The notes beneath the pieces were generated by a model. That model was not told where the DNA came from. It worked only from the letters and a program-made list of their open reading frames with translations, and made no database searches. Shown here piece by piece: positions 1 to 64,000 of a stretch of 64,000 nucleotides of DNA; the stretch's first letter is position 1, and the number at the start of each line of letters is the position of its first letter. Source of the DNA: a virus; the IMG/VR virus record IMGVR_UViG_3300048014_000353, positions 1-64,000 of that record; one strand, given 5' to 3'. The translations under genes and the position numbers were made by a program.

Positions 1-962
1 GCGGGGGCGACGAGGGGGGGCGCCGGCGCGCGCGTGCGCGTGACTTCGCCCGTCTCCGGATCGATGTGCTCGATCTCCACGCCGCCGTCGTCCTCGTCCT
101 CCTCCACCGCGTGCTTGCCCACGGGCGGAGGGGCGACCTTGCTGACCCCCGCCGGCGCCTTGGCCTCGCCGTAGAGCCCCATCATCCCGCCGAGGAGCGC
201 GTCGGCGCGCTTTGCCGCGAACATCGCGCGGAGGCCGGGGTCGTTCGACGCGCCCGTAAAGACCAGCTTCGCGACCGCAAAGGGGCGCTCCAACTCGTGG
301 GGAGCGTAGGAGGTGCGGACCCCGATCGAGCGGATGGCGCGGTTCCGAGCCTTGGTCTCGGCGTGGGAGACGATGTGCCGACGGAGCTCGCGAATCTGAG
401 CTTCGGGCGATCGGGGCTCGTAGCCACGGCTGCCGCCCCGCTTCCAGTTCGCGACCTTCTCCCGGTAGCGCGCCCAGAGTGACTCGATCTCGTCCGACCC
501 CTCGCGGAGGTCGAGTTCCTTGTGGTCGCCGATCTCGCGCGGCACCCCGTCGAAGTCCCGCACGTATCCCACCGCCCGGAACAGGCAGTAGCGAGGGTCA
601 CTCCCGTCGTCGACCCGCCCGCTCGCCCGCACGTCCCATGACACCCCTGCGGCGGCGGCGATGCGCTCGAGAGCGGTCTTGCTGAGGCCCAGCTGTCCGC
701 CCCCAGGGGCGTTGCCGTCGCCCGTGACCGGGTAGGTCTCGTGCTCGACGTCCAGGTACACCACCGACAGCGCGACCTCGCAGCCGTCCGGGAGCTTGCC
801 GCACGAGCGCATCGGGCTGACGAGGTGACACTCCGTCGCGGCGCGCGCGAGCATGTCGCTCACACGCGAGGCACTACGGTAGGTCCCGGAGAACGACGGG
901 CGAGCCTTCGCCAGCGCGGCGGTCTGGGTGTGCGGATTCGGTCCTTTGGAGTGTGCGCTCAT
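1..962 (-). CDS. Phage protein, possible ssDNA-annealing/recombination factor (3' end outside window)
   Basis: Open from an ATG at 962 to the window edge, about 320 codons, so the C-terminus is missing. The visible protein has a beta-rich N-terminal half (around residues 45-75), a middle part with YCLFRAVGYVRDFDG, and a helical stretch EAQIRELRRHIVSHAETKAR followed by NRAIRSIGVRTSY. A 'TKAxNRAIRxxG' helix is reminiscent of phage annealing proteins of the Rad52/ERF/RecT kind, but this is a resemblance and not a family assignment. The C-terminal part turns acidic (EEDEDDGG). A promoter (TTGCGC, 16 bp, TAGAAT) ends about 10 bases before the ATG, implying a leaderless or nearly leaderless mRNA; operator copy 1 lies just upstream of the -35. 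Confidence 0.6.
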   Translation of the reverse strand, partial: MSAHSKGPNPHTQTAALAKARPSFSGTYRSASRVSDMLARAATECHLVSPMRSCGKLPDGCEVALSVVYLDVEHETYPVTGDGNAPGGGQLGLSKTALERIAAAAGVSWDVRASGRVDDGSDPRYCLFRAVGYVRDFDGVPREIGDHKELDLREGSDEIESLWARYREKVANWKRGGSRGYEPRSPEAQIRELRRHIVSHAETKARNRAIRSIGVRTSYAPHELERPFAVAKLVFTGASNDPGLRAMFAAKRADALLGGMMGLYGEAKAPAGVSKVAPPPVGKHAVEEDEDDGGVEIEHIDPETGEVTRTRAPAPPLVAP

Positions 963-971
963 GATTCGTTG

Positions 972-1023
972 ATTCTAGCAAAGTTCAGACAGTGCGCAAC
1001 AAAAATGACTCGAAAAAGAGTCA
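972..1023 (-). promoter_or_regulatory. Promoter of the partial gene, with operator copy 1
   Basis: On the minus strand -35 TTGCGC (994-999), 16-bp spacer, -10 TAGAAT (972-977). The palindrome TGACTCGAAAAAGAGTCA (1006-1023) lies immediately upstream of the -35. The same TTGCGC-N16-TAGAxT core recurs at 63393-63420. Confidence 0.6.
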
Positions 1024-1044
1024 GACCGAACACGCGAACGCGGC

Positions 1045-1428
1045 TCACGTGCAGGAGTCGAGCGACGTCGGGGTGGGCCCAGCGACATGGACGATGCGGA
1101 GGCGCGCCGCCATCGCGGCGAGTCGCGCGGGGCTCGCGAGTCCGTCCTCCACGATCGCGACCTCCGCCTCAAGCCAGGAGAGCAGCGCGCGGAGATCCTC
1201 CGATCTCGGCCCGTGACGGGACCTCTCCGCCAAGTGCGCCTCGAGCTCGGTCCCGAAGCGCGCGACCGCCGACAGCGCGCTCGCGCGCACCACGCGGTAC
1301 GCCGTCCCGACTTCGGCCCCCTGGAGACGCTGCTCGGCAACGACCGCCACCGCTCCGAGCTTGACCGAAGCCTCGGACTGGAGAGCCGCAAGCCGACTCG
1401 AAATCGTTCCGCCTACCACGCTGCCCAC
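1045..1428 (-). CDS. Small helical protein of unknown function
   Basis: 127 residues from a GTG preceded by a GAAAGG ribosome-binding site. It is rich in Ala, Leu, Glu and Arg and is predicted all-helical (for example ERSRHGPRSEDLRALLSWLE). I recognise no family. It is the first gene behind the double-operator promoter at 1453-1500, so it is probably an early gene controlled by the element's repressor. The TGA is at 1045. Confidence 0.55.
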   Translation of the reverse strand: MGSVVGGTISSRLAALQSEASVKLGAVAVVAEQRLQGAEVGTAYRVVRASALSAVARFGTELEAHLAERSRHGPRSEDLRALLSWLEAEVAIVEDGLASPARLAAMAARLRIVHVAGPTPTSLDSCT

Positions 1429-1452
1429 CCTTTCGTCACGTCGGGAAAAAGC

Positions 1453-1500
1453 CGACTAGCGTACTAGTCGGACGCTAACGCTGACTCGCAAACGAGTCAA
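1453..1500 (-). promoter_or_regulatory. Repressible promoter with two operators (copies 2 and 3)
   Basis: Minus strand: -35 TTGACT (1495-1500), 17-bp spacer, -10 TAGCGT (1472-1477). Operator TGACTCGCAAACGAGTCA (1482-1499) fills the -35/spacer and CGACTAGCGTACTAGTCG (1453-1470, perfect 7-bp arms) follows the -10 over the expected start site. Bound repressor would block polymerase. Confidence 0.65.
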
Positions 1501-1536
1501 TGACGGAATGAGAAAGAGCGCGGACCTTGATCTAGA

Positions 1537-2034
1537 TCACGCTCTGACGATATGTATGACTTTGTCGTTACGTTCGTCGTTTCGAACGTAGGAGACGCCC
1601 GAGTCCTCAGAAACTTGCCGCGCTCGCGCGGCCGCCGTATCCACCGACACGTGCATGGTGCGCGCAAGCTCTTCGACCGTGAGCTGTCGGTCCCCGCAGT
1701 ACAAGCGCACGGCGAAGTCCGGAACGCAGATCGCCGCCGAGAGCGCTGCCTTGGTAACTTCCGGCTCGCAGCCGATCGTCGCCAAGTACCACTCGGCGAT
1801 TGCGTCGGCGCACCCCTTTACGACGGCCGCCCCGGGCCCGAAGTCGGCCACATAGAGTTTCCAGGTTGTTCCTGAGACGGCATGAAAGGTGCGATATGAT
1901 GGGATGGAACGTACATTCTCATTCCCAAATATGCCGCAGGCGATCCGGACGACACTCCGGGGCGTTCCCACCCGATAGCCGACCCTCTCGTAGATGCGCG
2001 CCACATGACCCTCAAGGCACGATCCCCCACCCAC
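1537..2034 (-). CDS. Possible degenerate ImmA/IrrE-like protein beside the repressor
   Basis: 165 residues from a GTG; the exact start is uncertain. The order of segments (AVVKGCADAIAEWYLATIG, then AALSAAICVPDFAVRLY, then a C-terminal helix-turn-helix-like LTVEELARTMHVSVDTAAAR) resembles DUF955/ImmA-type metallopeptidases, which often sit next to phage or ICE repressors and cleave them. The HExxH zinc motif is not present (ADAIAEW is at the corresponding place), so if the relation is real the enzyme is inactive. The resemblance is weak. It lies downstream of the repressor gene on the same strand. Confidence 0.5.
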   Translation of the reverse strand: MGGGSCLEGHVARIYERVGYRVGTPRSVVRIACGIFGNENVRSIPSYRTFHAVSGTTWKLYVADFGPGAAVVKGCADAIAEWYLATIGCEPEVTKAALSAAICVPDFAVRLYCGDRQLTVEELARTMHVSVDTAAARARQVSEDSGVSYVRNDERNDKVIHIVRA

Positions 2035-2153
2035 ATCACCCTCCCGCCCACACCATTCATCAACCAGCCGCGATGTGATCCGGCAAGCGTGTCAGGAATG
2101 ATCTTCGTGCGCAAGAGGTAGCTCTACTGACGCACGTCATCGCGCCGCGGCAT
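2035..2153. other. Intergenic 119 bp, nothing recognised
   Basis: Between the repressor gene stop (2154) and the next minus-strand gene. It is locally less GC-rich (CTCACCCACCCC tracts on the plus strand). I see no clear hairpin terminator, promoter or short ORF that I would defend. Confidence 0.4.
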
Positions 2154-2852
2154 TTAGCGTCTACGCGTGCGAATATGGCCCGATTTGCGTGACGATTTCT
2201 CTGCTCCCGTTTGCGTCTCCATCGGTTCGAGCTTGCTGGAGCGAGAAAGGTGCTCGCCGTGCTTCTCTTCCGAGCGCGCGGCGCCCTCGGGAGGGTTCGC
2301 CGCCGCGAGCTGCCGAAGGACGGGGGTTGTGGCCAGCGCCCGCTCATTTGTGGTGGGAGCATCTACGTTGATGTAGTCCATTGCCATAGCTTCGCCGTGG
2401 GATAGCAGAGTGAGCACGCGTGTCCATTGGACACGCGTGAGAGACACGTGGGTGTCGCGCGCGAGGGCGTAGGCCGCCGACAGTAACGGAGCGCTCGGCT
2501 TCGGAAGCTCGGCGAGCGCTTCCTGGAACGCGCGGGGGATAGCGCGAGATCCCGGGCTTGTGACCGTCGCGTCACCTTCCTCGAAGAGCAGCCACTCGAT
2601 GTTGAGCATCCCGACGCCGTCGGCGTCGGCCATCTCGCGCAGCGTGCGCATGACCGCGACGATCGAATTGACCCGCGGGTTGGGGTAGCGTCCGGAGATC
2701 CAATTCCCCATCCCCGTGGGGGAGCCCAGCCCGTACTTGGCGGCGGCGCCGGCGACCGAGCGTTGCGAGCGCCCCTTCAGTACGTTGTCGATGTACCAGC
2801 CGAGTCTCTTCGGAATGGTGTCGAGGCCGGGGGGCGGAGTCGGTCGCTTCAT
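2154..2852 (-). CDS. XRE-type transcriptional repressor (CI-like), candidate immunity repressor
   Basis: 232 residues. Residues about 12-75 look like an XRE/lambda-repressor-type HTH (GWYIDNVLKGRSQRSVAGAA followed by GMGNWISGRYPNPRVNSIVA). The remainder has no LexA-type Ser/Lys peptidase motif that I can see, and the C-terminus is very basic (RKSGHIRTRRR). It is divergent from the small Cro-like gene at 2949, with three operator copies in the 96 bp between them, the layout of a lysogeny switch. The promoter on the minus strand (TTGACG, 17 bp, GATGGT) ends 6 bases before the ATG, so the message would be leaderless. It is the best candidate for the protein binding all YGACTMG-N4-CKAGTCR sites. 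Confidence 0.7.
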   Translation of the reverse strand: MKRPTPPPGLDTIPKRLGWYIDNVLKGRSQRSVAGAAAKYGLGSPTGMGNWISGRYPNPRVNSIVAVMRTLREMADADGVGMLNIEWLLFEEGDATVTSPGSRAIPRAFQEALAELPKPSAPLLSAAYALARDTHVSLTRVQWTRVLTLLSHGEAMAMDYINVDAPTTNERALATTPVLRQLAAANPPEGAARSEEKHGEHLSRSSKLEPMETQTGAEKSSRKSGHIRTRRR

Positions 2853-2948
2853 GTGTCGACCATCGGCGTGACTCGGGTACGCGTCAACGGCTCTCGCGTA
2901 TCGCGGTTGACTCGCAAACGAGTCGCGACTAGGGTGCTAGTCAGCAAC
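2853..2948. promoter_or_regulatory. Divergent promoter region with three operators: candidate lysis-lysogeny switch
   Basis: Operator copies: 2869-2886 (TGACTCGGGTACGCGTCA), 2908-2925 (TGACTCGCAAACGAGTCG) and 2926-2943 (CGACTAGGGTGCTAGTCA). Leftward promoter: -35 TTGACG (2882-2887), 17 bp, -10 GATGGT (2859-2864). Rightward promoter: -35 TTGACT (2907-2912), 17 bp, -10 TAGGGT (2930-2935). The first copy overlaps the leftward promoter; the second and third lie across the spacer and -10 of the rightward promoter. Confidence 0.7.
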
Positions 2949-3263
2949 GTGGCCAAGCGGACAAGTGCAGATGGGCAGGACATCGGACGTCGCATCGAGC
3001 GGCTCGTGGCGATGGCCGAGCCGGCGCTGTCGTGGCGCGAGCTCGACCGCCTCGCCGGGCTGAGCGCGAGCCACTCGCGGGCGATTCGAGCCGAGGGATG
3101 GAGGCCGGAGGCCGGAACGTTGGCGGTCATTGCAGGCGTGTTTGGAGTGACAATGGACTGGCTTTTCTCGGGGAATGGAGAAGAGCCGGCGCCCGACGCG
3201 GTATCGGTGGCGGTCGCGAAGGCGCGCGCCGACAAGTCGCAAACGGAGGCGCGTCGCTCATGA
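2949..3263 (+). CDS. Small XRE-family DNA-binding protein, Cro-like
   Basis: 104 residues from GTG 2949, chosen because the rightward promoter -10 ends at 2935; the frame is open further upstream but that part would precede the transcription start. Residues about 10-75 form an HTH domain (RRIERLVAMAEPALSWRELD, LAGLSASHSRAIRAEG, ending VFGVTMDWLFSGNGEE), the usual Xre/Cro ending. The C-terminus is a short charged tail. Opposite orientation to the larger repressor and sharing its operators, it plays the position of Cro. Confidence 0.7.
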   Translation: MAKRTSADGQDIGRRIERLVAMAEPALSWRELDRLAGLSASHSRAIRAEGWRPEAGTLAVIAGVFGVTMDWLFSGNGEEPAPDAVSVAVAKARADKSQTEARRS

Positions 3264-3501
3264 CCCTCATGAGCGTGAGCGTGGACCACTTCGCTAAGTT
3301 CGCAAGTCGGGCACATCAGAATTCTCTGGACTCGAAGCCAGCGCCGAGGGTGAATCCCACTCTCCCCCCCCGAGGGGCCCAGCGTTCGGCGTTGGCTTCG
3401 AGGCCTGAGCGCTACCGCTTTTGCGGACGACTCGGATACGCGTCGCCGGTTTCGGCGCATGACGCGTATCCGAGTCGCGTCCCAGGCGAGGGGGTCCGTT
3501 C
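3264..3501. promoter_or_regulatory. Non-coding stretch with two operators forming a long inverted repeat upstream of xis
   Basis: No convincing gene. It contains operator copies 7 (3428-3445, CGACTCGGATACGCGTCG) and 8 (3460-3477, TGACGCGTATCCGAGTCG). Each is an imperfect palindrome, and the two are reverse complements of each other over 17 bases, so they can also pair as a 17-bp stem with a loop of about 15 nt. The region precedes the xis/int genes and probably controls them or ends transcription from the cro side. I could not assign a convincing -10. Confidence 0.5.
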
Positions 3502-3987
3502 ATGAGCGATTTGCCGAAAGTCGCCCCCGCGGTCATGAAAACCGAGGCGGCGGCCGCCTACTGCTCGATGACGGAGACCGGTCTGCGGAAGGCCAGAGAG
3601 CGCGGGTACGTCCGCGGGGCGCGCCGGGGGGGGAAAGGTCACCTCGTCTTCCGAAAAGAAGACCTCGATGCGTTTCTGAACGGAGAGTCCAATGGCCGAA
3701 TGGGTGAAGCGGTGGGGGTACGAGGTCTCGGCCAAGAGGGTACGGGAGGGGATCTACCGGCTCCGCAGCGGCGGCTATCTCGTACGCGGTCGGCTGACGA
3801 ACGAGGAGACGGGTCGTCGCAAGACGGTGATCAAGGCCTTGCCGGACGCAAGCCTCGCCGAGGCGACGGGCTACCGCGTCGAGGCGATGTCGGTCGTTCG
3901 CGAACGGGTGCGGGGGACGCAGCCGGAGACGATGCGGCTCGACGCGTACGCGACATCGCTCTTCGAGCGCAAGGTCAAGAACGGTGA
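3502..3987 (+). CDS. Excisionase-like MerR-type HTH protein
   Basis: The first 65 residues make a typical small Xis/MerR-like winged helix: MKTEAAAAYCSMTETGLRKA, a basic stretch, then HLVFRKEDLDAFLNGES. Such proteins bend attP/attR DNA and direct the integrase to excise. The frame stays open for another 95 codons inside the integrase gene to a stop at 3987; the extra part (QRRLSRTRSADERGDG) looks like out-of-frame integrase sequence, so either the protein carries an unstructured tail or a frameshift has removed the original stop. Directly upstream of int. Confidence 0.65.
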   Translation: MSDLPKVAPAVMKTEAAAAYCSMTETGLRKARERGYVRGARRGGKGHLVFRKEDLDAFLNGESNGRMGEAVGVRGLGQEGTGGDLPAPQRRLSRTRSADERGDGSSQDGDQGLAGRKPRRGDGLPRRGDVGRSRTGAGDAAGDDAARRVRDIALRAQGQER

Positions 3988-5041
3988 CCTGAAGAGCGCC
4001 AAGTCCATTGAGCGCTGGGAGGATACGCTCACCCAGCACCTGTTCCCCGCGCTCGGTCGGCATCTCATTCACGAGCTTCGCTACGCCCACATCGAGAAGG
4101 CCAAGGACGGTTGGGCGCGACGCATGAACGCGGACCCCAAGAAGATCCGGATGTACATCGACTCCCGCGGCAAGGAGCGGAAGGGTAGGGAGCGCATCTC
4201 GCCACGGACCGCCAACGGGTGGCTCTCGATCCTCCGGGTCATCACCAAGCAGATGACCGCCGAGTACGAGCTCGGCGTCGACCCGGCCGCCGCGGTCCGT
4301 GACTTCGACACGTCGACGTCGCCCACCTACACCGACGAGGAGCCGAACTCGCTCCTTCCCAACGTCGCGCACGACTTCCTCGCCACGATGAAGCGGGAGC
4401 ACCCCGGGCACTACGCGATGACCCTCGTCGGGTTTCTCACCGGGCTGCGCCCCTCGTCGCTCCGCCCCCTCCGTCGGAAGGAGGACGTGCTCTGGGACGA
4501 GAACGCGATCCTCGTCCGCCGGTCGAACGCGATGGGCAATGCCATCATGGAGAAGACGAAGACCGGAAAGCGTCAGCGCATCGAGCTGCCGCCGCACGTG
4601 CTCGAAGTCCTCCGGTGGCACCTCGATCGCCTGGACGACGCAGCCGCGCGCAAGAACGCGACCGCGACTGACCGGGCGATGGCGGAGAGCGCCTACCTGT
4701 TCCCGAGCGAGACCGGCGGGATGCGATCGCGCTCTGTGCTCGACAAGCCGTTCCGGTCGGTCGCAACCGCGCTCGACCTGAAGTTCAAGGTGACCCCCAA
4801 GGGGATGCGCCGCACGTTCCAAGATCTCGCGCGCGCCGCCGGCGTCGCCGACCTCGTCACGCGCTCCATCAGCGGTCACGCCACCGAGACCATGCAGCAG
4901 CACTACTCGACCGTCGCCGCCGACGAGATGCGGAACGGCATCGGGAAGATTCTGACCCTCGCTCTTGGCCCAAAAACGGGGTCCACAAAGGGTGCGAACG
5001 GGGGTGCGAAGAATTCGGAGACCACGAACGATGAAGCCTAA
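3692..5041 (+). CDS. int: Tyrosine recombinase (phage integrase)
   Basis: 449 residues. The N-terminus has an arm-type DNA-binding domain (residues about 1-60), then a SAM-like core-binding domain (about 85-200), then the catalytic domain. Catalytic residues visible: Arg in TGLRPSSLRPLR, Lys in EKTKTGKRQR, the box II segment TPKGMRRTFQDL (Lys in place of the usual His, Arg kept), His in SGHATETMQQHYS and the nucleophile Tyr in the same segment. It integrates the element into a tRNA-Gly gene: the gene ends 7 bases before a tRNA-Gly 3' fragment, and two arm-like repeats lie inside its own 3' end. Preceded by xis. Confidence 0.92.
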   Translation: MAEWVKRWGYEVSAKRVREGIYRLRSGGYLVRGRLTNEETGRRKTVIKALPDASLAEATGYRVEAMSVVRERVRGTQPETMRLDAYATSLFERKVKNGDLKSAKSIERWEDTLTQHLFPALGRHLIHELRYAHIEKAKDGWARRMNADPKKIRMYIDSRGKERKGRERISPRTANGWLSILRVITKQMTAEYELGVDPAAAVRDFDTSTSPTYTDEEPNSLLPNVAHDFLATMKREHPGHYAMTLVGFLTGLRPSSLRPLRRKEDVLWDENAILVRRSNAMGNAIMEKTKTGKRQRIELPPHVLEVLRWHLDRLDDAAARKNATATDRAMAESAYLFPSETGGMRSRSVLDKPFRSVATALDLKFKVTPKGMRRTFQDLARAAGVADLVTRSISGHATETMQQHYSTVAADEMRNGIGKILTLALGPKTGSTKGANGGAKNSETTNDEA

Positions 5042-5206
5042 AACAAGAGCGGGAGAAGGGATTCGAACCCTCGACGTCCACCTTGGCAAGGTGGCACTAG
5101 ACAACGGAACACTGGGAAAATCGCGGGAAAGCTCACGAAAGGAGCGACCAGGAGACCCCCAAAGTGACCCAGAGAGACGGGTCAGGGGTGCGATCAGGGG
5201 TGCGAA
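4990..5206. other. Attachment site attP with paired arm-type repeats
   Basis: Core: a 3' fragment of tRNA-Gly(GCC) at 5048-5095. Flanks: direct repeats GGGTGCGAA at 4990-4998 and GGGGTGCGAA at 5001-5010 on the left (about 12 bp apart), and GGGGTGCGA at 5185-5193 and GGGGTGCGAA at 5197-5206 on the right (12 bp apart), all in one orientation. Such paired repeats on both sides of a core are what integrase arm-binding sites of an attP look like. Having them on both sides argues against attL/attR, where the two arms are separated. Confidence 0.7.
5048..5095 (-). tRNA. 3' fragment of tRNA-Gly(GCC), the attachment core (not a functional tRNA)
   Basis: On the minus strand: anticodon arm CCACC-TTGCCAA-GGTGG (anticodon GCC), variable bases ACGTC, T arm GAGGG-TTCGAAT-CCCTT and the acceptor strand CTCCCGC. 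No D arm or 5' acceptor strand follows, so it is a partial copy that restores a chromosomal tRNA-Gly gene after integration. Confidence 0.85.
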
Positions 5207-5263
5207 GGTGGGTACCGCTCGTGCCGCTGGAAGCCGGCTCCGGACGCCCTTTCGGGGAGTCCC

Positions 5264-5503
5264 GTGTCCGCCGCCTACATCGTCGCCGCAGTGCTCGCGT
5301 GCGCGGCGTTCGGGTGCACCGAGACCGTCGTGGTGTCGGCGGACGGGGATGCGATCGGCGCGTACTGCGAGGAGTGGAACGGGCCTACCCCCGTGGATTG
5401 TCTCCGCACATGTACGGACGGGTTCCGGGTGCTGAAGGTTGCGATCGGGAGGGGGCCGAGTCCCCAGGTCTTGCGGTGCCTGGGGGATGGGGGCGCCAGG
5501 TGA
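5264..5503 (+). CDS. Small predicted lipoprotein
   Basis: 79 residues from a GTG. It has a hydrophobic signal segment (residues 2-17, AAYIVAAVLACAAFGC) ending in a lipobox with Cys18, then a short cysteine-containing domain (CEEWN, DCLRTCTDGF). It is probably exported and anchored. Its TGA overlaps the GTG of the next gene, so the two are translationally coupled. Small lipoproteins near phage att sites are often lysogenic-conversion or exclusion proteins, but nothing specific is visible here. Confidence 0.6.
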   Translation: MSAAYIVAAVLACAAFGCTETVVVSADGDAIGAYCEEWNGPTPVDCLRTCTDGFRVLKVAIGRGPSPQVLRCLGDGGAR

Positions 5504-6222
5504 GCCCCGTCGCTCGCCTCGCGACTCTGCGCGAGCGGCCAATCCTCTTCAGCGCGTCGATGGTGAGAGCCATCCGCGCCGGGACCAAGACGCAGACCCG
5601 ACGGATCGTTCGCGACCAGGCCTCCGTCTCCGACGTTGCGGGCGGGGGTCTCGAGCCGACCGTCTGGTGGCCGCGCGACGGAGACCTCTTGCTGCCGTGC
5701 CCCTACGGGGCGTCCGGCGATCGACTCTGGGTGAAGGAGGCGCACGCCTTCCTCGACGGCGACTTCCGCCCCACGACGATGACGGACCGGGGCCACGTGC
5801 AGGTCAGCTACCGCGCCGACCACGCCGACCCCGTCCACGGGGACGGACCCGACAAGCTCCGCTGGCGCCCATCCATCTACATGCCCCGATGGGCTTCGCG
5901 TTTCACGCTCGAAGTCACCGACGTCCGCGTCGAGCGGCTTCAGGAGATCACGGAGGAGGACGCCCGAGCGGAGGGGGTCGCGCCCCGCGTCTTCGAGTCC
6001 TGGACGTGGTGCAACCGCGCACGCAAGCAGACCTTCGAGACGTTCGTGCCCGAGTGCGGTGACCCGGGTGCCGAGCTCCTCTACCACGACCGCCGGGAGA
6101 CCCGCTCGGCTCGGGAAGGTTTCTACTCGCTCTGGGAGACGATCAACGGCGAGCGCGCGTCTTGGGCGTCCAATCCGTGGGTGTGGGTCGTCTCGTTCAC
6201 GCGGATGGGGACGTCGCAGTGA
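5500..6222 (+). CDS. ASCH/PUA-like domain phage protein
   Basis: 240 residues from GTG 5500, which overlaps the preceding stop (GTGA). The opening RPILFSASMVRAIRAGTKTQ-TRRIV, the segment DRLWVKEAHAF and the close NPWVWVVSF are typical of a large group of phage proteins with an ASCH-like (PUA-fold) nucleic-acid-binding module. RWRPSIYMPRWASR is also characteristic. The biochemical role of this group is unknown to me; RNA or modified-base binding is plausible given the RNA ligase two genes downstream. Confidence 0.6.
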   Translation: MSPVARLATLRERPILFSASMVRAIRAGTKTQTRRIVRDQASVSDVAGGGLEPTVWWPRDGDLLLPCPYGASGDRLWVKEAHAFLDGDFRPTTMTDRGHVQVSYRADHADPVHGDGPDKLRWRPSIYMPRWASRFTLEVTDVRVERLQEITEEDARAEGVAPRVFESWTWCNRARKQTFETFVPECGDPGAELLYHDRRETRSAREGFYSLWETINGERASWASNPWVWVVSFTRMGTSQ

Positions 6223-6518
6223 GCGGCCTTCCGATCGCGTGGGAGATGCTCCGCCGGGAGGTGAACGGACTCCCCGGCTTCGTGGGCCAGCCCGGGGTTC
6301 GGGATCCGGATGGCCTCTGCGAGGCCTTCGACGGAGCCGGGTACGACGGCACCGGAAACTGCGACTCGGACGGGCACTACCTCTGCGTCGAGTGCTCACA
6401 CCTTTCGCCCGAGGCGCCCCGGTTCGAGGAGAACTACGGCCGCGCGGGGTCGGGCCGACCGGTCGGCCCTGGATCGAAAATGCGCGCGCGTGGGCCGCGA
6501 GCGTCCATGCGCGCGTGA
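6219..6518 (+). CDS. Conserved phage-type protein with cysteine cluster
   Basis: 99 residues from GTG 6219, overlapping the stop of the ASCH-like gene. It contains LCEAFDGAGYDGTGNCDSDG followed by HYLCVECSHLS, four cysteines that could bind one zinc ion, then a basic tail. No family recognised. It lies between the ASCH-like protein and the RNA ligase on the same transcript. Confidence 0.55.
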   Translation: MSGLPIAWEMLRREVNGLPGFVGQPGVRDPDGLCEAFDGAGYDGTGNCDSDGHYLCVECSHLSPEAPRFEENYGRAGSGRPVGPGSKMRARGPRASMRA

Positions 6519-6536
6519 CGGGGAAGGAGGCGGTCG

Positions 6537-7499
6537 ATGGGTGAAGGTCGCGTCGAGGTCATTCGGGTCGGCGAGGTGGTCAAGCACCCGAACGCCGACT
6601 CTCTCAGCATCACCAAGGTCCACGGCGGCTACCCGTGCTGTTTTCGCACGGGAGACTTTGTGGAAGGGGATCTCGCGGTCTACATCCCCGTCGACTCGAT
6701 CGTCCCCGAGGGGGAGCGCTTTGCGTTCCTGGGTGAGCACCGGCGCATTCGCGCCAAGCGTCTGCGCGGAGTGTTCTCAATGGGGCTCCTGACGAAGGGG
6801 GAGCCTGGGTGGGTCGCGGGGCAGGACGTTGCCTCCGAGCTGGGAATCGTCCGGTACACGCCTCCGGACGATGAGGCGGTGGGTGCGAGCGATGAGCCCG
6901 ACCCCGGCCTGTTGCCGGTCTACGACGTCGAGGGTCTTCGTCGCTGGCCTGACGTTCTCGTCGAGGACGAGATCGTCCAGATCACCGAGAAGCTCCATGG
7001 CGAGTCGGCGCGTTTCGTTCACGATGGCGAGCGTCTTTGGGTTGGGTCCCGTACCCGGTTCAAGAAAGACCTTCCCGCCGTGAAGTGGTGGCAGGCCGCG
7101 CATGCGTACGGCCTCACGGCCAAGCTCGCCGAGGCACCGCATGTTGTTTTCTACGGAGAGACGCACGGCTACACCGGCGGCTTCTCGTACGGACAGAGCG
7201 GCGGATCGGTCGGGCTCCGGTTCTTCGATGCGATCGACGTGAAGTCGCGGACGTGGCTCGACGTGGGCGACTTCCACGCGCTCTGCCGGCGGTTGGGTTT
7301 GCCGACGGTCCCGGTCCTGTACACCGGTCCGTGGACGCGCGAGATCTCGCGGCTCGCCGAGGGGAATTCGACTCTCGACGCCGGCCACGTGCGCGAGGGC
7401 TTCGTCGTGCGCCCGATGAAGGAGCGTTACGACGCCATGGGGCCGGGGCGCGTGATCCTCAAGCTGCACGGCGAGGGCTTTCTCGCGCGCACGAAGTGA
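6537..7499 (+). CDS. RNA ligase with N-terminal OB domain (DraRnl/Rnl5-like)
   Basis: 320 residues. The N-terminal about 100 residues form an OB-like module (VEVIRVGEVVKHPNADSLSI; GDLAVYIPVDSIVPEG), followed by the nucleotidyltransferase domain. Motif I is EKLHGES with the adenylated lysine, motif III VFYGETHG, motif IV EGFVVRP and motif V ILKLHGEGF. This order (OB first, ligase second) is that of the Deinococcus-type RNA ligase group, which seals nicks in RNA. In phages such enzymes repair host-cleaved tRNA. An RlaP-type nucleotidyltransferase, known as an RNA-ligase-associated protein, is encoded at 28200-29291, which supports an RNA-repair role. Confidence 0.85.
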   Translation: MGEGRVEVIRVGEVVKHPNADSLSITKVHGGYPCCFRTGDFVEGDLAVYIPVDSIVPEGERFAFLGEHRRIRAKRLRGVFSMGLLTKGEPGWVAGQDVASELGIVRYTPPDDEAVGASDEPDPGLLPVYDVEGLRRWPDVLVEDEIVQITEKLHGESARFVHDGERLWVGSRTRFKKDLPAVKWWQAAHAYGLTAKLAEAPHVVFYGETHGYTGGFSYGQSGGSVGLRFFDAIDVKSRTWLDVGDFHALCRRLGLPTVPVLYTGPWTREISRLAEGNSTLDAGHVREGFVVRPMKERYDAMGPGRVILKLHGEGFLARTK

Positions 7500-7514
7500 C
7501 TCGAAAACGAGTCG
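7497..7514. promoter_or_regulatory. Operator copy 9
   Basis: TGACTCGAAAACGAGTCG, overlapping the stop codon of the RNA ligase gene and 24 bp before the next start. No convincing -10 follows at the usual distance, so it may control a weak internal promoter of the operon. Confidence 0.5.
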
Positions 7515-7537
7515 TACGGTTTTGACTCTGGAGGTCA

Positions 7538-7783
7538 ATGATGATGGGTCGTCGGAGCGAAGCCATGAGCAAACGAAACGCGAACCTGAAGACCGCATGG
7601 ATCGGCCGCCGGCTCTTCGGGGTCCAGTGGGCTCCGGACGGCAAGTGGGACTGGACGTCGAACGTCGGCGATCGGCACTCGGACTATGCGTCCGTCGCGC
7701 TCTGTACGAGCGGCCCCATGCGCTTCCTTCGGATCACGCTCGGGCCGGTGGCGCTCCTCGTTTCGAGCCGACGAGGCGCCTAA
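7538..7783 (+). CDS. Small basic protein of unknown function
   Basis: 81 residues. A GGAGG site lies 4-8 bases before the first of three consecutive ATG codons (7538, 7541, 7544). It has NANLKTAWIGRRLFGVQWAP and a beta-rich C-terminus (MRFLRITLGPVALLVSSRRG). No family recognised. Its TAA overlaps the next ATG (TAATG). Confidence 0.55.
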   Translation: MMMGRRSEAMSKRNANLKTAWIGRRLFGVQWAPDGKWDWTSNVGDRHSDYASVALCTSGPMRFLRITLGPVALLVSSRRGA

Positions 7784-7932
7784 TGCGACCTCGCCTGCGG
7801 TCCTTGGTGGAGTGGCCGATCATCGCTTGGTGGTGGGACCACGGGCCCGCGCCTCTATGCCCGAAGTGGTGCACGTGCCGCGGCGCGCACGACATGATTG
7901 CGCGAGGTCCTTCGCCTCGCGCCGGGGAGTAG
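7783..7932 (+). CDS. Very small protein with Cys pair
   Basis: 49 residues from ATG 7783 inside the preceding TAATG overlap. It has one Trp-rich hydrophobic run (VEWPIIAWWWDHG) and CPKWCTC. Coupling to its neighbours supports expression, but the sequence is too short to classify. Confidence 0.4.
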   Translation: MRPRLRSLVEWPIIAWWWDHGPAPLCPKWCTCRGAHDMIARGPSPRAGE

Positions 7933-7933
7933 A

Positions 7934-8284
7934 ATGGACCTGAACATGTCGCGTTGGCCTTGGCGTACCTGGGACCTCCTTCAACAGATCGAGGCAGCTT
8001 CCGACGGTCGGAGCCCGGAGCAGCGCTCCGGCGTCGCGGAGCTCCGAGGGCTCGGCGTGTCGGGCGCAGACCCGCGCATCCGAGCGTTCGAGCGTCGCGG
8101 GTTCGTGGTCTGCGAGGGGTTCGGGGAGATCGTCGGCGGGGACGGCTACGGACTCACGAGGGCCGACGGCTCGCTGGTCGAGCGACCCATCTGGGTCATC
8201 ACGGCCGCTGGCCGCGCCGCGCTCCACTCGAGCGTCGGGCAGAAAGCGAAACGCGACGCCGGAATCGTCATCGATTCGCCCTAG
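7934..8284 (+). CDS. Hypothetical protein, possible winged-helix
   Basis: 116 residues from ATG 7934, which follows a GGGGAG site. The order WDLLQQIEAASDG, RIRAFERRGFVVCEGFGEIV and PIWVITAAGRAAL fits a small winged-helix fold (helices, then a beta wing), often seen in phage regulators. No catalytic motif. It lies between the small operon genes and the large sigma factor. Confidence 0.5.
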   Translation: MDLNMSRWPWRTWDLLQQIEAASDGRSPEQRSGVAELRGLGVSGADPRIRAFERRGFVVCEGFGEIVGGDGYGLTRADGSLVERPIWVITAAGRAALHSSVGQKAKRDAGIVIDSP

Positions 8285-8320
8285 CCGTTACTCCTTGGCG
8301 CGTGTCAGCGTCCGAGTCGC

Positions 8321-9937
8321 GTGGCTGTCCCCGTCCCGAGTGCGCTGTCGAAGCTCGACACGAAGGTCCTGTCCTCGAAGGAGCAGGTCGATCTGGCCGT
8401 GCGCGCCAAGGCCGGCGACGTTGCCGCGCGCGACAAGCTGATCCAGCACAACCTGCGCTTCGTCTGGAAGATCTCCCAGAAGTACATCCGACGGCGTCGG
8501 ACGACAGAGATCGACGACCTCGTGAGCGAGGGGGTGCTCGGCCTGATGACGGCCATCGACCGGTTCGAACCCGAGCGCGGTTTCGCCTTCATCACGTACG
8601 CGAGCAACTGGGTCCGTCACCATATCAGCCGGCGCGCCAGCTACGATCGCAGCATGGCGTACGTGCCCGTGCACGCGAGCGATGCGGCGCGCAACGTCGC
8701 CACCCGTCGCCACGAGCTCTTCGCCTTGGGGCTCGAGCCCGAGGAGGAGGAAGAGATTCTCGTCAAGGAATTCGGCGCGAAGGCCGTGCTGGTCGAGCGC
8801 AAGACCTCCGTGAACGGCGTGTCGCTGGATGCGGAGATGGGGGAGGACGGGGGTCTCACGCTCTACGACGTGCTTCGACTGGAGGGCGACGGGGGCGACG
8901 CCATCGCGGACAAAGACCTCGACGACCACATTCGAGCGGTCATCGAGCGCGTACGACGCCGCACGCACGACGAGCGCAAGCTCGCCATCCTCGACCGTCG
9001 ACTGCTCGGGAGGGAGACGCTGGCCGACATCGCCCAAACATTCGGGTGCTCACGCGAGCGAATCCGACAGCTGGAGGCCGAGGTGGTCGCGCTCCTGAAG
9101 CGCGAGATCCAAGCCTCCATTCCCGAAGAAGCGCACGATCGCGCGCGACCGCGACCGCGGCGGAAGACGGAGAGATCCAAAGATCGGGTGCGGGACTCGA
9201 TCACCCGCGCTATCTCGCAGCGGGGTGTTGCCGAGGTGCCCATTCCGGCGGTGCGATCGGTGGAGGTCGCGGCCAATGGACTGCGAGTCGGCCAAGTGGT
9301 GGGGGCCGTACCCAAGGACAGTTCCACGTTCCGTCGAAATTTACCGGTTCAGTGGTCTGACAAGGCGCCCGCTACCTCCGTCGTACGCGCTGCGCCGTCC
9401 CCGGCGCCCCCCGAACCGTGTGCCTCACCCAACGAGACGCTGCCCATGCCGAAGAAGAAGAGAGTCCTCAACCCGAGCACCCAGGAGATCGCGCGCAGGT
9501 ACGAAGCGGGCGAAGACCCGCGCGAGATTGCCAAGGTGATGGGAAAGCCCGAAGCGTCGGTGCGCGCCAAGGTCTCCGTTCTCCGGAGAAGCGGCATCAT
9601 TCATCGAACCCCGAAGCGACCGAAGGCCGATGCCGTGCCCGTCGCAACTCCTACCGCGAAGCCCGCGGCCGTCCCGAAGAATGGATTGACGTGGCTCGAT
9701 GCCCAGTCGGGCGACGTTCTGGGCGACGCGACGTCCATCGTGACCACCCTACGAGGTCCGAAGAAGTCGCCGGCACCCGTGCCGCTCGCGCAGGAGCCGT
9801 CGTTGGAAGGGACGACACCTGAAACGCAAGGCGGCGATCCCTTCGTGGCCCAGCTGCTTAAGCGACGCGAGGATCTGCAGCGGAAGATCGAGTGGATCGA
9901 TCGCGCCATCGAAGCGCTCCGGATGGCGACGCTGTGA
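8321..9937 (+). CDS. Sigma-70 family factor with long C-terminal extension
   Basis: 538 residues from GTG 8321. Region 2 is clear (DKLIQHNLRFVWKISQKYI; DDLVSEGVLGLMTAIDRFEP; GFAFITYASNWVRHHISRR), and region 4 is at about residues 205-265 (ILDRRLLGRETLADIAQTFG, CSRERIRQLEAEV). Spacing and sequence resemble RpoH-like sigma factors. Unusually, about 270 further residues follow: a Pro/Ala-rich linker, a second HTH-like part (STQEIARRYEAGEDPREIAK, VMGKPEASVRAKVSVLRRSG), another linker and a C-terminal coiled coil (LLKRREDLQRKIEWIDRAIE). It probably redirects host RNA polymerase to phage promoters. It is convergent with the CRISPR array. Confidence 0.85.
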   Translation: MAVPVPSALSKLDTKVLSSKEQVDLAVRAKAGDVAARDKLIQHNLRFVWKISQKYIRRRRTTEIDDLVSEGVLGLMTAIDRFEPERGFAFITYASNWVRHHISRRASYDRSMAYVPVHASDAARNVATRRHELFALGLEPEEEEEILVKEFGAKAVLVERKTSVNGVSLDAEMGEDGGLTLYDVLRLEGDGGDAIADKDLDDHIRAVIERVRRRTHDERKLAILDRRLLGRETLADIAQTFGCSRERIRQLEAEVVALLKREIQASIPEEAHDRARPRPRRKTERSKDRVRDSITRAISQRGVAEVPIPAVRSVEVAANGLRVGQVVGAVPKDSSTFRRNLPVQWSDKAPATSVVRAAPSPAPPEPCASPNETLPMPKKKRVLNPSTQEIARRYEAGEDPREIAKVMGKPEASVRAKVSVLRRSGIIHRTPKRPKADAVPVATPTAKPAAVPKNGLTWLDAQSGDVLGDATSIVTTLRGPKKSPAPVPLAQEPSLEGTTPETQGGDPFVAQLLKRREDLQRKIEWIDRAIEALRMATL

Positions 9938-9940
9938 CCG

Positions 9941-11310
9941 ATTGAATCCCCGCGTGTGCGGGGGACGGCGAGGGTCGTGACCATGTCGTGAGCCAATGCA
10001 TGGCCCATCCCCGTGCGTACGGGAAGCACGCCGGCGCGTGCAGATCGCCACCTTGCCGTCGCGGCCTTATCCCCGTGCGTACGGGGAGCACTACGAGGCC
10101 GAGGCCGCTGGTCCGGGTAGGTATGGCCTATCCCCGTGCGTACGGGGAGCACGACGTCGACTACCCCGCGGTTCCAGGCGTCGTCGGCCTATCCCCGTGC
10201 GTACGGGGAGCACACTTCGAGGGGGAGCTGTCCGATCAGGACAAGCGGCCTATCCCCGTGCGTACGGGGAGCACGACGTCTCGGACTTGAGGCGGCGGCT
10301 GGGGGGCGGCCTATCCCCGTGCGTACGGGGAGCACGTCGAGCTTCCCGCAACGGATCCAATCGTTGCGGCCTATCCCCGTGCGTACGGGGAGCACGTCAC
10401 GGAGCGCTGTGCCACACACGTTCATGACGGCCTATCCCCGTGCGTACGGGGAGCACGAGGCCCGCGTAGCGCGCGGACGCGATGAAGGCGGCCTATCCCC
10501 GTGCGTACGGGGAGGACTCGCACCGCTGCAACTCCGTCTTGAGCACCGGCGGCCTATCCCCGTGCGTACGGGGAGCACAGCCCGACGAGGCGCTCGTCGT
10601 TCCGACGATGCGGCCTATCCCGGTGCGTACGGGAAGCACAGCCGTTGAGCACGCCGATCGGCGACAGCCGCCGGCCTATCCCCGTGCGTACGGGGAGCAC
10701 GTGGCGGTCGGCCGCTGAGCGCGTGAGATGGTCGGCCTATCCCCGTGCGTACGGGGAGCACAAGACCTCATTCCGGCGCAGTGCGCTACGAGGCGGCCTA
10801 TCCCCGTGCGTACGGGGAGCACTGCAGATCCATCTGTTTGACGACGACTACTTCCGGCCTATCCCCGTGCGTACGGGGAGCACTCGTCGGCACGACGCCG
10901 CTGCCGACGACGCGCCGGCCTATCCCCGTGCGTACGGGGAGCACTCTTGAAGCCCGGCGCACTTCTCGTCCTCTCGCGGCCTATCCCCGTGCGTACGGGG
11001 AGCACGGCGTGAAGCGGAGCTCCGCGGCGGCAGACCACGGCCTATCCCCGTGCGTACGGGGAGCACCGTCAATGTTGAATGGCATGTTCGTGAACTTCCG
11101 GCCTATCCCCGTGCGTACGGGGAGCACGACGACGAGAACGCCGATGGAGCAGGAGATGACGGCCTATCCCCGTGCGTACGGGGAGCACTGCGCGCGCGCC
11201 ACCATCTGCTCAAGCGCTACCGGCCTATCCCCGTGCGTACGGGGAGCACTTGGGGGCGACGATCAGGAACGTGCGTGCGTACGGCCTATCCCCGTGCGTA
11301 CGGGGAGCAC
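9941..11310 (-). CRISPR. Type I-E CRISPR array, 22 repeats plus one degenerate distal repeat
   Basis: Twenty-two repeats of 28 bp, mostly at a 61-bp period, from 10002 to 11310. Plus-strand repeat begins GGCCTATCCCCGTGCG and ends TACGGGGAGCAC; on the minus strand it reads GTGCTCCCC...GGGGATAGGCC, the usual I-E orientation with an ATAGGCC-type 5' handle. Spacers are 32-33 bp (21, plus one of 32 bp before the decayed repeat at 9941-9969). Distal repeats carry changes (10002 and 10063), as do the copies at 10491 (GAGGAC end) and 10612, whereas leader-proximal ones are identical. The leader side faces cas2 and is only 44 bp long. Confidence 0.97.
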
Positions 11311-11354
11311 TCTTGGAAACCATTCACGATTTCGTCAAAAACAGCATTGAAGTG
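11311..11354 (-). promoter_or_regulatory. Short AT-rich CRISPR leader
   Basis: Forty-four bases between the cas2 stop and the first repeat, noticeably AT-rich (minus strand GCTGTTTTTGACGAAATCG). There is little space for an independent promoter, so the array may be co-transcribed with the cas genes or started inside cas2. Confidence 0.55.
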
Positions 11355-11657
11355 TCAAGGAGCATGCGGACCTGTCGGATGTCCACGTCGTCGTACGAGA
11401 AACAAGCCTTCGACTTCAACCGACTCGTAAGCCGAGGCCCCTTCGGAGCGAAACACGAACCCCTGCTCGTTGCGGGCGGAATGGACCATCGCGCACGTCC
11501 CCTGCCGGCGAGCCGCACGGACGGCTTCCCATAGGCGGTCCCGCACGCGTGCCGAGAGGCTTCCTGCGAAGACGCCTGGAGCGACCTCGATCATCCACCG
11601 CGCCAGGTTTCCACGAACGGACGGACGAACGCGACGCACCACGATGACGACCATCAT
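11355..11657 (-). CDS. cas2: CRISPR adaptation protein Cas2 (type I-E)
   Basis: 100 residues from ATG 11657 (a second ATG at 11654), overlapping the cas1 stop as ATGA. It opens MMVVIVVRRVRPSVRGNLAR, then WMIEVAPGVFAGSLSARVRD, the characteristic Cas2e opening, and is the expected length. Cas2 forms the Cas1-Cas2 integrase complex that inserts new spacers at the leader end, here immediately downstream. Last gene of the operon. Confidence 0.93.
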   Translation of the reverse strand: MMVVIVVRRVRPSVRGNLARWMIEVAPGVFAGSLSARVRDRLWEAVRAARRQGTCAMVHSARNEQGFVFRSEGASAYESVEVEGLFLVRRRGHPTGPHAP

Positions 11658-12592
11658 GGATCGTCGCTCTCCTCCTCCACGCTCGTCGCAAAGTTCTGGG
11701 CTCCTGGGACCTCCCCTTCGGGTCCCCAAAGTAAGACGCGCGCCTCCGACGCTCTCTCGTCGAGCATTCGATCGCCAATCAAGTGCTGGATGTCGGGAAT
11801 GATGCGGTCCAAGAGACCACTTGCGTAGAACCGATCCCGACTCGCACATCGCACGAGCGAATCTAGATTCGAGGCGCTTCGATTCTCGGCGACGACACGA
11901 AACGCGAGCGGTAGAACCATCTCGATCTTGTAGAGGTCGGCGATGTCGTACACGAAGGCGAGCGACTTGCCGGTGTGGAGAAAGCCAAGACTTGGACTGA
12001 ATCCGGTGGCGACGATCACCGAATGGCAGACGCCGTACAGGCAGGCATTCGCCGCGGAGAGCGCCCGATTGACAGGATCGGCGTGCTCCCAAGCCCCGTT
12101 TAGCTTGCGGCCCTTCCACGCGACGCCCGTTTCGCGTCCCACCTTGGCGTAGGCCTCTCGAACACGTACGCCCTCGCGCCCACGTGCCTGTTCGATGCTC
12201 GTCGCTCCGAGCGACTCGCCAAACCTTCGCTCGTACATGCGTCGAACGACGTCCAGACGGCGGCCGGGATCCGCCCATGCCTTCACTTGCGCGAGCAGAT
12301 TGGTCGACCGGCGGGTTTCGCCCGTCCCGCTCGCGTAGAAGCGGACTCCCTTTTCCCCCGTCCAGACGACCGAGCAGCCATTGTCCGCGATCGACATCAT
12401 GGCCGCGTGCGTGATCGACGTGCCCGGCCCCAGCATCAGCACGCAAAGAGACGAGACGGGAACTCTCGTCTCTCCGTTCACATCGATCACCACGAGCGCA
12501 TGGTTCTCCCGTTCGATCTTTGCGTGCTCGAAGTAGGCAAAGGACCAGCTCTCCGACACGCGCGGAAGGGACTGGAGATCAACGCGACTCAC
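11654..12592 (-). CDS. cas1: CRISPR integrase Cas1 (type I-E)
   Basis: 312 residues from GTG 12592, which overlaps the cas6e stop (GTGA). The N-terminal beta domain starts ALVVIDVNGETRVPVSSLCV. The three metal ligands of the active site can be read: Glu in GAWEHADPVNRALSAANACL, His in LGFLHTGKSLAFVYDIADLY and Asp in the same segment. Length is usual for Cas1e. It catalyses spacer integration with Cas2. All catalytic residues are intact, so adaptation is expected to work. Confidence 0.95.
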   Translation of the reverse strand: MSRVDLQSLPRVSESWSFAYFEHAKIERENHALVVIDVNGETRVPVSSLCVLMLGPGTSITHAAMMSIADNGCSVVWTGEKGVRFYASGTGETRRSTNLLAQVKAWADPGRRLDVVRRMYERRFGESLGATSIEQARGREGVRVREAYAKVGRETGVAWKGRKLNGAWEHADPVNRALSAANACLYGVCHSVIVATGFSPSLGFLHTGKSLAFVYDIADLYKIEMVLPLAFRVVAENRSASNLDSLVRCASRDRFYASGLLDRIIPDIQHLIGDRMLDERASEARVLLWGPEGEVPGAQNFATSVEEESDDP

Positions 12593-13224
12593 GCCGCCGC
12601 TCGAGCCACGAGCAAGAGCCCGCACCCATAGGACTTCCCGCGGCCGATCCCGTTCTCCAGCGCCTTGCGCATCGTGCCCGTGTCCACGACCCGCAGCACC
12701 CCATCGAAGCACACGGGGTGCTCGACGTGAGAGGGCGATGGCCCACTCCCCCACTCTTCTTCGCGCGAGCACGGCGCCGCGAGCGCCGACTCGACCTCAA
12801 AGCCGCTTCGCGCTCCGGCGCGCGCGAGCCACGCCCCCAGAGCGTCGTCGCCGCGAAGGGCCACGCGCCGGGTCGAGCGCGAAACCGACTTCACGACGTT
12901 GCCGACCAAGCGGAAGCGGAACCGCTGCCCCGTGCCCACGGCCTCGAGCACCGGCGCGAGCGACTTGACCTCCGGAGGCGCCGCGAACACGGCGCGCGGC
13001 CAGCCGCTCCAATCGGGTTCGGCTTTTGATTGGACCAGCAGCGTCAGGCGGCCGTCGCGCTCGACCGTCAACCGATGCAGGATGCGCGCGCGAGATCGCG
13101 CGTCGGGGACCCGTTCGACGCCGGGAAAGAGACGCCAGAGCGCCCCGTGCATCACGAGAGGGCTGCGGACCCACGGCCAGACCTCCGAGGACGCGGGGTT
13201 GAGGAAGATGCGAGAGAGGTTCAT
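12589..13224 (-). CDS. cas6e: CRISPR RNA endonuclease Cas6e (CasE)
   Basis: 211 residues from ATG 13224, overlapping the cas5e stop. N-terminal SPLVMHGALWRLFPG holds the His of the Cas6e active site, and the C-terminal glycine-rich loop NGIGRGKSYGCGLLLV is the family signature. It cleaves pre-crRNA at the repeat stem (the CCCCG...CGGGG hairpin of this array) and stays bound to the 3' handle within Cascade. Confidence 0.93.
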   Translation of the reverse strand: MNLSRIFLNPASSEVWPWVRSPLVMHGALWRLFPGVERVPDARSRARILHRLTVERDGRLTLLVQSKAEPDWSGWPRAVFAAPPEVKSLAPVLEAVGTGQRFRFRLVGNVVKSVSRSTRRVALRGDDALGAWLARAGARSGFEVESALAAPCSREEEWGSGPSPSHVEHPVCFDGVLRVVDTGTMRKALENGIGRGKSYGCGLLLVARAAA

Positions 13225-13898
13225 GCGATTCTCCGTGCGGCGGGCGGGTCGGTCCAGACGGTCTCCACGTACCGGCGCCGGAAGACCCGCGGTTGGAACG
13301 TGACCGGGACGTCGTCGCGCGGTTGGCCGCGCTCGGGCGTCGACTCGATCAGAAGACGAAGCGTGTCGTCGCCGGCGCGCTCGGCGCGCGGCCACTTCCG
13401 CACGCACTCGCTCGCCGACGCCTGCTCCAAGGATTCGAAGATGGGGCACGCCGGAACGCAGGCCTTGCGGCCCAGGCTCAGCGGCCACACCGGCGAACGG
13501 AGCGCATCCTTCACGCGCACAAGGAGCGCCTCGTCGTGCTCGAGCGCGACGAGGAAGCTCGCGTCGGCGAGGTAGTAGCGCTCCGTGGGGACGGTGTGCT
13601 CCGCCCGCCGCGTCTTGGCGTCGTAGACGGCATGGGAGAGGTCCCCGAACGCGCCACCTCCGGTCGTGTGGTAGTCTCGTTCGATCGCCCCCTCGCGGTC
13701 GACACGCACGGTCATCGCGCCCTCGGCGAGCTGCCCGATGGTCGTCCGGTCGTCGCGCGTGACCCCCATCGCTGCGCAAAGGAGACCAACAACCCCCGAC
13801 TTGGTCGGTTCGCGCTCGGTTGTGAGGATCGAAAATCGCGCCTGCGATCCCCAACTCTGGAACGGTCCCTCGAGTCGTAGGAGCAGCGTGGCGTTCAC
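13221..13898 (-). CDS. cas5e: Cascade subunit Cas5e (CasD)
   Basis: 225 residues from GTG 13898, overlapping the cas7e stop (GTGA). It begins NATLLLRLEGPFQSWGSQAR and FSILTTEREPTKSGVVGLLC, the classic Cas5 opening; RDYHTTGGGAFGDLSHAV and RYYLADASFLVALE follow. It binds the 5' handle of the crRNA and positions Cas8e in Cascade. Confidence 0.95.
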   Translation of the reverse strand: MNATLLLRLEGPFQSWGSQARFSILTTEREPTKSGVVGLLCAAMGVTRDDRTTIGQLAEGAMTVRVDREGAIERDYHTTGGGAFGDLSHAVYDAKTRRAEHTVPTERYYLADASFLVALEHDEALLVRVKDALRSPVWPLSLGRKACVPACPIFESLEQASASECVRKWPRAERAGDDTLRLLIESTPERGQPRDDVPVTFQPRVFRRRYVETVWTDPPAARRIA

Positions 13899-15019
13899 TT
13901 GTCCTCGTTCTTGTGGAGAAGCGAACGAACGCGGTTGAGCGCGGTCTCGATGACCGCGTCGACGCTCGGGACCATGCGAATCCCCACGTCGTCCCGCGTG
14001 GCATCGCGGTCCTGGCAAGCCGCCGCGAATTCGTTGATGCGCGTCCCGTACATCGTGTGGACGCGCGCCCAGTACCGCTCGAGCGCGAGGATCGACTCGC
14101 CCACGATGTCGTGTTCGCGCGGGCGCACGGGCTGCGCGAAGGCGTTGGTGAGCGCGAAAGGTTGGCCTTCGTGGGCAACGACGAGCACGTAGCTCGGCGG
14201 GTTGTGCGCGGCGAAGCTGGTCTGTTTGCCCGTGGGGATCGCGTGGACCATCGCGCGCAGCCACGCCTCCGCCGTGGGCTCGACGAGCTTGTCGAATTGA
14301 AGGTTCGTGCGGAGCAGCGGCACGTTCATCGTCGCGTACCGGTACTGGCACGAGGCCACGAACTGCGACGAGTCCATGTGCGCGCTGCCCGTCTCGCCCT
14401 TGGGCTGCAGATCGTCCACGGCCGTGAAGAAGTCGAAGTCGTTGTCGGCCGCGTGGGTCGAGAGGCTCTGCGCCGTCTGGACGGCGCCGGCGACGCCCCA
14501 GTCGTCTCCCTCGGCGATCATGCGCCCGAATGCGGCGACGTCCGGCGTGCGCGTTGCGTCCTTGAGGAGCGCCTGCACGCGCTCGGTGACGGTCTTCGGA
14601 ATCGTCTTCTTGTCGATCCCTGTCCACGATTCGTGGACAACCCCGGCGATGCTGCGGATGCGGTCCTTGGGGAGGAACACCAGCGTCGCGGTCTTCTGCG
14701 TCTTCTCGTCGATCTTCAGCCCCGCCGCGGCGATGACGCGGGCGGCGACCTCGAGCGCGACGGCCGGATCGTGGTCGGCCGCCAAGATCTCGGCGACCGC
14801 ATGCGGGATGCGCTTGGTGCGGACCCCGAGCGCCGAGGTCTCCAACTCGCTCTCGGCGGCGAAGTGGTTGCGGATGGCGCGCTTCGAGCACTGGCTCGAG
14901 ATCCGCGCGCGCCGCGCACCGGCGAAGACGGCGTCCTTGGGAGCGCCGTTGTCGTCGCGGTTGAGGTTCGACGGCGCGAAGTTCTGCAAGATGTGAACGT
15001 CGATGCTGAGCGTATTCAT
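13895..15019 (-). CDS. cas7e: Cascade backbone subunit Cas7e (CasC/Cse4)
   Basis: 374 residues from ATG 15019. It starts TLSIDVHILQNFAPSNLNRD, with GAPKDAVFAGARRARISSQC and SKRAIRNHF, which defines Cse4/CasC; PLLRTNLQFDKLVEP and LALERYWARVHTMYGTRINE follow. Six copies per complex normally coat the crRNA. The start overlaps the Cse2 stop by 4 bases. Confidence 0.95.
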   Translation of the reverse strand: MNTLSIDVHILQNFAPSNLNRDDNGAPKDAVFAGARRARISSQCSKRAIRNHFAAESELETSALGVRTKRIPHAVAEILAADHDPAVALEVAARVIAAAGLKIDEKTQKTATLVFLPKDRIRSIAGVVHESWTGIDKKTIPKTVTERVQALLKDATRTPDVAAFGRMIAEGDDWGVAGAVQTAQSLSTHAADNDFDFFTAVDDLQPKGETGSAHMDSSQFVASCQYRYATMNVPLLRTNLQFDKLVEPTAEAWLRAMVHAIPTGKQTSFAAHNPPSYVLVVAHEGQPFALTNAFAQPVRPREHDIVGESILALERYWARVHTMYGTRINEFAAACQDRDATRDDVGIRMVPSVDAVIETALNRVRSLLHKNEDK

Positions 15020-15522
15020 GTCGTCTCCTTGGTGGGTTCAGTCGGTTCAGTCGGTTCGGTCGTGGCTGTGGTGGGCGCCCAGTACTCACGCGCCCATTGC
15101 CGTCGGGTGGCGTAGTCCTCCCAGCGGAGGAGGTCGTCGAAGAGCCGGTGCCAGTCGATCGCGATGTCCTCGCCCTTCGCGAGCGTCACCGCGCGTCGAA
15201 GATGCGTCGGGAGCTCGGACCGCGGCGCAACGAGCAGCGCGGTGAAGCGCGCTTCGCTCGCGTTGCCCCCGCGCCGTTCCGCGACCCGTCGAAGGGCGGC
15301 GGCAAGCGGCGTTGAGCCGCGCTTGGGGTATTCGCCGAAAAGGCAGGCGACGAGCATCGAGACGTCCTCGACGTGCTTCGAGGCGGGGACGGGGAGGAAC
15401 GGCGAGATGACGGGGTAGAGTGCCAGCGGTTGCGTCCAGCCGCGCCGCAGCGCGCCTAGGACCGCGCCGTCGCCGCGTTCTGCGGCGCGCGCGAGCGAGT
15501 CAATCAGTCGAAACGTGTTCAT
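15016..15522 (-). CDS. cse2: Cascade small subunit Cse2 (Cas11e/CasB)
   Basis: 168 residues from ATG 15522, preceded by GAGGAGA; the frame is open upstream but that part lies inside cas8e. It is helical and basic (DSLARAAERGDGAVLGALRR; TALLVAPRSELPTHLRRAVT; WEDYATRRQWAREYW) and of Cse2 length. It stabilises the R-loop as the belly of Cascade. Its start lies 23 bases inside the 3' end of cas8e. Confidence 0.9.
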   Translation of the reverse strand: MNTFRLIDSLARAAERGDGAVLGALRRGWTQPLALYPVISPFLPVPASKHVEDVSMLVACLFGEYPKRGSTPLAAALRRVAERRGGNASEARFTALLVAPRSELPTHLRRAVTLAKGEDIAIDWHRLFDDLLRWEDYATRRQWAREYWAPTTATTEPTEPTEPTKETT

Positions 15523-17002
15523 CGGTACTCTCCTCAGGCGTAGGTGTGGTGGCACCGCGCAGCTTCGAGCGCAGCACCGATTCGGCGATCGTCACGGCAC
15601 GCAAAGCCCGCACGGAAACCCCCGCGCGCGCCCGGGTCGAGAGGTGCAGAGCGCTCCGCGCGGTGGCTTCGGCGTCGCGCAGGAAGAGGTCAACGGCCGC
15701 TTCGCCCGATTCGGTCCACGCAAGCTCGAGAAGGAGCCGTTCGAACGGAGCGGCCATCGCCCCCCAGAAGAACCCGCGGCTTCGCGCGCCGTTGGCGGTC
15801 GCCTTCACCGTCTCCTTGTGCGCGCTCGGAAGCGCCGCGTGCGCCCACATCCACGTCGCGACCCGGAGCGCGTCGTCGATGACCCCGAGCCGTTCCATTG
15901 CACGCTGCAAGAGCGCGAGCTTTGCCTCGCTGGCCAGGACCTCGGGTGTGACCGGGAGGATCTCGGCGCGCGCAAGGTCGATGCGTTTCTGGTAGGAGGC
16001 GAGGCCGTAGACCGCGAGCGAGATGGCCTTGTCGGGGCCGATGATGTCGCGGACGCTCGCCACATGGTCGAGCACCGCGGGACGGCTCGTGGTGTCCGAC
16101 GAGCGAAGGATCGCGTGCGCCGAGCCCCACGCCGCGCGCTCGCGGTGAAGGCCGATCGGGCGCCACTCGTCCTTGATCTTGACGCGCGCACACATGATGT
16201 CCGGCTCCTCGTCTTCGAGCTCGTCGCCGGCGAGGTACGCGATGCCGTCCACGTAGCCTTCGGGCGACAGCGAGAGCGCCATGCGGCGCGACTGCCACGT
16301 GAGGCGATCGAGCGGCCCGTGCGCGCGGCGCGCGCACTTCGCCGTGGCCTCATGGTCGGCCTCCCAGGCGGGCACGTCCTGTCGGACGTAGGGGGAGGGG
16401 ATCACGTTGAGCATCAGGGTCTCGAACAGGTTTGCTCCTTGTGGAACGATGACGCACGAGCCGCACAGCGGCGCGGCCTTGCCTGACTCGCCCATCGTCA
16501 TGCCGCCCGGCGCGAAGGCCTGGTACGCGAGCAGCGCGCTCGCGGCGCGAGCCGGCGACAGCCGGTCGTTCTCCGCCGGGTCGCGCGCCTCGACAAAGAG
16601 GTGCACCGCCGCGCCGAAGTTGCACGTCTCCATCACGAGACGACGAACGATGTGAGGCCCCCCCTTCACACTCGAGCGCGCCGTGGACGACTGCATGAAC
16701 GGGCGCCCCTCGGCGAACAGATCGAAGCGCTCGCCCCAGCGATCGAAGTACGCGCGCACGGCGTTCTCCTCGAAGCGCCCACGCTTCCACGCGCGCTCCC
16801 ATTCCTTCTTGGAATGCGGACCTTGCAGAACGCGGTGCGCGAGCACGACAAGGAGCCGATAGACCGCGGCCGTCTCCACCGGGGAGAGTCCCGTGATCTC
16901 ACGAATTTCGTGGGCGTCCGTCAGGGACTCCACAAGGTTCACTGGCTGCTCCGTGCCTCCCTTGGATACCGTGAGCCAATGCACTCTGGAGAGGTTGAAC
17001 AT
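15500..17002 (-). CDS. cas8e: Cascade large subunit Cas8e (Cse1/CasA)
   Basis: 500 residues from ATG 17002. An in-frame ATG at 17011 overlaps the promoter -10, so the later ATG is preferred; the opening FNLSRVHWLTVSK is the family's FNL...WIPV start. Further features: GLSPVETAAVYRLLVVLAHR and the L1-loop region SVKGGPHIVRRLVMETCNFG. It recognises the PAM and normally recruits Cas3, for which no gene is found here. First gene of the cas operon. The promoter upstream carries operator copy 10 and implies a leaderless start one base before the ATG. Confidence 0.93.
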   Translation of the reverse strand: MFNLSRVHWLTVSKGGTEQPVNLVESLTDAHEIREITGLSPVETAAVYRLLVVLAHRVLQGPHSKKEWERAWKRGRFEENAVRAYFDRWGERFDLFAEGRPFMQSSTARSSVKGGPHIVRRLVMETCNFGAAVHLFVEARDPAENDRLSPARAASALLAYQAFAPGGMTMGESGKAAPLCGSCVIVPQGANLFETLMLNVIPSPYVRQDVPAWEADHEATAKCARRAHGPLDRLTWQSRRMALSLSPEGYVDGIAYLAGDELEDEEPDIMCARVKIKDEWRPIGLHRERAAWGSAHAILRSSDTTSRPAVLDHVASVRDIIGPDKAISLAVYGLASYQKRIDLARAEILPVTPEVLASEAKLALLQRAMERLGVIDDALRVATWMWAHAALPSAHKETVKATANGARSRGFFWGAMAAPFERLLLELAWTESGEAAVDLFLRDAEATARSALHLSTRARAGVSVRALRAVTIAESVLRSKLRGATTPTPEESTDEHVSTD

Positions 17003-17009
17003 GCGGCCC

Positions 17010-17038
17010 ATACTGGGCGTGACTCGTATTCAAGTCAA
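17010..17038 (-). promoter_or_regulatory. cas operon promoter with operator copy 10
   Basis: Minus strand: -35 TTGACT (17033-17038), 17-bp spacer, -10 CAGTAT (17010-17015), expected start about 17003, one base before the cas8e ATG at 17002. The spacer holds TGACTCGTATTCAAGTCA (17020-17037, one mismatch between arms). Same geometry as the cro-side promoter, so the same repressor should control the cas genes. Confidence 0.7.
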
Positions 17039-17054
17039 CAAAGAAAGTAATCAA

Positions 17055-17074
17055 CCTCGCCCTAAAGGGCGAGG
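17055..17074 (-). repeat. IS200/IS605-type right-end hairpin
   Basis: CCTCGCCCT and AGGGCGAGG form a 9-bp stem around AA. Read on the minus strand it is AAGCCTCGCCC followed by TTTAGGGCGAGG, the usual form at the 3' end of tnpB elements (end of the omega RNA scaffold). It lies downstream of the tnpB remnant and between it and the cas promoter. On the plus strand it is followed by CTTTGTT and could act as a terminator. Confidence 0.6.
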
Positions 17075-17223
17075 CTTTGTTCCTGGCATAGCTGAGGACT
17101 CGAAGAAACTATGTGCTCTCCGATACCCAACCTGACAGCCGAAACGATAGGGCCGATTACTGGACCCCTGGATGCGATGTTGCGCGCGCCGACATGGTCG
17201 GCATGAGCAACGAACCCGCATCG

Positions 17224-17721
17224 TCAATGACGGTGCTTGCGCAGGTAATTGATCGCTGCCGAGAGAACGCTGACGTCATCGTGTGCGAGCCCGAGCATAC
17301 GATTGCAGTTAGCGCAAAGCAGCCCACGCACGGTGCCGCATGCGTGGCAATGATCTACCGCGCTCTTGCCCGAACCAGCGGCCAGCGGCCGAGTACATAT
17401 TCCGCACGTCTCCCCGTCGTACGCGTACGTCGAGCCGTATTTGGCAACTTGAGCGTAGCAAGCGCGGCAGATGCCGCTTCCGATCGTTCGCTCCGGCCTA
17501 GTTGGATGGCAGGCGGACGGTGGGTTGGTCTTCGCCTTTGCCAGCGAGTAGCACGATCGGCACACACCCGACCCGATGACGTGCTCGGCGCGTGCGGGGT
17601 GGCAAACGGAGCGTGCTCGGCGCGAGTCGAGCAACGCTTCGTAGCAAGGGCGACACCTTCCGCCTACGTAGTTCGGTCTGGTGGCGTGGCAGTCGGATGT
17701 CTTGGTCCTGGCGTGTCGCAT
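17224..17721 (-). CDS. Zinc-finger/HNH endonuclease VII-like ORF
   Basis: 165 residues. Three repeated zinc-binding units (CHATRP...[43 protein letters not shown]) are followed by a recombination-endonuclease-VII-type HNH core: [39 protein letters not shown] and LAHDD. This arrangement is common in phage homing endonucleases. Its ATG directly follows, and is in frame with, the TAG ending the tnpB fragment (GTA TAG ATG), so readthrough of that one amber codon would fuse both. It may have invaded tnpB. Confidence 0.75.
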
Positions 17722-18022
17722 CTATACGTCCGAGTCGAAGGCAAGATTGCGGATGCCGAGGTCGACGCCGAGCCAGCCTTCGGGATCGATGGGCGAGCCG
17801 TCGGGCACGTCGACGGTCACGAAGAGATAGAGCTTGCCCTTGCGGTAGACGAGGTCGGCCTGTCCTCGGACGCCGTCGAGCCGTCCGCGATGGTACGCGC
17901 CGATGGCGCACGGGACGACCATGCGTCCATCGAGAGCGAGCAGACTCACGCGATCGAGACCGTTCTTGAACGTGTAGATCCGACGGCGCTTCCTCCCCGG
18001 CCTGAAGGCCGAGGCTTCCGCG
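17722..18022 (-). pseudogene. tnpB: TnpB remnant (central part with RuvC-I motif)
   Basis: Frame open from 18022 to the amber stop at 17722. It includes RIYTFKNGLDRVSLLALDGR, GAYHRGRLDGVRGQADLVYR and KGKLYLFVTVDVPDGSPI, ending with the RuvC-I segment GWLGVDLGIRNLAFDSD. In a complete TnpB this is followed by the RuvC-II and RuvC-III halves and the zinc ribbon, which are absent; the N-terminal third is missing too. A second RE-like hairpin (CGGCCTGAAGGCCG, 17998-18011) lies at its upstream edge. It is inactive as an RNA-guided nuclease unless fused to something else. Confidence 0.75.
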
Positions 18023-18036
18023 CCGGAGAATGGTGA

Positions 18037-19326
18037 TCATCGTGACGAGGGGAGGGAGGCCCATTCGGTCGGCGGCCACGTGCCGAACCGATCCCGGAAT
18101 TGAACCGCCACCGCGCTCGCCGAGCGTCCAAGTCGTCGCCCTTCGTTCCACATTGCTTCGTAGGACGCGCGCAGCGCACTCGGAGACGGGGGCAGCTGCG
18201 ACGAGCGCCGCGCGTCGGCGGCGTCGGTAACCGCGATGAGCGGCACGCCCACCACCTCTTGCACGAACGCCTCGCGCGCGACGTCTTGATCGGTCGGCGG
18301 CGTCGGCGGCGTCGGCCGGCCCATGCCGATGCCGGTGCCCGTCAACGAGTACTCGCGGTCACACGTCGGAAAGCCGTGCCGAATGGAGGAGCCGACCAGA
18401 TCGATGACGATCGCATCCAGCTTCCCAGCGCAGGCACGAAGACCGCGCCCCGTGGCCTGAAGGTACGTCGACACGTGGTCGCAGCCCTTGGCGAGGATGA
18501 TGCATCGAAGCTCCGGCACATCGATGCCCTCGGTCATCGTATCCACGTTCGTGATGACGCGCAGGCGCCCCTCGCGGAAGTCGCGCAACGCCTTCTCGCG
18601 CTCTTCGGTGGGGGTCTCCGCCGAGATGCACGCCGCGGGCACGTGGAGGCGGAAGCGCTCGGCGAGCGCTTCGGCGATCGCGACCCGCGCGCAGAACACG
18701 AAGGCCTGCGATCGGTTCGCGAGCGCGAGCCACGCCTCGACCGGGTCCTTCGCGAGATCCGCCCCGAGAAAACGCTCGGGCTGGTAGAGGCGCACGGGCA
18801 CGATGTACCCCTCGGCGAGCAGATCGCTGTAGTGAGCGGCGACGACGCTCTCCTCGAAGACGTCGCCGAGCGGGGAGCCATCGGCGCGCTCGGGCGTCGC
18901 GGTGAGTCCAACGCAGCGCACGCCAGGATATGCCTGGACGAGCTCTCGGTAGCTCTCGGCGACGTAGTGGTGGCATTCGTCAAGGACCAGAAGATCCGCC
19001 TGCGGGCGAAGGTCGCGCGCGAGCAGAGTCTGCACGGTGCCGACTTGGATGCGCGCCTCGGGATGGGCCGGATGCCCCGCCATCAACACGCCGACGTGAC
19101 CTTCGCCGAACCGCGCCGCCAAGCGCGCGGCGAGTTGCGAGACCAGGTCCCGTTGGTGCGCGACAACGAGCGCGCGCCGGCGGGGCGTGAGCAGAATGCT
19201 CGCCATCTCCGTCTTGCCCGCGCCGGTGGGCGCGATGAGACACACCGAGCGAGTCCCCGCGCTCCAGAGCGCCTCGACCTTCGCGCACGCGTCAACCTGG
19301 TAGAGGCGAGCTTCGCGCACTCCCAT
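18037..19326 (-). CDS. SF2 DEAH-type helicase (RadD/phage type)
   Basis: 429 residues. Motif I APTGAGKTEM, motif Ia VVAHQRDLVSQL, motif II DECHH, motif III GLTATPERADG, motif V ITNVDTMTEGIDVPE and motif VI QATGRGLRA. No HD nuclease domain and no Cas3-type insertions, so it is not Cas3; the organisation is that of RadD/UvsW-like phage helicases that unwind branched DNA or R-loops. C-terminal about 90 residues are basic and possibly DNA-binding. It occupies the place upstream of cas8e where cas3 usually stands and has its own operator-controlled leaderless promoter, so shared regulation with Cascade is likely. Confidence 0.85.
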   Translation of the reverse strand: MGVREARLYQVDACAKVEALWSAGTRSVCLIAPTGAGKTEMASILLTPRRRALVVAHQRDLVSQLAARLAARFGEGHVGVLMAGHPAHPEARIQVGTVQTLLARDLRPQADLLVLDECHHYVAESYRELVQAYPGVRCVGLTATPERADGSPLGDVFEESVVAAHYSDLLAEGYIVPVRLYQPERFLGADLAKDPVEAWLALANRSQAFVFCARVAIAEALAERFRLHVPAACISAETPTEEREKALRDFREGRLRVITNVDTMTEGIDVPELRCIILAKGCDHVSTYLQATGRGLRACAGKLDAIVIDLVGSSIRHGFPTCDREYSLTGTGIGMGRPTPPTPPTDQDVAREAFVQEVVGVPLIAVTDAADARRSSQLPPSPSALRASYEAMWNEGRRLGRSASAVAVQFRDRFGTWPPTEWASLPSSR

Positions 19327-19330
19327 CGAT

Positions 19331-19363
19331 TGACTAGTACGCGAGTCAGTCGATGCGCGTCAA
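19331..19363 (-). promoter_or_regulatory. Helicase promoter with operator copy 11
   Basis: Minus strand: -35 TTGACG (19358-19363), 18-bp spacer, -10 TACTAG (19334-19339), expected start at the ATG (19326). The operator TGACTAGTACGCGAGTCA (19331-19348) covers the -10. Confidence 0.65.
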
Positions 19364-19413
19364 GTGGGAGAGGGGATGTGCGGGGAGAGAGAGACAGAGA
19401 GAGGCGAGTGACC

Positions 19414-19968
19414 TCACGTGCGCCCGCCGGCCCCGCGCGCGTGCGCGACCGACATTTGCGTCCACGCAGCCGCTTCGGGGTCTGATTCCGCCGCGCGCGG
19501 CGCGTCGGCTTCACTGTCCTCGTCGTCCTCGGATGGTTCGTGTGGCGGCAGCGCCGGGAACTTTCCCCCCGCCTCCACCCACGCGAGCAGATCGTGCGTC
19601 ATGCCGGCGATCGCCGCGTTGACGAGGTCGGCCCACTTCTCCAGCTGGCGCACGCGCGCCATCGTGGAGCGCGACAGACGCTTCTCCTTTCGGAGCTCGG
19701 CGGCGAGCTGCTCGGCGCTCGGCGTCGGCATCTGGCCCCCGCCGAAGTGTGTCCAGCCGAGCTCGCGCAGGCGGCGCACGGAGACGACGAGCCATCCTCT
19801 CCCGTTGCGTTGCAGAAGGTCGCCGTCTTCGAAGCGCCCGTGCCCCGACACCGCGTGCAGGTGGAACAGGCGCGCCCGTGTACGCTGCGTGCTCCAGCCC
19901 GCGTAGCGCGCGATGGTCGCGATCGAGGTCGGAACGTCCTGCGGGATGCCGCTTAGCGGATCTTTCAT
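19414..19968 (-). CDS. HTH protein with acidic tail, unknown role
   Basis: 184 residues from ATG 19968, overlapping the sigma gene stop by 4 bases. N-terminal helix-turn-helix-like part (TSIATIARYAGWSTQRTRAR), a middle alpha-helical part with LRKEKRLSRSTMARVRQLEK and WADLVNAAIAGMTHDLLAWV, then an acidic low-complexity tail (EPSEDDEDSEADAP). Probably a DNA-binding regulator acting with the sigma factor encoded just upstream in the same operon. Confidence 0.55.
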   Translation of the reverse strand: MKDPLSGIPQDVPTSIATIARYAGWSTQRTRARLFHLHAVSGHGRFEDGDLLQRNGRGWLVVSVRRLRELGWTHFGGGQMPTPSAEQLAAELRKEKRLSRSTMARVRQLEKWADLVNAAIAGMTHDLLAWVEAGGKFPALPPHEPSEDDEDSEADAPRAAESDPEAAAWTQMSVAHARGAGGRT

Positions 19969-20804
19969 CCGACCCCCAGTCCTGCGGCCGCCCGCAGCTT
20001 CTCGAAGGCGCGCGTCTCGATCTGACGCACCCGTTCCCGCGAGATCCCCAAGCTCTCGCCGATCTCCCTGAGAGCCATCGGCTCGTCCGTCATCACGCGA
20101 TGGCCCACGATGCGACGCTCCCGCGCCGTCAGCGTCCGGAGAAGCTTCGAGACCTGACGATTCGTTGCGCGCGCATGCTCGCCTTCGAGCACGAGAGCTT
20201 CAGGCGTCGATGCCGGCCCCGGCAGGACATCGTAGAGGGTCGCTCCGTCTTCGCCGTCAGCCGTGGCCTTGGGCGCATCGAAGGAGACGTCAAGCCCCGC
20301 GGAGGCGAGGCGCGCGCGCGTCTCTTGCACCCACTGGACCGTGTACCCGAGTGCCGCGGCGGTCGCCGCCGCCGCAAGGTCGTCGCAGGGCTCGCGCGCG
20401 CCCGCGCGTTCGGCGGCGCGGAAAGCGAAGTGTTCCGACCGCTCCAGCCGGTGGAGTCCCGACAGCCCCCCCGTGGACTCGTGGACCAGGCGCGCCATGG
20501 CCGCGCGCGCGAACCCCGCCGCGAACGTCACGAACCGAACGCCCCGATCCGGATCGAACTTCATCACGGCTTGAAGGATTGCCCCCGCGGCCGCCGAGAA
20601 CAACTCGTCGGCCGGCAGGCCCGTCACCCGATGGCGCCGAAGAGCGAACCGAAGCATCGCCGGGAGTACGGAGACGACCAGACGGTTCCGCGCCGCGGCG
20701 TCCCCCCCGAGAGCCCGGCGCGCGACGTCGCCGTCCTCTTCGGGGCCGAGCGCGTGACACTTCGCGATCTGCGCGGCGATCGGCGCGAAGGTCGAGCGGC
20801 TCAT
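19965..20804 (-). CDS. Second sigma-70 family factor
   Basis: 279 residues from ATG 20804 (ATGA overlap with the upstream gene). Region 2-like RNRLVVSVLPAMLRFALRRH, LPADELFSAAAGAILQAVMK and FDPDRGVRFVTFAAGFARAA; region 4 LTARERRIVGHRVMTDEPMA, LREIGESLGISRERVRQIET, R. The -10-recognition helix is less conserved than in the first sigma factor, suggesting a different promoter preference. With the large sigma at 8321 this gives two phage-encoded sigma factors, as seen in large phages with staged transcription. Confidence 0.85.
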   Translation of the reverse strand: MSRSTFAPIAAQIAKCHALGPEEDGDVARRALGGDAAARNRLVVSVLPAMLRFALRRHRVTGLPADELFSAAAGAILQAVMKFDPDRGVRFVTFAAGFARAAMARLVHESTGGLSGLHRLERSEHFAFRAAERAGAREPCDDLAAAATAAALGYTVQWVQETRARLASAGLDVSFDAPKATADGEDGATLYDVLPGPASTPEALVLEGEHARATNRQVSKLLRTLTARERRIVGHRVMTDEPMALREIGESLGISRERVRQIETRAFEKLRAAAGLGVG

Positions 20805-21721
20805 TTGGCCATCTTGCGGGACAGAAGGTCTTGAAGCGCGAGAAGGCCCTGAAGCGCCGCGACCCGATCTTCGGTGGTTTTCGGTGGAGGGCGCGTCGCC
20901 AGCACACGGCTCATCGACCGAATGCGATCCTTGCCGCGGCGATCCCCGTGCTTCATTCGGTCGGCCTCGACCGCGTGGCGGATCTCGACCTCGTTCCAGG
21001 CCTTGTCGAGCAGACGTCCCGCGCCGCTGAGGACGCGATCGGCTTCCGCCGCCATCGCGACGCGTAGATCCTCGTACCCCTTGCGCGAGGCCACCGCCGT
21101 CGCCCGCTCGACCACGTCGCCGGCGATCGCCTCCAGAAAACGGCCATCGCGCTCCCACGCGTCTACGTGCGCGGCCAGCGCGAGCCCCGGGGCGAACCCG
21201 AGCCCGGGAAACTCCGTCGTGCCCGACCGCTGCGCGGCGCGGTGCGCCTCGATGAGGTTCTCGTACATCTGCTCCACGTGTTCGGCCTCGGCGCGCGCGA
21301 GCTCCCCCGTCCACGGGTTCTCGGCCATGAGCCAGGAGCGCCACACGATCCGCGCGCGCTCGCGCGCGATCTCCGTGAACCGCAGCAGCGGCGCGAGCTC
21401 CTGGAATTCCTCCCAGGGGTCGTCCTGCCGACGCGCACCGTACGATCGTTCCAGACGCCACCAGGCGTCGGCGGCGGCTTCGGGACGCTGCACGAAGAGC
21501 TCTCCCTTCACCTCCTCCACCAACCGTGCGCGCCGCGTGGCTTCCTGCGACTGGTGAACGTAGCGCTCCTGCGCCAGCAACTTGCCCGGCTCGGTGGAGG
21601 GGGACGAGAACGCCGCGTAACTGGGGCTCGCGATGGGGACGGTCCCCGCCGAGTCGGTGAAGTACCAGGCGAGCTCCCGGAGGCGCTCGTTCCGAAGCCG
21701 GAATCCGCGTTGGTACAGCAT
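20801..21721 (-). CDS. Conserved hypothetical, helical, 306 aa
   Basis: Almost entirely alpha-helical by composition, rich in Arg/Glu/Ala/Trp (AADAWWRLERSYGARRQDD; IARERARIVWRSWLMAENPW; DLRVAMAAEADRVLSGAGRL). No motif recognised. It is translationally coupled on both sides (upstream neighbour ends at 21721; its TGA overlaps the sigma ATG), so it probably works with the sigma factor or the region-4-like protein next to it. Confidence 0.55.
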   Translation of the reverse strand: MLYQRGFRLRNERLRELAWYFTDSAGTVPIASPSYAAFSSPSTEPGKLLAQERYVHQSQEATRRARLVEEVKGELFVQRPEAAADAWWRLERSYGARRQDDPWEEFQELAPLLRFTEIARERARIVWRSWLMAENPWTGELARAEAEHVEQMYENLIEAHRAAQRSGTTEFPGLGFAPGLALAAHVDAWERDGRFLEAIAGDVVERATAVASRKGYEDLRVAMAAEADRVLSGAGRLLDKAWNEVEIRHAVEADRMKHGDRRGKDRIRSMSRVLATRPPPKTTEDRVAALQGLLALQDLLSRKMAK

Positions 21722-22422
21722 CAGACTCTCCCCTCCTCTTCAGCGAGGCAGGGCGCGGCGTCGGGCAGCGGCGCGGGGGGCACTTGCGCGCGAGACTCGG
21801 CTGCCGCCTCGCGCGCCGCCCGCGCCGCGGCAAGCTTGGCCCGACGCTTCTGCTCCCGTCGTTCCTTTCGCGCGTCCTGGACGGCCTCGTGGTGACGGAT
21901 CTGCGTCGGGTCCGCCGCGTCGGCGGTGACGGGCCGCCCGAGGTCCTCGTGCATCGCCTGGACGACCTTCTCGTCGCGCAGCCGCACGAAGACGCGGCTC
22001 TCCATCGTCTGGCGCACGGCGTCGCGCGTAATGTTCAGGCGTCGCGCGATCCCGTACAGCGTCATCGGGCCGCGATCGGCCGCGTCGAGCGCGCACGTCT
22101 CGGGGATCTGGTCCCACTCCAAGGCCGGAAAATTCAGAAGGACTCGGTTTCGGCTACGGCTCTCCAAGTAGAGATGGTGCCGGCACGAGACGAAGGGGCA
22201 CGGGCGATAGTGCGCCGCTCCTCCCGGGAGACACTCGGCGCGTGTGTCCGGAAGCTGACGCCCTTCGTACTCTGGGGCGTCGCCGCGATGGGACGCGACA
22301 TCGTCCGGCCCCACCTTGACGATCCGGCCTTTAGGCGTCCAGTCCCGCGGCGGCAGCGGATGGCTTGCGTCGTCCTCGACGAGGGGAAGGCGACGCCGGT
22401 TCTCTCGATCGCGCGAATGCAA
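21721..22422 (-). CDS. Sigma region 4-like HTH protein with cysteine motif
   Basis: 233 residues if the TTG at 22422 is the start; a later GTG is possible. The centre has RPCPFVSCRHHLYLE, DQIPETCALDAADRGPMTLY and GIARRLNITRDAVRQTMESR: a CxxxxC element followed by a sigma region 4 type HTH. Proteins with this pairing are common in large phages and high-GC genomes and are likely transcription regulators. The C-terminus is a long basic Ala/Arg helix (RRAKLAAARAAREAAAESRA). Confidence 0.6.
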   Translation of the reverse strand: MHSRDRENRRRLPLVEDDASHPLPPRDWTPKGRIVKVGPDDVASHRGDAPEYEGRQLPDTRAECLPGGAAHYRPCPFVSCRHHLYLESRSRNRVLLNFPALEWDQIPETCALDAADRGPMTLYGIARRLNITRDAVRQTMESRVFVRLRDEKVVQAMHEDLGRPVTADAADPTQIRHHEAVQDARKERREQKRRAKLAAARAAREAAAESRAQVPPAPLPDAAPCLAEEEGRV

Positions 22423-22430
22423 GGTGAGGC

Positions 22431-22793
22431 TTACCCTGGCGTACGCGATGGAGTAACCACGACTGATTTTTCAAGGTCGGCGATGGAAAAGCCGTTTATG
22501 CAAAGGACTTGCCTCACCAACTGGCCCAGTCGCGCGCGCTCGACCGGGCCGTACCCGAGCCGGTCGGATTCGCTGGCGACGCACTCGTCCACGAGCCAGA
22601 TCGCCTTTCGCGGCGTCATGTCCTTGGGACCGGCCTGCTCTTCGTCGAAGACAAGCCCGGTCGGGCGGAGTGCCTGACCGGCGACGCCGAGCAGAAAGGC
22701 GACCCTGCGGATCGCGGCGTGGTCGGCGTCCGACAGGTCCTCTGCCTCGATCTCCGCTTCCTCGAGCGCCGGCGAGAAGGGGCGCTCGAGCAT
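22431..22793 (-). CDS. Hypothetical protein, 120 aa
   Basis: Start ATG 22793 overlaps the neighbour's stop. Acidic N-terminus (ALEEAEIEAEDLSDADHAAI), then two helical stretches (AIRRVAFLLGVAGQALRPTG; AIWLVDECVASESDRLGYG). No family recognised; part of the 18-30 kb minus-strand operon. Confidence 0.5.
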   Translation of the reverse strand: MLERPFSPALEEAEIEAEDLSDADHAAIRRVAFLLGVAGQALRPTGLVFDEEQAGPKDMTPRKAIWLVDECVASESDRLGYGPVERARLGQLVRQVLCINGFSIADLEKSVVVTPSRTPG

Positions 22794-23302
22794 CAGTGCA
22801 CCCGAAAGAGGCGCGCCTTGTGGACGCTCCATGAAGCGATGAGCCCCCGGCGGTACTCGGCGTCGGTGACGCCGTCCTGCCGCGGAGCCACACACCCGAT
22901 CCCATGCACCTTCAGGCACGACCGAAGAGCCTCTCCCACGGAGTCGAGCTCGGCGCCGGCGGCCAGTTGCAGCGCACGGAAGACCATGCGCCAGTCGCGC
23001 GCCTCGATCGCGTAGGCGCATTCGCGAATCGCGAATCGGTCCGACTGGCGCTGATGCCACGCGTTCCGGGCCGACCACATGGTCTCGGTCGCGCGGAGAT
23101 CCCAATCGATCGGCGACTCGTGACCCCTGCGCTCCGTCTGCCAGTCAGAGAGCGATGCCTCGGTGCGCGGCCCCTTGGGACCGTTCATCCAGGTCCGGAC
23201 GACCAGGCCGTCCTCCGGCTCCCCTCCGTACGGAACGAGACGGGCGATGAAGTGGGCCGAAAGGCGCCCGTAGACCATCTGCTCGGTGTGAAGGACGGTC
23301 AT
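22793..23302 (-). CDS. Hypothetical protein, 169 aa
   Basis: Begins with a short beta-rich part (MVYGRLSAHFIARLVPYGGE) and continues as helices (AIRECAYAIEARDWRMVFRA; LQLAAGAELDSVGEALRSCL). No family or catalytic motif recognised. Coupled to the downstream gene. Confidence 0.5.
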   Translation of the reverse strand: MTVLHTEQMVYGRLSAHFIARLVPYGGEPEDGLVVRTWMNGPKGPRTEASLSDWQTERRGHESPIDWDLRATETMWSARNAWHQRQSDRFAIRECAYAIEARDWRMVFRALQLAAGAELDSVGEALRSCLKVHGIGCVAPRQDGVTDAEYRRGLIASWSVHKARLFRVH

Positions 23303-23308
23303 GAATCC

Positions 23309-23695
23309 TCACTCTCCCGTACGGACCCACCTCGCCAGCCGCCACAACGCGAGCGCCGGTAGGCCCAGTGGCGCCCAGGCGCACAGGAGAATCATCCGCT
23401 CCCATGGCACACGTTCAAAGCAGAAATCCGGCATGGCGCGCATCAGGACGATGAGGAAGGTGGCCAATAACTGGGTACCCCAGAGAGCAGCGCCCCATCC
23501 GGGCGTAAGGAGGTGCGCCTCGATCACGCTCGCCCCAAGACCAGCCAAGCATCCGAGCAGCGACAGAACGCGCAGAAGAGAACCCCGCCCTGCGCTCATA
23601 CGTTGCGGCTTCCGAAGGGAAGCGGCGGCCGCTTTCGCCTCGTCTTGCATCATGCGTCGGAGGCAGGCATCGCACGTCTCGCGGTAACTGTTCAT
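23309..23695 (-). CDS. Small membrane protein with N-terminal CxxC
   Basis: 128 residues from ATG 23695, which has an AGGAGA site 8 bases upstream. A possible zinc motif (ETCDACLRRMMQ) precedes three to four hydrophobic segments (about residues 38-55, 62-83, 100-122: LLGCLAGLGASVIEA; LLATFLIVLMRAM; LLCAWAPLGLPALALW). Likely an inner-membrane protein; function unknown. Confidence 0.55.
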   Translation of the reverse strand: MNSYRETCDACLRRMMQDEAKAAAASLRKPQRMSAGRGSLLRVLSLLGCLAGLGASVIEAHLLTPGWGAALWGTQLLATFLIVLMRAMPDFCFERVPWERMILLCAWAPLGLPALALWRLARWVRTGE

Positions 23696-23751
23696 TCGTT
23701 GTGTCTCCTGTCCACGTGCCGCCTGGGTCATTGGCTCGGTATGGAAGGCGC

Positions 23752-24039
23752 TCACAGCGAGTAAACTCTCGCGGCCACAGCCAGAAGCTCGCGGGCCAAG
23801 TAGGGGATGTTCGGGGGCGTCATCCAGAGCTTCACCTGTTCCTGCCATTGGATGCGAAGGTCGATACCGATCGGCGTCCAACGCATGCCCTTGGCGTACT
23901 GCAGGAGTCGTCGCTCGGCGCGCCGTCCCTTGCGTCCGCCGTAGCGGGCGCGGCGCGCGAGGACGGGATGAAGCACCTTCGCGACGTGCATGAGCGTATG
24001 GGCCAGAAACGTCTCCTCATCATCCATGACCCAAACCAT
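23752..24039 (-). CDS. Hypothetical protein next to an IS200-like insertion
   Basis: 95 residues from ATG 24039 (or 24027). Basic and helical (AHTLMHVAKVLHPVLARRAR; LLQYAKGMRWTPIGID). The ATG comes immediately after the right-end hairpin of the tnpA remnant, so the insertion may have replaced the native 5' end or promoter. Confidence 0.45.
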   Translation of the reverse strand: MVWVMDDEETFLAHTLMHVAKVLHPVLARRARYGGRKGRRAERRLLQYAKGMRWTPIGIDLRIQWQEQVKLWMTPPNIPYLARELLAVAARVYSL

Positions 24040-24043
24040 CAAG

Positions 24044-24069
24044 CCCCCGCTCGGCCTTGCAGGCGGGGG
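24044..24069 (-). repeat. IS200-type right-end hairpin
   Basis: Stem CCCCCGC (24044-24050) / GCGGGGG (24063-24069) with a 12-nt loop, on the 3' side of the tnpA remnant; the form expected of IS200/IS605 right ends. Confidence 0.55.
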
Positions 24070-24096
24070 TCGCTGCGGGCGGCGCACGATGTCGCG

Positions 24097-24447
24097 TCAA
24101 CGAGGTCTCTCCTGGTTCTCGATGTAGCGACGGATGATGTCGATAGGGGCGCCGCCTGCGGAGAGCAGGCAGTAACTCGGGCTCCAGAGGACGGCCTTCC
24201 CGCGGTAGGCGGCGCGAAGCGCCGGGAACTCGGATCGCAGTCTCCGGCTGGAGACGGTCTTGAGGAGGTTGATGAGATCGGACGGCCGGACCTTCGGCGG
24301 CAGGTCGAGCAGCGCGTGGACGTGATCCGCCTCGCCGGAGCACTCGACGACGACGCAGTCCCACGCCTTGGCGAGGTCGGAGAGGATCGCGGTGCAGCGA
24401 TCGAGCATCGGTCCGGTGAAGACGTGCTTGCGGTAAGCGCAGGGAGG
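24097..24447 (-). pseudogene. tnpA: IS200/IS605 TnpA (Y1 transposase) remnant
   Basis: It contains the HUH motif in SGEADHVHALLDLPPKV, the SYCLLSAGG segment and the helix IIRRYIENQ with the catalytic Tyr. Upstream the frame still reads AYRKHVFTGP, matching the family's YRRKVFTGP start region, but the first beta strand and a start codon are missing: the frame is closed by TGA at 24478-24480. So it is 5'-truncated. Paired with the hairpin at 24044-24069. It is unlinked to the tnpB remnant at 17 kb. Confidence 0.75.
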
Positions 24448-24490
24448 GGAGTTGTCACGAACTGCAGCACGGCCAGGTCAAGATCGAGCA

Positions 24491-24853
24491 TCATCGCCCC
24501 CGCTTCGTCGGCAAGTATTCCTTCGGCACACTCTCCAGCCCCGGGAGCGCCGGCGCGGGCGTCGGCTCGTGCAGGGGATGGCCGAACTTCACCGCGAGCG
24601 CGTCGTGATCGTGCTCAAGCACGTGCGGGTCGCTCATCGAGCGACCTGCGCCGGGATTCCACACCCGACGCTCGCCGCAGGTGCGGCAGATCATGTCGAA
24701 GGTCGGCGGGTGGAGCGTCGTGTGCTCGGGATGGACAGACCAGTCGTGGTCGAGCGGGTTGGCGCATGGGACGAGCCCGCACCGCGCGCAGCTCTGAACG
24801 CCATCGGCGTTCGTCGCGAAGGCGTGGGTCTCCGGAGGGCAGGGGGGCGTCAT
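24491..24853 (-). CDS. Zinc-ribbon protein, 120 aa
   Basis: Start ATG 24853, just inside the stop region of the upstream gene. Two CxxC pairs (CARCGLVPC; MICRTCGERRVW) suggest one or two zinc ribbons; a His/Asp-rich stretch (VLEHDHDALAVKFGHPLHEP) follows. No family assigned. Confidence 0.5.
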   Translation of the reverse strand: MTPPCPPETHAFATNADGVQSCARCGLVPCANPLDHDWSVHPEHTTLHPPTFDMICRTCGERRVWNPGAGRSMSDPHVLEHDHDALAVKFGHPLHEPTPAPALPGLESVPKEYLPTKRGR

Positions 24854-24857
24854 GGGC

Positions 24858-25403
24858 CTAGTTCGCTCTCCGTCGGGTGATGCGCGCGGACGCTTCGGCG
24901 ATGCGCTCGGCTTCGGCGCGCGCGCGCTGCAGCCGATTGCGCTCCTCGATCTGCGCCTCGGCTTCCGGCGACAGAGGAGCATCCCCCCCGTGCGCTGCGC
25001 GGTACGCGGACAGGAGGTACGACTGGAGCGAGATCATCTCGTTGAGATACGCGCTCTTGTCGGGCGGCGACTTCTGAAGGTGCGCGGCCGCGCGCGCAAA
25101 CGAACTGAGCGCGCGCGCGACCGCCGGCTCGCCGAGCGGCCGAATCTGCTCTGACCACGCTTTCACCGGCAGGAAGTCGGCGGGGCGCAGATTGAGCTCG
25201 CGTGCCGCCGCCCCGAAGTCGGCGTAGGTCACGACTTCGTCGCGGATCTCTCCGCGCTCCGAGAGGTACGGCCCCGTGAGGAAGCCGTCCTTGCCGCCGT
25301 CGGCGACGAACGACGGAGCCATCCAAGGGGCGTTGCGCGGGTCGGTCCACCGGCGCATCCACGTCCCCCAGGGAGCGACGAACTTCCGAAGGATGAAGCT
25401 CAC
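24858..25403 (-). CDS. Hypothetical phage protein, 181 aa
   Basis: N-terminal half with aromatic residues (RKFVAPWGTWMRRWTDPRN), then VVTYADFGAAARELNLRPAD and a C-terminal basic coiled-coil helix (AQIEERNRLQRARAEAERIA). No recognised domain. Its ATG overlaps the stop of the coiled-coil gene upstream. Confidence 0.5.
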   Translation of the reverse strand: MSFILRKFVAPWGTWMRRWTDPRNAPWMAPSFVADGGKDGFLTGPYLSERGEIRDEVVTYADFGAAARELNLRPADFLPVKAWSEQIRPLGEPAVARALSSFARAAAHLQKSPPDKSAYLNEMISLQSYLLSAYRAAHGGDAPLSPEAEAQIEERNRLQRARAEAERIAEASARITRRRAN

Positions 25404-25828
25404 TTCTCGCTCTCCACGCCCTCGTAGATCGCGAGGAGGGTCTCCAAGGCGGATTTCTGCGCCGCGCTGAGGTTTGAGCTGTTGGCGATCTCCCGAAGCG
25501 GCGCCATCGCCTCGCCCAATCTCGCCGCGGTGAGAGAGATGCGGGGAGCGGCGCCCGACGTCCTCGCGGACGCGTTGAGGAAGTTTCGCAGCTCCTCGTT
25601 CTCCGCGCGCAGGCGCACGGCTTCCTGAAAGAGTCCCGCTTCGCTCGCAGCGAGCTGCGCGTCGTCGTTCGGAGGTTCGTCCCCGTCCGCGAGTTCCGGC
25701 CCCGGCTCCCTCCCATCGATCGCGTCGAGGATGATCTTCGCGCCAGCGAGCGCGGTCTCGAGCCGCTCCTTCTCCCGCGCGAGGAACTCGACCTTGTCCA
25801 GCACCGCCGTCATCGCTCCGTGGTTCAT
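25400..25828 (-). CDS. Coiled-coil protein, 142 aa
   Basis: Start ATG 25828 inside an ATGA overlap. N-terminal heptad-rich helix (LDKVEFLAREKERLETALAG), acidic middle and a second helix (FQEAVRLRAENEELRNFLNA). Likely oligomeric; function unknown. Confidence 0.5.
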   Translation of the reverse strand: MNHGAMTAVLDKVEFLAREKERLETALAGAKIILDAIDGREPGPELADGDEPPNDDAQLAASEAGLFQEAVRLRAENEELRNFLNASARTSGAAPRISLTAARLGEAMAPLREIANSSNLSAAQKSALETLLAIYEGVESEK

Positions 25829-26364
25829 CGCGCTTCGCTCCCTTCGCCCGATGCAGGCGAGTCGTTCTGAGGGAAGGCGAGGTACGCCATCCCCTTCGCT
25901 TCCTCTTCGGTCATCAGTCCGGTCGAGAGCCCCTTGGCGATGAGGATCGCGGACGCGCGGTCGGCGAGATAGCGCTCGGTCCAGGTTCCGAAATCCATCG
26001 TCGACGACACTCCGGTCTTGAGGACCTTCCAGACCCCGGCGACCTCGCACGCCAAGAAATTCCCTCGCTCACCACGGAAAGCGATGACGCTCGCGTCGAG
26101 CACCGCCGCCTCCGCGGCGTCGTCAAGCAGCCGTGCCTCGTGGAGCTCGTCGATCATGTCGCGGAGCGCAGGGAAGCCCTCGAGCGATACCGTGTTTTTG
26201 AAGGACGCTGCGAGTGACACGATGCGCCCGGGAATCGCGCCTTGCATCGTGAGCGACGCAGCCTCGGCGTCGACGTCGACCTTGCTCGGGCTGTACTCCA
26301 CGCCCGTGAGGTCGAACGCAACGGGCTTTCCTCCGATGAAGAGCTGAGCCCTCGGCATCTTCAT
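25825..26364 (-). CDS. Hypothetical protein, 179 aa
   Basis: The N-terminus is beta-rich (MPRAQLFIGGKPVAFDLTGV; YSPSKVDVDAEAASLTMQGA), which could be a small nucleic-acid-binding barrel, followed by helices (GFPALRDMIDELHEARLLDD). No family recognised. Both ends overlap neighbouring genes. Confidence 0.5.
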   Translation of the reverse strand: MKMPRAQLFIGGKPVAFDLTGVEYSPSKVDVDAEAASLTMQGAIPGRIVSLAASFKNTVSLEGFPALRDMIDELHEARLLDDAAEAAVLDASVIAFRGERGNFLACEVAGVWKVLKTGVSSTMDFGTWTERYLADRASAILIAKGLSTGLMTEEEAKGMAYLAFPQNDSPASGEGSEAR

Positions 26365-26987
26365 TCGTCGTCGCCTCCTGGCGGCAGAGGCGCGCGCGTG
26401 ATCGAGCGAATCTCCCGGTTCTTCGGAAGGAGCGCCGTGACGACATGCTGGAGTGTCGGGTCCTTCAGGATGCGGCGGTAGGTCTGCGCGACGATGCGGT
26501 CCCAGTGCTCAAGCGTGCTGCCTCCCTCACGCGGCCGTTTTTGCGCCTGGCTCACCATGAAGTCGAGCAGTGCGGACGTCACGCAGTCCCGAAGGTAGAT
26601 CTGATGCTCCAATTCGTCTGCGAAGACCACCGTGTAGAGCAAAAAGGCGTCTTTTCTCAGCGCATGCGCGACGTCGTAACTCACGCGTTTCGCGGGCAGA
26701 TCCATCTGCAGCCGGGCGTCGAACAGGCGCCTCTCGAGACCGGAGAGGATGCCTCCGTGACTGAGGAACAGCGGCGCGGGCGTCGCCGCTTCCGCGGATG
26801 GGCTTGCCACCACGAGAACGAGGCAGCTCGCGGGAACCTGCTCGCGCACGAGGCCGTGCTCCACAAAGCCGATGACATGAACGGTGGGATTGTACTGGTC
26901 GATTCCCACGACCGTCAGCTCCGGGCCGCCGCTTCGCAGCCGCACGACATCCCCCGCGATGAATTGCGCCCGCTTCGTTTCGCTCAT
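26361..26987 (-). CDS. DUF2158-type protein, 208 aa
   Basis: Start ATG 26987 follows AAGGAAGA. Residues 8-30, FIAGDVVRLRSGGPELTVVG, match the YodC/DUF2158 signature (GDVVxLKSGGPxMTV), an SH3-like beta barrel. The remaining 150 residues have MDLPAKRVSYDVAHALRKDA and LLDFMVSQAQKRPREGGS and are unassigned. Another DUF2158-like barrel is in the protein at 33893-34369. Confidence 0.6.
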   Translation of the reverse strand: MSETKRAQFIAGDVVRLRSGGPELTVVGIDQYNPTVHVIGFVEHGLVREQVPASCLVLVVASPSAEAATPAPLFLSHGGILSGLERRLFDARLQMDLPAKRVSYDVAHALRKDAFLLYTVVFADELEHQIYLRDCVTSALLDFMVSQAQKRPREGGSTLEHWDRIVAQTYRRILKDPTLQHVVTALLPKNREIRSITRAPLPPGGDDE

Positions 26988-27000
26988 GATCGTCTTCCTT

Positions 27001-27222
27001 TCATGGCCGCACGCCGACGACCCTGCGCCGCCGCGGGGCCGACGGCGTCGTCCCTTCGGGGTGCCGCGCGATCTCGATCTTGGGCGCGCTGTCGGGCGTA
27101 AGCGTCCCGCGCCGCCGGCGCGCCTCGGTGAACTCGGCGCGCACCATCGCCGGAAGGTGCTCCGACCAGACGAGGCGCAGCTTCGGCGCCGTGCGCGGAG
27201 CCACAAACGAACGAAGGCCCAT
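27001..27222 (-). CDS. Small basic protein with start codon inside a hairpin
   Basis: 73 residues; very basic (EFTEARRRRGTLTP; SAPRRRRVVGVRP). Its ATG (27220-27222) lies in one arm of the inverted repeat 27215-27225 / 27244-27254, so the start could be masked in the mRNA. No family recognised. Confidence 0.45.
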   Translation of the reverse strand: MGLRSFVAPRTAPKLRLVWSEHLPAMVRAEFTEARRRRGTLTPDSAPKIEIARHPEGTTPSAPRRRRVVGVRP

Positions 27223-27254
27223 CTCCCTCGGCTTTACGCCGGAGAGATGGGCCT
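27215..27254 (-). promoter_or_regulatory. Long hairpin masking the start of the next gene
   Basis: Arms AGGCCCATCTC (27215-27225) and GAGATGGGCCT (27244-27254) pair over 11 bp, with an inner CGGC/GCCG stem. On the minus strand the 3' arm contains the GAGGGAG-like site and ATG of the small basic protein. No U-run follows, so translational control is likelier than termination. Confidence 0.45.
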
Positions 27255-27278
27255 GTCAGTTCGGTACTACAGCGCCGA

Positions 27279-27839
27279 CTACTTCTTCAGGACGTACACC
27301 GTCGCGCGCCGCTCACCCGTGCTCGTCACGAAACCGTGCGCCTGGTCCGCCGCCAACATGCGCGTGAGGCGCCGGCGGAACTTCGGCGGGACGCCGAGCT
27401 TCGCGCGAAGGTCCTCGACCCGCAACCCCTGAGCGCCCGCGGCGCGCAGGAGCGCGTGCACGTCCTCCCGCACAGCCGGCTGCCCCTTTTTCGGCGTCGG
27501 CGTCGGCGTCGCGGGTGCGGCCGCGGCGGGCGCGGCTTTGGCAACCGGCGCGGTCTTGGCTGGCGACGGGGCGACGGTCTTTGCCAGCGGGCGCGCGCTT
27601 TGGGAAGGCCGTGTCCGACCTTTGGATGGAGCTGACGCATGGCGACTCGGGGTCGGCGCATGATCTTCGGTCCGCGTGTCGGACGCCTGCTCCGGGCGCA
27701 TCCCGAACGTGGCGGCGAGTTCCTCGCGCACCGCGCGCTGCGCGGCGCGCTGGACCATGTTCCAGAACGCGGCTCCGGTCTCTTCGGCCACGAGCTCCGC
27801 GACGCGCACTGCGATTCGTTTCGACATGTCATCGGCCAT
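27279..27839 (-). CDS. Protein with Ala/Pro linker and C-terminal winged helix
   Basis: 186 residues. N-terminal helix (RIAVRVAELVAEETGAAFWN; MVQRAAQRAVREELAATFGM), a long low-complexity linker (PAAAAPATPTPTPKKG) and a C-terminal HTH-like domain (VREDVHALLRAAGAQGLRVE; DLRAKLGVPPKFRRRLTRML). The C-terminal part looks like a small DNA-binding winged helix. Probably a regulator or nucleoid-type protein. Confidence 0.55.
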   Translation of the reverse strand: MADDMSKRIAVRVAELVAEETGAAFWNMVQRAAQRAVREELAATFGMRPEQASDTRTEDHAPTPSRHASAPSKGRTRPSQSARPLAKTVAPSPAKTAPVAKAAPAAAAPATPTPTPKKGQPAVREDVHALLRAAGAQGLRVEDLRAKLGVPPKFRRRLTRMLAADQAHGFVTSTGERRATVYVLKK

Positions 27840-27964
27840 AGGGATCTCTCCGTTGTGGGGGGAATGAACCCGAGGACTACGACGAGCGCGGCTGCCGCGC
27901 TAACCCCCTTCGATTCGCACGGAGCAGGCGTTCAGGTGGCGCAGCGCGTGCGGGTCGAAAGACA

Positions 27965-28195
27965 ATGGGCTCCATGGCCCTCGTCACCTGCCCCGACTGC
28001 ATTACGTCCGTGTCCGATGCCGCTGCCGCCTGCCCAAAGTGCGGGCGGCCGATGCGCGCAGCCCCCACGTCCCCGGACTCCGCTCCCGTCGTGACGACGC
28101 CGGACGTGTGGCACGACCGGAACTACGGGTGCCTGGGCGGTGCAGTCCTCATCTTGATCGTGGCGCTGGTCTTGTTCGCCAAGTGCGTCCAGTAG
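27965..28195 (+). CDS. Zinc-ribbon membrane protein, isolated on plus strand
   Basis: 76 residues. N-terminal zinc ribbon (VTCPDCITSVSDAAAACPKC, GRP), a Pro/Ser linker and a single C-terminal transmembrane helix (CLGGAVLILIVALVLFAKC). It is the only plus-strand gene in a long minus-strand region, so it has its own promoter somewhere in 27840-27964, where I could not define one. Confidence 0.65.
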   Translation: MGSMALVTCPDCITSVSDAAAACPKCGRPMRAAPTSPDSAPVVTTPDVWHDRNYGCLGGAVLILIVALVLFAKCVQ

Positions 28196-28199
28196 CCGG

Positions 28200-29291
28200 C
28201 TAGCCGCCGAACTCGCGGAAGCTGTCCTCGACCAGGTCGACGCAGAGCTCGTCGAGCTTCGCGCGATCGGGCGCGTCGGGAAGCTTGGACGCCTTGGCGA
28301 TCGCGTCGAGCTCCGCGTTCTCGCGGTCGCTCCACTCGATGAGCTGCTCGATGGTCCAGGCGCCCCGTCGGATCGCGAGCAACTCCTCGGCGTCCGGTCG
28401 TCGCACGAGGACCTTGCCGGTCGTGAGGATCTCCCGGCACATCTTCAGTAGCCGAACGAGATGCATGCCGTGCTTGAGATCGTAGCCGAACTTGGCCTCG
28501 AGCTCCGCGCGGGCCGCATTTCGGTTCACCTTCCACGCCTGGTACTGTTCCCACTCTTTGTGCCGTGCGTGGTACTGGCGCTCCCGGTCGAGAAGCTCGA
28601 TGAAGTTGGACTCGAACCCGACCGCGCGCGCCGCGCCGATCCAGAGGTCACCGGTCGTCACGTGCATCTCGGCGATGGAGTCGGCCATCTTGTCCGCGAT
28701 GAGGAGGCGGCTCGCGGGGTCAAGGTCTCCGACGAAGTCGAGGTTCCAGTCCTTCAGCTTTTTCTCGACCGCGGATCGGGCGGCGGCGATCTGGTCCTGC
28801 GGGATGACCGTCCGCTCGGGTAGACCGAACTCTGCACGCGTCGGCGGCGCCGTCATCGGGTCGCGCAGCCAGCGCATGTGCCCTCGGATTCGGCGAAGCT
28901 GCCCGGTCGCGTACCCCGCGTAGGTGTGCTTGGCCTTCTTCGAGAGGAAAAGATCGCGCGCCGCACGCAGACGCTCACCGAGCGGCGTCATCACGAGCAC
29001 GTCGCTGTCCTCGACGAAGAGGATCTCAAGTACGTTCGGGTTGCAGTCGGCCGCGAGCTGCATGAACTTTCGCAGGCCGAAGATGGTCACGTCCGGCGAC
29101 TTCATCTCGGCCTGCTCAAAGGCGTGCGCGAAGCCGTGGAAGTAGCTGCTCGGCGGGATGGCAACGCCGCGGAAGTCTTCGTCGCTGGTCGCGATGTTGG
29201 TTCCATAAGCATGCGATCCGTGCCGTGCGAAGAACACCGTGCGGCGCGTGAGCCATGGCAGGTTTCCCGTGTACGGAATGCAGTACGTCAT
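28200..29291 (-). CDS. RlaP-type nucleotidyltransferase (DNA polymerase beta superfamily)
   Basis: 363 residues from ATG 29291. The N-terminal GSHAYGTNIATSDEDFRGV has the GS...DxD pattern of the polymerase-beta fold, and LAADCNPNVLEILFVED follows, typical of the YcgL/RlaP (RNA-ligase-associated) family. Helical C-terminus (FGYDLKHGMHLVRLLKMCRE). RlaP proteins are linked by gene neighbourhood to RNA ligases and are thought to take part in RNA repair; an RNA ligase is encoded at 6537-7499. Confidence 0.8.
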   Translation of the reverse strand: MTYCIPYTGNLPWLTRRTVFFARHGSHAYGTNIATSDEDFRGVAIPPSSYFHGFAHAFEQAEMKSPDVTIFGLRKFMQLAADCNPNVLEILFVEDSDVLVMTPLGERLRAARDLFLSKKAKHTYAGYATGQLRRIRGHMRWLRDPMTAPPTRAEFGLPERTVIPQDQIAAARSAVEKKLKDWNLDFVGDLDPASRLLIADKMADSIAEMHVTTGDLWIGAARAVGFESNFIELLDRERQYHARHKEWEQYQAWKVNRNAARAELEAKFGYDLKHGMHLVRLLKMCREILTTGKVLVRRPDAEELLAIRRGAWTIEQLIEWSDRENAELDAIAKASKLPDAPDRAKLDELCVDLVEDSFREFGG

Positions 29292-29563
29292 GCGGCTTTC
29301 CGTTCCTTGTCCTTCACGACCGCGACCATACGGCACTCCGCGCACGACTTGAAGCCGACCGTGACCGGGTCCCCGCAGCGGCAAACGCCGACGCGCTTCT
29401 TGTTCCAGTAGGAGCGTCGGTTGGATGCGCGTCGCGACTTGCGACACGGAGCACAGAGACACGCGTCTCCGCGCGCGATCGGGCGCGCGCCGCACTCGCA
29501 CATCCCCGCGGCCCTCATCCGAGCGCGGAACGACTTGACGTATTCGTAGGGCATCGCGCTCAC
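29288..29563 (-). CDS. Zinc-finger protein, 91 aa
   Basis: Start GTG 29563 overlaps the stop of the downstream phosphoesterase half (GTGA). Cys-rich: CECGARP, CLCAPCRK, CRCGDP and CAECRM would bind two zinc ions; otherwise very basic (KSRRASNRRSYWNKKR). Such proteins are common in phages and bind nucleic acids. Confidence 0.55.
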   Translation of the reverse strand: MSAMPYEYVKSFRARMRAAGMCECGARPIARGDACLCAPCRKSRRASNRRSYWNKKRVGVCRCGDPVTVGFKSCAECRMVAVVKDKERKAA

Positions 29564-29851
29564 GGTCGCCTCCGGAGAAATTCGCGAATCTCGTCGATGG
29601 ACACCGGCGCGTAGGCCCACTGATCGACCCCCACGTTCAGCATCCCGTTCTGGCTCGCCGGCTCGATGCGGTACCTCCAGAGTTCGTGGACGTGTCCGTG
29701 GAGAAGCGCGCGCCCGGGAGCCATCGGCGGCCGGTACTCGGGGTAGCGCGGCTCCGCCGAGTGGTCGCCCACCGCAGGAAAGTGGCAGAGGCGAAACTCC
29801 TCGTAGTCCACCCAGTTGCCGTGGATGGTCGCGAAGCCGAGCCGGTGGTAG
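29560..29851 (-). pseudogene. C-terminal half of a metallophosphoesterase, split by a transposon
   Basis: Reads YHRLGFATIHGNWVDYEEFR then ALLHGHVHELWRYR (metal-binding GHVH) and MLNVGVDQWAYAPVSIDEI, the C-terminal half of a calcineurin-like phosphoesterase. The N-terminal half with the other metal ligands is at 33616-33896. Joining the two at the duplicated GGTGGTAG restores one reading frame (...ADRYHRLGFATIHG...), about 185 residues. The intact enzyme is of the small phage/bacterial phosphodiesterase type. Confidence 0.85.
29844..29851. repeat. Target-site duplication, left copy
   Basis: GGTGGTAG, repeated at 33608-33615 outside the right terminal inverted repeat. Eight bases fits IS1-type transposition. 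Confidence 0.85.
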
Positions 29852-29913
29852 GGCACTGGTCGGTTTTGAAATGACGCGGCTCGTGCCAACGGCGGCGGGG
29901 CACTCTCTCGCCC

Positions 29914-30237
29914 ATGGCGATCCTGTTGGAGCGGGTCACGTGGCGGAAGGCGAAGCAGTTCACGGCAGGGGCGACGACGCCGGACCTTACGGCGGACGAA
30001 GTCGCCAACGCGAGGCGCGCGCTTCGTGTCCTACGGACACGTCACGGTGGCACCCGCGCGCTCGCGGACGCGATTGGCGTAAGAGTCGCGACAGTACAGA
30101 ACGGGATGAAACCACGTCGGAAGGTCGGCGTCGGGCTCGCGCTACGTCTTGCGCGGCTCGCGGGCGTGCCGCTGGAGGACGTACTTAGTGGGGCTTGGCC
30201 GAAGCATGGCTCGTGCCCTATGTGCGGCCGCTGTTGA
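29914..30237 (+). CDS. HTH protein with C-terminal CxxCxxC
   Basis: 107 residues from ATG 29914. The helical part LTADEVANARRALRVLRTRH and the HTH TRALADAIGVRVATVQNGMK, followed by ALRLARLAGVPLEDVLSGAW, is a Cro/XRE-type domain; the tail ends GSCPMCGRC. Located just inside the left end of the transposon, so probably a regulator of transposition or passenger genes. Its 3' end overlaps the convergent ribbon-helix-helix gene by 20 bases. Confidence 0.6.
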   Translation: MAILLERVTWRKAKQFTAGATTPDLTADEVANARRALRVLRTRHGGTRALADAIGVRVATVQNGMKPRRKVGVGLALRLARLAGVPLEDVLSGAWPKHGSCPMCGRC

Positions 30238-30421
30238 TGCCGCGCACGATGCGGGCGCCCGTTACCAGCGTCTCCCTAGCCCACGAAGTTACCGGCTTTC
30301 CAGCTAGACGCGCGGCCTCGACGATTTCGCCACGTTCCTCTTCGCTCAATCGCAAGGTGAACACCGTTGCGCGTGCTTCCCCCTCTGGCAGAGGGGGGCG
30401 CCCCATGCGCTTCGCCTTCAC
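30218..30421 (-). CDS. Ribbon-helix-helix (CopG/Arc-type) protein in the transposase operon
   Basis: 67 residues from GTG 30421 overlapping the transposase stop (GTGA). MGRPPLPEGEARATVFTLRL is the beta strand and SEEERGEIVEAARLAGKPVT, SWARETLVTGA the two helices. It may regulate the transposase promoter. It differs from the two paralogous RHH proteins at 58 kb and 63 kb. Confidence 0.65.
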   Translation of the reverse strand: MKAKRMGRPPLPEGEARATVFTLRLSEEERGEIVEAARLAGKPVTSWARETLVTGARIVRGINSGRT

Positions 30422-31263
30422 TGGGCATCCGTCCGGCTAAGCGCGGCATCCAGCAGCTCGTCCATGCTCCAGACGTGCTGCGCGACGCCAGCGGCCATCG
30501 CGGGCGTGCAGCGAATCGTCGAGTGGATCCGGCAGAGGTTGTAGTGCGCGAAGTGCAGCGCGACAGCGGCGCCATGGTTTTCCAATTTCTTCGAGTGCGC
30601 GTTCGTCAGCCGCGTGAAACGGCGGATCTGCATCCTCATCGTCAAGTTCTGGCGCTCGACGTAGCTCGTCGAGACCAGATCGGCGTCCGGCGAGCCGTAG
30701 ATCGGCGTCTTCTCCGTCGAAGTCACCCGCGGGGGCGAGTACCTACCACTGCCGGCGGCCTCGGCCTCGAACTCCTTTACGATCTGCGCGTAGTGCACGC
30801 CGCGCGACGCGAAAGCATCGCCGATCGCGTTGACGTACATGCGCAGACCGTCGGTGCTGATCTGCACGCGGTAGCGGAGGCGTGATGCGAGGTCCGAGAT
30901 GAACACGTTCGTCGTCTCCGCGTTGCGCTTGCCGGTGAGGAAGCACGGGATCAGCTTCGTGTCGGCGTCGATCGCGACATACGTCCACGTGTCGCCCACG
31001 CGCGAATCGTCGTCGTTGTCGGTCACACGCCTCTGCTTCTTCTGCACGAACGCCCACAGCTCGTCGATCTCCAGCCGCTTGCACGAGAGGTCACGCATCG
31101 TTTCGTCGAGCAGCGCCGCGCAGCCGTCGCCGACGCGCACGAGCAGACTGAGGACCGTCTCGCGACTCACGCCGACGAGACGCTCCGTGCCGCGCACGGA
31201 GACACCCTCGACGAGCGCGCTGAGGACCGCGATCTGCTTGGAGCGGGGGAGCACGTTTGCCAT
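30418..31263 (-). CDS. DDE transposase, IS1-family type
   Basis: 281 residues. N-terminal HTH (VRGTERLVGVSRETVLSLLV), then the DDE catalytic core: first Asp in EIDELWAFVQKKQ, strand WTYVAIDADTKLIPCFLTGK, second Asp in VQISTDGLRMYVNAIG and Glu in YVERQNLTMRMQIRRFTRLT. The C-terminal ALHFAHYNLCRIH is typical of IS1-like enzymes. The 8-bp target duplication fits this family. No frameshift, so it is probably active in cis. Confidence 0.85.
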   Translation of the reverse strand: MANVLPRSKQIAVLSALVEGVSVRGTERLVGVSRETVLSLLVRVGDGCAALLDETMRDLSCKRLEIDELWAFVQKKQRRVTDNDDDSRVGDTWTYVAIDADTKLIPCFLTGKRNAETTNVFISDLASRLRYRVQISTDGLRMYVNAIGDAFASRGVHYAQIVKEFEAEAAGSGRYSPPRVTSTEKTPIYGSPDADLVSTSYVERQNLTMRMQIRRFTRLTNAHSKKLENHGAAVALHFAHYNLCRIHSTIRCTPAMAAGVAQHVWSMDELLDAALSRTDAQ

Positions 31264-31349
31264 GAACTAAACGTAACACGATAACAAACGACCGCAAGCG
31301 CAAAACATCGTTTTTTATGGCGTACGGAATGGTTTTTGGAATAATTTAG

Positions 31350-31378
31350 TTGACCTTTCTCTCTGGATTCGCCAAAGT
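31350..31378 (+). promoter_or_regulatory. Promoter of the passenger genes (leaderless)
   Basis: -35 TTGACC (31350-31355), 17-bp spacer, -10 CAAAGT (31373-31378), then 7 bases to ATG 31386. It lies in an AT-rich stretch (31264-31350) between the divergent transposase and passenger genes. No operator palindrome of the element's regulon here. Confidence 0.5.
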
Positions 31379-31385
31379 CCTCAAA

Positions 31386-32012
31386 ATGCAGACCGTTCGC
31401 AGCGATGGGCGCCTGGAATACCTCAAGGAGCCGGACGTTCGTGCGAGGCTGGACAGGCATCACGACGCGCTTGCGAGGCTTGTCCGCGAGGCAAACGACC
31501 TCTGGGACCTCCACCTTGGAAAGCACTTCTCGCAGCCACTATCGCGGACGCGGAAGCAGTGCGTGTCGAACGCCTACTACTGCGGCGCCAAGGCCGTGTT
31601 TGGCGAGACGTCGGGCATCCGACTCGTGGAGGAGTCGGAGCGGCTCATGCTGGTAATCGACGACTCGTTCGTTGTGCGGTTCAAGTTCCTCAACCGGGGC
31701 AAGCGCACGATCAACTACCCCACGTCGGCGTCGCTCAAGATGGACGCTCAGTTGCCGATCCGTATCGCCGGGATCGAGCGCCTGCCTCGCGTTGTTCTTG
31801 GCTACACGCTCGGCGGGGTACCGCTGGCGCTCGACGGCACCTTCGTTCTGTTCGCCGTCGACAACAAGCCGATGTGGCACTACGGCATCGACGGCAAGGA
31901 CGCCGAGTCGCTTGTTCTCCCGTTCGAGGACGAAGACATGCCGGCCGAACACGAGTTTCGGATGGTGGGCGACGCGGATGAGTCCGACGAGTCTGCGAAG
32001 AAGGGCGGGTAA
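31386..32012 (+). CDS. Transposon passenger protein, 208 aa, partner of the XRE/ImmA-type gene
   Basis: Start ATG 31386. Helical N-terminus (DVRARLDRHHDALARLVREA), then a mixed part with MLVIDDSFVVRFKFLNRGKR and RLPRVVLGYTLGGVPLALDG, which could be an RNase-like or barrel fold. The acidic end is FEDEDMPAEHEF. It precedes and is probably co-transcribed with an XRE/ImmA-type gene, a pairing seen in toxin-antitoxin and phage-defence cassettes, but the fold is not recognised, so the toxin role is inference. Confidence 0.55.
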   Translation: MQTVRSDGRLEYLKEPDVRARLDRHHDALARLVREANDLWDLHLGKHFSQPLSRTRKQCVSNAYYCGAKAVFGETSGIRLVEESERLMLVIDDSFVVRFKFLNRGKRTINYPTSASLKMDAQLPIRIAGIERLPRVVLGYTLGGVPLALDGTFVLFAVDNKPMWHYGIDGKDAESLVLPFEDEDMPAEHEFRMVGDADESDESAKKGG

Positions 32013-32026
32013 CCAGGAGGCGGAAG

Positions 32027-33091
32027 ATGCCGAACGTCAACAAAGACATGCTCGTGCTCGCGCGCGAGTCGAGGCGCCTTACGCAGGAAAATCTGGCAAA
32101 GCTGGCAGGAGTTGGGCAGGGAACGATTTCAAAGGCCGAGGGCGGCTCTGGCCCAAGCGACGATCTCGTTGCTGCGTACGCGAAGCACCTCCGGTACCCG
32201 GTCGAGTTCTTCTACGAGACCCCGCCATCGACGCGGCTGCCGGTCGCCTTCTACCGGAAGAAGAGGTCGGTGGACGTGAAGCACCTTCGCGCCATCGACG
32301 CGCAAATGCGCATCTTGCGCATGCACTTGGACAAGCTCCTTCGATCGGTGGAGGCGCCTCCGATGCGGGTCCCTCTGGTGAACCTTCTCCGCGACTATCG
32401 CGGCTCGGCGAGCGACCTCGCTCAGGAGTTGCGGCTGCGGTGGCACGTGAAAAAGGGGCCTATCGAGAACATGACAAAGCTCGCCGAATCGCTCGGCGTC
32501 TTCGTCATTCGTTGGCACTTCGACACGCCGGATGTCGATGCGCTCAGCATGCACGAGGATGGCTTGCCTCCCGTCATCGTGATCGATGCAGCGATGTCGG
32601 GCGACCGCATGCGTTTCACGATCGCGCATGAACTCGCGCATATCATCATGCACCACCATCTCGCGCTCCCAGGGGCCGACTACGAAGCAGAGGCAGACGA
32701 GTTTGCGGCGGAGCTGCTGATGCCGAGGGACGAGATAAGGCCATTCCTGCGCGGACTGACCGTCGAAAAGCTCGCGCACCTGAAGGCTCACTGGCGCACC
32801 TCGATGGCGTCACTTCTACGTCGGGCCGGCGACCTGGAGGCGATCTCCGAGAGCCAGAGCGCAAAGCTCTGGTCGGTCATGTCCCACCTTGGGTTCAAGC
32901 GAAGTGAGCCCGTCGACGTTCCGCAGGAAGAGCCGACGCTCGCGAGGAACCTAGTCGCCTTCCACATGAAGCGGCTCGGCTACAGCGCGAAGGAAATGAG
33001 CTTGATGCTTCCTTGGAGCGAAGAGGAATTCGCTCGCACATATCTGGACGGCGCCACTCGCCGCGCAGGACTCCGAGTCGTGAAGTGGTGA
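32027..33091 (+). CDS. XRE-ImmA/IrrE fusion (HTH + DUF955 zinc peptidase)
   Basis: 354 residues. HTH at residues 8-60 (RESRRLTQENLAKLAGVGQG, TISKAEGGSG), a linker helix domain, and then the metallopeptidase: MRFTIAHELAHIIMHHHLAL with HELAH, followed by YEAEADEFAAELLMPRDEIR supplying the third ligand Glu. Proteins of this build are the antitoxin/regulator partners in several stress and defence cassettes, where the peptidase cleaves a repressor. It ends before a strong terminator. All catalytic residues are intact. Confidence 0.85.
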   Translation: MPNVNKDMLVLARESRRLTQENLAKLAGVGQGTISKAEGGSGPSDDLVAAYAKHLRYPVEFFYETPPSTRLPVAFYRKKRSVDVKHLRAIDAQMRILRMHLDKLLRSVEAPPMRVPLVNLLRDYRGSASDLAQELRLRWHVKKGPIENMTKLAESLGVFVIRWHFDTPDVDALSMHEDGLPPVIVIDAAMSGDRMRFTIAHELAHIIMHHHLALPGADYEAEADEFAAELLMPRDEIRPFLRGLTVEKLAHLKAHWRTSMASLLRRAGDLEAISESQSAKLWSVMSHLGFKRSEPVDVPQEEPTLARNLVAFHMKRLGYSAKEMSLMLPWSEEEFARTYLDGATRRAGLRVVKW

Positions 33092-33095
33092 AAAC

Positions 33096-33129
33096 AACGC
33101 CCGAGCGAGGTGACTCGCTCGGGCGTTTT
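33096..33129 (+). terminator. Rho-independent terminator
   Basis: AACGCCCGAGCGAG / CTCGCTCGGGCGTT (33096-33109 / 33114-33127) form a perfect 14-bp stem with a GTGA loop, then TTTT. The complement also ends in T residues, so it may work in both directions. Confidence 0.9.
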
Positions 33130-33224
33130 GGAAGCTTCGCCGTTCACTGGCGTGATTGAGGGGCTCTACATCCCGAGGCCCGCGGCTGGTACCCGCGTGG
33201 GGTTCGATTCCCGAAGCTTCCGCC
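33130..33224 (+). tRNA. tRNA-Sec-like / allo-tRNA-like gene, possible CUA anticodon
   Basis: Foldable as a long tRNA. Acceptor GGAAGCTTC (33130-33138) / GAAGCTTCC (33213-33221), 9 bp; T arm GGG-TTCGATT-CCC (33200-33212), 3 bp, so a 9+3 branch of 12 bp; long variable arm CGCGG-CTGGTAC-CCGCG (33181-33197); D arm CGTTCAC-TGGC-GTGATTG (33141-33158), long stem with one mismatch and a four-base loop, as in tRNA-Sec; discriminator G followed by CC. The anticodon loop CTCTACA (33164-33170) would give CUA, reading UAG. The anticodon stem is weak (AGGGG / TCCCG has an A-G mismatch and a G-U pair) and position 37 is C, so the anticodon and functionality are uncertain. It starts at the last T of the terminator. 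Confidence 0.5.
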
Positions 33225-33231
33225 TCCGATT

Positions 33232-33540
33232 CTAACTCCGCTTCTTCGCTTCGTCCGCCAGGATCGAAGCGCGCACGGCCATGACCGGCCCGTCCACGGG
33301 CGGCACGCCGAGGATGGCCTTGAAGCGCCGCCGCGTGCCCTCGACGAGAACGCTCCAAGCATACGCACGCGTCGCGCCGCTCGGATGCCCAGCGAGCGCG
33401 AAGACCTTCACGGCGCCCTGCCAGACGATCTCGCCCTTGAAGCGCTCGTCCACCTCGACGGTCTCGACGTAGGTCGCTGGTACCCCGTGGAGATGCTCGA
33501 CGGCCTCGCGCAGTTCGTCGATCGAAACATCGTCGTCCAT
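33232..33540 (-). CDS. Transposon passenger protein of unknown function, 102 aa
   Basis: Acidic N-terminal helix (SIDELREAVEHLHGVPATYV), beta-rich middle (FKGEIVWQGAVKVFALAGHP; AYAWSVLVEGTRRRFKAIL). No family recognised. It is transcribed from inside the right end of the transposon toward the tRNA-like gene. Confidence 0.5.
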   Translation of the reverse strand: MDDDVSIDELREAVEHLHGVPATYVETVEVDERFKGEIVWQGAVKVFALAGHPSGATRAYAWSVLVEGTRRRFKAILGVPPVDGPVMAVRASILADEAKKRS

Positions 33541-33607
33541 GCGGGCGAGTCTACGCGAGCGCGGACGATGCGCAGCGCGTCACGAAAGTTCAAAACCGAC
33601 CAGTGCC

Positions 33608-33615
33608 GGTGGTAG
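33608..33615. repeat. Target-site duplication, right copy
   Basis: GGTGGTAG, identical to 29844-29851. Confidence 0.85.
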
Positions 33616-33896
33616 CGGTCGGCGGCGTTCCTCCATTTCCGGTGCTTTGGAAAACAAGCGTCGTGATTGCCGGCGATGAGGTGGTGGCGGCCGTTGAGCC
33701 GCGGGAGGTAGTCGCGGACGAGGCGGTCGTCGAGGCTGAAGTCTCCGAGGTGGAACGTCTCGTCCTCGGGGCTCACCCGATCGTTGAACCGCGCGACCAG
33801 CGCCTCGTTCATCTCGGCCACGTCGGCAAACGGGCGGCTCGCGTACCGGATGACGGCCGCGTGGCCGTAGTGCTGGTCGGAGGTGAAGAAGATCAA
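33616..33896 (-). pseudogene. N-terminal half of the split metallophosphoesterase
   Basis: Begins MIFFTSDQHYGHAAVIRYAS (first metal ligands, D-x-H), then ETFHLGDFSLDD (GD) and LIAGNHDACFPK (GNHD), the canonical calcineurin-like phosphoesterase motifs I-III. Coding is interrupted at 33615 by the transposon; the frame runs on into it out of context. With the C-terminal half at 29560-29851 all metal-binding motifs (D-H, GD, GNHD, GHVH) are accounted for. Confidence 0.88.
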
Positions 33897-34369
33897 ACGA
33901 AGGTAGGTCCATACATTCGTCGCAGCGGCCCAATGGCTTCCAACGATTCGCTATCGAATGTCTCGGTGAAGAGTCGGTCCTTTCGAAACCAGGTGCAACG
34001 AACGGTATAGTGGCTGACGGTCTCGTACTCCCGCTCGGAGAGCGTGGCCTCGACCGTCATCCAAGGGCCTCCGGACTTCAGCTTGACGATCGCGCCGCGG
34101 CACCAGTAGGGCGGCCGCTGCTCCCCCTTGAGAGCGGGCTCGTCGCTTGACGGGCCGAACAGAAGCTTCGCGTCGGCTTCGGTGAGGAGGGCGACCACCG
34201 ACATGAGCGTGCAGTCGGCCTCGGCGAGGCGGTAGAGGATCTCTTTGTAGTTCCGCTCCTCCTTCGTGTTGAGCGAGCCGTCGCTGAGGCGCGTCTTGAC
34301 CAGACCGAAAATCGCCGGGAGCGCCGACGGCGGCGGATCCTTCACAGGTATCCTGTCGTCGCCGTCCAT
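33893..34369 (-). CDS. Protein with DUF2158-like barrel, 158 aa
   Basis: Start ATG 34369 inside an ATGA overlap. Helical N-terminus (PAIFGLVKTRLSDGSLNTKE), then WCRGAIVKLKSGGPWMTVEA, a DUF2158/YodC-like signature, ending in a beta strand with a basic patch (RCTWFRKDRLF). The N-terminus ALVALLTEADAKLLFGPSSD is unassigned. Second member of this barrel type in the window after 26361-26987. Confidence 0.55.
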   Translation of the reverse strand: MDGDDRIPVKDPPPSALPAIFGLVKTRLSDGSLNTKEERNYKEILYRLAEADCTLMSVVALLTEADAKLLFGPSSDEPALKGEQRPPYWCRGAIVKLKSGGPWMTVEATLSEREYETVSHYTVRCTWFRKDRLFTETFDSESLEAIGPLRRMYGPTFV

Positions 34370-36018
34370 CAGTCCCACCGATCCAGTTCGTACGCCTGGG
34401 TCATCCCCCTGAAGTGCGCGCGCACGCGGAGACCACCCCCGCCGCCCGGTTTTTGCAGCGCGATCCCGCACGCGGTCGCCGACGTCGCCCCGGCGATCGT
34501 CTTGGTGCGCGAGTACGCCTCGAGCACCGCGCGCATCCCGTGGTACTCGCTCTTCAGAATCTCGGGCAAGAGCCCGAGGCCACAGTCTGCGCTCCGCAGA
34601 TCGCGCGCGCCTCGCAGAACGAAGAAAGCTCCCTCGCCGCGGTTGGTGAGATCACTCGTCCAGCACGACGGCTGCAACGTGACGCACTCCACCTCGGTCC
34701 AAGCTCCGGGCGTGAGGTTGAACGTGTGCGCCGGCGAGCCTCGGAGGTGGAAGTACCAACTCACCGGGTTGCGCTTCTCCGTGTGGTCCCACTGGAGGAT
34801 GGGAGGCGCCTCCGGATCGACAGCGGTCACGAACGCGAAGAACGGCGCCGGCATCGAAGGCGTGAGGACCTCGATGCGTTCGGCGTCCGGGAGCACGGTC
34901 CGCGCGAACTTCTCCCACGTGAGCACCTGCGGAGCGGTGACCTCGAGCGGCGCGTTGGCCGCCTTCGCCTTCTTCAGGTGCCCGAAGAGCCCGGCGTCTG
35001 CCGCCGCCGTGGCTGGCGGACCGGGCCGCCAGAGCGCGTGCGGGAGCACGTCCTCGAGCAGAGCGTACCGACGCGCGAAGGCGCCGCCGCTGGCGAGCAT
35101 CGCCATCTGCCGTTCGGCCGCCGCGATCTGCCCGTCGGTGGGGGCCGCCTGCGGCCGCCGGTACTGCGCGGGGTTCATCTTCCCGTCGAACGCGCTCTTG
35201 ATGTCCGCGGCCGACTTGTTCGCCGCGAGATCGTCGAGCAACGTTCCGATCATCGTCGTCCGAACGTGGCAGAAGCCTGCGGGCGCGGTCGCCACCGCGC
35301 GCCACACGAGGTTCTCGCGGCGCGTCCGGTCCGCGGTCGCCTTCCGAGCGTTCTGCAGCGCGAGCAGCCACTCGGCGACCGCGATGCACGACTCTGAGCG
35401 GTACAGGTCCCCGCGCGTGAGGAGGGCGTGGGCCTTCTCGACGAGCTCCAGCGGGTACTCCCCGAGCGCCCGGGAGAGCGTCTGAAAGTCCTGGCCCTTC
35501 TCGGCCATCGCTTGGTCGGCTGAATGGATCGATCCACGGTAGATGCGGTCGAAGCCGGGCTCGACGTGCATGTGGTGCCAGACGCCCCCCTCGGCTTTGG
35601 GGCTCGCGTTCGCCGGGAGCCCCCACACTTTCTCACTCGAAAGGAACACGCCGCGGACGAGCGCGCGGGACACGCGGGTGCGCACAGCGCGGATCGAGGT
35701 CGAGAAGAACGGCGGAGGAATCGCCATGCTCCAGAGGAGCGACGTGGTTTCACCCTTCTCGTCGATGCGGACGAGGCCCCCGAAGTGGTCGACAAAGCGA
35801 CGGCACGCGCGACACTCGTAGTGCGCGCGCCGGTACGCAGGCAGCACTCCGAGGAAGAGATCGTACAGACCGACCCCCATGCTGGTCGTGAACAAGGGCT
35901 CGTCTTTGGGAACGTTCCCCAGCCGCAACGCGTTGAGCAGGAGCGTGAGGAGGTGCTGGTAGTCCTCGTCTTCGCTCGAGTGGCGGGTGTCGGCCGCGAG
36001 AGATCCGATCGTCGTCAT
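34369..36018 (-). CDS. Large conserved phage protein of unknown function, 549 aa
   Basis: Start ATG 36018 follows GGAGAGG. It has YECRACRRFVDHFGGLVRID (zinc-like CxxC), VWHHMHVEPGFDRIYRGSIH, LVWRAVATAPAGFCHVRTTM and, near the end, LGLLPEILKSEYHGMRAVLE. No enzyme motif that I can name. It heads a group of co-directional genes upstream of the split phosphoesterase. Confidence 0.6.
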   Translation of the reverse strand: MTTIGSLAADTRHSSEDEDYQHLLTLLLNALRLGNVPKDEPLFTTSMGVGLYDLFLGVLPAYRRAHYECRACRRFVDHFGGLVRIDEKGETTSLLWSMAIPPPFFSTSIRAVRTRVSRALVRGVFLSSEKVWGLPANASPKAEGGVWHHMHVEPGFDRIYRGSIHSADQAMAEKGQDFQTLSRALGEYPLELVEKAHALLTRGDLYRSESCIAVAEWLLALQNARKATADRTRRENLVWRAVATAPAGFCHVRTTMIGTLLDDLAANKSAADIKSAFDGKMNPAQYRRPQAAPTDGQIAAAERQMAMLASGGAFARRYALLEDVLPHALWRPGPPATAAADAGLFGHLKKAKAANAPLEVTAPQVLTWEKFARTVLPDAERIEVLTPSMPAPFFAFVTAVDPEAPPILQWDHTEKRNPVSWYFHLRGSPAHTFNLTPGAWTEVECVTLQPSCWTSDLTNRGEGAFFVLRGARDLRSADCGLGLLPEILKSEYHGMRAVLEAYSRTKTIAGATSATACGIALQKPGGGGGLRVRAHFRGMTQAYELDRWD

Positions 36019-36123
36019 GGTGCGCCTCTCCGTCGTTCCCACGAGATAGCGCGCGCAAGGCGAGGCCGTCGATTCGGTACTCCATGGGCCGCGGTCGAAT
36101 CTCGCCCGGGGGCAGGGGAGGGG

Positions 36124-36222
36124 TCACCTCAGGACGAGGTTTTGGTCTTCGAGCTGTCGAACCCGCATGCGGGGTTCCTCGACCTGGGCTTCGAGCGACT
36201 GCACCTGCCGATGCAGGCGCAC
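36124..36222 (-). CDS. Very small coiled-coil ORF
   Basis: 32 residues from GTG 36222, eight bases after the upstream stop: VRLHRQVQSLEAQVEEPRMR, VRQLEDQNLVLR. The perfect heptad pattern and the tight spacing make coding plausible, but such a short ORF could be chance. Confidence 0.35.
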   Translation of the reverse strand: MRLHRQVQSLEAQVEEPRMRVRQLEDQNLVLR

Positions 36223-36227
36223 GACGT

Positions 36228-36473
36228 CTAAGCCTTCTCGGTGGTGATGGCCTTGACCTTCGGCTCGCCGACCGTCTCGACCCGTGGGCAATTCTTAGGC
36301 GCTATGCCGTTCGACCAGCCGTCCACCGCCAGCGCGGAGCGCAGAACACCAAGTGCGCTCTCCTTGGCCTGCTTGTGCACCTGCGCGACGGTGCAGTCCT
36401 CGCCCCACGAGTCCGGCACCTGGATACGAAGGGTGACGTCGACCGTCGCGTAGGCTGAGACCTTGCCGCTCAC
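36228..36473 (-). CDS. Hypothetical protein, 81 aa
   Basis: From GTG 36473, overlapping the upstream stop (GTGA). N-terminal beta strand (YATVDVTLRIQVPDSWGEDC) followed by a helix (VAQVHKQAKESALGVLRSAL), an alpha/beta pattern of small phage proteins. No family recognised. Confidence 0.5.
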   Translation of the reverse strand: MSGKVSAYATVDVTLRIQVPDSWGEDCTVAQVHKQAKESALGVLRSALAVDGWSNGIAPKNCPRVETVGEPKVKAITTEKA

Positions 36474-36955
36474 GGCGCCTCCGTTGCACCGGTCGGCTCC
36501 GAAGCCGCCGCGTCGAGGTCCGCCAGGTATTTCCGCATCAGCGCGATGTCCTGCTCCCGAAAGACCACGTGCAGCCGCGCGTCGCCTCCGAGGTGGAAGA
36601 TCTCCTTGCCGGTCTGCGTGATCTCGATCACCCCTCCGAGCTCGCGGTAGGTGTCGAGCGTCTGCTGGAAGCAGAGCCGGTTGTAGACGCGCTCCCCCAG
36701 CGTCGGGCACGACTTGATCAGCTCGTTGTATCCGACGAGCGTGGCGAGGCACCGGTGCCGGATGATTTGCTCTCGACGTTTTGCGTCGTCGGCCGTGGCT
36801 TCCTCGAAGAGATCGGGCGCGTTCTCTCCCAAGAGAATCGCCAGCGCTTTCTGGTCCTCTGACGAGAGCGCCTCACTGCGCGGGCTGCTCGCGAGGTAGG
36901 CAAGCCGCGCGCGCTGTTCCGGGCTCAGGGTCGTCGCAGGCTTGTCATCCAGCAT
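36470..36955 (-). CDS. Hypothetical protein, 161 aa
   Basis: ATG 36955 with GGAGG nine bases upstream. Acidic helical N-terminus (SSEDQKALAILLGENAPDLF), then RCLATLVGYNELIKSCPTLG and RLCFQQTLDTYRELGGVIEI; a winged-helix-like fold is possible. It overlaps its neighbours on both sides. Confidence 0.5.
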   Translation of the reverse strand: MLDDKPATTLSPEQRARLAYLASSPRSEALSSEDQKALAILLGENAPDLFEEATADDAKRREQIIRHRCLATLVGYNELIKSCPTLGERVYNRLCFQQTLDTYRELGGVIEITQTGKEIFHLGGDARLHVVFREQDIALMRKYLADLDAAASEPTGATEAP

Positions 36956-37376
36956 GGTCCAGCCTCCGGGACGTGTCGCGTTCGGGGGAAAGGTCGCGCG
37001 TCGAGATGCGCTCCGCCCCCGCGGGCACGTCTTGCTCGCTTCCGAGAACGTGTACGCCGTAGCCAATAGGAGCCGCACGCGAAATCAGGTCGACGACCGC
37101 CATCGTTCCGACGACCTCGTCGCAGACGACGTAGAGCGAGCCCCATTCCTCGTCGTGCGCGCTCACGAAGAGCGACCGGACCCCTGGGACCTTCGCGAGC
37201 CCGTGGAACCGTCGCTGCATGCGTTCGCTGGCGCGTGCGCGGTCGGACTCGGGCACCGCCTCGGCGCGGAGCTCGGCGGTCAACGCTCGGCGCGTGAGCA
37301 CCAGCGCGCGCCACCGAAGGGCGACGCTCGCGGTCCAGAACAAGACCCCGATCGCGAAAAGCACCCATGCGCTCAT
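36945..37376 (-). CDS. Membrane-anchored protein, 143 aa
   Basis: N-terminal transmembrane helix (WVLFAIGVLFWTASVALRW), then a cytoplasmic coiled coil and a globular domain (GSLYVVCDEVVGTMAVVDLI). Its ATG overlaps the DnaB stop. Function unknown; its position in the replication operon could mean anchoring. Confidence 0.55.
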   Translation of the reverse strand: MSAWVLFAIGVLFWTASVALRWRALVLTRRALTAELRAEAVPESDRARASERMQRRFHGLAKVPGVRSLFVSAHDEEWGSLYVVCDEVVGTMAVVDLISRAAPIGYGVHVLGSEQDVPAGAERISTRDLSPERDTSRRLDHAG

Positions 37377-38836
37377 CGGTCGTCGTCCTGGCGTTCGTAA
37401 TACTCGCCCTCGGGCAGATCCTCGAAGCGGGTGTACCGCGCGTCGAACTTCACCTTGACCGTGTCGGTCGCGCCGCTGCGTTGCTTGGCGACGATGATCT
37501 CCGCGACCCCCGGCTCCTTCGACTTTTCCTTCATGTAGTAGTCGTCGCGGTAGAGAAGGACGACGTTGTCGGCGTCCTGTTCAATGGCGCCCGATTCACG
37601 GAGGTCTGCTAGACCAGGTCGCTTGTCACCGCGCGACTCGGTCCCGCGATTGAGCTGGGAGAGCACCACGAACGGAAGGTTGCTCTCCTTCGCGAGCCCC
37701 TTCAGCCCTCGGGTGAGGGCCGAGATCTGCTGCTCGCGATTGTCCTCGTCCCCCGGCGCCATGAGCTGCAGATAGTCGATGACGACCAGGCCCAGCCCTT
37801 TGGGGAGTCGGGCGCGGTCGGCCTCGCTCGCGCGCTCATAGATCCGCGCGATCTCCGCTTGCTTCCGTCGCACGCGCGCCCGGATATCGAGCAGCCCCAT
37901 CGACGGCTTGTCGTCCACCCAGATGGGGAGCCTGGAAAGCTCGAGCGCCGCCGCCGACCAGCGTTCCCATTCGGTAGGATTGAAAATTCCCGTCCGAAGT
38001 TTCGACCAGTCCGCACGCCCACGGGCGCACGCCATGCGGTTGCAGATCTGGTCGGCCGGCATCTCGAGCGAGAAGAAGAGGACGCCCGCCGGCGGGCACT
38101 TGTGCGCGAGGTCCCCCTCGGCCACGTGGACCGCGATCTGCGCCGCATAGGAGGTCTTACCGAGCCCCGGCCGCGCGGCGACGATCGTGAGGTCCTTGTC
38201 ATGGAGACCGGAGGTCAAGCGGTCGAGTCGTGCCAGGCCGGTCGCTCGACCCGAAATCATGCGACCGCTCCCGGAAGTCTCGAGGATCTTCTTGCCGCTC
38301 GCCTTCAGCACGGCCTTGATATGAAAGCTGGTCTCGACCTGTCCCTCGTGCGCGATGGCGTAGATGCCGCTCTCGGCGCGTTCGATGTACTCGGCGGCGT
38401 TCTGCGACTCGACGTAGCCGCGGGCGGCGATCTGCTGGCACTCGAGGATGAGGCACCGGATGCGGTACTTGTCGGCGACGATGTTCGCGAGCGCGGGCGC
38501 GGTGTTGGCCGAATGCGCGGTCGTGAGCACCGTGCCCAGGTACGGCATTCCCCCCACCTGCGCGAGGCGGTCGCGGTCCTTCAGCCACGAACTCACCGTG
38601 ACCGCGTCGAACTTCTGCCCCTTGCCCCAAAAATCGAGGCAGGCCTCGGCGATGCGCCGGTTGGCCTCGTCGTAGAACATCTCCGGTCGAACGATGTCGG
38701 CGGCGAGGTCCACGAAGGCGTTGTCCACGAGCCAGAGATTCAGAAGCGCTCGCTCGGCGACCACGTCGTTCGGCGGCACGCGCCCCTCGAACGTGGCCGG
38801 GACCACATGCGGTACTTCTCGGCGGGCGTCACGCAT
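37373..38836 (-). CDS. dnaB: Replicative DNA helicase DnaB
   Basis: 487 residues from ATG 38836. DnaB N-terminal domain (PNDVVAERALLNLWLVDNAF; YDEANRRIAEACLDFW) and RecA-type helicase domain: Walker A AARPGLGKTSYAAQ, LFFSLEMPADQICNR, Walker B LGLVVIDYLQLM, then VVLSQLNRGTESR and the final LRESGAIEQDADNVVLLYRD. All expected motifs are present; probably phage replisome helicase. The neighbour at 38829-39845 is the likely loader/organiser. Confidence 0.93.
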   Translation of the reverse strand: MRDARREVPHVVPATFEGRVPPNDVVAERALLNLWLVDNAFVDLAADIVRPEMFYDEANRRIAEACLDFWGKGQKFDAVTVSSWLKDRDRLAQVGGMPYLGTVLTTAHSANTAPALANIVADKYRIRCLILECQQIAARGYVESQNAAEYIERAESGIYAIAHEGQVETSFHIKAVLKASGKKILETSGSGRMISGRATGLARLDRLTSGLHDKDLTIVAARPGLGKTSYAAQIAVHVAEGDLAHKCPPAGVLFFSLEMPADQICNRMACARGRADWSKLRTGIFNPTEWERWSAAALELSRLPIWVDDKPSMGLLDIRARVRRKQAEIARIYERASEADRARLPKGLGLVVIDYLQLMAPGDEDNREQQISALTRGLKGLAKESNLPFVVLSQLNRGTESRGDKRPGLADLRESGAIEQDADNVVLLYRDDYYMKEKSKEPGVAEIIVAKQRSGATDTVKVKFDARYTRFEDLPEGEYYERQDDDR

Positions 38837-39845
38837 CGACGTCGTTGTCCAACTCGGCGAGCTTCGCAAGGGCCCAGGCGGGGTCTATCTGTTTGGCGTC
38901 GGGCGCAAAGACCGCCGGAACGGCGCGCGGCGCATTCGAGACGGCGACGGGCTTGGACAAGGTCCAGCCGTTCGCGTTGAGCCATTCCGCCCAACCCTTG
39001 GGCTGAAGGCCGCCCTTGACGTACGGGTTGCCTCGGTTTTGTTCCAAAAAGCGCCGCACGCTGAACCGCATCCGCGCGACGAGCTCCTCCCGCGAGAGCC
39101 CCGGCGGAGCGAAGCCGTTGATGGCCGCGAGGATATCGCCGACGGCCGAGTTGGGATTCACCAGCGCGTACCCGTCGAGAATCTCTTTCGCGATGTTCCC
39201 GAACGTCTCGAGCGCGAAGTGCGTTCCCGCGCCACGCGAGATGGGGGTCACTCCGCGGCGTTCTTCCGGGATCTCGGTCTTTGCTTCCGTCCGTTCGATT
39301 CGCCCATTCCCCCCCTCGGGGGGTAGGGGGGATCTGATCTCTTCTATTCTCTTCTCTTCTTTAGTGACCACTTGTGACACCGCGTGACTTTTCGTGACCA
39401 ACGGTCCCGATTCGTGACCATCCGTCACATCCCTTGACGAGCGGTCACGATCCGTGACTTCACCCTCATCGGGGTTTGAGCCGCCGACCGGTTGGCTTGC
39501 TCGGGTCCGGGCGCTGTCGCGCGACTTACGCTTCCTGGCCGCGTCGCTCTGCGTCGCGCTCTGCGCCTCGATGTGGCTCGGCAGAAGAACCGTCCCCGCG
39601 TCGGCGTTGAACACGATCCGCTCGGCCGCGACAAGTTCCTCAAGTGGAGCCTTCAACTCCTCCCACGGAGCGCGCAGGATGACCGCCACCCCCTTCAGGC
39701 CCAGCTTTCCGACCGCGAGCACGCCCGCGCGGTCCACCTTGCGGATCAATTCGAAGAACAGGCACCGCGCCTGCCAGGACAGCAGGAGGAACTCCGGGGT
39801 GTCGCGCGTGTAGACCTTCACGTACGCCTCGTCCTCCCACCTCAC
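38829..39845 (-). CDS. Phage replisome organiser / helicase-loader-like protein
   Basis: 338 residues from GTG 39845 (overlap with the upstream stop). N-terminal winged-helix part common in phage replication organisers (SWQARCLFFELIRKVDRAGV, LPSHIEAQSATQSDAARKRK), a Thr/Val-rich linker, and a C-terminal domain reminiscent of DnaT/DnaD-like helicase recruiters (REELVARMRFSVRRFLEQNR, NPYVKGGLQPKGWAEWLNAN, GW). Directly upstream of dnaB, which suits a loader role. Confidence 0.75.
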   Translation of the reverse strand: MRWEDEAYVKVYTRDTPEFLLLSWQARCLFFELIRKVDRAGVLAVGKLGLKGVAVILRAPWEELKAPLEELVAAERIVFNADAGTVLLPSHIEAQSATQSDAARKRKSRDSARTRASQPVGGSNPDEGEVTDRDRSSRDVTDGHESGPLVTKSHAVSQVVTKEEKRIEEIRSPLPPEGGNGRIERTEAKTEIPEERRGVTPISRGAGTHFALETFGNIAKEILDGYALVNPNSAVGDILAAINGFAPPGLSREELVARMRFSVRRFLEQNRGNPYVKGGLQPKGWAEWLNANGWTLSKPVAVSNAPRAVPAVFAPDAKQIDPAWALAKLAELDNDVDA

Positions 39846-40153
39846 GTCGTCCTCCACTTCAGTTCGATTTGCCGCAAGTCGGCCATCTTGCGAAGAGGCG
39901 CCCCGCACACCGCGCGGATGGCGCGGTACCAGGCGCTCGAGACCCGCCGCCGCCCCACGACGTCGTCGGGAAGGTAGTGGGACAGCATCTTGAGACGCGC
40001 GGCGCGCATCTCGTGGCGCACCTGCCGACGTGTCCAGAGCGACGCCTTGGCGACCTCCACGAGCCGGGCCACGCGGCGCTCGCACCGCAGCCGGAGCTCG
40101 GAGCGGATCGCGCGGGGCTTGGGGCCGGTGCCGATCGGGCGCGGCTTCTTCAC
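39842..40153 (-). CDS. Small basic protein of the replication operon, 103 aa
   Basis: From GTG 40153, overlapping the upstream stop. Very basic and helical (RLRCERRVARLVEVAKASLW; RRQVRHEMRAARLKMLSHYL; ...PDDVVGRRRVSSAWYRAIRA). Probably DNA-binding; no family recognised. Confidence 0.5.
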   Translation of the reverse strand: MKKPRPIGTGPKPRAIRSELRLRCERRVARLVEVAKASLWTRRQVRHEMRAARLKMLSHYLPDDVVGRRRVSSAWYRAIRAVCGAPLRKMADLRQIELKWRTT

Positions 40154-40645
40154 TCGACCCTCTCGGGCCAAACGCCATCGTTGGCGACATGCGCCAAGGC
40201 CTGGAGCAGCTGCATGGCCAGCGAAAGCACCTGCAAGCCACGCATCGCGCGCACGTCGCGCGGCTCGAGATACACGATCGCCTCGGTCGCTCCCCACGCG
40301 ACGATCACGCGTCGGAGCGTGACCGGGTCCGACGGTGGCTCGTAGCCGCTCGCGAACGGGTTGAAGCGGGGCGGGGGCTCGATCCGGAGGGTCTCCCGAA
40401 TCGCGCCATCGGCGCTGCGCCAGACGAGGCCTGGCTCCCATGGGGGAGCCCACCAGCTTCCGAGGAACGTCATCGACACCACCGGGGGGGTCTCGCACAT
40501 GGGCGGGCGGGACGAGCGGCGGCACCTTGTAGACGAGGAGGTCCAGACGTCGATCGCCTTCGTCGGAGACGAGGCTCACCGGAACCCACTCGACCGTCTG
40601 CGACCAGGGGTTGGAGAGGTACATGCCCACCGGGGACCCGGTCAC
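40150..40645 (-). CDS. Hypothetical protein, probably one gene with a frameshift at a C7 tract
   Basis: Two frames in succession look coding. The first (start ATG 40645, MYLSNPWSQTVEWVPVSLVS, RRLDLLVYKVPPLVPP) and the second (CETPPVVSMTFLGSWWAPPW, ...GLVWRSADGAIRE to ATEAIVYLEPRDVRAMRGLQ) meet at a seven-C run (plus 40484-40490). Joined, they give one protein of about 165 residues. A sequencing error, a real mutation or programmed slippage are all possible; alternatively these are two overlapping genes with the second starting at ATG 40500. Confidence 0.5.
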
Positions 40646-42447
40646 GGGGTCACCTCGGGCGTGACGACGGCTTCACCACGCGTCCGGAGATAGGCGGCTG
40701 CGAGCTTCTTCACGTGGTCGGTGTCCACTTCGAGCGCCTCGACGATGTCGGCGTTCGGGTCGAGTACGCCGTCGAGCTGCTGCTTCTTCACGCCGAGGAT
40801 GTCCATCACGATGGGGTCGCTCCCCTCGGCGCTCTCGAGGTAGTAAGCGAAGACGGGATGGGCCTGGCCGTCGCGGTACACGCGCGCGGTCCCCTGCATA
40901 TGGACGGCCGGCGAGAAGTCGAATTCGCCGTACACGACCCGCGAGCAAACGTTCTGCAGGCCGTCGAGCCCCGCGCCCGCGCGCAGACTCATGATCATCA
41001 GCCGCGTCTCACCCTCGATGAACCGCCGCTTGCTCTCCGCCTTCTGCTTGGGGGACTCTTCCCCCGTGAAGAACGCCGGGTGGAAGTCTCCGAGAAGCTT
41101 CGCCCAGATGTCGTAGACCGCGCGGTGCCAGCCGTACAGAAGGACGCTTCCGCCCTCGCTCCCATCGAGGAGCATTCGAATGAAGTGCGCGACCGCCGGC
41201 GCCTTCGCGATCCCCGTCGCCTGCCGGAGCTGCATCGAGAATTCGCGGCTCGCCATGAAGCGTTGGCCCTTGAAGGCGTCGCCGCTCCCGAGGATGATCT
41301 TCGCGAGCTCCGCGCACGTCCCCCCGACCTTGTCGAGCTCGTCGGGGTTGGCCTCGACGGGCTGAACGATGTTCTGGAGCTTCGGGAGCTCACGCCCGAC
41401 CTCCTCCACCGTCCGCCGAAGCATGAGGCCGTTGTCCCGAAGGAACGACCCGAACGCCTTGGGGTCCTTCACCCGATTCGTCCCGCCGCCCCACTCCCGC
41501 ATGAACTCGTCCCGCTCACCGAGCGCGCCCGGGCGCACGATCTCCAGCACATTGAAGAATTCGTCCCCGTGGTTGTGGATGGGGGTCCCCGAGAGCGCGA
41601 CGCACACCTGAACGCTCGCGCGGACGTAGGCCGCCGCCCGGTAGCGCGCCGTCTCCGGATGGCGGACCTCCTGCGCCTCGTCGAGCACGAACGACCGCAG
41701 CCCCATCTTCGAAAGGTGATGGCCCCAGCCCTGCAGCTTGTGCCAGTTGCCGATGATGACGTCGGGCATCGTCGTTGCGCGCCCGTGGTAGACGTCGTCG
41801 CGACTCGCCCAGCACCGCGTGCACCGCAGGCCGTGGTTCATCTGGGCGAAGACGTGCTTGCGGCACACGCGCCCCTTGGGGCCGACCGCCACATCGTACG
41901 GCGTCATCCCGTCGAGGACGTGGCACCGCAGGTTCGGCGCGAACTTGTCCACTTGCTGCGCCCATTGCGTCGGGAGCGCGGTCAGCGTCATGACGAGGGC
42001 GGGGAGCGCCTCGGGACGCGCGATCGTGCCGATGGCCGTCGCGGTCTTTCCGAGACCCATGCTGTCGGCAACGAGCAGCGACCCTGTTCGCACCGCGAGC
42101 GATGCGGCGACCTCTTGGTAGTCCCTCAGCGGAAGCGCCAATGCGAACGGCAGTCGCTCCACGCGCTGCGCGAGCGTGTCCTCGATGAGCTTCTCCTGCG
42201 CGACGTGCTCGCTCGCGCGCGCCCGAAGGCGCTTCTCGACCCGCGGCGCCATCTCGAGCGGGTAGCGCTCGATGAACCACACGAGGTCGCGCGCGACGTC
42301 CATCGTGTCCGACAGATGCAGCGCGCCGAAGTCACCGGCGCTGATGCGCGCGAACACGCGCTTCAGGCGGAGGCAGACGTCGGGCGTCGCCTCGATCGCC
42401 CACTTCTCTTGGTCCGCGTCGTAGGAGATCGTGCCGTAGGTTTTCAA
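40642..42447 (-). CDS. SNF2-family DNA helicase/translocase
   Basis: 601 residues from TTG 42447, which overlaps the stop of the nuclease-like gene. SF2/SNF2 motifs: LRDYQEVAASLAVR, motif I ADSMGLGKTATAIG, motif Ia TLTALPTQWAQQ, motif II SFVLDEAQEVRH, motif III VALSGTPIHNHGDEFF, then RLMIMSLRAGAGLDGLQNVC (motif V) and MQGTARVYRDGQAHPV (motif VI). An extra zinc knuckle (LRCTRCWAS) sits between motifs I and II. Likely a DNA-dependent ATPase acting in phage replication or recombination. Confidence 0.9.
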   Translation of the reverse strand: MKTYGTISYDADQEKWAIEATPDVCLRLKRVFARISAGDFGALHLSDTMDVARDLVWFIERYPLEMAPRVEKRLRARASEHVAQEKLIEDTLAQRVERLPFALALPLRDYQEVAASLAVRTGSLLVADSMGLGKTATAIGTIARPEALPALVMTLTALPTQWAQQVDKFAPNLRCHVLDGMTPYDVAVGPKGRVCRKHVFAQMNHGLRCTRCWASRDDVYHGRATTMPDVIIGNWHKLQGWGHHLSKMGLRSFVLDEAQEVRHPETARYRAAAYVRASVQVCVALSGTPIHNHGDEFFNVLEIVRPGALGERDEFMREWGGGTNRVKDPKAFGSFLRDNGLMLRRTVEEVGRELPKLQNIVQPVEANPDELDKVGGTCAELAKIILGSGDAFKGQRFMASREFSMQLRQATGIAKAPAVAHFIRMLLDGSEGGSVLLYGWHRAVYDIWAKLLGDFHPAFFTGEESPKQKAESKRRFIEGETRLMIMSLRAGAGLDGLQNVCSRVVYGEFDFSPAVHMQGTARVYRDGQAHPVFAYYLESAEGSDPIVMDILGVKKQQLDGVLDPNADIVEALEVDTDHVKKLAAAYLRTRGEAVVTPEVTP

Positions 42448-42812
42448 AACAGCCCCGTAGGAAGATGCACGGCGAGAATCGCCTTGCCGTTGAGGGAGGG
42501 AGGACACGCCGACGCGAGGCGGGCGCGCGTCGTCACGAGCACCAGCTCGGTCACGGCGTCGAACTCCGCGTACCGCGCGAGTTGCCGGAGTAGATCGTTG
42601 GACGAGGAGGTCATCTTCACCTCGACCCCGATGCGGCCGACCATGAAGTCGATGCGGTCTTTGCGCGACAGGACGACTTCGCGCTCGAACGCCATCACGT
42701 CCTCGGTGAACGCTTTGGCGATCCCCTCCTGAAGGGTGCGCTCGTCGGGCGCGCGGAACCGGCGACGCCGCAGCGCCACGCCGATCTTGAGCGCGAGATG
42801 GCTCGGCGTCAC
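42444..42812 (-). CDS. PD-(D/E)XK nuclease-like protein
   Basis: 122 residues from GTG 42812. Segment RKDRIDFMVGRIGVEVKMTS gives Asp, then Glu-x-Lys in the spacing of the PD-(D/E)XK fold, followed by LLRQLARYAEFDAVTELVLV, matching a restriction/VRR-type nuclease core (small size, no HTH). It may nick or resolve DNA with the SNF2 helicase next to it or belong to the methyltransferases upstream. Confidence 0.65.
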   Translation of the reverse strand: MTPSHLALKIGVALRRRRFRAPDERTLQEGIAKAFTEDVMAFEREVVLSRKDRIDFMVGRIGVEVKMTSSSNDLLRQLARYAEFDAVTELVLVTTRARLASACPPSLNGKAILAVHLPTGLF

Positions 42813-43444
42813 GGCACGACCACCTTTCCGAAACGCGTGAACACTCTCTGGAACGAGCGCGTCATCACCGGCCCCTCGGGGCCGATCGGCGGCAGGAGCA
42901 CAAGCACGTTCGCGTGGGTCGGCGCGTCGCCGGCGACAAGGCCGGGCGGCGGCGGCTCGTCCACCTCTCCTACGAAGAGGGCCGACTGCCGGAGCTTGCT
43001 AGCAGGCTCCTCGGTCGCGACCCAGAACGGGATGCGCTCACGCGGAATGCAGAAGGGGAAGTCGAGCGGGATCGGGCCGGTCGGCCGGTTCTGGGTCGAC
43101 TGGAGGATCTCGATCGAGAACCCGAGGAACATGGCCGCGCCGACCCGGCGCGCGTGCCACTCGGCCGCGAGGCGAAACCAGAACGCCTTGGCGAGGCTGC
43201 GCTCATTGTCGGTGGAGCCGCCCGGGGGGTTCAACCAAGCTGTCCGTGAGGTCCAGTCGCAGCCCCGGCGAAGTGAGTTGTCCCGCTGGGTGTAGAAGCG
43301 CGCCGCGCGCACCATCTCGTTGGCTTGCGCGCAGCTCGCCGGGTCGAGTTCGATGCCGCCCAAGACCTCGCGCGCGGCGTCGAGATAGTTCTGGGGTGTG
43401 TAGTGGTGGACCGACTCGGAAGAGTGCTTCGCGTTCGGCGCCAT
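42809..43444 (-). CDS. Phage DNA N6-adenine methyltransferase (Dam/DNMT N-6 family)
   Basis: 211 residues from ATG 43444. The start SVHHYTPQNYLDAAREVLGG and IELDPASCAQANEMVRAARF followed by AWLNPPGGSTDNERS (NPPG instead of NPPY) is the signature of phage N-6-adenine methyltransferases. Active-site and SAM motifs are present. It may protect phage DNA against restriction. Coupled to the next methyltransferase gene. Confidence 0.8.
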   Translation of the reverse strand: MAPNAKHSSESVHHYTPQNYLDAAREVLGGIELDPASCAQANEMVRAARFYTQRDNSLRRGCDWTSRTAWLNPPGGSTDNERSLAKAFWFRLAAEWHARRVGAAMFLGFSIEILQSTQNRPTGPIPLDFPFCIPRERIPFWVATEEPASKLRQSALFVGEVDEPPPPGLVAGDAPTHANVLVLLPPIGPEGPVMTRSFQRVFTRFGKVVVP

Positions 43445-44109
43445 CACGCGCAACCCTTCAGCGACGACTGGCCCTTCTCGTAGAAGGTGACCGCGCGCAT
43501 CGGGTATCCAAACCCCATGGAGAGACCAAACGCCTTGACGAAGACGCAGCCCTTCGGGGCGTTCGGCACGATGTAGTGCACGAACCCGATTCGCCCGTTC
43601 GGACACACGACACGCGCGGCCTCGCGAAGGAGATGCGAGGGAAGCGGGTAGCCCGTGCCGTACAGCTCCTTCGCGTAGTGCTTGGTGTACGGAGGGTCGA
43701 GAAGCACGCCCGCCATTGACCCGGTCGCGAAGGGGAGATGTCGTCCATCGGCGACGATGTCCGGCTTCGCTTCCGGTCGGATGTCCACGCGAATGCCTTC
43801 GCCCTTTGGCAGACCCCCCGAGCAAACGTGCAGAAGCTCGCTCCGGTCACACTTCAACCACGGGAGGACCTTCGTGATGAACGACGCCGGGTACATGCCG
43901 AGCACGCCGGTCTCTTCGACCGGGTCGCCGAGGTCCTCGAAGAGCATCGAGATGACCGGCCGGCGGGGAGTCCGTCCCTCGATGTTCACCGGGAACGAGG
44001 TTCCGTCGGGTCGCTGCACGCGCGCTCGCTTTGGATTTGGCGTGCGATTGCCGGTCATCGGCCGCTCGCGCCCGGGATGCGGGATGTCCCGCTTTGCGGC
44101 GTGCTTCAC
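43444..44109 (-). CDS. DNA methyltransferase with DPPY motif
   Basis: 221 residues. SAM-binding region SELLHVCSGGLPKGEGIRVD and IRPEAKPDIVADGRHLPFA; catalytic AGVLLDPPYTKHYAKELYGT (DPPY), then AARVVCPNGRIGFVHYIVPN. DPPY places it with N6-adenine/N4-cytosine methyltransferases. Together with the gene at 42809 it gives the element two DNA methyltransferases without an obvious cognate restriction enzyme. Confidence 0.75.
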   Translation of the reverse strand: MKHAAKRDIPHPGRERPMTGNRTPNPKRARVQRPDGTSFPVNIEGRTPRRPVISMLFEDLGDPVEETGVLGMYPASFITKVLPWLKCDRSELLHVCSGGLPKGEGIRVDIRPEAKPDIVADGRHLPFATGSMAGVLLDPPYTKHYAKELYGTGYPLPSHLLREAARVVCPNGRIGFVHYIVPNAPKGCVFVKAFGLSMGFGYPMRAVTFYEKGQSSLKGCA

Positions 44110-44603
44110 GGGCCACCAAACGGGATCGGCGTGCGGTCGTACCCGATGTAGAGCGGGTGCTGGGGCGTCCCGTCGCCGTTCAGTTGGAGCGCGAACGTCT
44201 CGCGCCCCGCCGCGTTCAAAAGTCCGAGCACGTGCCTGGCACGCGCCGGCTCGGCGTTCTTCCCCCAGCCGCAGATCACCGGTCCCCCGGCGGTCCCCTC
44301 CACGATGTAGCGGTCGTTGTCAGGGCCGACCGGGTCCTTCACGGTCTTCAGCAACCCCGGGTCCGTCGAGACCCAGGCGTACAGATTCACGATGCGCACG
44401 CGCCGAAAGCCGAGCCTTTGGGCAAAGCCCTGGATCTTGCGACTCGTTGGGTCCTCGATGCCGTCCTCGGCCGCCTTGCTCGGGTTGAGCATGCAGAAGG
44501 ACACCACGTCCCCCTTGTGCTGCTGGAAGAGGTCACCGGTCGGCGCGACCTCGCGCTCGAGCAGGTAGCGGTACGACCGGCAGAGCGAGAAGACTGCGCT
44601 CAT
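44106..44603 (-). CDS. DUF1643 protein
   Basis: 165 residues from ATG 44603. It contains VVSFCMLNPSKAAEDGIEDP, TSRKIQGFAQRLGFRRVRIV and NLYAWVSTDPGLL, the DUF1643 pattern (MLNPS...DPT...F...G...NLYA). The family's biochemical function is not known; it is common in phages and in genomic islands. Confidence 0.8.
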   Translation of the reverse strand: MSAVFSLCRSYRYLLEREVAPTGDLFQQHKGDVVSFCMLNPSKAAEDGIEDPTSRKIQGFAQRLGFRRVRIVNLYAWVSTDPGLLKTVKDPVGPDNDRYIVEGTAGGPVICGWGKNAEPARARHVLGLLNAAGRETFALQLNGDGTPQHPLYIGYDRTPIPFGGP

Positions 44604-44830
44604 GCCGCGCTCCATCGCCCACGGCGCTGGCCGTGGTGCGTGTCGTACTCGACGCGCAAAAGGCCCTCGCGCACAAGGAGTGCGAGGGCGTTCGAGCACG
44701 ACCCAAGCAGGTTGTTCTCGCGCTCGATCTCCCGCTTCGTCGCGCGCGGGTGGTCCTGCACGTACGCGAGCACCGCCGCCCGCGTGGGGGCGATGCGCTT
44801 GTAGTCCGTCGCAACGTTCTCGGGGTTCAT
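44600..44830 (-). CDS. Winged-helix DNA-binding protein, 76 aa
   Basis: ATG 44830. TRAAVLAYVQDHPRATKREI, ERENNLLGSCSNALALLVRE, GLLRVEYDTHHGQRRGRWSA: helices plus a basic wing, a MarR/DprA-like small winged helix. Likely a regulator. Coupled on both ends. Confidence 0.6.
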   Translation of the reverse strand: MNPENVATDYKRIAPTRAAVLAYVQDHPRATKREIERENNLLGSCSNALALLVREGLLRVEYDTHHGQRRGRWSAA

Positions 44831-45135
44831 GGCCAAACCTCCACAGTGCAAACCTTCGCCAATCCGCAGCACACGAGCGCGCCCTGCACGCTCCCGTCCG
44901 GAGAGGTCCCGCGCGCCTCGTAATAGGCGTCGTCCGAGGTCGAGCAACCTTCTTCGCCCGTGGCGATGCCGTCCCCCATGACCGTCACGTTCGTCCAGCC
45001 ATGCATCGCCAGCACGCGCGTCGCGATGCCGCGGTCCCCCGGTCGAAAGAACGCCGTCAAACCCGCGCTCAGAAGGCACGCGAGAACCGCGAGCCACACC
45101 ACCACACCCATCCCTTCTTGCTCATCGCGTCGCAT
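44827..45135 (-). CDS. Small secreted/membrane-anchored protein, Cys-rich C-terminus
   Basis: 102 residues from ATG 45135, which has a strong SD (GGAGG, 45142-45146). N-terminal hydrophobic segment (VVVWLAVLACLLSAGLTAFF) then GCSTSDDAYYEARGTSPDGS, VQGALVCCGLAKVCTVEVWP. The order 'W..VTV', Cys, 'A.G', 'A.VCCG', 'CTV' also appears in the lipoprotein at 47192-47482, so the two are paralogues. Operator copy 12 is 19-36 bases upstream of the start. Confidence 0.6.
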   Translation of the reverse strand: MRRDEQEGMGVVVWLAVLACLLSAGLTAFFRPGDRGIATRVLAMHGWTNVTVMGDGIATGEEGCSTSDDAYYEARGTSPDGSVQGALVCCGLAKVCTVEVWP

Positions 45136-45153
45136 GGATCCTCCGGAAGGAAT

Positions 45154-45171
45154 CGACTCAAAAACGAGTCA
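45154..45171. promoter_or_regulatory. Operator copy 12
   Basis: CGACTCAAAAACGAGTCA (one mismatch between arms) in the 45-bp gap upstream of the 45135 gene. -35-like GTGACT is in the palindrome, but no good -10 is at 17 bp. Confidence 0.5.
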
Positions 45172-45180
45172 CATCATCCG

Positions 45181-45450
45181 TCAACGGGCCGCCTCACCCG
45201 CCGCGCACCGGTAGAGGAAGGCACGCCCCGGCAGCCTCGCGCGAGTCGCAAGCCCGAGCCTCCGCAGGTCCTCCAGCTTGTTGTTCGCGCCGCCCGGACT
45301 CCCCTTCGCGCCGAGCTTCGCGTGCAACTCTACGGGCGTCAGCGTTTGGTGGACGCGCAGGAGGTCATAGGCTCTTTGGAGCTTCGGCGGCAGGTGCGCG
45401 AGTCCCGTGCCCTGGCAGGCGCGGCAAGGAATCTTGGTCTTCTCTTTCAT
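45181..45450 (-). CDS. Zinc-finger plus winged-helix protein, 89 aa
   Basis: ATG 45450. N-terminal DnaJ-type half finger (IPCRACQGTGLAHL), then a winged helix (QTLTPVELHAKLGAKGSPGG; ANNKLEDLRRLGLATRAR). Probably a DNA- or RNA-binding regulator. Confidence 0.55.
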   Translation of the reverse strand: MKEKTKIPCRACQGTGLAHLPPKLQRAYDLLRVHQTLTPVELHAKLGAKGSPGGANNKLEDLRRLGLATRARLPGRAFLYRCAAGEAAR

Positions 45451-46031
45451 CGGGTCCCTCGAAGAAGTTGATCGATCCGTGCGTAGAGCTTGGGAGCCGA
45501 GCCCGTCGGCACCTCCTCTTCGTAGAGCCGCGAGAGCTCCGGCCACGCGGCGATGAAGGGGGCCCACTCCGGGTGCGCGACGGCGACCTCGGCGAGGCGT
45601 TCGGTCCAGCCGTCGGCGCAGCGGAGCAGGCGATAGCACCGCCCGAAGTCGCCGTGGTCGTAGGGGACGCTCGCGAGCGGCTTGCCGCCGAAATAGGTGT
45701 AGACGTCGGGGCGCCGCGCGAGCACGGCGAAGATGACGCGCGAGCTCGCGCCGGTGTCGGGCCCGGCGAGCCACTCGGCGGGGCTCTTGGGGTGCAGGAG
45801 CGCACAGTCGCTTGGCGCGTGGCCGCGCAGGCTGCAATACGTGCACACGTTCCCGTTGGGGTGCGGCTCGCACCCGCCATGGGCTTTGGCGAATTCCGCC
45901 GAGGTCTGCCCCCAGACGAGGATGTCCGAGCGCTCCAGCACCTGGAAGGCGCCGCAGCGCAGACACTCGATCCGGTTGCCCTTCACGGTGTTGATGACCA
46001 GCCAATTCAAGTTCGCGGTTTCCTTAGACAT
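45447..46031 (-). CDS. Hypothetical protein with zinc-like Cys clusters, 194 aa
   Basis: ATG 46031. It starts VINTVKGNRIECLRCGAFQV and has GNVCTYCSLRGHAPSDCALL, two CxxC units, then a helical C-terminal part (ELSRLYEEEVPTGSAPKLYA). Probably nucleic-acid-binding; no family recognised. Confidence 0.5.
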   Translation of the reverse strand: MSKETANLNWLVINTVKGNRIECLRCGAFQVLERSDILVWGQTSAEFAKAHGGCEPHPNGNVCTYCSLRGHAPSDCALLHPKSPAEWLAGPDTGASSRVIFAVLARRPDVYTYFGGKPLASVPYDHGDFGRCYRLLRCADGWTERLAEVAVAHPEWAPFIAAWPELSRLYEEEVPTGSAPKLYARIDQLLRGTR

Positions 46032-46641
46032 GAAGCGCCCCTTCGATCCCTTCTCGTTCCGCGGCGAGGTCGGCCTCCGATGGCATCCCTGCGCCGGCGG
46101 CGATGGCCTCGTCGATCGGCAGTCCCGCGCGGAACGCTTCCGCAGCAAAGCGGAGCCGCGCCACCGTGAGGAGGCCGCACTCCTCCGAACACACGACGAG
46201 GCGCTTCTCCGGTGGAGCCGTAGGCTCCGCAACGCCCGTCGGAGCTGCCTTCGTGACCATGGCGCGCTGGCAGCCGACGCACACCGCGACCTCGTCACCG
46301 AGGTCTTGTCGGAGGTGCTTGTAGTGGACGTCGCTCATGCCGCGCGCCTGCTCGCGGAACTTCTTCTCGAAGCGGGTCACGAAGCGCGAGCGCTTCCACA
46401 TGCGCGCGGCGCCCGTCACGAGTTCGAAGACTCCCTGCGCGACGATGCCTAAGACGAAGAGCGCCACGGGCGGCCCAAAGAACAACCAGACCCACAGCCA
46501 CTCGGGCTCGTCGTCGTCGATCGGCTGCTGTGTCTTGGCCCAGCGAAACGCGGCGATGACCCCGACGCCGCTGGTCATCCAGCCGGCGAGCACCCAAAGC
46601 GTGACAACGGCGACGTGGACGCCGTGCGGAGAAGGGTTCAC
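46024..46641 (-). CDS. Membrane protein, 205 aa
   Basis: GTG 46641, overlapping the upstream stop. Two transmembrane helices (VAVVTLWVLAGWMTSGVGVI; WLWVWLFFGPPVALFVLGIV) then a soluble part with CVGCQRAMV and VVCSEECGLLT (zinc ribbon). Function unknown. Confidence 0.55.
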   Translation of the reverse strand: MNPSPHGVHVAVVTLWVLAGWMTSGVGVIAAFRWAKTQQPIDDDEPEWLWVWLFFGPPVALFVLGIVAQGVFELVTGAARMWKRSRFVTRFEKKFREQARGMSDVHYKHLRQDLGDEVAVCVGCQRAMVTKAAPTGVAEPTAPPEKRLVVCSEECGLLTVARLRFAAEAFRAGLPIDEAIAAGAGMPSEADLAAEREGIEGALHV

Positions 46642-47195
46642 GCGGCGCTCCGCGTGCGCTTCGGCCCCAGGCGGCGCATCTCCGCCTGGAGACACCCGCA
46701 CGAGCTCGTCCGCCCGTCCTCGAAGTACCGGCCGAGGACGACGACGAGCTTTCCGCACGTGCAGCGGCATTCCCACTGCGCGTGGCCGTAGCGGTCCTTG
46801 CCGACTTGCCGCACCGCCGTGAGCCGGCCGTCCTCTTGGCGCTTGCCGGCGAGGTCCCGCGGGCGCTCGCTGGGGTGAAACTTTTCCGGGGCGTGCGCGA
46901 GCTGCGTCGCGACGAGCGAGGCGAGCGGAAGGCGGTAGTCCCCGAGCCACGTGCGCCCCTCGGCCGTGAGCACGTGGGAACCTGAGGCCGACGCGATGAG
47001 ACCTTCGAGGTCCAGCCAGGAGAGAAGGTTCGCGGCCTTGGTGACCGGGGCGCGGTGGGCGACGGTGAAACGCACGACGTCTTGGAGCGAGCGCGGCTCG
47101 CGCAGGAACGCCGCGAGGGGGCGAGCCCATTCGGCCCAGCGCGGATCGGAGGACGCCGGGCACGAGGCGCCTCCGACGGACACCGCGCTGGTCAT
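46638..47195 (-). CDS. Hypothetical protein with C-terminal phage-type zinc motif, 185 aa
   Basis: ATG 47195. N-terminal winged-helix-like part (LQDVVRFTVAHRAPVTKAAN, LLSWLDLEGLIA) and a C-terminal domain ECRCTCGKLVVVLGRYFEDG, RTSSCGCLQAEM: the CxCGK...GxxxSCGC module found in many phage proteins, sometimes with AP2/HNH domains. Likely DNA-binding. Confidence 0.6.
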   Translation of the reverse strand: MTSAVSVGGASCPASSDPRWAEWARPLAAFLREPRSLQDVVRFTVAHRAPVTKAANLLSWLDLEGLIASASGSHVLTAEGRTWLGDYRLPLASLVATQLAHAPEKFHPSERPRDLAGKRQEDGRLTAVRQVGKDRYGHAQWECRCTCGKLVVVLGRYFEDGRTSSCGCLQAEMRRLGPKRTRSAA

Positions 47196-47482
47196 CGTGG
47201 GGTCCTCACCGTGCACCCCTTGCTGCTGAAGCCGCTGCTGCTGAAGCCGCCGCAGCAGACGATGGCCCGCGCGGGGCGCCCGACCGCATCGAGCCCACGA
47301 GCCACGAACTTGGCGCCGTCGTCGTCGCCGCAGCCGGTGCGAAAGAAGGAATCGTCCTTCTGAACGGTCACCTGCGACCAGCCGAGGAAACGAACCGCGC
47401 TCTCCGCTTCGGACGGAGGAACGTCGTCGCACGCCACCACGAGACAAGCCGCGAACGCCGAGGCAATCAACGGGAGTTTCAT
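47192..47482 (-). CDS. Small lipoprotein, paralogue of the 44827 protein
   Basis: 96 residues. Signal peptide with lipobox (PLIASAFAACLVVAC), then RFLGWSQVTVQKDD, RTGCGDDDGAKFVARGLDAV, GRPARAIVCCGGFS and CTV near the end, the same order of conserved residues as in 44827-45135. Exported; role unknown, exclusion or conversion is possible. Confidence 0.6.
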   Translation of the reverse strand: MKLPLIASAFAACLVVACDDVPPSEAESAVRFLGWSQVTVQKDDSFFRTGCGDDDGAKFVARGLDAVGRPARAIVCCGGFSSSGFSSKGCTVRTPR

Positions 47483-48636
47483 GCAACCTCCTTCGGGAAT
47501 TGACGGACGTGGAGATCGAGCGGGAGCTCCGCGAGGTCGCCCCCCTTCCGATCAAGAAGCTGGAGACAATTGGAGCTCGTCGCGACGCCGATTGGTGTTT
47601 CGCGCGGGAGGCCGAGGACGCTCGGGTGCAACCCCGTCATCGCCGCCATGGCGACGGGCCCCATGGCCTCGGGGTTGGTGACCACGACGTGCACGGGGAT
47701 CGACGAGTCGAAGGGGCGCGCGCCCGCCTGCTTGAAGAAGGCGGGCGTCCCCGCCTTGGCGCAGTCGGCGAGGATGCGGCGTGCCCATTGGAGGTCGAAG
47801 GGGCGGGAACCCGGCCCACTCTCGCCCCCCACGATGACCCAAGATCGCGGACGCGCGTGGCGGAGGAATCCTCCCGGGACCCATTCCATCGTGTCCCGAT
47901 CGAGGTGGCCGCTCTCCCAGAGAAACGCGCCGATGTCGACGCGCTCCAGCAGCGGCTCGCACGAGAGGAAGCGAATCGCCGCGGGGATTGCGCAGAGGTC
48001 CGGGATGCGCTCGTCGGCGCGCTTCTGGTCTTCCACCGACACCCCGAGGTGCACGTTGGGAAGCGGCCAGGGGACCGCCGCCCCTTCCTCGCTGACGACC
48101 AGGTAGTCCGGCGCGCCGGTGTCCTCCGGCGGGAGGCCGAAGTACGCCTCGATGCGCCTCGATTCCGCGAGGCGCTTGAACATTGCCACCTGCGCTCGGA
48201 ACGCGGGCGAGAGCATCACCTCGCGCATGCGCGTGGAGCGCTTGGTGAGCACCTGGAACGTGTGCCGCGGCGCCGCGGCCATGACGCCGAACACAGCCGC
48301 GATCTCGTCCACGTCGACCTCCTCGTAGAAGAGGTCCCCCATGTCGGCGACGAAGATGCGCGAGGGCTTCCGGAGCTTCAGCGGCATCGTGAGATCCGGC
48401 AGCCAGAGCCGCGACTCGCCCGTCCACTGCGGACCGTGCGCGGTGAAGGTCGCGAGCCCTCCGTACTTCTTCGTCTTACGCAGACGAGTCGAGATGAGCC
48501 GCTCGGCGTAGCAGCCGCCGACCCCGCGGGCGCCCCCGCAGCCGGGGCTCACGCGCCGGCAGCCGTTGACGATGGGCCACGAGTGGCCGAGCGAGCCGTC
48601 GTCGTTTCTGCACCATTCGATCGTCGTCTTGCCCAT
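47479..48636 (-). CDS. Phage Gp37/Gp68 family protein (DUF5131)
   Basis: 385 residues from ATG 48636. Starts TTIEWCRNDDGSLGHSWPIV, NGCRRVSPGCGGARGVGGCY, then RIFVADMGDLFYEEVDVDEI, RHTFQVLTKRSTRM and LPNVHLGVSVEDQKRADERI; later FLSCEPLLERVDI and WVIVGGESGPGSRPF. These are the landmarks of the Gp37/Gp68 family, with a CxxxC...C cluster like radical-SAM-related proteins. Biochemical role unknown to me; widespread in phages. Confidence 0.85.
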   Translation of the reverse strand: MGKTTIEWCRNDDGSLGHSWPIVNGCRRVSPGCGGARGVGGCYAERLISTRLRKTKKYGGLATFTAHGPQWTGESRLWLPDLTMPLKLRKPSRIFVADMGDLFYEEVDVDEIAAVFGVMAAAPRHTFQVLTKRSTRMREVMLSPAFRAQVAMFKRLAESRRIEAYFGLPPEDTGAPDYLVVSEEGAAVPWPLPNVHLGVSVEDQKRADERIPDLCAIPAAIRFLSCEPLLERVDIGAFLWESGHLDRDTMEWVPGGFLRHARPRSWVIVGGESGPGSRPFDLQWARRILADCAKAGTPAFFKQAGARPFDSSIPVHVVVTNPEAMGPVAMAAMTGLHPSVLGLPRETPIGVATSSNCLQLLDRKGGDLAELPLDLHVRQFPKEVA

Positions 48637-48644
48637 GGCGGCCC

Positions 48645-48998
48645 CTACGCGCTCTCGCGGTCCCACTCGACCGGGAGCGTGTCGTGGGTCGTGTCCATCA
48701 GCGACGCGACGTCGTCGGTGGGGCGCGCCTCGGAGGGCTCGCCCGGCCGTCCCGACCCCGACACCCGCGCGAGCTCGACGAAGCGCGCCGTGACCGTCCC
48801 GTCCGCGCTCGTGTCGCGCACGAGCCACTCGAGCACCGCGCCCCGGCCACCTGTCTCCCGCAGCGTGTCCATCATCCCCTCCAGCGTCCCGCCGAGCGCG
48901 ATCCGCCGCGCGCCCCGGCGCACCTGGTAGAGCGGCGGCCGCACCCGAGCCCGAATCTCCACGCTCTCGACCGCAGCTTCGTTCGATACGGCTTCCAT
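48645..48998 (-). CDS. Hypothetical protein, 117 aa
   Basis: ATG 48998, GGGAGG site. Beta-rich N-terminus (VEIRARVRPPLYQVRRGARR; IALGGTLEGMMDTLRET), acidic C-terminus (EARPTDDVASLMDTTHDTLP). No family recognised. Confidence 0.5.
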   Translation of the reverse strand: MEAVSNEAAVESVEIRARVRPPLYQVRRGARRIALGGTLEGMMDTLRETGGRGAVLEWLVRDTSADGTVTARFVELARVSGSGRPGEPSEARPTDDVASLMDTTHDTLPVEWDRESA

Positions 48999-49045
48999 CC
49001 TGGCCTCCCTCGTTTGAACCCCACACGGCCACGCCACGACCCTTT

Positions 49046-49912
49046 TTACGCCGCCGCCTCCTGCGCCTCGCGCCGCCGGCAGCGGCTCCCCGGCCGCGCC
49101 ATCCGGTCGGCGACGACGGCGTCCACGGCCGCGCACGCGAGCACGTACGGCTTCTTTTTCATGGGCAGGAGCCCGCCGTCGCGGAGCCAGATGCGCAGGG
49201 TCTCGCGCGAGATCCGCACGCGGAGCTCCGCCTCCCGAAGGCTCTCGGTCCCCTCGGTGGGCGGGTCGCGGCGCTCGGCGACGATCTGGTCGATGACCAC
49301 GCTCGGCACGCGCCAGGACGTTCCGCGCGCTCCCTTCCGCGCGACGCCCGCTTCCTTCAGCCAATCCCGGAGCGTGCTCGACGAGATGCCGCGCGCGCGG
49401 GCGGCCGGATGCACGATCTCGCTTGCGAGCCACGCCTGCACGGCGTCGTCGGCGTCCATCGAATCGACGAAGCGCTTGGCCGCCCCCTTCCGCGCCCGCG
49501 TCCCTCGGTGGAAGGTCTGGATGCGCTTGGTCTTGATCCCCATGGCCGCCAGGATTCGGCGGAAGGACGCGCCCGTATATCCGCAGCGGGCGGCCGCCGC
49601 GCTCACCGACTCGCATCCTTGCGGCACGCCGCGCGGCAGCTCGAGTTGGCCCACGCGCTCGTAGACCGCGTAACGACCGCGGCCGAGTCGGCGGGCAATC
49701 TGGTCGAGCGTTGCCTCCTGCCACTCGCTCCGAAGGAACTGGTCCTCGTCCGCGGTCCAGTGCCGCCGGACTGCGAGCCCGAGGACACGGACACGGTGAA
49801 AGACCGCCGCGCGCGAGCGGTGCGGGAGCGCGGCGTGGGTGGCCTTGACGCTCTTGGCGTAGAGCGCGCGCAAGATAGCGTCCTCCTCCGAGGTCCAGCG
49901 CACGCCGTTCAT
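49046..49912 (-). CDS. Protein with repeated HTH/SANT-like domains, 288 aa
   Basis: ATG 49912. Begins with two SANT/Myb-like units (VRWTSEEDAILRALYAKS, HAALPHRSRAAVFHRV; HWTADEDQFLRSEWQEATLD, QIARRLGRGRYAVYERV), then several further HTH segments (SVSAAAARCGYTGASFRRIL; AARARGISSSTLRDWLKEAG; LREAELRVRISRETLRIWLR). It could bind repetitive DNA sites or act as a regulator. Coupled to the small membrane gene upstream. Confidence 0.65.
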   Translation of the reverse strand: MNGVRWTSEEDAILRALYAKSVKATHAALPHRSRAAVFHRVRVLGLAVRRHWTADEDQFLRSEWQEATLDQIARRLGRGRYAVYERVGQLELPRGVPQGCESVSAAAARCGYTGASFRRILAAMGIKTKRIQTFHRGTRARKGAAKRFVDSMDADDAVQAWLASEIVHPAARARGISSSTLRDWLKEAGVARKGARGTSWRVPSVVIDQIVAERRDPPTEGTESLREAELRVRISRETLRIWLRDGGLLPMKKKPYVLACAAVDAVVADRMARPGSRCRRREAQEAAA

Positions 49913-50061
49913 GCGCGCCTCCGAAAGGCCGTGACGACGTCCACGCTCGGCGTCTCGGCGCGCCGGGCGACCACAGGCCCCTCGTCGCTTCGACGAAGGA
50001 GGTGCCGCCGGTACAACCAGCCAATGACCAATGCAACCGCGACAACGTCGGACACGTACAT
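49909..50061 (-). CDS. Small single-span membrane protein, 50 aa
   Basis: ATG 50061 preceded by GCAGGAGCGCAGG. One transmembrane helix (YVSDVVAVALVIGWLYRRHL), basic cytoplasmic tail. The alternative ATG at 50076 overlaps operator copy 13. Confidence 0.5.
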   Translation of the reverse strand: MYVSDVVAVALVIGWLYRRHLLRRSDEGPVVARRAETPSVDVVTAFRRRA

Positions 50062-50075
50062 CCTGCGCTCCTGCA

Positions 50076-50093
50076 TGACTCGCAAACGAGTCA
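50076..50093. promoter_or_regulatory. Operator copy 13
   Basis: TGACTCGCAAACGAGTCA, identical to copy 3, 15 bases before the start of the small membrane gene. No defined -10 follows at 17 bp. Confidence 0.55.
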
Positions 50094-50334
50094 GTCCATC
50101 CACGGGGCACACGCTCGCTCGAGATGCGTCGGCCACATCCGAGGGCAACGCGATCGGCTAGAACGCCACGTCTCAGCCGACGCGTCGTTCGTCGCGGGGC
50201 AAGCCCCACGTTGACTCGATTACTAGTCGAGTGTGAGCGGTGGGGGTAAGTTTCAATGGCGTCTCAATGGTAGAGATGAGGCGAATTTGTGCGATCTCCG
50301 CGTGAGACGAGGCGTATTCGCGCCGACCGTGTCT
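50094..50334. promoter_or_regulatory. Intergenic region with operator copy 14 at 50212-50229
   Basis: It holds TGACTCGATTACTAGTCG (50212-50229) with a -35-like TTGACT at 50211-50216 on the plus strand but no -10 I would accept, and separates two minus-strand operons. No gene seen in it. Confidence 0.45.
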
Positions 50335-50778
50335 TCAACCTTCGTCGGGCACGAGGCGCGGTAGATCGCCGTGGTGCACGCGGCTCGCGTCGGCGATCGA
50401 CGTGCCGCACCGGTAGCAGCCCGCGAGCGCTTTGGCGCTGGCGGGGATCGCCTGCGAGTAGAGCTCGTCGTCGTTGCAGAACGGACAGAGCGGCCAGCCG
50501 TCCTCGCGGAGCGCGCAGACGTCATAGCGGTGAAGGCCGTCCTTGCCGCCGAGCCCTTGCAGCTTCTTGGCATCGGCCTCGGCATCCGCGCGCGTCACGA
50601 AGCGGCCGTGGGCGCACGACGAAAGGAAATAACCGTGCTCGCGTCGAGCGCGGCACTTCAGGCACGGCGTCTGGACGCAGGAGACGACGACGGCCCACCG
50701 CGCGATCTCGCCCGCGCAGTCGGCGCATGGGCACCGCGGGACCCACGCGGGGGGCTTTTCGAACGCATCGTCCCTCAC
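50335..50778 (-). CDS. Cysteine-rich protein with several CxxC pairs, 147 aa
   Basis: GTG 50778, overlapping the upstream stop. CPCADCAGE, VQTPCLKCRARREHG, PLCPFCNDDELY and GCYRCGTSIAD: four zinc-ribbon-like pairs, giving two zinc sites. No enzymatic motif. Last gene of its operon. Confidence 0.5.
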   Translation of the reverse strand: MRDDAFEKPPAWVPRCPCADCAGEIARWAVVVSCVQTPCLKCRARREHGYFLSSCAHGRFVTRADAEADAKKLQGLGGKDGLHRYDVCALREDGWPLCPFCNDDELYSQAIPASAKALAGCYRCGTSIADASRVHHGDLPRLVPDEG

Positions 50779-51311
50779 CAGCCCCACCAGCCTTTGATCT
50801 TGGCGACGGGAATCTCGTACAGCATGCCGTTGCCCCCTTCGCCGTAGATCCCCGTGACCGAAACGTTGCTCATGTAGGCCCGAAAGCGTGCCTCAACAAT
50901 CGAAGGAGAGTCGTCGGTCGAGAAACGGCCGAGCGCGCAGTCGGAGGAATCGCAGTCAAACCAGAGATACCACCACTCATCCCGCGGATGGCGAGCGGGG
51001 CGGCAGAGAAGCGCGACGTCGTCACCGAGCTCTCCGAGCCTCGTATGGTGTTGGCCCATGTTGGCGACGTTCGCCGCGAGCTTGAACGGGTCGGGCTCGT
51101 AGCGCGAGATCAGGAACGCGACGACAGGCGTGAGGTACGGCGTCCATGCGGAGAGGAACGACTCGGCGACGTACTCGACCTTCCACCCCGTGTTCCTCCT
51201 AGTGAGGTCGATCCGCATGTCTTCCCAGTCCGTAGGGTCGGGATATTCGCACCGCGAGGGCATGTAGTTGAAGAACGCGTCCGTGTCGTCGCCCGAGGAG
51301 ATCATGGACAT
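50775..51311 (-). CDS. Hypothetical protein, 178 aa
   Basis: ATG 51311. Aromatic and acidic segments (FFNYMPSRCEYPDPTDWEDM; FLSAWTPYLTPVVAFLISRY; EWWYLWFDCDSSDCALGRF). No family recognised. Confidence 0.5.
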   Translation of the reverse strand: MSMISSGDDTDAFFNYMPSRCEYPDPTDWEDMRIDLTRRNTGWKVEYVAESFLSAWTPYLTPVVAFLISRYEPDPFKLAANVANMGQHHTRLGELGDDVALLCRPARHPRDEWWYLWFDCDSSDCALGRFSTDDSPSIVEARFRAYMSNVSVTGIYGEGGNGMLYEIPVAKIKGWWGW

Positions 51312-51838
51312 GCGGGAGCCTCCAGCGACTTCATCGCCTGCACGTACCAGACGTTGTCGATGTCCTTGTCCGTGATCTGCACGAGGTCCTCGGGCTTGCC
51401 GAGCACGCCCCACCACGACTCGCATCCGAAGACGATGCGCTTCAAGTCGGGCACCCAGATGGCCGGGTTGTGGAACGCATGGGAGACCTCGAGCACGCCG
51501 GTCTGCGCGTGGAATCGGGCGGACGCCTGGAGCGCGATGTCGCCGAGGTAGATCCCGAGGTACGTCTTCTTCTCGTCGGTGCAGGGGCGTACCGCCACGA
51601 AGCGGCCGACGGTCTTCCGTCCGTAGTGGATGACCTCTGACTCGGCGTTCGTGATCCCCATGACCTCGATCGGGTACGTGATGCGCTCGAGCGGCTCCGC
51701 GAGCATCTCAGCCATCCAATCGACGCACGCCTTCTTATCGTCGGGCGCCGTCAGCGACGCCTTGTAGGCGGCGGCGATCTTCGCGTCGATCGCTTTTTGC
51801 TGCGCGTGGAGCTTCTTGAGTTCTTTCTTCGGATTCAT
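51302..51838 (-). CDS. Hypothetical protein, 178 aa
   Basis: ATG 51838. N-terminal Lys-rich coiled coil (ELKKLHAQQKAIDAKIAAAY), then a beta-rich globular part (YLGIYLGDIALQASARFHAQ; GVLEVSHAFHNPAIWVPDLK; RIVFGCESWWGVLG). Possibly an SH3- or OB-like fold. Function unknown. Confidence 0.5.
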   Translation of the reverse strand: MNPKKELKKLHAQQKAIDAKIAAAYKASLTAPDDKKACVDWMAEMLAEPLERITYPIEVMGITNAESEVIHYGRKTVGRFVAVRPCTDEKKTYLGIYLGDIALQASARFHAQTGVLEVSHAFHNPAIWVPDLKRIVFGCESWWGVLGKPEDLVQITDKDIDNVWYVQAMKSLEAPACP

Positions 51839-52176
51839 GGGGACCCTCGGCGCCGGCGCGCCCGTTCGATGCGTTGAAAGACGTCCGCGCGTGTCGCGCA
51901 TTCGCATGGGGCGCCCACATTGGCTTCGCAAAGCGCGCGAACCTCGGGCCAAGGCTTCGCATGCAGCGCGAGCTCCGCGCGCAACGCCGCGCGCGCTTCG
52001 CTCTCTTTGCGGCGAACATCGGCGAAGAAGTCGCGGGTCTCGTCGACCACGCGGCGCTGTCTGTCCTCCTCAATGGCATCGGCTTCACGATGCCTACGCT
52101 CGACGAGCGCCGAAACGGCGAACACGAAGACGAGTTCGAACAAGACAGCGCAGCCGAGGATCGGTAGGTCGCTCAC
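51835..52176 (-). CDS. Single-span membrane protein with coiled coil, 113 aa
   Basis: GTG 52176 overlapping the neighbour's stop. N-terminal transmembrane helix (LGCAVLFELVFVFAVSALVE), then a long charged helix (EDRQRRVVDETRDFFADVRR) and CEANVGAPCECATRADVF. Topology resembles spanin- or Rz-like proteins, but there is no lysis context. Confidence 0.5.
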   Translation of the reverse strand: MSDLPILGCAVLFELVFVFAVSALVERRHREADAIEEDRQRRVVDETRDFFADVRRKESEARAALRAELALHAKPWPEVRALCEANVGAPCECATRADVFQRIERARRRRGSP

Positions 52177-52643
52177 GCTCCGCAGCCTTCCTCACGGTTG
52201 GCGCGCGCGAGGGCGCGCCGAATGGCATCGGCTCTTGCCTCCGAGAGTCCCACGCCCTCGAACGCCGCGAGCACCGCGACCCACCGCGGCGGGTGGCTGA
52301 GGTCGAGGAACATCGGCCACCCCCCAAAGCAGGGCGTTTCCGAACACCCCAACGTGGACAGGGACATCGCGTCGATGTCGGCGCCCGGCTTTGCGAGGGT
52401 GAAGGCGAGCAGGCTCGCGAACGCGTGCGCGCCGAGGGTGAGCCCGTGCACCTTCAGGCCCTCATAGCGGTAGGCCTCCACGAGGCGCAGGGCACGGTCG
52501 GGCGCCGACGCGTCGTAGGGGATGGTCGCGGGGGGAGTCGGGGGCCCAGGAGGGGCCCCTGGCAGCCTGTATCGCCAGTCCGGTGTGCTCGGGTAGACCT
52601 TCACGTGGTCGTCGTCGCGCGTCTCCGCTTCCGCTTGGAGCAT
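52173..52643 (-). CDS. Hypothetical protein, 156 aa
   Basis: ATG 52643. Pro-rich N-terminal third (PGAPPGPPTPPATIPY), then helices (LRLVEAYRYEGLKVHGLTLG, AHAFASLLAFTLAKPGADID) and a Cys pair (LGCSETPCFGGWPMFLDLS). No family recognised. Confidence 0.5.
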   Translation of the reverse strand: MLQAEAETRDDDHVKVYPSTPDWRYRLPGAPPGPPTPPATIPYDASAPDRALRLVEAYRYEGLKVHGLTLGAHAFASLLAFTLAKPGADIDAMSLSTLGCSETPCFGGWPMFLDLSHPPRWVAVLAAFEGVGLSEARADAIRRALARANREEGCGA

Positions 52644-52981
52644 GCCAGCTCCCCCTGTCGTCGCAGCGCGCGGTTCTCTTCGAGAAGCGCGGAGCACCGC
52701 GCCTGGGTGGATGAGAGGTTGTCGAGCATCGTGTCGTGGTCGGCGATGACGTGCGCGATGGCTTCGTTGACGGTGTCGTCGTGGGCGACGAGCTCGCGCA
52801 GGCGGACCACCGCGCTTCGGAACGTTGGCCTAGCCTCGATGGCAGGGCCGTCCGACTTGAACGCCCCGCACGCTTCGCACCCGGCTTCGACGACGGGGCT
52901 AGCGTTGCGGTGGTCGCAGACGGGGCAGACGCCCCGCTGCGCGTCGGGTCGAACGTCTCTCACGGTGAGGGTCTTCGTCAT
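52601..52981 (-). CDS. Zinc-ribbon plus coiled-coil protein, 126 aa
   Basis: ATG 52981. CPVCDHRNASPVVEAGCEAC is a zinc ribbon; the C-terminal two thirds form a coiled coil (RLRELVAHDDTVNEAIAHVI; LDNLSSTQARCSALLEENRA). It overlaps the next gene by 43 bases. Confidence 0.55.
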   Translation of the reverse strand: MTKTLTVRDVRPDAQRGVCPVCDHRNASPVVEAGCEACGAFKSDGPAIEARPTFRSAVVRLRELVAHDDTVNEAIAHVIADHDTMLDNLSSTQARCSALLEENRALRRQGELACSKRKRRRATTTT

Positions 52982-53421
52982 CGGCGGTCTCCTTCGGCGG
53001 CGAGCGGAAGCGACTCCATCCACTGGCGGATCTCTTCCATGCGGCCCCGCGCAGCGTCCATCCGCTCGTGGGTCTCGGCGTACGTCTTGTCCGTGACGCC
53101 GGACGTACTGAGGTCTCGACGGAACGCGCGGACGTTGCGGAGCTCGTAGTGAATGGCGGCGAGCATCGACGCCTCGCGCACCTCCATCGGCGTCATCTGC
53201 GTCGAATGGATCACGCTCTCGAGCATGTCCACCACGTGATGGAACGCGACGTCGTGTTCGTAACGGTACTCCGGCGGGTACAGCGGACGTGCGGCTGCGC
53301 GCTGCGGAGCTTCGACGAGCGCGGGGGAAGGGGAGATCTCGACGCCGCAGCCGGGGCACGTCGGGTCGTTGGGGGCGATGACCGCGCCGCACCGGCAGCG
53401 GGAGGATGTGCGGACGCTCAT
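52978..53421 (-). CDS. Zinc-ribbon protein, 147 aa
   Basis: ATG 53421. CRCGAVIAPNDPTCPGCGVE is a classic zinc ribbon, followed by a helical domain (FHHVVDMLESVIHSTQMTPM; REASMLAAIHYELRNVRAFR). Function unknown; similar ribbon-plus-helix proteins occur throughout this operon. Confidence 0.55.
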   Translation of the reverse strand: MSVRTSSRCRCGAVIAPNDPTCPGCGVEISPSPALVEAPQRAAARPLYPPEYRYEHDVAFHHVVDMLESVIHSTQMTPMEVREASMLAAIHYELRNVRAFRRDLSTSGVTDKTYAETHERMDAARGRMEEIRQWMESLPLAAEGDRR

Positions 53422-54323
53422 CGGCCCCGCGCGCATGCGATGCGTTCAGCGCGGAAGATCCGAACGGCGCGCCGAAGCGCCTCGTGTCGAAGCGCGCGTT
53501 CGCGCTGCCAGGCGACCACGAAGGCGCGCGCACGTCGATCGTCCGTGTCGGCCGTTCGATCGTGGTACGGCGCGTCCCCGAAGGTGGCGAGCTGGGGTCG
53601 ATTGGCGTGCCAGCCGTCCGGTGACGTCGGCCTGTAGGAGTTGTATGGGAGCCCCTTGCCGGACCTGTTGCGGACCGTCTCGCTCACGCGTTCGACGATC
53701 GCGATGACGCGCGGATCGGTGTTGAAGATGGCTCTCGCAAGGTGCTTCACGTCGAAGATGCGATAGTCGGACTTCCGCGAGGGCATCGGTGCGCAACCAT
53801 GGTCTGAGCTCGGCTCCATGAGCGAGTCGGCGATCGGAGCAGGCTCAATGGGCTGCGTCGTCGCTCTGGCCAGCAGAAGCCTCGGTTGTTGCAAGCGCCA
53901 GCGCTGGGCCGCAATCATATTTCTCGGCCCGTAATCGACTAGGTCCATCCACTGATCGGCTGTGACCTTGCTGGTCCAGTCGTCTTCCGAACGATCGAGG
54001 ATCGTAAGGGTACGTGGGCCGAGCATCGACACGGAGGTCAAGTCACAACCCTGGAGCCGGGTGCCAAGGTCCCACTCGAACGTTGCGATGGCGTTTTCGA
54101 TACCTTGTGCAACGCGCAGCCTGTCTTCGGTACTGAGTTCGCGCCAAAGGTCTGATGCGTAGAGGACGTCACCTACCAGTGTGCGAAGCCGCCTGGGAGT
54201 TACGAACTGGACCGGCAACGCCGGCGCATCGAGTGCTGGGTCGTACGCGCAGGGAAAGCCTCGCAATCGTACGACCTCGTCGTCCAGCGCGAGCTGCAAG
54301 AGCTGAAGGTTCGCTGTCGTCAT
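53418..54323 (-). CDS. Hypothetical protein, 301 aa
   Basis: ATG 54323. N-terminal part helical (LQLLQLALDDEVVRLRGFPC), a middle part with LTILDRSEDDWTSKVTADQW, and a C-terminal part with RIFDVKHLARAIFNTDPRVI and AIVERVSETVRNR. No family recognised; local codon use is slightly less GC-rich in the first half. Confidence 0.5.
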   Translation of the reverse strand: MTTANLQLLQLALDDEVVRLRGFPCAYDPALDAPALPVQFVTPRRLRTLVGDVLYASDLWRELSTEDRLRVAQGIENAIATFEWDLGTRLQGCDLTSVSMLGPRTLTILDRSEDDWTSKVTADQWMDLVDYGPRNMIAAQRWRLQQPRLLLARATTQPIEPAPIADSLMEPSSDHGCAPMPSRKSDYRIFDVKHLARAIFNTDPRVIAIVERVSETVRNRSGKGLPYNSYRPTSPDGWHANRPQLATFGDAPYHDRTADTDDRRARAFVVAWQRERALRHEALRRAVRIFRAERIACARGR

Positions 54324-54745
54324 CCGGTCGTCTCCTTCGGTTCGGTGCTTTCAGGCAGTCGGTCCCCTTCGCCGAGCGTCATCGTGAGGAGCGGGTCGCA
54401 CGAGGAACGAAGGACCGGGTCGCACTCGGAGAGATTCGCGCGCGCCTTGGCGAGCGCGAGGGCGACGGCGCGCACTCGCTTCGCGAGCGTGTGGAGGTTC
54501 TCGTCTTCGAGCGCGCGCTCGAGTTCCGTGAGGCCGGCGTCGTCGATCGCCTGGTCGCGATCCTCACGGAGTCTCTGCACCGTCCGGCGTTCGGCGTCGA
54601 GCGCGCTCAGTAGCCGCCGTACGGCCTCCTTCGTGATGTCCGTGTGGCAGACGTAGGGGTCGGCGAACCACGCGCGGATCTGCTCCACAGTCTCGAGCTT
54701 CGACAGGACTGCGCGGGTCTCGTCGTCCCAACCCCGGTTCGTCAT
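54320..54745 (-). CDS. Hypothetical helical protein, 141 aa
   Basis: ATG 54745. AVLSKLETVEQIRAWFADPY, REDRDQAIDDAGLTELERAL, EDENLHTLAKRVRAVALALA: acidic alpha-helical protein. Start overlaps are typical of the operon. A possible 18-codon ORF lies between it and the next gene. Confidence 0.5.
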   Translation of the reverse strand: MTNRGWDDETRAVLSKLETVEQIRAWFADPYVCHTDITKEAVRRLLSALDAERRTVQRLREDRDQAIDDAGLTELERALEDENLHTLAKRVRAVALALAKARANLSECDPVLRSSCDPLLTMTLGEGDRLPESTEPKETTG

Positions 54746-54796
54746 AGCGGCTACTCCCACGTTTCCTTTGCCTGAATAATCTGCGACGGATGCACT

Positions 54797-55138
54797 TCAC
54801 CGGCCATGGGCTTCTCTTTCTTCGGTCGTCGTCGCGAGGTCTTCCCCGGCCGCACGCGCGCGAGCCATGCGAATCGCGGCCTCTTTGGACTCGAAGCGAG
54901 CGGTGTTCGTGCCATCGACCGTCCGTGCGACCCAGTAGCCTGGGCGGATCTCGAAGACCTCCCAATCGTCCCGCTTCCCCTTGAAATGGAAGCACGTCGC
55001 CGACGCGAGCGCGCGCTCCTCCGCTTCGTCGAGCAGCTGCGCGAGGGAGGCGCGGTCGCGCCCGTACGCCCAATCACTCCGGTCTTTGGCGAGGCCGTTG
55101 GTTCGGAGCCACGCGCCCGCCCGCTCGAGGTTCGTCAT
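54797..55138 (-). CDS. Hypothetical protein, 113 aa
   Basis: ATG 55138. Helix (RASLAQLLDEAEERALASAT), then a beta part (FHFKGKRDDWEVFEIRPGYW; ARFESKEAAIRMARARAAGE) resembling a small double-stranded-RNA or PUA-like fold. Unassigned. Confidence 0.5.
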   Translation of the reverse strand: MTNLERAGAWLRTNGLAKDRSDWAYGRDRASLAQLLDEAEERALASATCFHFKGKRDDWEVFEIRPGYWVARTVDGTNTARFESKEAAIRMARARAAGEDLATTTEEREAHGR

Positions 55139-56220
55139 CGCGATCGCCCTTCTTTCGACGCCTCTTGGTCCGCGATGCCCCATCCGATGGTCGGCCGCAC
55201 GGCCAGCGTGAGGGGGTCCTGGGTCGCCCCTACGAAGCCCCCGAGAAAGTGCATCTCGTAGGTGGTCGCGAAGTAGTGCCACTTGAATGGCACCTTCGCG
55301 AGACCGACCGGGAAGTCCCCCGTGCTCGGAAGACGCCCGAAACGCGGACTACCTGCCGGCTTCTGCCAGGCGACCGCTAGGTCGTTCGGTCGGAGCCCCG
55401 GGCCTCGGCCCACGAGGTATGGGAAGAACGCGTTGACCGCGCCGCTCACGAAGGGGCCGCCCGAGCCGCCCGCTGTCTTGTAGAAGCTCTCCCAGAACGC
55501 GGGGTCGGCGTTCCCCCTCATCGCCGAGACGAAGTGGTCGAGCACGCCGGTGAGCGACGCGATCCAGGGCTCGCACTCGTACTCGCCGAGCGCAGACGCG
55601 CGTTCGCGGATCTGCCGCCAATCGTCCTGGGTCCCAAGGAGGGTGATGCTCGGGATCCCGCAGCACGTTTGCATGCCGTACGTGAAATACTGGCGCATCG
55701 CGTCCAGGAGCACGATCTCAGAGGCCGCCTTCTCGACGACGCCCGTGGTCGAGAACGCCGAAACGACCAGGTCGCGTTTCTTGCCGATGTGCTCGGCGAT
55801 GCGGTCGGAGAATTCCCCGAACGCGCCCGTCCAGTCGTTGTCCAGCGAGCCTTTGACGAAGTCGTCGCGTCGGATCTCGATGTACTTCTGCCCCTCGTGC
55901 GTCACGAAGCGCGAGCGGAGCTTTTCCGCGTTAGCGTTCACGTAGTGGGCGAAGCCCTGCGCGATCGCCAGCCACACGTCGTCCGGCGAGAGCACGAGCG
56001 GGTAGTGGTCCGCGTACGCGCGATGGACGGCGTTCAGAAAGCCGTTGGTCTCGGAGGCATAGAACCGCTCGTAGCGGCGTTCGCCGATGACCTCCTGGCC
56101 GTTCGCCCCGAAGGCCTCGACCTGCACACGGCAGGTGCCGTGAATCGCTAGGGCGACGGGCCCCTGAGAGAGCTTGCCCGGCTCCCCCAGCGCAACCTTG
56201 CTCACGTCGAACGTTGTCAT
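55135..56220 (-). CDS. DUF4419 family protein
   Basis: 361 residues. VLSPDDVWLAIAQGFAHYVN, ANAEKLRSRFVTHEGQKYIE and NDWTGAFGEFSDRIAEHIGK are the DUF4419 core, followed by TCCGIPSITLLGTQDDW and EPWIASLTGVLDHFVSAMRG. The family is found in fungi, bacteria and phages; its function is unknown to me. It is unusually long among the small genes here. Confidence 0.85.
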   Translation of the reverse strand: MTTFDVSKVALGEPGKLSQGPVALAIHGTCRVQVEAFGANGQEVIGERRYERFYASETNGFLNAVHRAYADHYPLVLSPDDVWLAIAQGFAHYVNANAEKLRSRFVTHEGQKYIEIRRDDFVKGSLDNDWTGAFGEFSDRIAEHIGKKRDLVVSAFSTTGVVEKAASEIVLLDAMRQYFTYGMQTCCGIPSITLLGTQDDWRQIRERASALGEYECEPWIASLTGVLDHFVSAMRGNADPAFWESFYKTAGGSGGPFVSGAVNAFFPYLVGRGPGLRPNDLAVAWQKPAGSPRFGRLPSTGDFPVGLAKVPFKWHYFATTYEMHFLGGFVGATQDPLTLAVRPTIGWGIADQEASKEGRSR

Positions 56221-56245
56221 GGTGGTTCCCTTTCCCTGGGAGTCG

Positions 56246-56620
56246 CTAGCTGCCGTCGATGCTGGTCTTCCCGTCGTCGCGCGTCTCGCTGAAGACGATG
56301 CCGGCCGCGAGCGATCGGAGCTTGCTGGGCTTCACCGGTGTCCGGCGAAAGCGGATCGTGAGGGTCGAGCCGTCGTGGCACTCGGCCTTGAAGGTCCCAA
56401 GCGACGGGTTTTCTTTCTTCGCCGCCTCGACCAGGCGCGCGACGGCCGCCGTGAGGCTGTCGGTGTGAATGTCGTAGGGGGTCTCGGGAGCCAAGAGTCG
56501 GGCGCGAAGCACACGCACGCATTTCATCGGATTGTCGTGCGAGCCGAGGTTGTCCGGACCGACGATGACCCCATCGCAATTCACGCAGACGTTCGCCTCG
56601 GCCACTTGCCCCGTCGTCAT
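56246..56620 (-). CDS. Zinc-ribbon protein, 124 aa
   Basis: ATG 56620. It begins with VNCDGVIVGPDNLGSHDNPM, with Cys pairs ANVCVNCDG and MKCVRVL. The rest is alpha/beta (AAVARLVEAAKKENPSLGTF; ECHDGSTLTIRFRRTPVKPS). Unassigned. Confidence 0.5.
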   Translation of the reverse strand: MTTGQVAEANVCVNCDGVIVGPDNLGSHDNPMKCVRVLRARLLAPETPYDIHTDSLTAAVARLVEAAKKENPSLGTFKAECHDGSTLTIRFRRTPVKPSKLRSLAAGIVFSETRDDGKTSIDGS

Positions 56621-57213
56621 TCGGCCTCTCCATCGCAAGCGCGGGCGAGCGCCGCCCGAAGCGCGGTCCGCAGGTGGTCACGTTCCTTCGTGAGCTCGTC
56701 GCAGCGGGTCTCGGCGAGCGCGAGACGTCCTTTCAGCGTTCGGACGTAGCCTCCGATCCACTCACGAAGCGACTCGACCCCGCGCACAAGCCCAAGTGAC
56801 TCGGCTTCGACCGACGACGCGTCGAGCGCGGCGCGCGCCCCGCGAAGGTCGCGGCTCTCGTTCCACGCGGCCCGGAGCGCGGCAGCCATCTCGGCCACGT
56901 CCGCCCATGCGAACGCGAGGAACGTCGCGTCGGCGAGGATCTGCCCGTCGTCCCGGTAGTCGTTCGGGTCGAACCGCAGATGCGAGGAACGAGCCTCCCC
57001 AAGCGAGCCGCTCATCCACGCGAGGAAGCGCGGAGAGGGCGAGGGGCGCCCGGACTTCTCTGCCGGCCAAACGAAGTCCTGCGCGGTTCGGATCCAGTAG
57101 TGCACGGAATCTTCGTGCACACTCTTCTCGACGCGGAACGGCCCCGCGGTCGCAGCCCGGTGCCGCGCCTCGATCGCCTTCAGCCACGCTTCGCCCCGCG
57201 TGTCGTCAGCCAT
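56617..57213 (-). CDS. Hypothetical helical protein, 198 aa
   Basis: ATG 57213 with GGGGAGCAGG upstream. FVWPAEKSGRPSPSPRFLAW, DATFLAFAWADVAEMAAALR and a C-terminal coiled coil (RLALAETRCDELTKERDHLR). First gene of a minus-strand operon controlled by operator copy 15. Confidence 0.55.
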   Translation of the reverse strand: MADDTRGEAWLKAIEARHRAATAGPFRVEKSVHEDSVHYWIRTAQDFVWPAEKSGRPSPSPRFLAWMSGSLGEARSSHLRFDPNDYRDDGQILADATFLAFAWADVAEMAAALRAAWNESRDLRGARAALDASSVEAESLGLVRGVESLREWIGGYVRTLKGRLALAETRCDELTKERDHLRTALRAALARACDGEAE

Positions 57214-57250
57214 GCTGCCTGCTCCCCGCGCGCGCAACGCTCGCGCCGAA

Positions 57251-57282
57251 CGACTAGTATCCTAGTCACACGAAAAAGTGAA
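57251..57282 (-). promoter_or_regulatory. Promoter with operator copy 15
   Basis: Minus strand: -35 TTCACT (57277-57282), 17-bp spacer, -10 TACTAG (57254-57259). The operator CGACTAGTATCCTAGTCA (57251-57268) covers the -10, as at the helicase promoter. Confidence 0.65.
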
Positions 57283-57356
57283 GAGGGATTCGCGCGCAGG
57301 CGCGTTCATGGCAACGCGAAGGGGGGGCGGGAGTCTCCGGCGGGCGGCCCAGATCG

Positions 57357-57469
57357 TCACGGGAACTCCCCGCCGTCTTCGCGCATGTACGCCTCGAACT
57401 CCGAGAGAAACGTCCTCGCAACGTCGACGTTACCGACAAACAGACCAACTCGTGCTCGTCTTCGCTCAT
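57357..57469 (-). pseudogene. Possible small gene with a frameshift
   Basis: ATG 57469 (overlapping the upstream stop) opens MSEDEHELV; a shift of one base then gives LFVGNVDVARTFLSEFEAYM, REDGGEFP and a stop, which looks more protein-like than the unshifted frame. It may be a broken gene, or chance. Confidence 0.3.
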
Positions 57470-57648
57470 CGGAGCAGCCTTTCCGAAATCACCTTCCCGA
57501 GGAACAAACCAAGTGCTGTGCCCACGATGACCAAAGCGACCCGGAGCCGATACGATTGTTCGCCAATTCGTCGGACTCGCTCCGCGATGGCGTAGGGCGT
57601 GAGCATCGCGGGACGAGCGCTCGTTCGGTACAGATTTTCATTCTTCAT
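57466..57648 (-). CDS. Small single-span membrane protein, 60 aa
   Basis: ATG 57648. Basic N-terminus, then a C-terminal transmembrane helix (RVALVIVGTALGLFLGKVIS). Coupled to the genes on both sides. Confidence 0.5.
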   Translation of the reverse strand: MKNENLYRTSARPAMLTPYAIAERVRRIGEQSYRLRVALVIVGTALGLFLGKVISERLLR

Positions 57649-57842
57649 CGCGCGCACCCCTTTGGACACGGTCGAATCTCATGCCGGCGCGCCCCTTCGC
57701 GCAGGCGACCCACACGGGTCGTGGGGAAGCGGTACGGCATCCACTCGCTCCAGTCCCAGCGCCCGGCGCCCCACCGAGCGACCAGACCCGAGCCACGGCA
57801 GTCGGGGCAGGAGAGGGAAGACGTGGCGGACGTGGCGGTCAC
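57645..57842 (-). CDS. DnaJ-type zinc-finger protein, 65 aa
   Basis: GTG 57842, overlapping the upstream stop. SCPDCRGSGLVARWG and RPCPKGC give CxxC...CxxxC; the middle is aromatic (WSEWMPYRFPTTRV). The same CxxCxGxG half-finger appears in 45181-45450 and 62544-62771. Confidence 0.5.
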   Translation of the reverse strand: MTATSATSSLSCPDCRGSGLVARWGAGRWDWSEWMPYRFPTTRVGRLREGARRHEIRPCPKGCAR

Positions 57843-58120
57843 GGGCGGGCTCCCCAGGGATGCGGGTAGGCCCAATGCCCCTCCAGATTGATGCCGGGCA
57901 TCCTCACGTGCTCGGACGCGAACTGGAGCGCCCTGGTGGCTGCCTCATCGGGTTTACCTGCCTGCGCCTGGCATCGATCCCCGTTGATCAGGCTCGTGAT
58001 TCGGCACTCCCAGTAGTGGTATGGCTCCTCTCCGACCTTGCGGAGCGCCACGCGAACCTTCTTCGGGTCCGCGCGGAAGCGAACATAGGTCCCGATCCTC
58101 AGGATGATACTATCGCTCAC
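57839..58120 (-). CDS. Hypothetical protein, 93 aa
   Basis: GTG 58120. Beta-rich start (ILRIGTYVRFRADPKKVRVA), then WECRITSLINGDRCQAQAGK and a helix (ATRALQFASEHVRMPG). No family recognised. Confidence 0.5.
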   Translation of the reverse strand: MSDSIILRIGTYVRFRADPKKVRVALRKVGEEPYHYWECRITSLINGDRCQAQAGKPDEAATRALQFASEHVRMPGINLEGHWAYPHPWGARP

Positions 58121-58254
58121 AACGTGCCTCCGTCCAACACCGCCGGCACGCAGCGATCCCCTTCGGCGATGGCCCCGCCACGTCCCTCGCAGAGGCCGCT
58201 CCTGCGCTCCTCCGGGAGCACGATCCGAATCTCGACGGTCTTCGCGCCGCTCAC
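58117..58254 (-). CDS. Very small protein, 45 aa
   Basis: GTG 58254 overlapping the next gene's stop: KTVEIRIVLPEERRSGLCEG, then RGGAIAEGDRC. Overlaps at both ends support coding; too short to classify. Confidence 0.4.
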   Translation of the reverse strand: MSGAKTVEIRIVLPEERRSGLCEGRGGAIAEGDRCVPAVLDGGTL

Positions 58255-58496
58255 GTCGCCACCGACACGCTCGTGCGCTCCGGCACGTCGATGTCCACGT
58301 AGCGGTGCGCCCCCGGCGTCACCGTCAACGTCGAGAGGCGCGCCCCCTCCCCGAGGAAGATGAGCAGCTCCTCCACCAGGCTCGCGGTCGCGGCCTCGGA
58401 GGTCGGCCCCTCGGCCGAGACGTCCGCGTCGTAGCAGGTGGCGACGAAGACCCCGTCGCTCCCATTCACCTCGGCAAAGAACCGCTTGATCGCCAT
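58251..58496 (-). CDS. Hypothetical protein, HicB-like pattern, 81 aa
   Basis: ATG 58496. IKRFFAEVNGSDGVFVATCY then DADVSAEGPTSEAATASLVE, ELLIFLGE: the strand-strand-'gxT..EA...l.e.l' order resembles HicB N-terminal folds, without the DNA-binding C-terminus. Unproven. Confidence 0.5.
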   Translation of the reverse strand: MAIKRFFAEVNGSDGVFVATCYDADVSAEGPTSEAATASLVEELLIFLGEGARLSTLTVTPGAHRYVDIDVPERTSVSVAT

Positions 58497-58571
58497 GCGC
58501 GCCCGCCTCCCGATCCTCGCCGGAGACCCTAGGAGGCGCCATGGAGTAACCGCGAGCGGAAAAGCGCGCAC

Positions 58572-58799
58572 CTACTTCTTTTTGCGGTCCAACTGCGCGA
58601 TGGCGAGCGACACGACCGCCGACCGGCTCAAGCCCAAGGATTCCGAGAGCCGAGCGATCATCTCCACGGTCTCGGTCGCCAACGAAAACGTGACGTTCGG
58701 GCGGCCGGCCGCCGCGCGCGCGGCGTAGGAGCGCGACGTTCCCGAGCGAGACTTCTTGGGCGGCATAGATGTCGGGGGCGTGTGGGTGTCGGAGCTCAT
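58572..58799 (-). CDS. Ribbon-helix-helix DNA-binding protein (copy A)
   Basis: 75 residues from ATG 58799. The RHH core is GRPNVTFSLATETVEMIARL, SESLGLSRSAVVSLAIAQLD, RKKK: strand plus two helices, MetJ/Arc type. It is nearly identical to the protein at 63423-63623 (both share KSRSGTSRSY and ETVEMIARLSESLGLSRSAV). A transcriptional regulator, duplicated. Confidence 0.75.
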   Translation of the reverse strand: MSSDTHTPPTSMPPKKSRSGTSRSYAARAAAGRPNVTFSLATETVEMIARLSESLGLSRSAVVSLAIAQLDRKKK

Positions 58800-59098
58800 C
58801 GCAGGTGATCCCTCGCCTCGACCGAGACGACCACAAGCAGTCGCCCCTCGCGGAGGACGCGCGCGCTCACGTCGATCTGCGTCGCGCGCGAGCGTGCACG
58901 GATGCGCATCGGAGGCGCCTCGTCGAGGACGCGCGCGTCGAGGAGCAGCTCCGTCAGCTCGCGGCGTGCCTCCTCGATGCGGAGGCTGCGCTGCTTGGCG
59001 TATTGCTCGGCGGCCGTCAGGGTGACGTACACTTGGCCGAGCGTCGCGAGACGCGGGCGGTCCGCGTCCTCCGAGGGGGGACGGCGAAGAGCGGTCAT
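58796..59098 (-). CDS. Hypothetical protein, 100 aa
   Basis: ATG 59098. Middle helix with AAEQYAKQRSLRIEEARREL, then beta strands (RATQIDVSARVLREGRLLVV, V). Overlaps both neighbours. Unassigned. Confidence 0.5.
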   Translation of the reverse strand: MTALRRPPSEDADRPRLATLGQVYVTLTAAEQYAKQRSLRIEEARRELTELLLDARVLDEAPPMRIRARSRATQIDVSARVLREGRLLVVVSVEARDHLR

Positions 59099-59748
59099 GA
59101 TCGATCCTCTGGCTCCCACGCTTCACTGTACTCCCGATCGGCGAACAACTCACGGAGACCGGTGATCTGCTTCAAGCGCAGCACTTCGTCCGGATCCATC
59201 CCGAGTTCTTTCACGATCGCCTTGTCGTCCCACCCGGCGCGCGTCAGGTCAGCGACGATGTCCATCATCGACGATACGGCATGCTTGCCGCGAGCTCGAT
59301 TGTGCCGAATCGTGGCTGCGACGCGATCCTTCCGGTCGGCTCGCTCCGCTTTGATGCGCACGACCGGAAGATGTCCGTGAAGACGAGCGGCAATGGATTC
59401 CACCTCTTTACCTACGCGATGACGGTGGAATCCGTCGACGACCTCATCCACGTCATCCACATGGTGCGCAACGATGGGTTGTGTATATCCATCGCACTCG
59501 ATCGAGTGCGCAAGGAGCTTCATCTCGGGCGGCGCGACTCGGTTCGGGTTGTAATCGTTTCCGCGGACGAGTGGGCCCGGCAGCCAAAGGACCAGGTCCA
59601 CGGGCTCTGACGCAAATGGGCTCACCGCATGAAGGGCCGAACGCACGGCATTCAGCGCCTCTATCCGGTCACCGACATCCGGTAGATCCACGATCGCCCC
59701 CGCCAGTTCGGACGCCAGCTTCAGAATCAACCCTGCTCCAGTCGCCAC
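59095..59748 (-). CDS. ParB/Srx-type domain protein, Ib-regulator IbrB-like
   Basis: 217 residues from GTG 59748. NDYNPNRVAPPEMKLLAHSI followed by CDGYTQPIVAHHVDDVDEVV, DGFHRHRVGKEVESI is the ParB N-terminal/sulfiredoxin-like fold (the G-x-HR motif), and AATIRHNRARGKH is the box III part. Immediately downstream of, and overlapping by 22 bases, an IbrA-like PAPS-reductase-type gene: the two form the pair known from E. coli prophages and many phages. Suspected to modify DNA or act as an NTP-dependent switch. Confidence 0.8.
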   Translation of the reverse strand: MATGAGLILKLASELAGAIVDLPDVGDRIEALNAVRSALHAVSPFASEPVDLVLWLPGPLVRGNDYNPNRVAPPEMKLLAHSIECDGYTQPIVAHHVDDVDEVVDGFHRHRVGKEVESIAARLHGHLPVVRIKAERADRKDRVAATIRHNRARGKHAVSSMMDIVADLTRAGWDDKAIVKELGMDPDEVLRLKQITGLRELFADREYSEAWEPEDRS

Positions 59749-60983
59749 TTCAACCTCCGCTCACGCATCGCGCGCTTGTACTTGTCGAATGCCGTCGAAC
59801 TCTGCTGCGAGAAACTGAGCCCCTTGCAGATGCGATCGTTCTTCAGGATCACCTTGCAGATTCGACGCCAGGATGGCGCTTTTCGCGCCGCCTCCAATTT
59901 CGGATCGGCCTCGTCCGCAACAGGGATTCCCTTGTTCGACCACCAATGGAGGAAGATGTCGATCTTGGTCTCGTAGTGCTCGCGCTCCGCATCGGGCAGC
60001 GAGTCGAGAAGGAACCGCGCATAGGACTGCCACGTATGGCCTTCCGGAAGCGATACCTTGCCGTTACCGAGAACGTTGCCGCGTTCGCGTGCGTAGAGCG
60101 CGCCGCTGTTGGCGCCGTAGACCCGGTTGACGACCCGCGACCACGTGTCCGGCTCCAGCACATGGTACAGCCAGAGGCCCTTGCGCTGGTCGTCGCCGTA
60201 CGGCTGGCAGATGCGCATCTGGTGCGGGCTCAGCCCGGCCAGGTGCATCTGATCGTAGATCCGGTTGTAGATGCATCCCTCTCGTGATGTGTAGGTCCAG
60301 ATGTCCTCCGTCCTCCAGTCATAGATCGGATAGACGTTGTAGACAGCGCGCCCCTTCCACGACGTCCATGGTCGCCCGTCGAATCGCGAGTTTCGGCGTT
60401 GCGCGATGGCGCGCCAACGGTTGAGCGATTCCGCCGTACGGATCCCAACCAGGCATGCCGTGGCTTTGCCGGCCCCGTACCAATGGCCGAACTCCGCGAC
60501 AAACTCTTCGAACTCCATACCAGGTCGAAAAAATGGAAAGCGAGAGCCATCGCCGATGGCCTCCGTCGGCATGGGGCGCACCCAGTCTTCTCGCCGCTCG
60601 GGGTCCCAGCACGTCCAGAACGGATGCGCTGTGCTGACGGCGTTTCGCAGATTCAGTGGCAAAGCGAGCCAGTACGGCTCGATGACGTCTGCGTACTCGG
60701 CGAACATCTCCCGAACGCAGTCGATGGTCGCGAGGTACTGTGCCTCCAGGTCAAGGTAGAGGACCCCGAGTTTGCGACCACGCCGGCGAGCCTCTCGCGC
60801 GGCGATGTGCATCATGACCGTGCTGTCCTTGCCGCTCGGTCCAGACAGGTAGACGCGTGGAAACGTGTCGAAGGTCCACGCGACCCGCTGCTCCGCGGCC
60901 TCAACTACGCTGATGCCGAGATTGCGACGGTCGGCGCGTCGAGCGCGGCCAACGACTGCCGGATCGTTTCGTCCCTCGTGCAT
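59727..60983 (-). CDS. PAPS-reductase-like (DUF3440) protein, IbrA-like
   Basis: 418 residues from ATG 60983. N-type ATP pyrophosphatase loop VYLSGPSGKDSTVMMHIAAR (SGPSGKDS rather than SGGKDS), then GVLYLDLEAQYLATIDCVRE, PFWTCWDPERREDWVRPMPT, WKGRAVYNVYPIYDWRTEDI and DKYKRAMRERRLKWRLEQG; these are DUF3440/IbrA landmarks. PP-loop enzymes of this type transfer or activate sulfur or other groups. It pairs with the ParB-like gene downstream. The exact start is uncertain because the first 79 bases overlap the upstream gene. Confidence 0.82.
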   Translation of the reverse strand: MHEGRNDPAVVGRARRADRRNLGISVVEAAEQRVAWTFDTFPRVYLSGPSGKDSTVMMHIAAREARRRGRKLGVLYLDLEAQYLATIDCVREMFAEYADVIEPYWLALPLNLRNAVSTAHPFWTCWDPERREDWVRPMPTEAIGDGSRFPFFRPGMEFEEFVAEFGHWYGAGKATACLVGIRTAESLNRWRAIAQRRNSRFDGRPWTSWKGRAVYNVYPIYDWRTEDIWTYTSREGCIYNRIYDQMHLAGLSPHQMRICQPYGDDQRKGLWLYHVLEPDTWSRVVNRVYGANSGALYARERGNVLGNGKVSLPEGHTWQSYARFLLDSLPDAEREHYETKIDIFLHWWSNKGIPVADEADPKLEAARKAPSWRRICKVILKNDRICKGLSFSQQSSTAFDKYKRAMRERRLKWRLEQG

Positions 60984-61312
60984 TGCGCTTCCTCCAGGAT
61001 TCGCGTGACATCGTCTTGAGCCACACCCACGACATCGCCGGCGCCGTTGACACGAACAAAGAATCGCTCCTCCTTTGCGCGCGTCCGCCACCGATTCACT
61101 TCGTAAAGGCGCCCGTGCTCCAGTTGAAAGTAGAGCTTCGTACCGCGCCCCTTCCGATCGGCATCCGTATAGTCGCGCGAGCCGTTGACGAACCGGCGTT
61201 CGTAGCCGCGTTTGGCGTCTAGCCCCAAAAGTTGGGCGACCCACGGTCGTCGCTCCGGCCCTCGCCCACGCGGATGGGGCCCCCACTCCTCCAGACCGTA
61301 GAGGGCAATCAT
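60905..61312 (-). CDS. Hypothetical protein upstream of the IbrA-like gene, 135 aa
   Basis: ATG 61312. IALYGLEEWGPHPRGRGPER, RFVNGSRDYTDADRKGRGTK, LYFQLEHGRLYEVNRWRTRA and ERFFVRVNGAGDVVGVAQDD: beta-rich protein with aromatic residues, apparently specific to this operon. It overlaps IbrA by 79 bases, an arrangement expected of coupled expression. Confidence 0.55.
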   Translation of the reverse strand: MIALYGLEEWGPHPRGRGPERRPWVAQLLGLDAKRGYERRFVNGSRDYTDADRKGRGTKLYFQLEHGRLYEVNRWRTRAKEERFFVRVNGAGDVVGVAQDDVTRILEEAQCTRDETIRQSLAALDAPTVAISASA

Positions 61313-62547
61313 GCCCGCTCCGCCAAGCGCCATTGCGCCAGTCTCCCCGCAGTTGTGAAACTAAGGACGCGTCGGAACCCATCGAGCCATTCGACCAGCG
61401 GCTCGAGTTCGAGAGCGGCGACGATGAGCGTCTCTGCATCGAAACCCGCTAGACGAAGAGCGCGGGCGGCAGACCACGGACGACCTGACGCTAAGTCACG
61501 TCGGGCGCGCCGAAGACTATCGACGCCACTCATCGCGCGTTCGTCATAGCCCCAATTCGTTGCGTTGCCGCCGCGGCTCGCAACCTTTGCGATGCTCACG
61601 AGATCGAGGTCTTCTTTTGAAGCGAGATGCTCAAGTTGGCGCGCCACATCGTCAAGCTCTTTCGCTTCCGCACGCTCCCGTTTGGTCTTCTCGCGTGATC
61701 GAACATCTGCCGCACGTCGGTAGTTACGGGATGCGAGAGCGAGGCGTCGTCGAAGGAGTTTCTCCGCTGCCCCAATGGCCCGCTCGACTCGGGCCATCTC
61801 TTCTTCCTGCGACGCTCTTGGCAATCCGGTCTGGTCGCCCACGCAGTCCAGACCACCGACCATCGCGTCGACGATCGTCACGCTGGTGCCCTCGATCCAC
61901 GGCGGAACGCCTTGGGGCCAGAGGCGATCCCACGTGTGCGTTTTTGCGAGCATGGGATGCTCCATGACCTTTCCGAGGCGTCCGTAGCAGGTCCTGAGTC
62001 CCTGCGCGACGAGCCGAGGTCGGATCCACTGCTCCGGCGGGAACTCCGTCTCCGGCACATCCTGATACGGCGATCGACCACCGTAGCCACGCCACGTCGG
62101 AAGCGCGATCTGACGCCAACCCGTTGGCATCGTGGGAGTGAGAGTAACGCCGTCCTTGACGGCGGCGCCGTCGCGCTGGACGAGCTCTCCGTCGAAACGC
62201 ACGTCCCCCTTTGGTGCATATGCGGCAGCGTAAGACTTCTCGGAGAATAGCCCTAGATCTTCCACGCCCGGGTGAGCCGCCACGCCCGTGTCCCACGCCG
62301 TTCCGTCTGCAACGTTGAGGATCCCGATAGTCCCAGCGTCCGTGAGGCACGGGAGCACGTGCCACTGCGACGCGCCCATCATGTCTCCGCGCCCGTACAC
62401 GCGCGCTACCACTACGCGCAGCTGCGCGGCGGCAGCGGTTCGCGAAGCGTCGACCGAGCGCGCGACCTCCGAAACCAGCGCCGCCGCTGCGAGATCGCTG
62501 TCGTGCATCCCGCGAGCCTCACCGATCGTAAAACCATTGGTTTTCAT
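61309..62547 (-). CDS. Conserved hypothetical, 412 aa
   Basis: The N-terminal 230 residues are alpha/beta (AQLRVVVARVYGRGDMMGAS; WHVLPCLTDAGTIGILNVAD; TLTPTMPTGWRQIALPTWRG), followed by an Arg-rich coiled coil (LLRRRLALASRNYRRAADVR; EKTKRERAEAKELDDVARQL). No family recognised. Overlaps the next gene by 4 bases. Confidence 0.55.
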   Translation of the reverse strand: MKTNGFTIGEARGMHDSDLAAAALVSEVARSVDASRTAAAAQLRVVVARVYGRGDMMGASQWHVLPCLTDAGTIGILNVADGTAWDTGVAAHPGVEDLGLFSEKSYAAAYAPKGDVRFDGELVQRDGAAVKDGVTLTPTMPTGWRQIALPTWRGYGGRSPYQDVPETEFPPEQWIRPRLVAQGLRTCYGRLGKVMEHPMLAKTHTWDRLWPQGVPPWIEGTSVTIVDAMVGGLDCVGDQTGLPRASQEEEMARVERAIGAAEKLLRRRLALASRNYRRAADVRSREKTKRERAEAKELDDVARQLEHLASKEDLDLVSIAKVASRGGNATNWGYDERAMSGVDSLRRARRDLASGRPWSAARALRLAGFDAETLIVAALELEPLVEWLDGFRRVLSFTTAGRLAQWRLAERA

Positions 62548-62771
62548 TCGTCGTCTCCCTGGTTCGAATACTCGTTATTTATCGTGCGTCCGTGGAGGGC
62601 GAGCGCCAGGCAGTCGCGCGACTCCTCCGACAAGGGGACGAAGCGCGGATCGTCGTAGACCACGCCATGCCCGTCGCAATCAGGGCAGAGCGGAGAGCCG
62701 TGGTCCTCATCGGGCACGTGTCCGGTGCCGTCGCAGCGCGGGCAGTCACGGCGCGTGGCTTGGGCGCTCAC
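62544..62771 (-). CDS. DnaJ-type double zinc-finger protein, 75 aa
   Basis: GTG 62771, overlapping the preceding stop. Two CxxCxGxG units: DCPRCDGTGHVPDED and LCPDCDGHGVVYDD, the DnaJ central-domain pattern, here alone. Likely RNA- or protein-binding. Confidence 0.6.
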   Translation of the reverse strand: MSAQATRRDCPRCDGTGHVPDEDHGSPLCPDCDGHGVVYDDPRFVPLSEESRDCLALALHGRTINNEYSNQGDDE

Positions 62772-62944
62772 GACAGGGCCTCGCGTGTCCGCGTCTGGCA
62801 CCAGAGCCCATCGACACGTGTCAGATCCTGGCGCAGCACCTCACGCACCTCGCGCGCGTGCTTGCTCTCGACGAGCACCTCGCGGACCCCACCGTCCGCT
62901 TGCGGGATGCGCGCGACAACTACCCAGGCCATTTTGATCGTCAT
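62768..62944 (-). CDS. Very small protein, 58 aa
   Basis: ATG 62944 with GAGGAGGATGAGGGG upstream. KMAWVVVARIPQADGGVREV, LVESKHAREVREVLRQDLTR. Overlaps the next gene at GTGA. No family recognised. Confidence 0.5.
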   Translation of the reverse strand: MTIKMAWVVVARIPQADGGVREVLVESKHAREVREVLRQDLTRVDGLWCQTRTREALS

Positions 62945-63023
62945 CCCCTCATCCTCCTCTGCGGATCGATGGCCGCGTCCCGGGTCGCCTCACGACGGCC
63001 CGGACCGCGGTCCGCGAGCGCTC

Positions 63024-63296
63024 TCAGCAGTGCCCGCACTCTCCATCCTGCGTCAGCGGCCCGTACGCACCGCACTCCCAGCAGCTCCCCGTTTTGACGT
63101 AGCGCTCGCCCGAGTAGCTACGGCGCGCGTACGACCCACGTCGTCCGGAGGACGGTGCGACGGCACTCGGCGTGGTGGACGGAGCGCAGCTCGCGTGGCT
63201 AGCCTTGACGCCCCTGGACCAGTTGACCTTGGAGCCGACCTGGATAGCAAGTCCGCAGCAGGGGCACTTCGAGTCGAATTTCGCGGTGATGACCAT
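63024..63296 (-). CDS. Zinc-ribbon protein, 90 aa
   Basis: ATG 63296 with GGAGGGTT upstream. Two zinc ribbons: KCPCCGLAIQVGSKVNWSRG...C and SCWECGAYGPLTQDGECGHC. The centre is Ser/Arg-rich. Its promoter appears to be at 63393-63420. Confidence 0.6.
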   Translation of the reverse strand: MVITAKFDSKCPCCGLAIQVGSKVNWSRGVKASHASCAPSTTPSAVAPSSGRRGSYARRSYSGERYVKTGSCWECGAYGPLTQDGECGHC

Positions 63297-63392
63297 GGGA
63301 GAACCCTCCACCAAGTGAGCCGCCCCCGGTCGGGGCGGAGATTCGTGGGCGACATCGTCGCCGCGCACGCCAGCGTGTTGCTGACCAGACTC

Positions 63393-63420
63393 AATCTAGC
63401 ATGCGGTACATACCGCGCAA
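63393..63420 (-). promoter_or_regulatory. Promoter with a different palindrome
   Basis: Minus strand: -35 TTGCGC (63415-63420), 16-bp spacer, -10 TAGATT (63393-63398). The spacer holds GCGGTACATACCGC (63403-63416), a 6-bp-arm inverted repeat unlike the main operator. The -35/-10 pair nearly equals that at 972-999. The nearest downstream gene, 63296, starts about 95 bases later. Confidence 0.5.
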
Positions 63421-63422
63421 GC

Positions 63423-63623
63423 CTATTTTACCTTTTTCTTTCGGTCCAACTGCTCGATCGCGAGCGTGACGACCGCCGATCGGCTGAGGCCCAAGGATTC
63501 CGAGAGCCGAGCGATCATCTCCACCGTTTCGGTCGTGAGCGAGAGCGTGACGTTGGGACGCCCCGCCTTGACGCGCTCGCCGTAGGAGCGGGACGTGCCC
63601 GACCGGGACTTCTCAGGCGGCAT
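63423..63623 (-). CDS. Ribbon-helix-helix DNA-binding protein (copy B)
   Basis: 66 residues from ATG 63623. Core GRPNVTLSLTTETVEMIARL, SESLGLSRSAVVTLAIEQLD, RKKKVK; more than 80 percent identical by eye to copy A at 58572-58799. The adjacent palindrome at 63403-63416 is a possible binding site for it. Confidence 0.75.
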   Translation of the reverse strand: MPPEKSRSGTSRSYGERVKAGRPNVTLSLTTETVEMIARLSESLGLSRSAVVTLAIEQLDRKKKVK

Positions 63624-63912
63624 AAGCGCCCCCGTGGTTCTTTCCCGCGCAGGAGCACTCGCACACCGTGCCCGTCGACGCCTGGCACTTGGCGGAGCAG
63701 ACGTGCGTGGCGCTGAACGTCCCGCGAACGAGCTTCGCCACGCGGGGCTCACCGCACGTGCGGCAGTCGAGCACGATCGAGCCGGTACGGTCGTGTGTGT
63801 AGACCGACCCGGCGCGCTGGGGGTCGGCCTTCGCACGGCGTGCGTCTTGTCCCACGGAGAGGCCCGAGGTCACGCACGCGCAGGCGCGGCACTTGGCGAG
63901 GTAGCGGCTCAC
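63613..63912 (-). CDS. Cysteine-rich protein, 99 aa
   Basis: GTG 63912 overlapping the preceding stop. CRACACVTSG, LDCRTCGEPRV, HVCSAKCQAS and CECSC: eight or more cysteines, zinc-binding. Unassigned. Confidence 0.5.
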   Translation of the reverse strand: MSRYLAKCRACACVTSGLSVGQDARRAKADPQRAGSVYTHDRTGSIVLDCRTCGEPRVAKLVRGTFSATHVCSAKCQASTGTVCECSCAGKNHGGAYAA

Positions 63913-64000
63913 GGTTGCGCCTCCAGGCTCCGGCGCTCCCAAACCGAGTCGAAGTCCTCATCCGACTCCGACCAGAGCGGGTCTCCATTGGTCTCGATCG
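63909..64000 (-). CDS. Partial gene (5' end outside the window)
   Basis: The last 29 residues of a protein, ...ETNGDPLWSESDEDFDSVWE, RRSLEAQP, stop at 63909 overlapping the next GTG. Nothing more can be said. Confidence 0.4.
   Translation of the reverse strand, partial: IETNGDPLWSESDEDFDSVWERRSLEAQP

What the first reader, a model, noticed from the sequence alone, without database searches (positions are those of the whole stretch)
33130..33224. tRNA-Sec-like (9+3) gene with possible CUA anticodon inside the transposon
The 95-nt element has a 9-bp acceptor, 3-bp T stem, a D arm with four-base loop, a long variable arm and G73, features of tRNA-Sec and of the unusual allo-tRNAs with 12-bp branches. 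The loop CTCTACA would read UAG. A mobile, amber-reading tRNA could recode stops in its host or in its own cargo. The weak anticodon stem leaves room for decay.
Basis: partly seen in the sequence, partly recalled or inferred. Interest (0 to 1): 0.75.

Follow-up and report, generated by a model that had tools for sequence, protein, structure and literature searches.

The report
Transposon-borne stop-codon-reading tRNA gene
A jumping DNA element sitting in a bacterial virus carries a gene for an oddly built transfer RNA whose anticodon would read a stop codon, and related jumping elements in unrelated bacteria carry the same kind of gene, which suggests that mobile DNA spreads stop-reading tRNAs for a reason not yet known.

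Summary
Window 33130-33224 is a 9/3 tRNA-like gene (9-bp acceptor, 3-bp T stem, 5-bp variable arm, G73, loop CTCTACA = CUA). It lies inside a 3,756-bp IS1-type transposon (29852-33607; exact terminal repeats, 8-bp target duplication GGTGGTAG) that split a phage phosphoesterase gene. Ten 12-bp-branch sequences (this one and nine relatives, all in or beside IS1-type elements) keep the fold with 98% of pairs standard and 9 of 16 pairs compensated. Their anticodon loop is CT(C/T)TA(C/T)A: position 34 is only C or U, i.e. UAG or UAA. In an anticodon-blind sample of 82 transposase loci, tRNA genes lie only upstream of the transposase (11 elements against 0); most read stops, on Ser-, Leu- or Ala-type bodies. 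So it is a selected, mobile, stop-reading tRNA of the known '9/3 allo-tRNA' kind, not a relic and not tRNA-Sec. Recoding of the element's own genes is not supported. C37, a weak anticodon stem and no recognisable promoter leave the strength of suppression open. A transposon link of allo-tRNAs had been guessed before; the defined element family is what is new here.

The parts
29852..33607 (.). IS1-type transposon, 3,756 bp, inverted repeats GGCACTGGTCGGTTTTGAA / TTCAAAACCGACCAGTGCC
29844..29851 (.). left copy of 8-bp target duplication GGTGGTAG
33608..33615 (.). right copy of 8-bp target duplication GGTGGTAG
29914..30237 (+). small HTH-like protein (107 aa), conserved in sister elements
30218..30406 (-). 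RHH-like small protein (62 aa) after the transposase, ends in TAG
30418..31263 (-). IS1-family transposase (281 aa)
31386..32012 (+). cargo protein of unknown function (208 aa)
32027..33091 (+). cargo: HTH plus ImmA/IrrE (M78) protein, repressor/antitoxin-like
33096..33129 (+). 14-bp GC hairpin with T tail directly upstream of the tRNA, terminator-like on both strands; a strong hairpin also precedes most relatives
33130..33222 (+). 9/3 tRNA-like gene (acceptor start to G73)
33164..33170 (+). anticodon loop CTCTACA; anticodon CUA at 33166-33168
33232..33540 (-). P102, conserved 102-aa protein convergent to the tRNA, as in L383

Best explanation
The element is a passenger tRNA gene of an IS1-type transposon: a 9/3 'allo-tRNA' that most likely carries serine (long variable arm, G73; SerRS ignores the anticodon) and reads UAG. 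Shown by sequence: it lies inside a defined transposon, its fold is kept by compensatory changes in related elements, and its anticodon loop is kept there as a stop-codon reader (CUA or UUA). Inferred: it is transcribed at low level, probably by read-through of the hairpin just upstream because no promoter was recognised; it is trimmed by host RNase P, given CCA, charged by host SerRS and delivered by EF-Tu; and it causes weak read-through of UAG, held down by C37 and the short anticodon stem. This should cost little in a GC-rich host where most genes end in UGA. Its benefit to the transposon is unknown; read-through of stops in the element's small regulators or in host or phage genes is possible.
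For: Transposon ends and target duplication. Sister elements with duplications of their own carry the same gene: L166 (TSD CCGTCGCC, UUA), L340 (AATATTAG, UUA), L383 (AATCTATT, CUA) and L384 (CGTGCGTC, UUA); also L386, L385, and L253 and L254 with tandem UUA tRNAs. Covariation: 16 pairs, 98.1% of 158 cells paired against 47-63% in slid controls, 9 pairs with double changes. Loop CT(C/T)TA(C/T)A in 10 of 10, while only 13 of 76 other columns are invariant and mean identity is 61%. Anticodon-blind sample: tRNA genes upstream of the transposase in 11 elements, downstream in none (sign test 0.001), mostly UUA/CUA. Other bodies: Leu type (L200, L253a), Ser type (L234, L237, L338), Ala type with G3.U70 and A73 (L170, L339), all for synthetases that do not read the anticodon (general knowledge). 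Natural and amber-variant allo-tRNAs work in E. coli (PMC7609411, PMC7590224).
Against: C37 instead of a purine, a 4-bp anticodon stem and no recognisable promoter argue for weak or absent decoding. Related elements carry tRNAs with other anticodons (UGC, GCU, UAC, CGU). No matching in-frame stops in the element's genes. Some irregular allo-tRNAs could not be charged by E. coli enzymes (PMC7609411). The search models contained the loop, so loop conservation in model-found members is partly ascertained; L165 was found through its loop. No expression data.
Confidence: 0.6

Rival explanations
1. A selected tRNA-shaped RNA whose anticodon does not matter: the fold serves as a processing or end-forming signal (RNase P cut after the hairpin) or as an insulator between cargo and transposase genes.
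For: Hairpin directly upstream in most relatives; no promoter of its own recognised; many IS-borne tRNAs sit just upstream of the transposase on the same strand with various anticodons; C37 and a short anticodon stem.
Against: The anticodon loop is the best-kept part outside the T loop, and position 34 changes only between C and U; in the window the tRNA points away from the transposase; L200 and L223 appear by eye to have their own tnp promoter downstream of the tRNA.
Confidence: 0.2
2. The tRNA is a decoy or spare for a tRNA-attacking toxin, nuclease or defence enzyme met by or encoded in such elements; a stop anticodon keeps it out of normal decoding.
For: Toxin-antitoxin-like and restriction cargo in such elements; the review notes a suspected TA link (PMC7609411).
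Against: Cargo differs between sister elements that keep the tRNA; no tRNA-targeting enzyme was recognised in the window's element.
Confidence: 0.1
3. A decaying pseudogene of a host tRNA-Sec or tRNA-Ser caught by the transposon.
For: Weak anticodon stem; C37; score below the Rfam cut-off; G739, G149 and G318 have a true tRNA-Sec elsewhere.
Against: Compensatory changes and invariant loop across ten copies; four of the seven bacterial genomes checked that carry the gene show no tRNA-Sec over the cut-off, though MAGs may be incomplete; tandem copies in G002 diverge while keeping pairs and anticodons.
Confidence: 0.07
4. Chance: a palindromic 9-mer makes a false acceptor.
For: GGAAGCTTCC is palindromic; folding z-score only -1.4.
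Against: Relatives have non-palindromic acceptors of the same length that still pair.
Confidence: 0.01

Closest known systems
(9/3) and (8/4) allo-tRNAs (Mukai et al. 2017, as reviewed in PMC7609411; PMC7590224)
   Same: 12-bp acceptor branch of 9/3 type (8/4 in L253/L254), long variable arm, G73, anticodon that does not fit a Ser-type body; 9/3 forms with an ochre-reading anticodon were already listed; an allo-tRNA(UAU) pseudogene overlapped a transposon-related gene; tandem irregular tRNAs were seen, as in L253/L254.
   Different: Here placed inside IS1-type transposons with exact ends and target duplications, in Myxococcota, Acidobacteriota and phages; the anticodon loop is kept as a stop reader across relatives; conserved partner genes P102 and RHH.
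Bacterial tRNA-Sec (Rfam RF01852)
   Same: General shape, GGAAG acceptor start, G73, TGG in the D loop, long variable arm.
   Different: CUA not UCA, 12-bp not 13-bp branch, 4-bp anticodon stem, score 33.3 against a cut-off of 47.
Natural amber-suppressor tRNA of Aeromonas salmonicida A449 (PMC2556355)
   Same: A natural bacterial tRNA that reads UAG.
   Different: That one is a variant of tRNA-Trp used by 21 genes; this one is carried by a transposon, has a Ser/Sec-like body and no known target.
IS1-family insertion sequences
   Same: IS1-type DDE transposase, terminal inverted repeats, 8-bp duplication.
   Different: Larger (about 1.5-5.6 kb here), with passenger genes, a single-frame transposase and, in a minority, a tRNA passenger.

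Membership tests
(9/3) allo-tRNA | 9-bp acceptor stem plus 3-bp T stem | tested here: met
(9/3) allo-tRNA | long D stem as in tRNA-Sec | tested here: inconclusive
   4 clean pairs plus a mismatch and G.U in the window; 4-6 pairs in relatives
(9/3) allo-tRNA | long variable arm and G73 (SerRS-type identity) | tested here: met
   5-bp arm, G at 33222; arm compensated in relatives
(9/3) allo-tRNA | charged and used in translation | not testable with these tools
   needs aminoacylation and reporter assays
bacterial tRNA-Sec | passes the Rfam tRNA-Sec cut-off | tested here: not met
   33.3 against 47 bits
bacterial tRNA-Sec | UCA anticodon and 13-bp (8/5) branch | tested here: not met
   CUA, 9+3
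nonsense-suppressor tRNA | anticodon complementary to a stop codon, with U33 | tested here: met
   CUA; U33 in 10 of 10
nonsense-suppressor tRNA | purine at position 37, as efficient suppressors have (general knowledge) | tested here: not met
   C37 in 9 of 10, U in L165
nonsense-suppressor tRNA | genes with matching in-frame stops in the element | tested here: not met
   none in core genes except L339 transposase
nonsense-suppressor tRNA | suppression in vivo | not testable with these tools
   needs a reporter
IS1-family transposon | IS1-type transposase | tested here: met
   PF03400 over its cut-off; NCBIfam IS1 is the best hit but below its cut-off
IS1-family transposon | terminal inverted repeats and 8-9 bp target duplication | tested here: met

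The most novel reading that the evidence does not exclude
IS1-type transposons carry their own stop-reading tRNA as a genetic switch: when the tRNA is made, it reads through the UAG/UAA stops of the element's small repressor-like protein (and perhaps host genes), releasing or tuning transposition or cargo expression. The RHH gene ends in UAG or UAA in 12 of 13 tRNA-bearing elements against 4 of 7 without, which is suggestive only (Fisher p 0.10).
Probability: 0.12. Interest if true: 0.95.

Novelty: new variant of a known kind. Interest (0 to 1): 0.78.

Why it matters
Allo-tRNAs were described largely from metagenome reads, and their natural home and purpose are open questions. This ties one class of them to a defined, widespread family of transposons with exact ends and a selected stop-reading anticodon, so the question 'what are allo-tRNAs for' becomes testable in particular elements. 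If they are active, mobile DNA is spreading nonsense suppressors between bacteria and phages, which bears on how stop codons are kept or reassigned and on how gene finders should treat such genomes.

Tried and rejected
(1) Exact anticodon-arm pattern in viral contigs: 25 hits, none recognisable as a tRNA. (2) BLAST of the element in phages and plasmids: nothing useful. (3) Recoding of the element's own genes: an all-against-all search was too noisy because of antisense frames; focused tests on core genes and on frame-specific GC3 gave only L339. (4) Read-through extension of P102, RHH or transposase: extension lengths vary from 3 to 380 codons, none conserved. (5) Antisense role of the loop: complementary 7-mers outside the tRNA are not recurrent. 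(6) Anticodon read as UAC (Val) by shifting the loop: rejected, because U33 would then vary (C in four of ten) and L253/L254 have a clear 6-bp stem with a 7-nt loop. (7) P102 as an RNA-binding protein: confident model (pLDDT 92.7) but no PDB fold match. (8) The ImmA cargo in other viral contigs: none found. (9) A claim from tRNA density inside 67 elements against flanks (8 in 215 kb against 10 in 454 kb): density alone is not impressive; position and anticodon type are. (10) The closest transposases of G266 (71% identity, L348 and L349) have no recognisable tRNA, so the passenger is not universal even near the window's element.

Full report
Observation. The 95-nt stretch 33130-33224 was read directly. 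It has 9 + 3 perfect pairs in the acceptor branch, a TCAC/GTGA D stem with loop TGGC, a 5-bp variable arm, G73, a standard T loop TTCGATT and an anticodon loop CTCTACA on a GGGG/TCCC stem. ARAGORN misses it at default and reports it as CUA at 90% threshold. Rfam's tRNA-Sec model covers it end to end at 33.3 bits, under the cut-off of 47. Its acceptor is a palindrome and its folding energy is ordinary, so relatives were needed.

Surroundings. The window is part of a 138,550-bp virus record. An inverted repeat bounds 29852-33607, flanked by the 8-bp duplication GGTGGTAG. The flanks look like the two halves of one metallophosphoesterase gene: the right one matches the family weakly, the left one is assigned by reading the frame. 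Inside are an IS1-family transposase (PF03400; NF033558), small RHH-like and HTH-like proteins, a 208-aa protein, an HTH-ImmA protein like repressor/antitoxins, a 14-bp GC hairpin, the tRNA-like gene and the convergent 102-aa protein P102. The phage has its own cluster of 29 ordinary tRNA genes at about 127.8-132.2 kb, none of them a suppressor.

Relatives. A loop-plus-T-arm pattern scan of viral contigs gave one further 9/3 gene, in L165, about 270 bp upstream of an IS1-type transposase. A search of genome contigs with the window transposase gave 80 loci. The closest, L166 (84% identity, Myxococcales MAG), is a sister transposon with its own duplication CCGTCGCC and a homologous 9/3 gene with UUA. 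A covariance model from these two, rebuilt with six sequences, found L340, L253 and L254 (tandem tRNA genes, both UUA), L355/L383 (CUA), L356/L384 (UUA), L357/L385 (CUA) and L288/L386 (UUA, Acidobacteriota), all in or beside IS1-type elements. L383 repeats the window's local order tRNA - P102 - transposon end.

Covariation. On ten sequences 16 pairs gave 98.1% standard cells, 9 pairs with changes on both sides and a covariation score of 0.52; no shuffle reached this, and slid versions gave 47-63% and 0.09-0.19. The alignment was fitted to the model, which leans it towards the structure, but the margin is large. D and variable arms, not in the model, also stay paired with different sequences (compare L253 and L254). 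The loop is C32 U33 Y34 U35 A36 C37 A38 in nine and CTCTATA in L165. Position 34 is C in four and U in six, so every member would read UAG or UAA; L165 can also be folded with a UAU anticodon, as ARAGORN does.

Wider pattern. Ends were solved for most of 67 elements, with repeats starting GGTAGTG or similar and 8-bp duplications. ARAGORN on an anticodon-blind sample of 82 transposase loci from Myxococcota, Acidobacteriota and Alphaproteobacteria gave 14 calls upstream of the transposase and none downstream; these stem from 11 distinct elements. Eight of the 14 calls are UUA or CUA. None of ten tRNA genes flanking the earlier set of elements had such an anticodon (Fisher 0.003, small and not fully independent). 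The bodies are Ser-like (long arm, G73), Leu-like (A73) or Ala-like (G3.U70 with A73), types whose synthetases do not read the anticodon (general knowledge). Others have UGC, GCU, UAC, CGU or enlarged loops.

Function. If the tRNA reads stops, which ones? Transposase, P102, RHH and HTH genes of tRNA-bearing elements have no internal stops of the matching type; the only clear case is L339, with one TAG in its transposase and a UUA tRNA. Frame-specific composition found no convincing interrupted cargo gene in the window, L166, L383, L384, L385 or L386. The RHH gene tends to end in UAG/UAA (12 of 13 against 4 of 7, p 0.10), but extensions are not conserved. Among likely phage genes of the window, stops are TGA 34, TAG 7, TAA 2, so weak UAG reading would be cheap. 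No promoter-like site was found before the tRNA and a terminator-like hairpin abuts it, as in most relatives, so expression is expected to be low.

Comparison with the known. The shape is that of the (9/3) allo-tRNAs, described by 9-bp acceptor, 3-bp T stem, long D stem and long variable arm (PMC7590224). The review PMC7609411 reports 8/4 and 9/3 allo-tRNAs with many anticodons, including ochre for 9/3 forms, activity of some in E. [quoted passage not shown] The original paper is not held, so overlap with its data could not be checked. I found no report of IS1-type transposons with stop-reading tRNAs, within an open-access library only.

Judgement. Shown: a real, structured, selected tRNA-like gene with a stop-reading anticodon as a recurrent passenger of IS1-type transposons. 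Inferred: charging with serine and weak suppression. Unknown: the benefit. Caveats: many relatives come from MAGs; the models contained loop information; L386 ends are offset by one base; L253, L254, L385 and L237 lack solved ends; there are no expression data.

Noticed in passing
G000:127821-132245 (L387:322-4745): The phage carries a cluster of 29 ordinary tRNA genes, outside the window.
   Followed up: partly
window:33232-33540 (-) and relatives in alignment A7: P102, a conserved 102-aa protein of these transposons with a confident alpha-beta4-alpha model and no convincing family or PDB fold match.
   Followed up: yes
L237:3994-4947, L234:4196-4948, L170:3899-4723: A protein family with an 'SPxYP...LGY' start, without Pfam or NCBIfam match, is enriched in tRNA-bearing elements (6 of 29 against 2 of 61, p 0.012).
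   Followed up: partly
L165:869-3736 (-): An IS1-type element in a viral contig carries an MmeI-like restriction-modification gene as cargo.
   Followed up: no
L339:3006: Transposase with one in-frame TAG in an element that also has a tRNA gene with UUA anticodon: the one candidate for self-suppression, or simple decay.
   Followed up: partly
L200 and L223, upstream of tnp: The likely tnp promoters enclose a palindrome between -35 and -10 (AGCGAGCGCTCGCT, AGCAACCGGTTGCT; seen by eye), a probable operator.
   Followed up: no
L344:2763-2838, L188:4492-4577: IS-borne tRNA genes called by ARAGORN with four-base anticodons, i.e. enlarged anticodon loops.
   Followed up: no
window:28200-29501 (-): RlaP-like RNA-repair nucleotidyltransferase gene of the phage near the transposon.
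   Followed up: no
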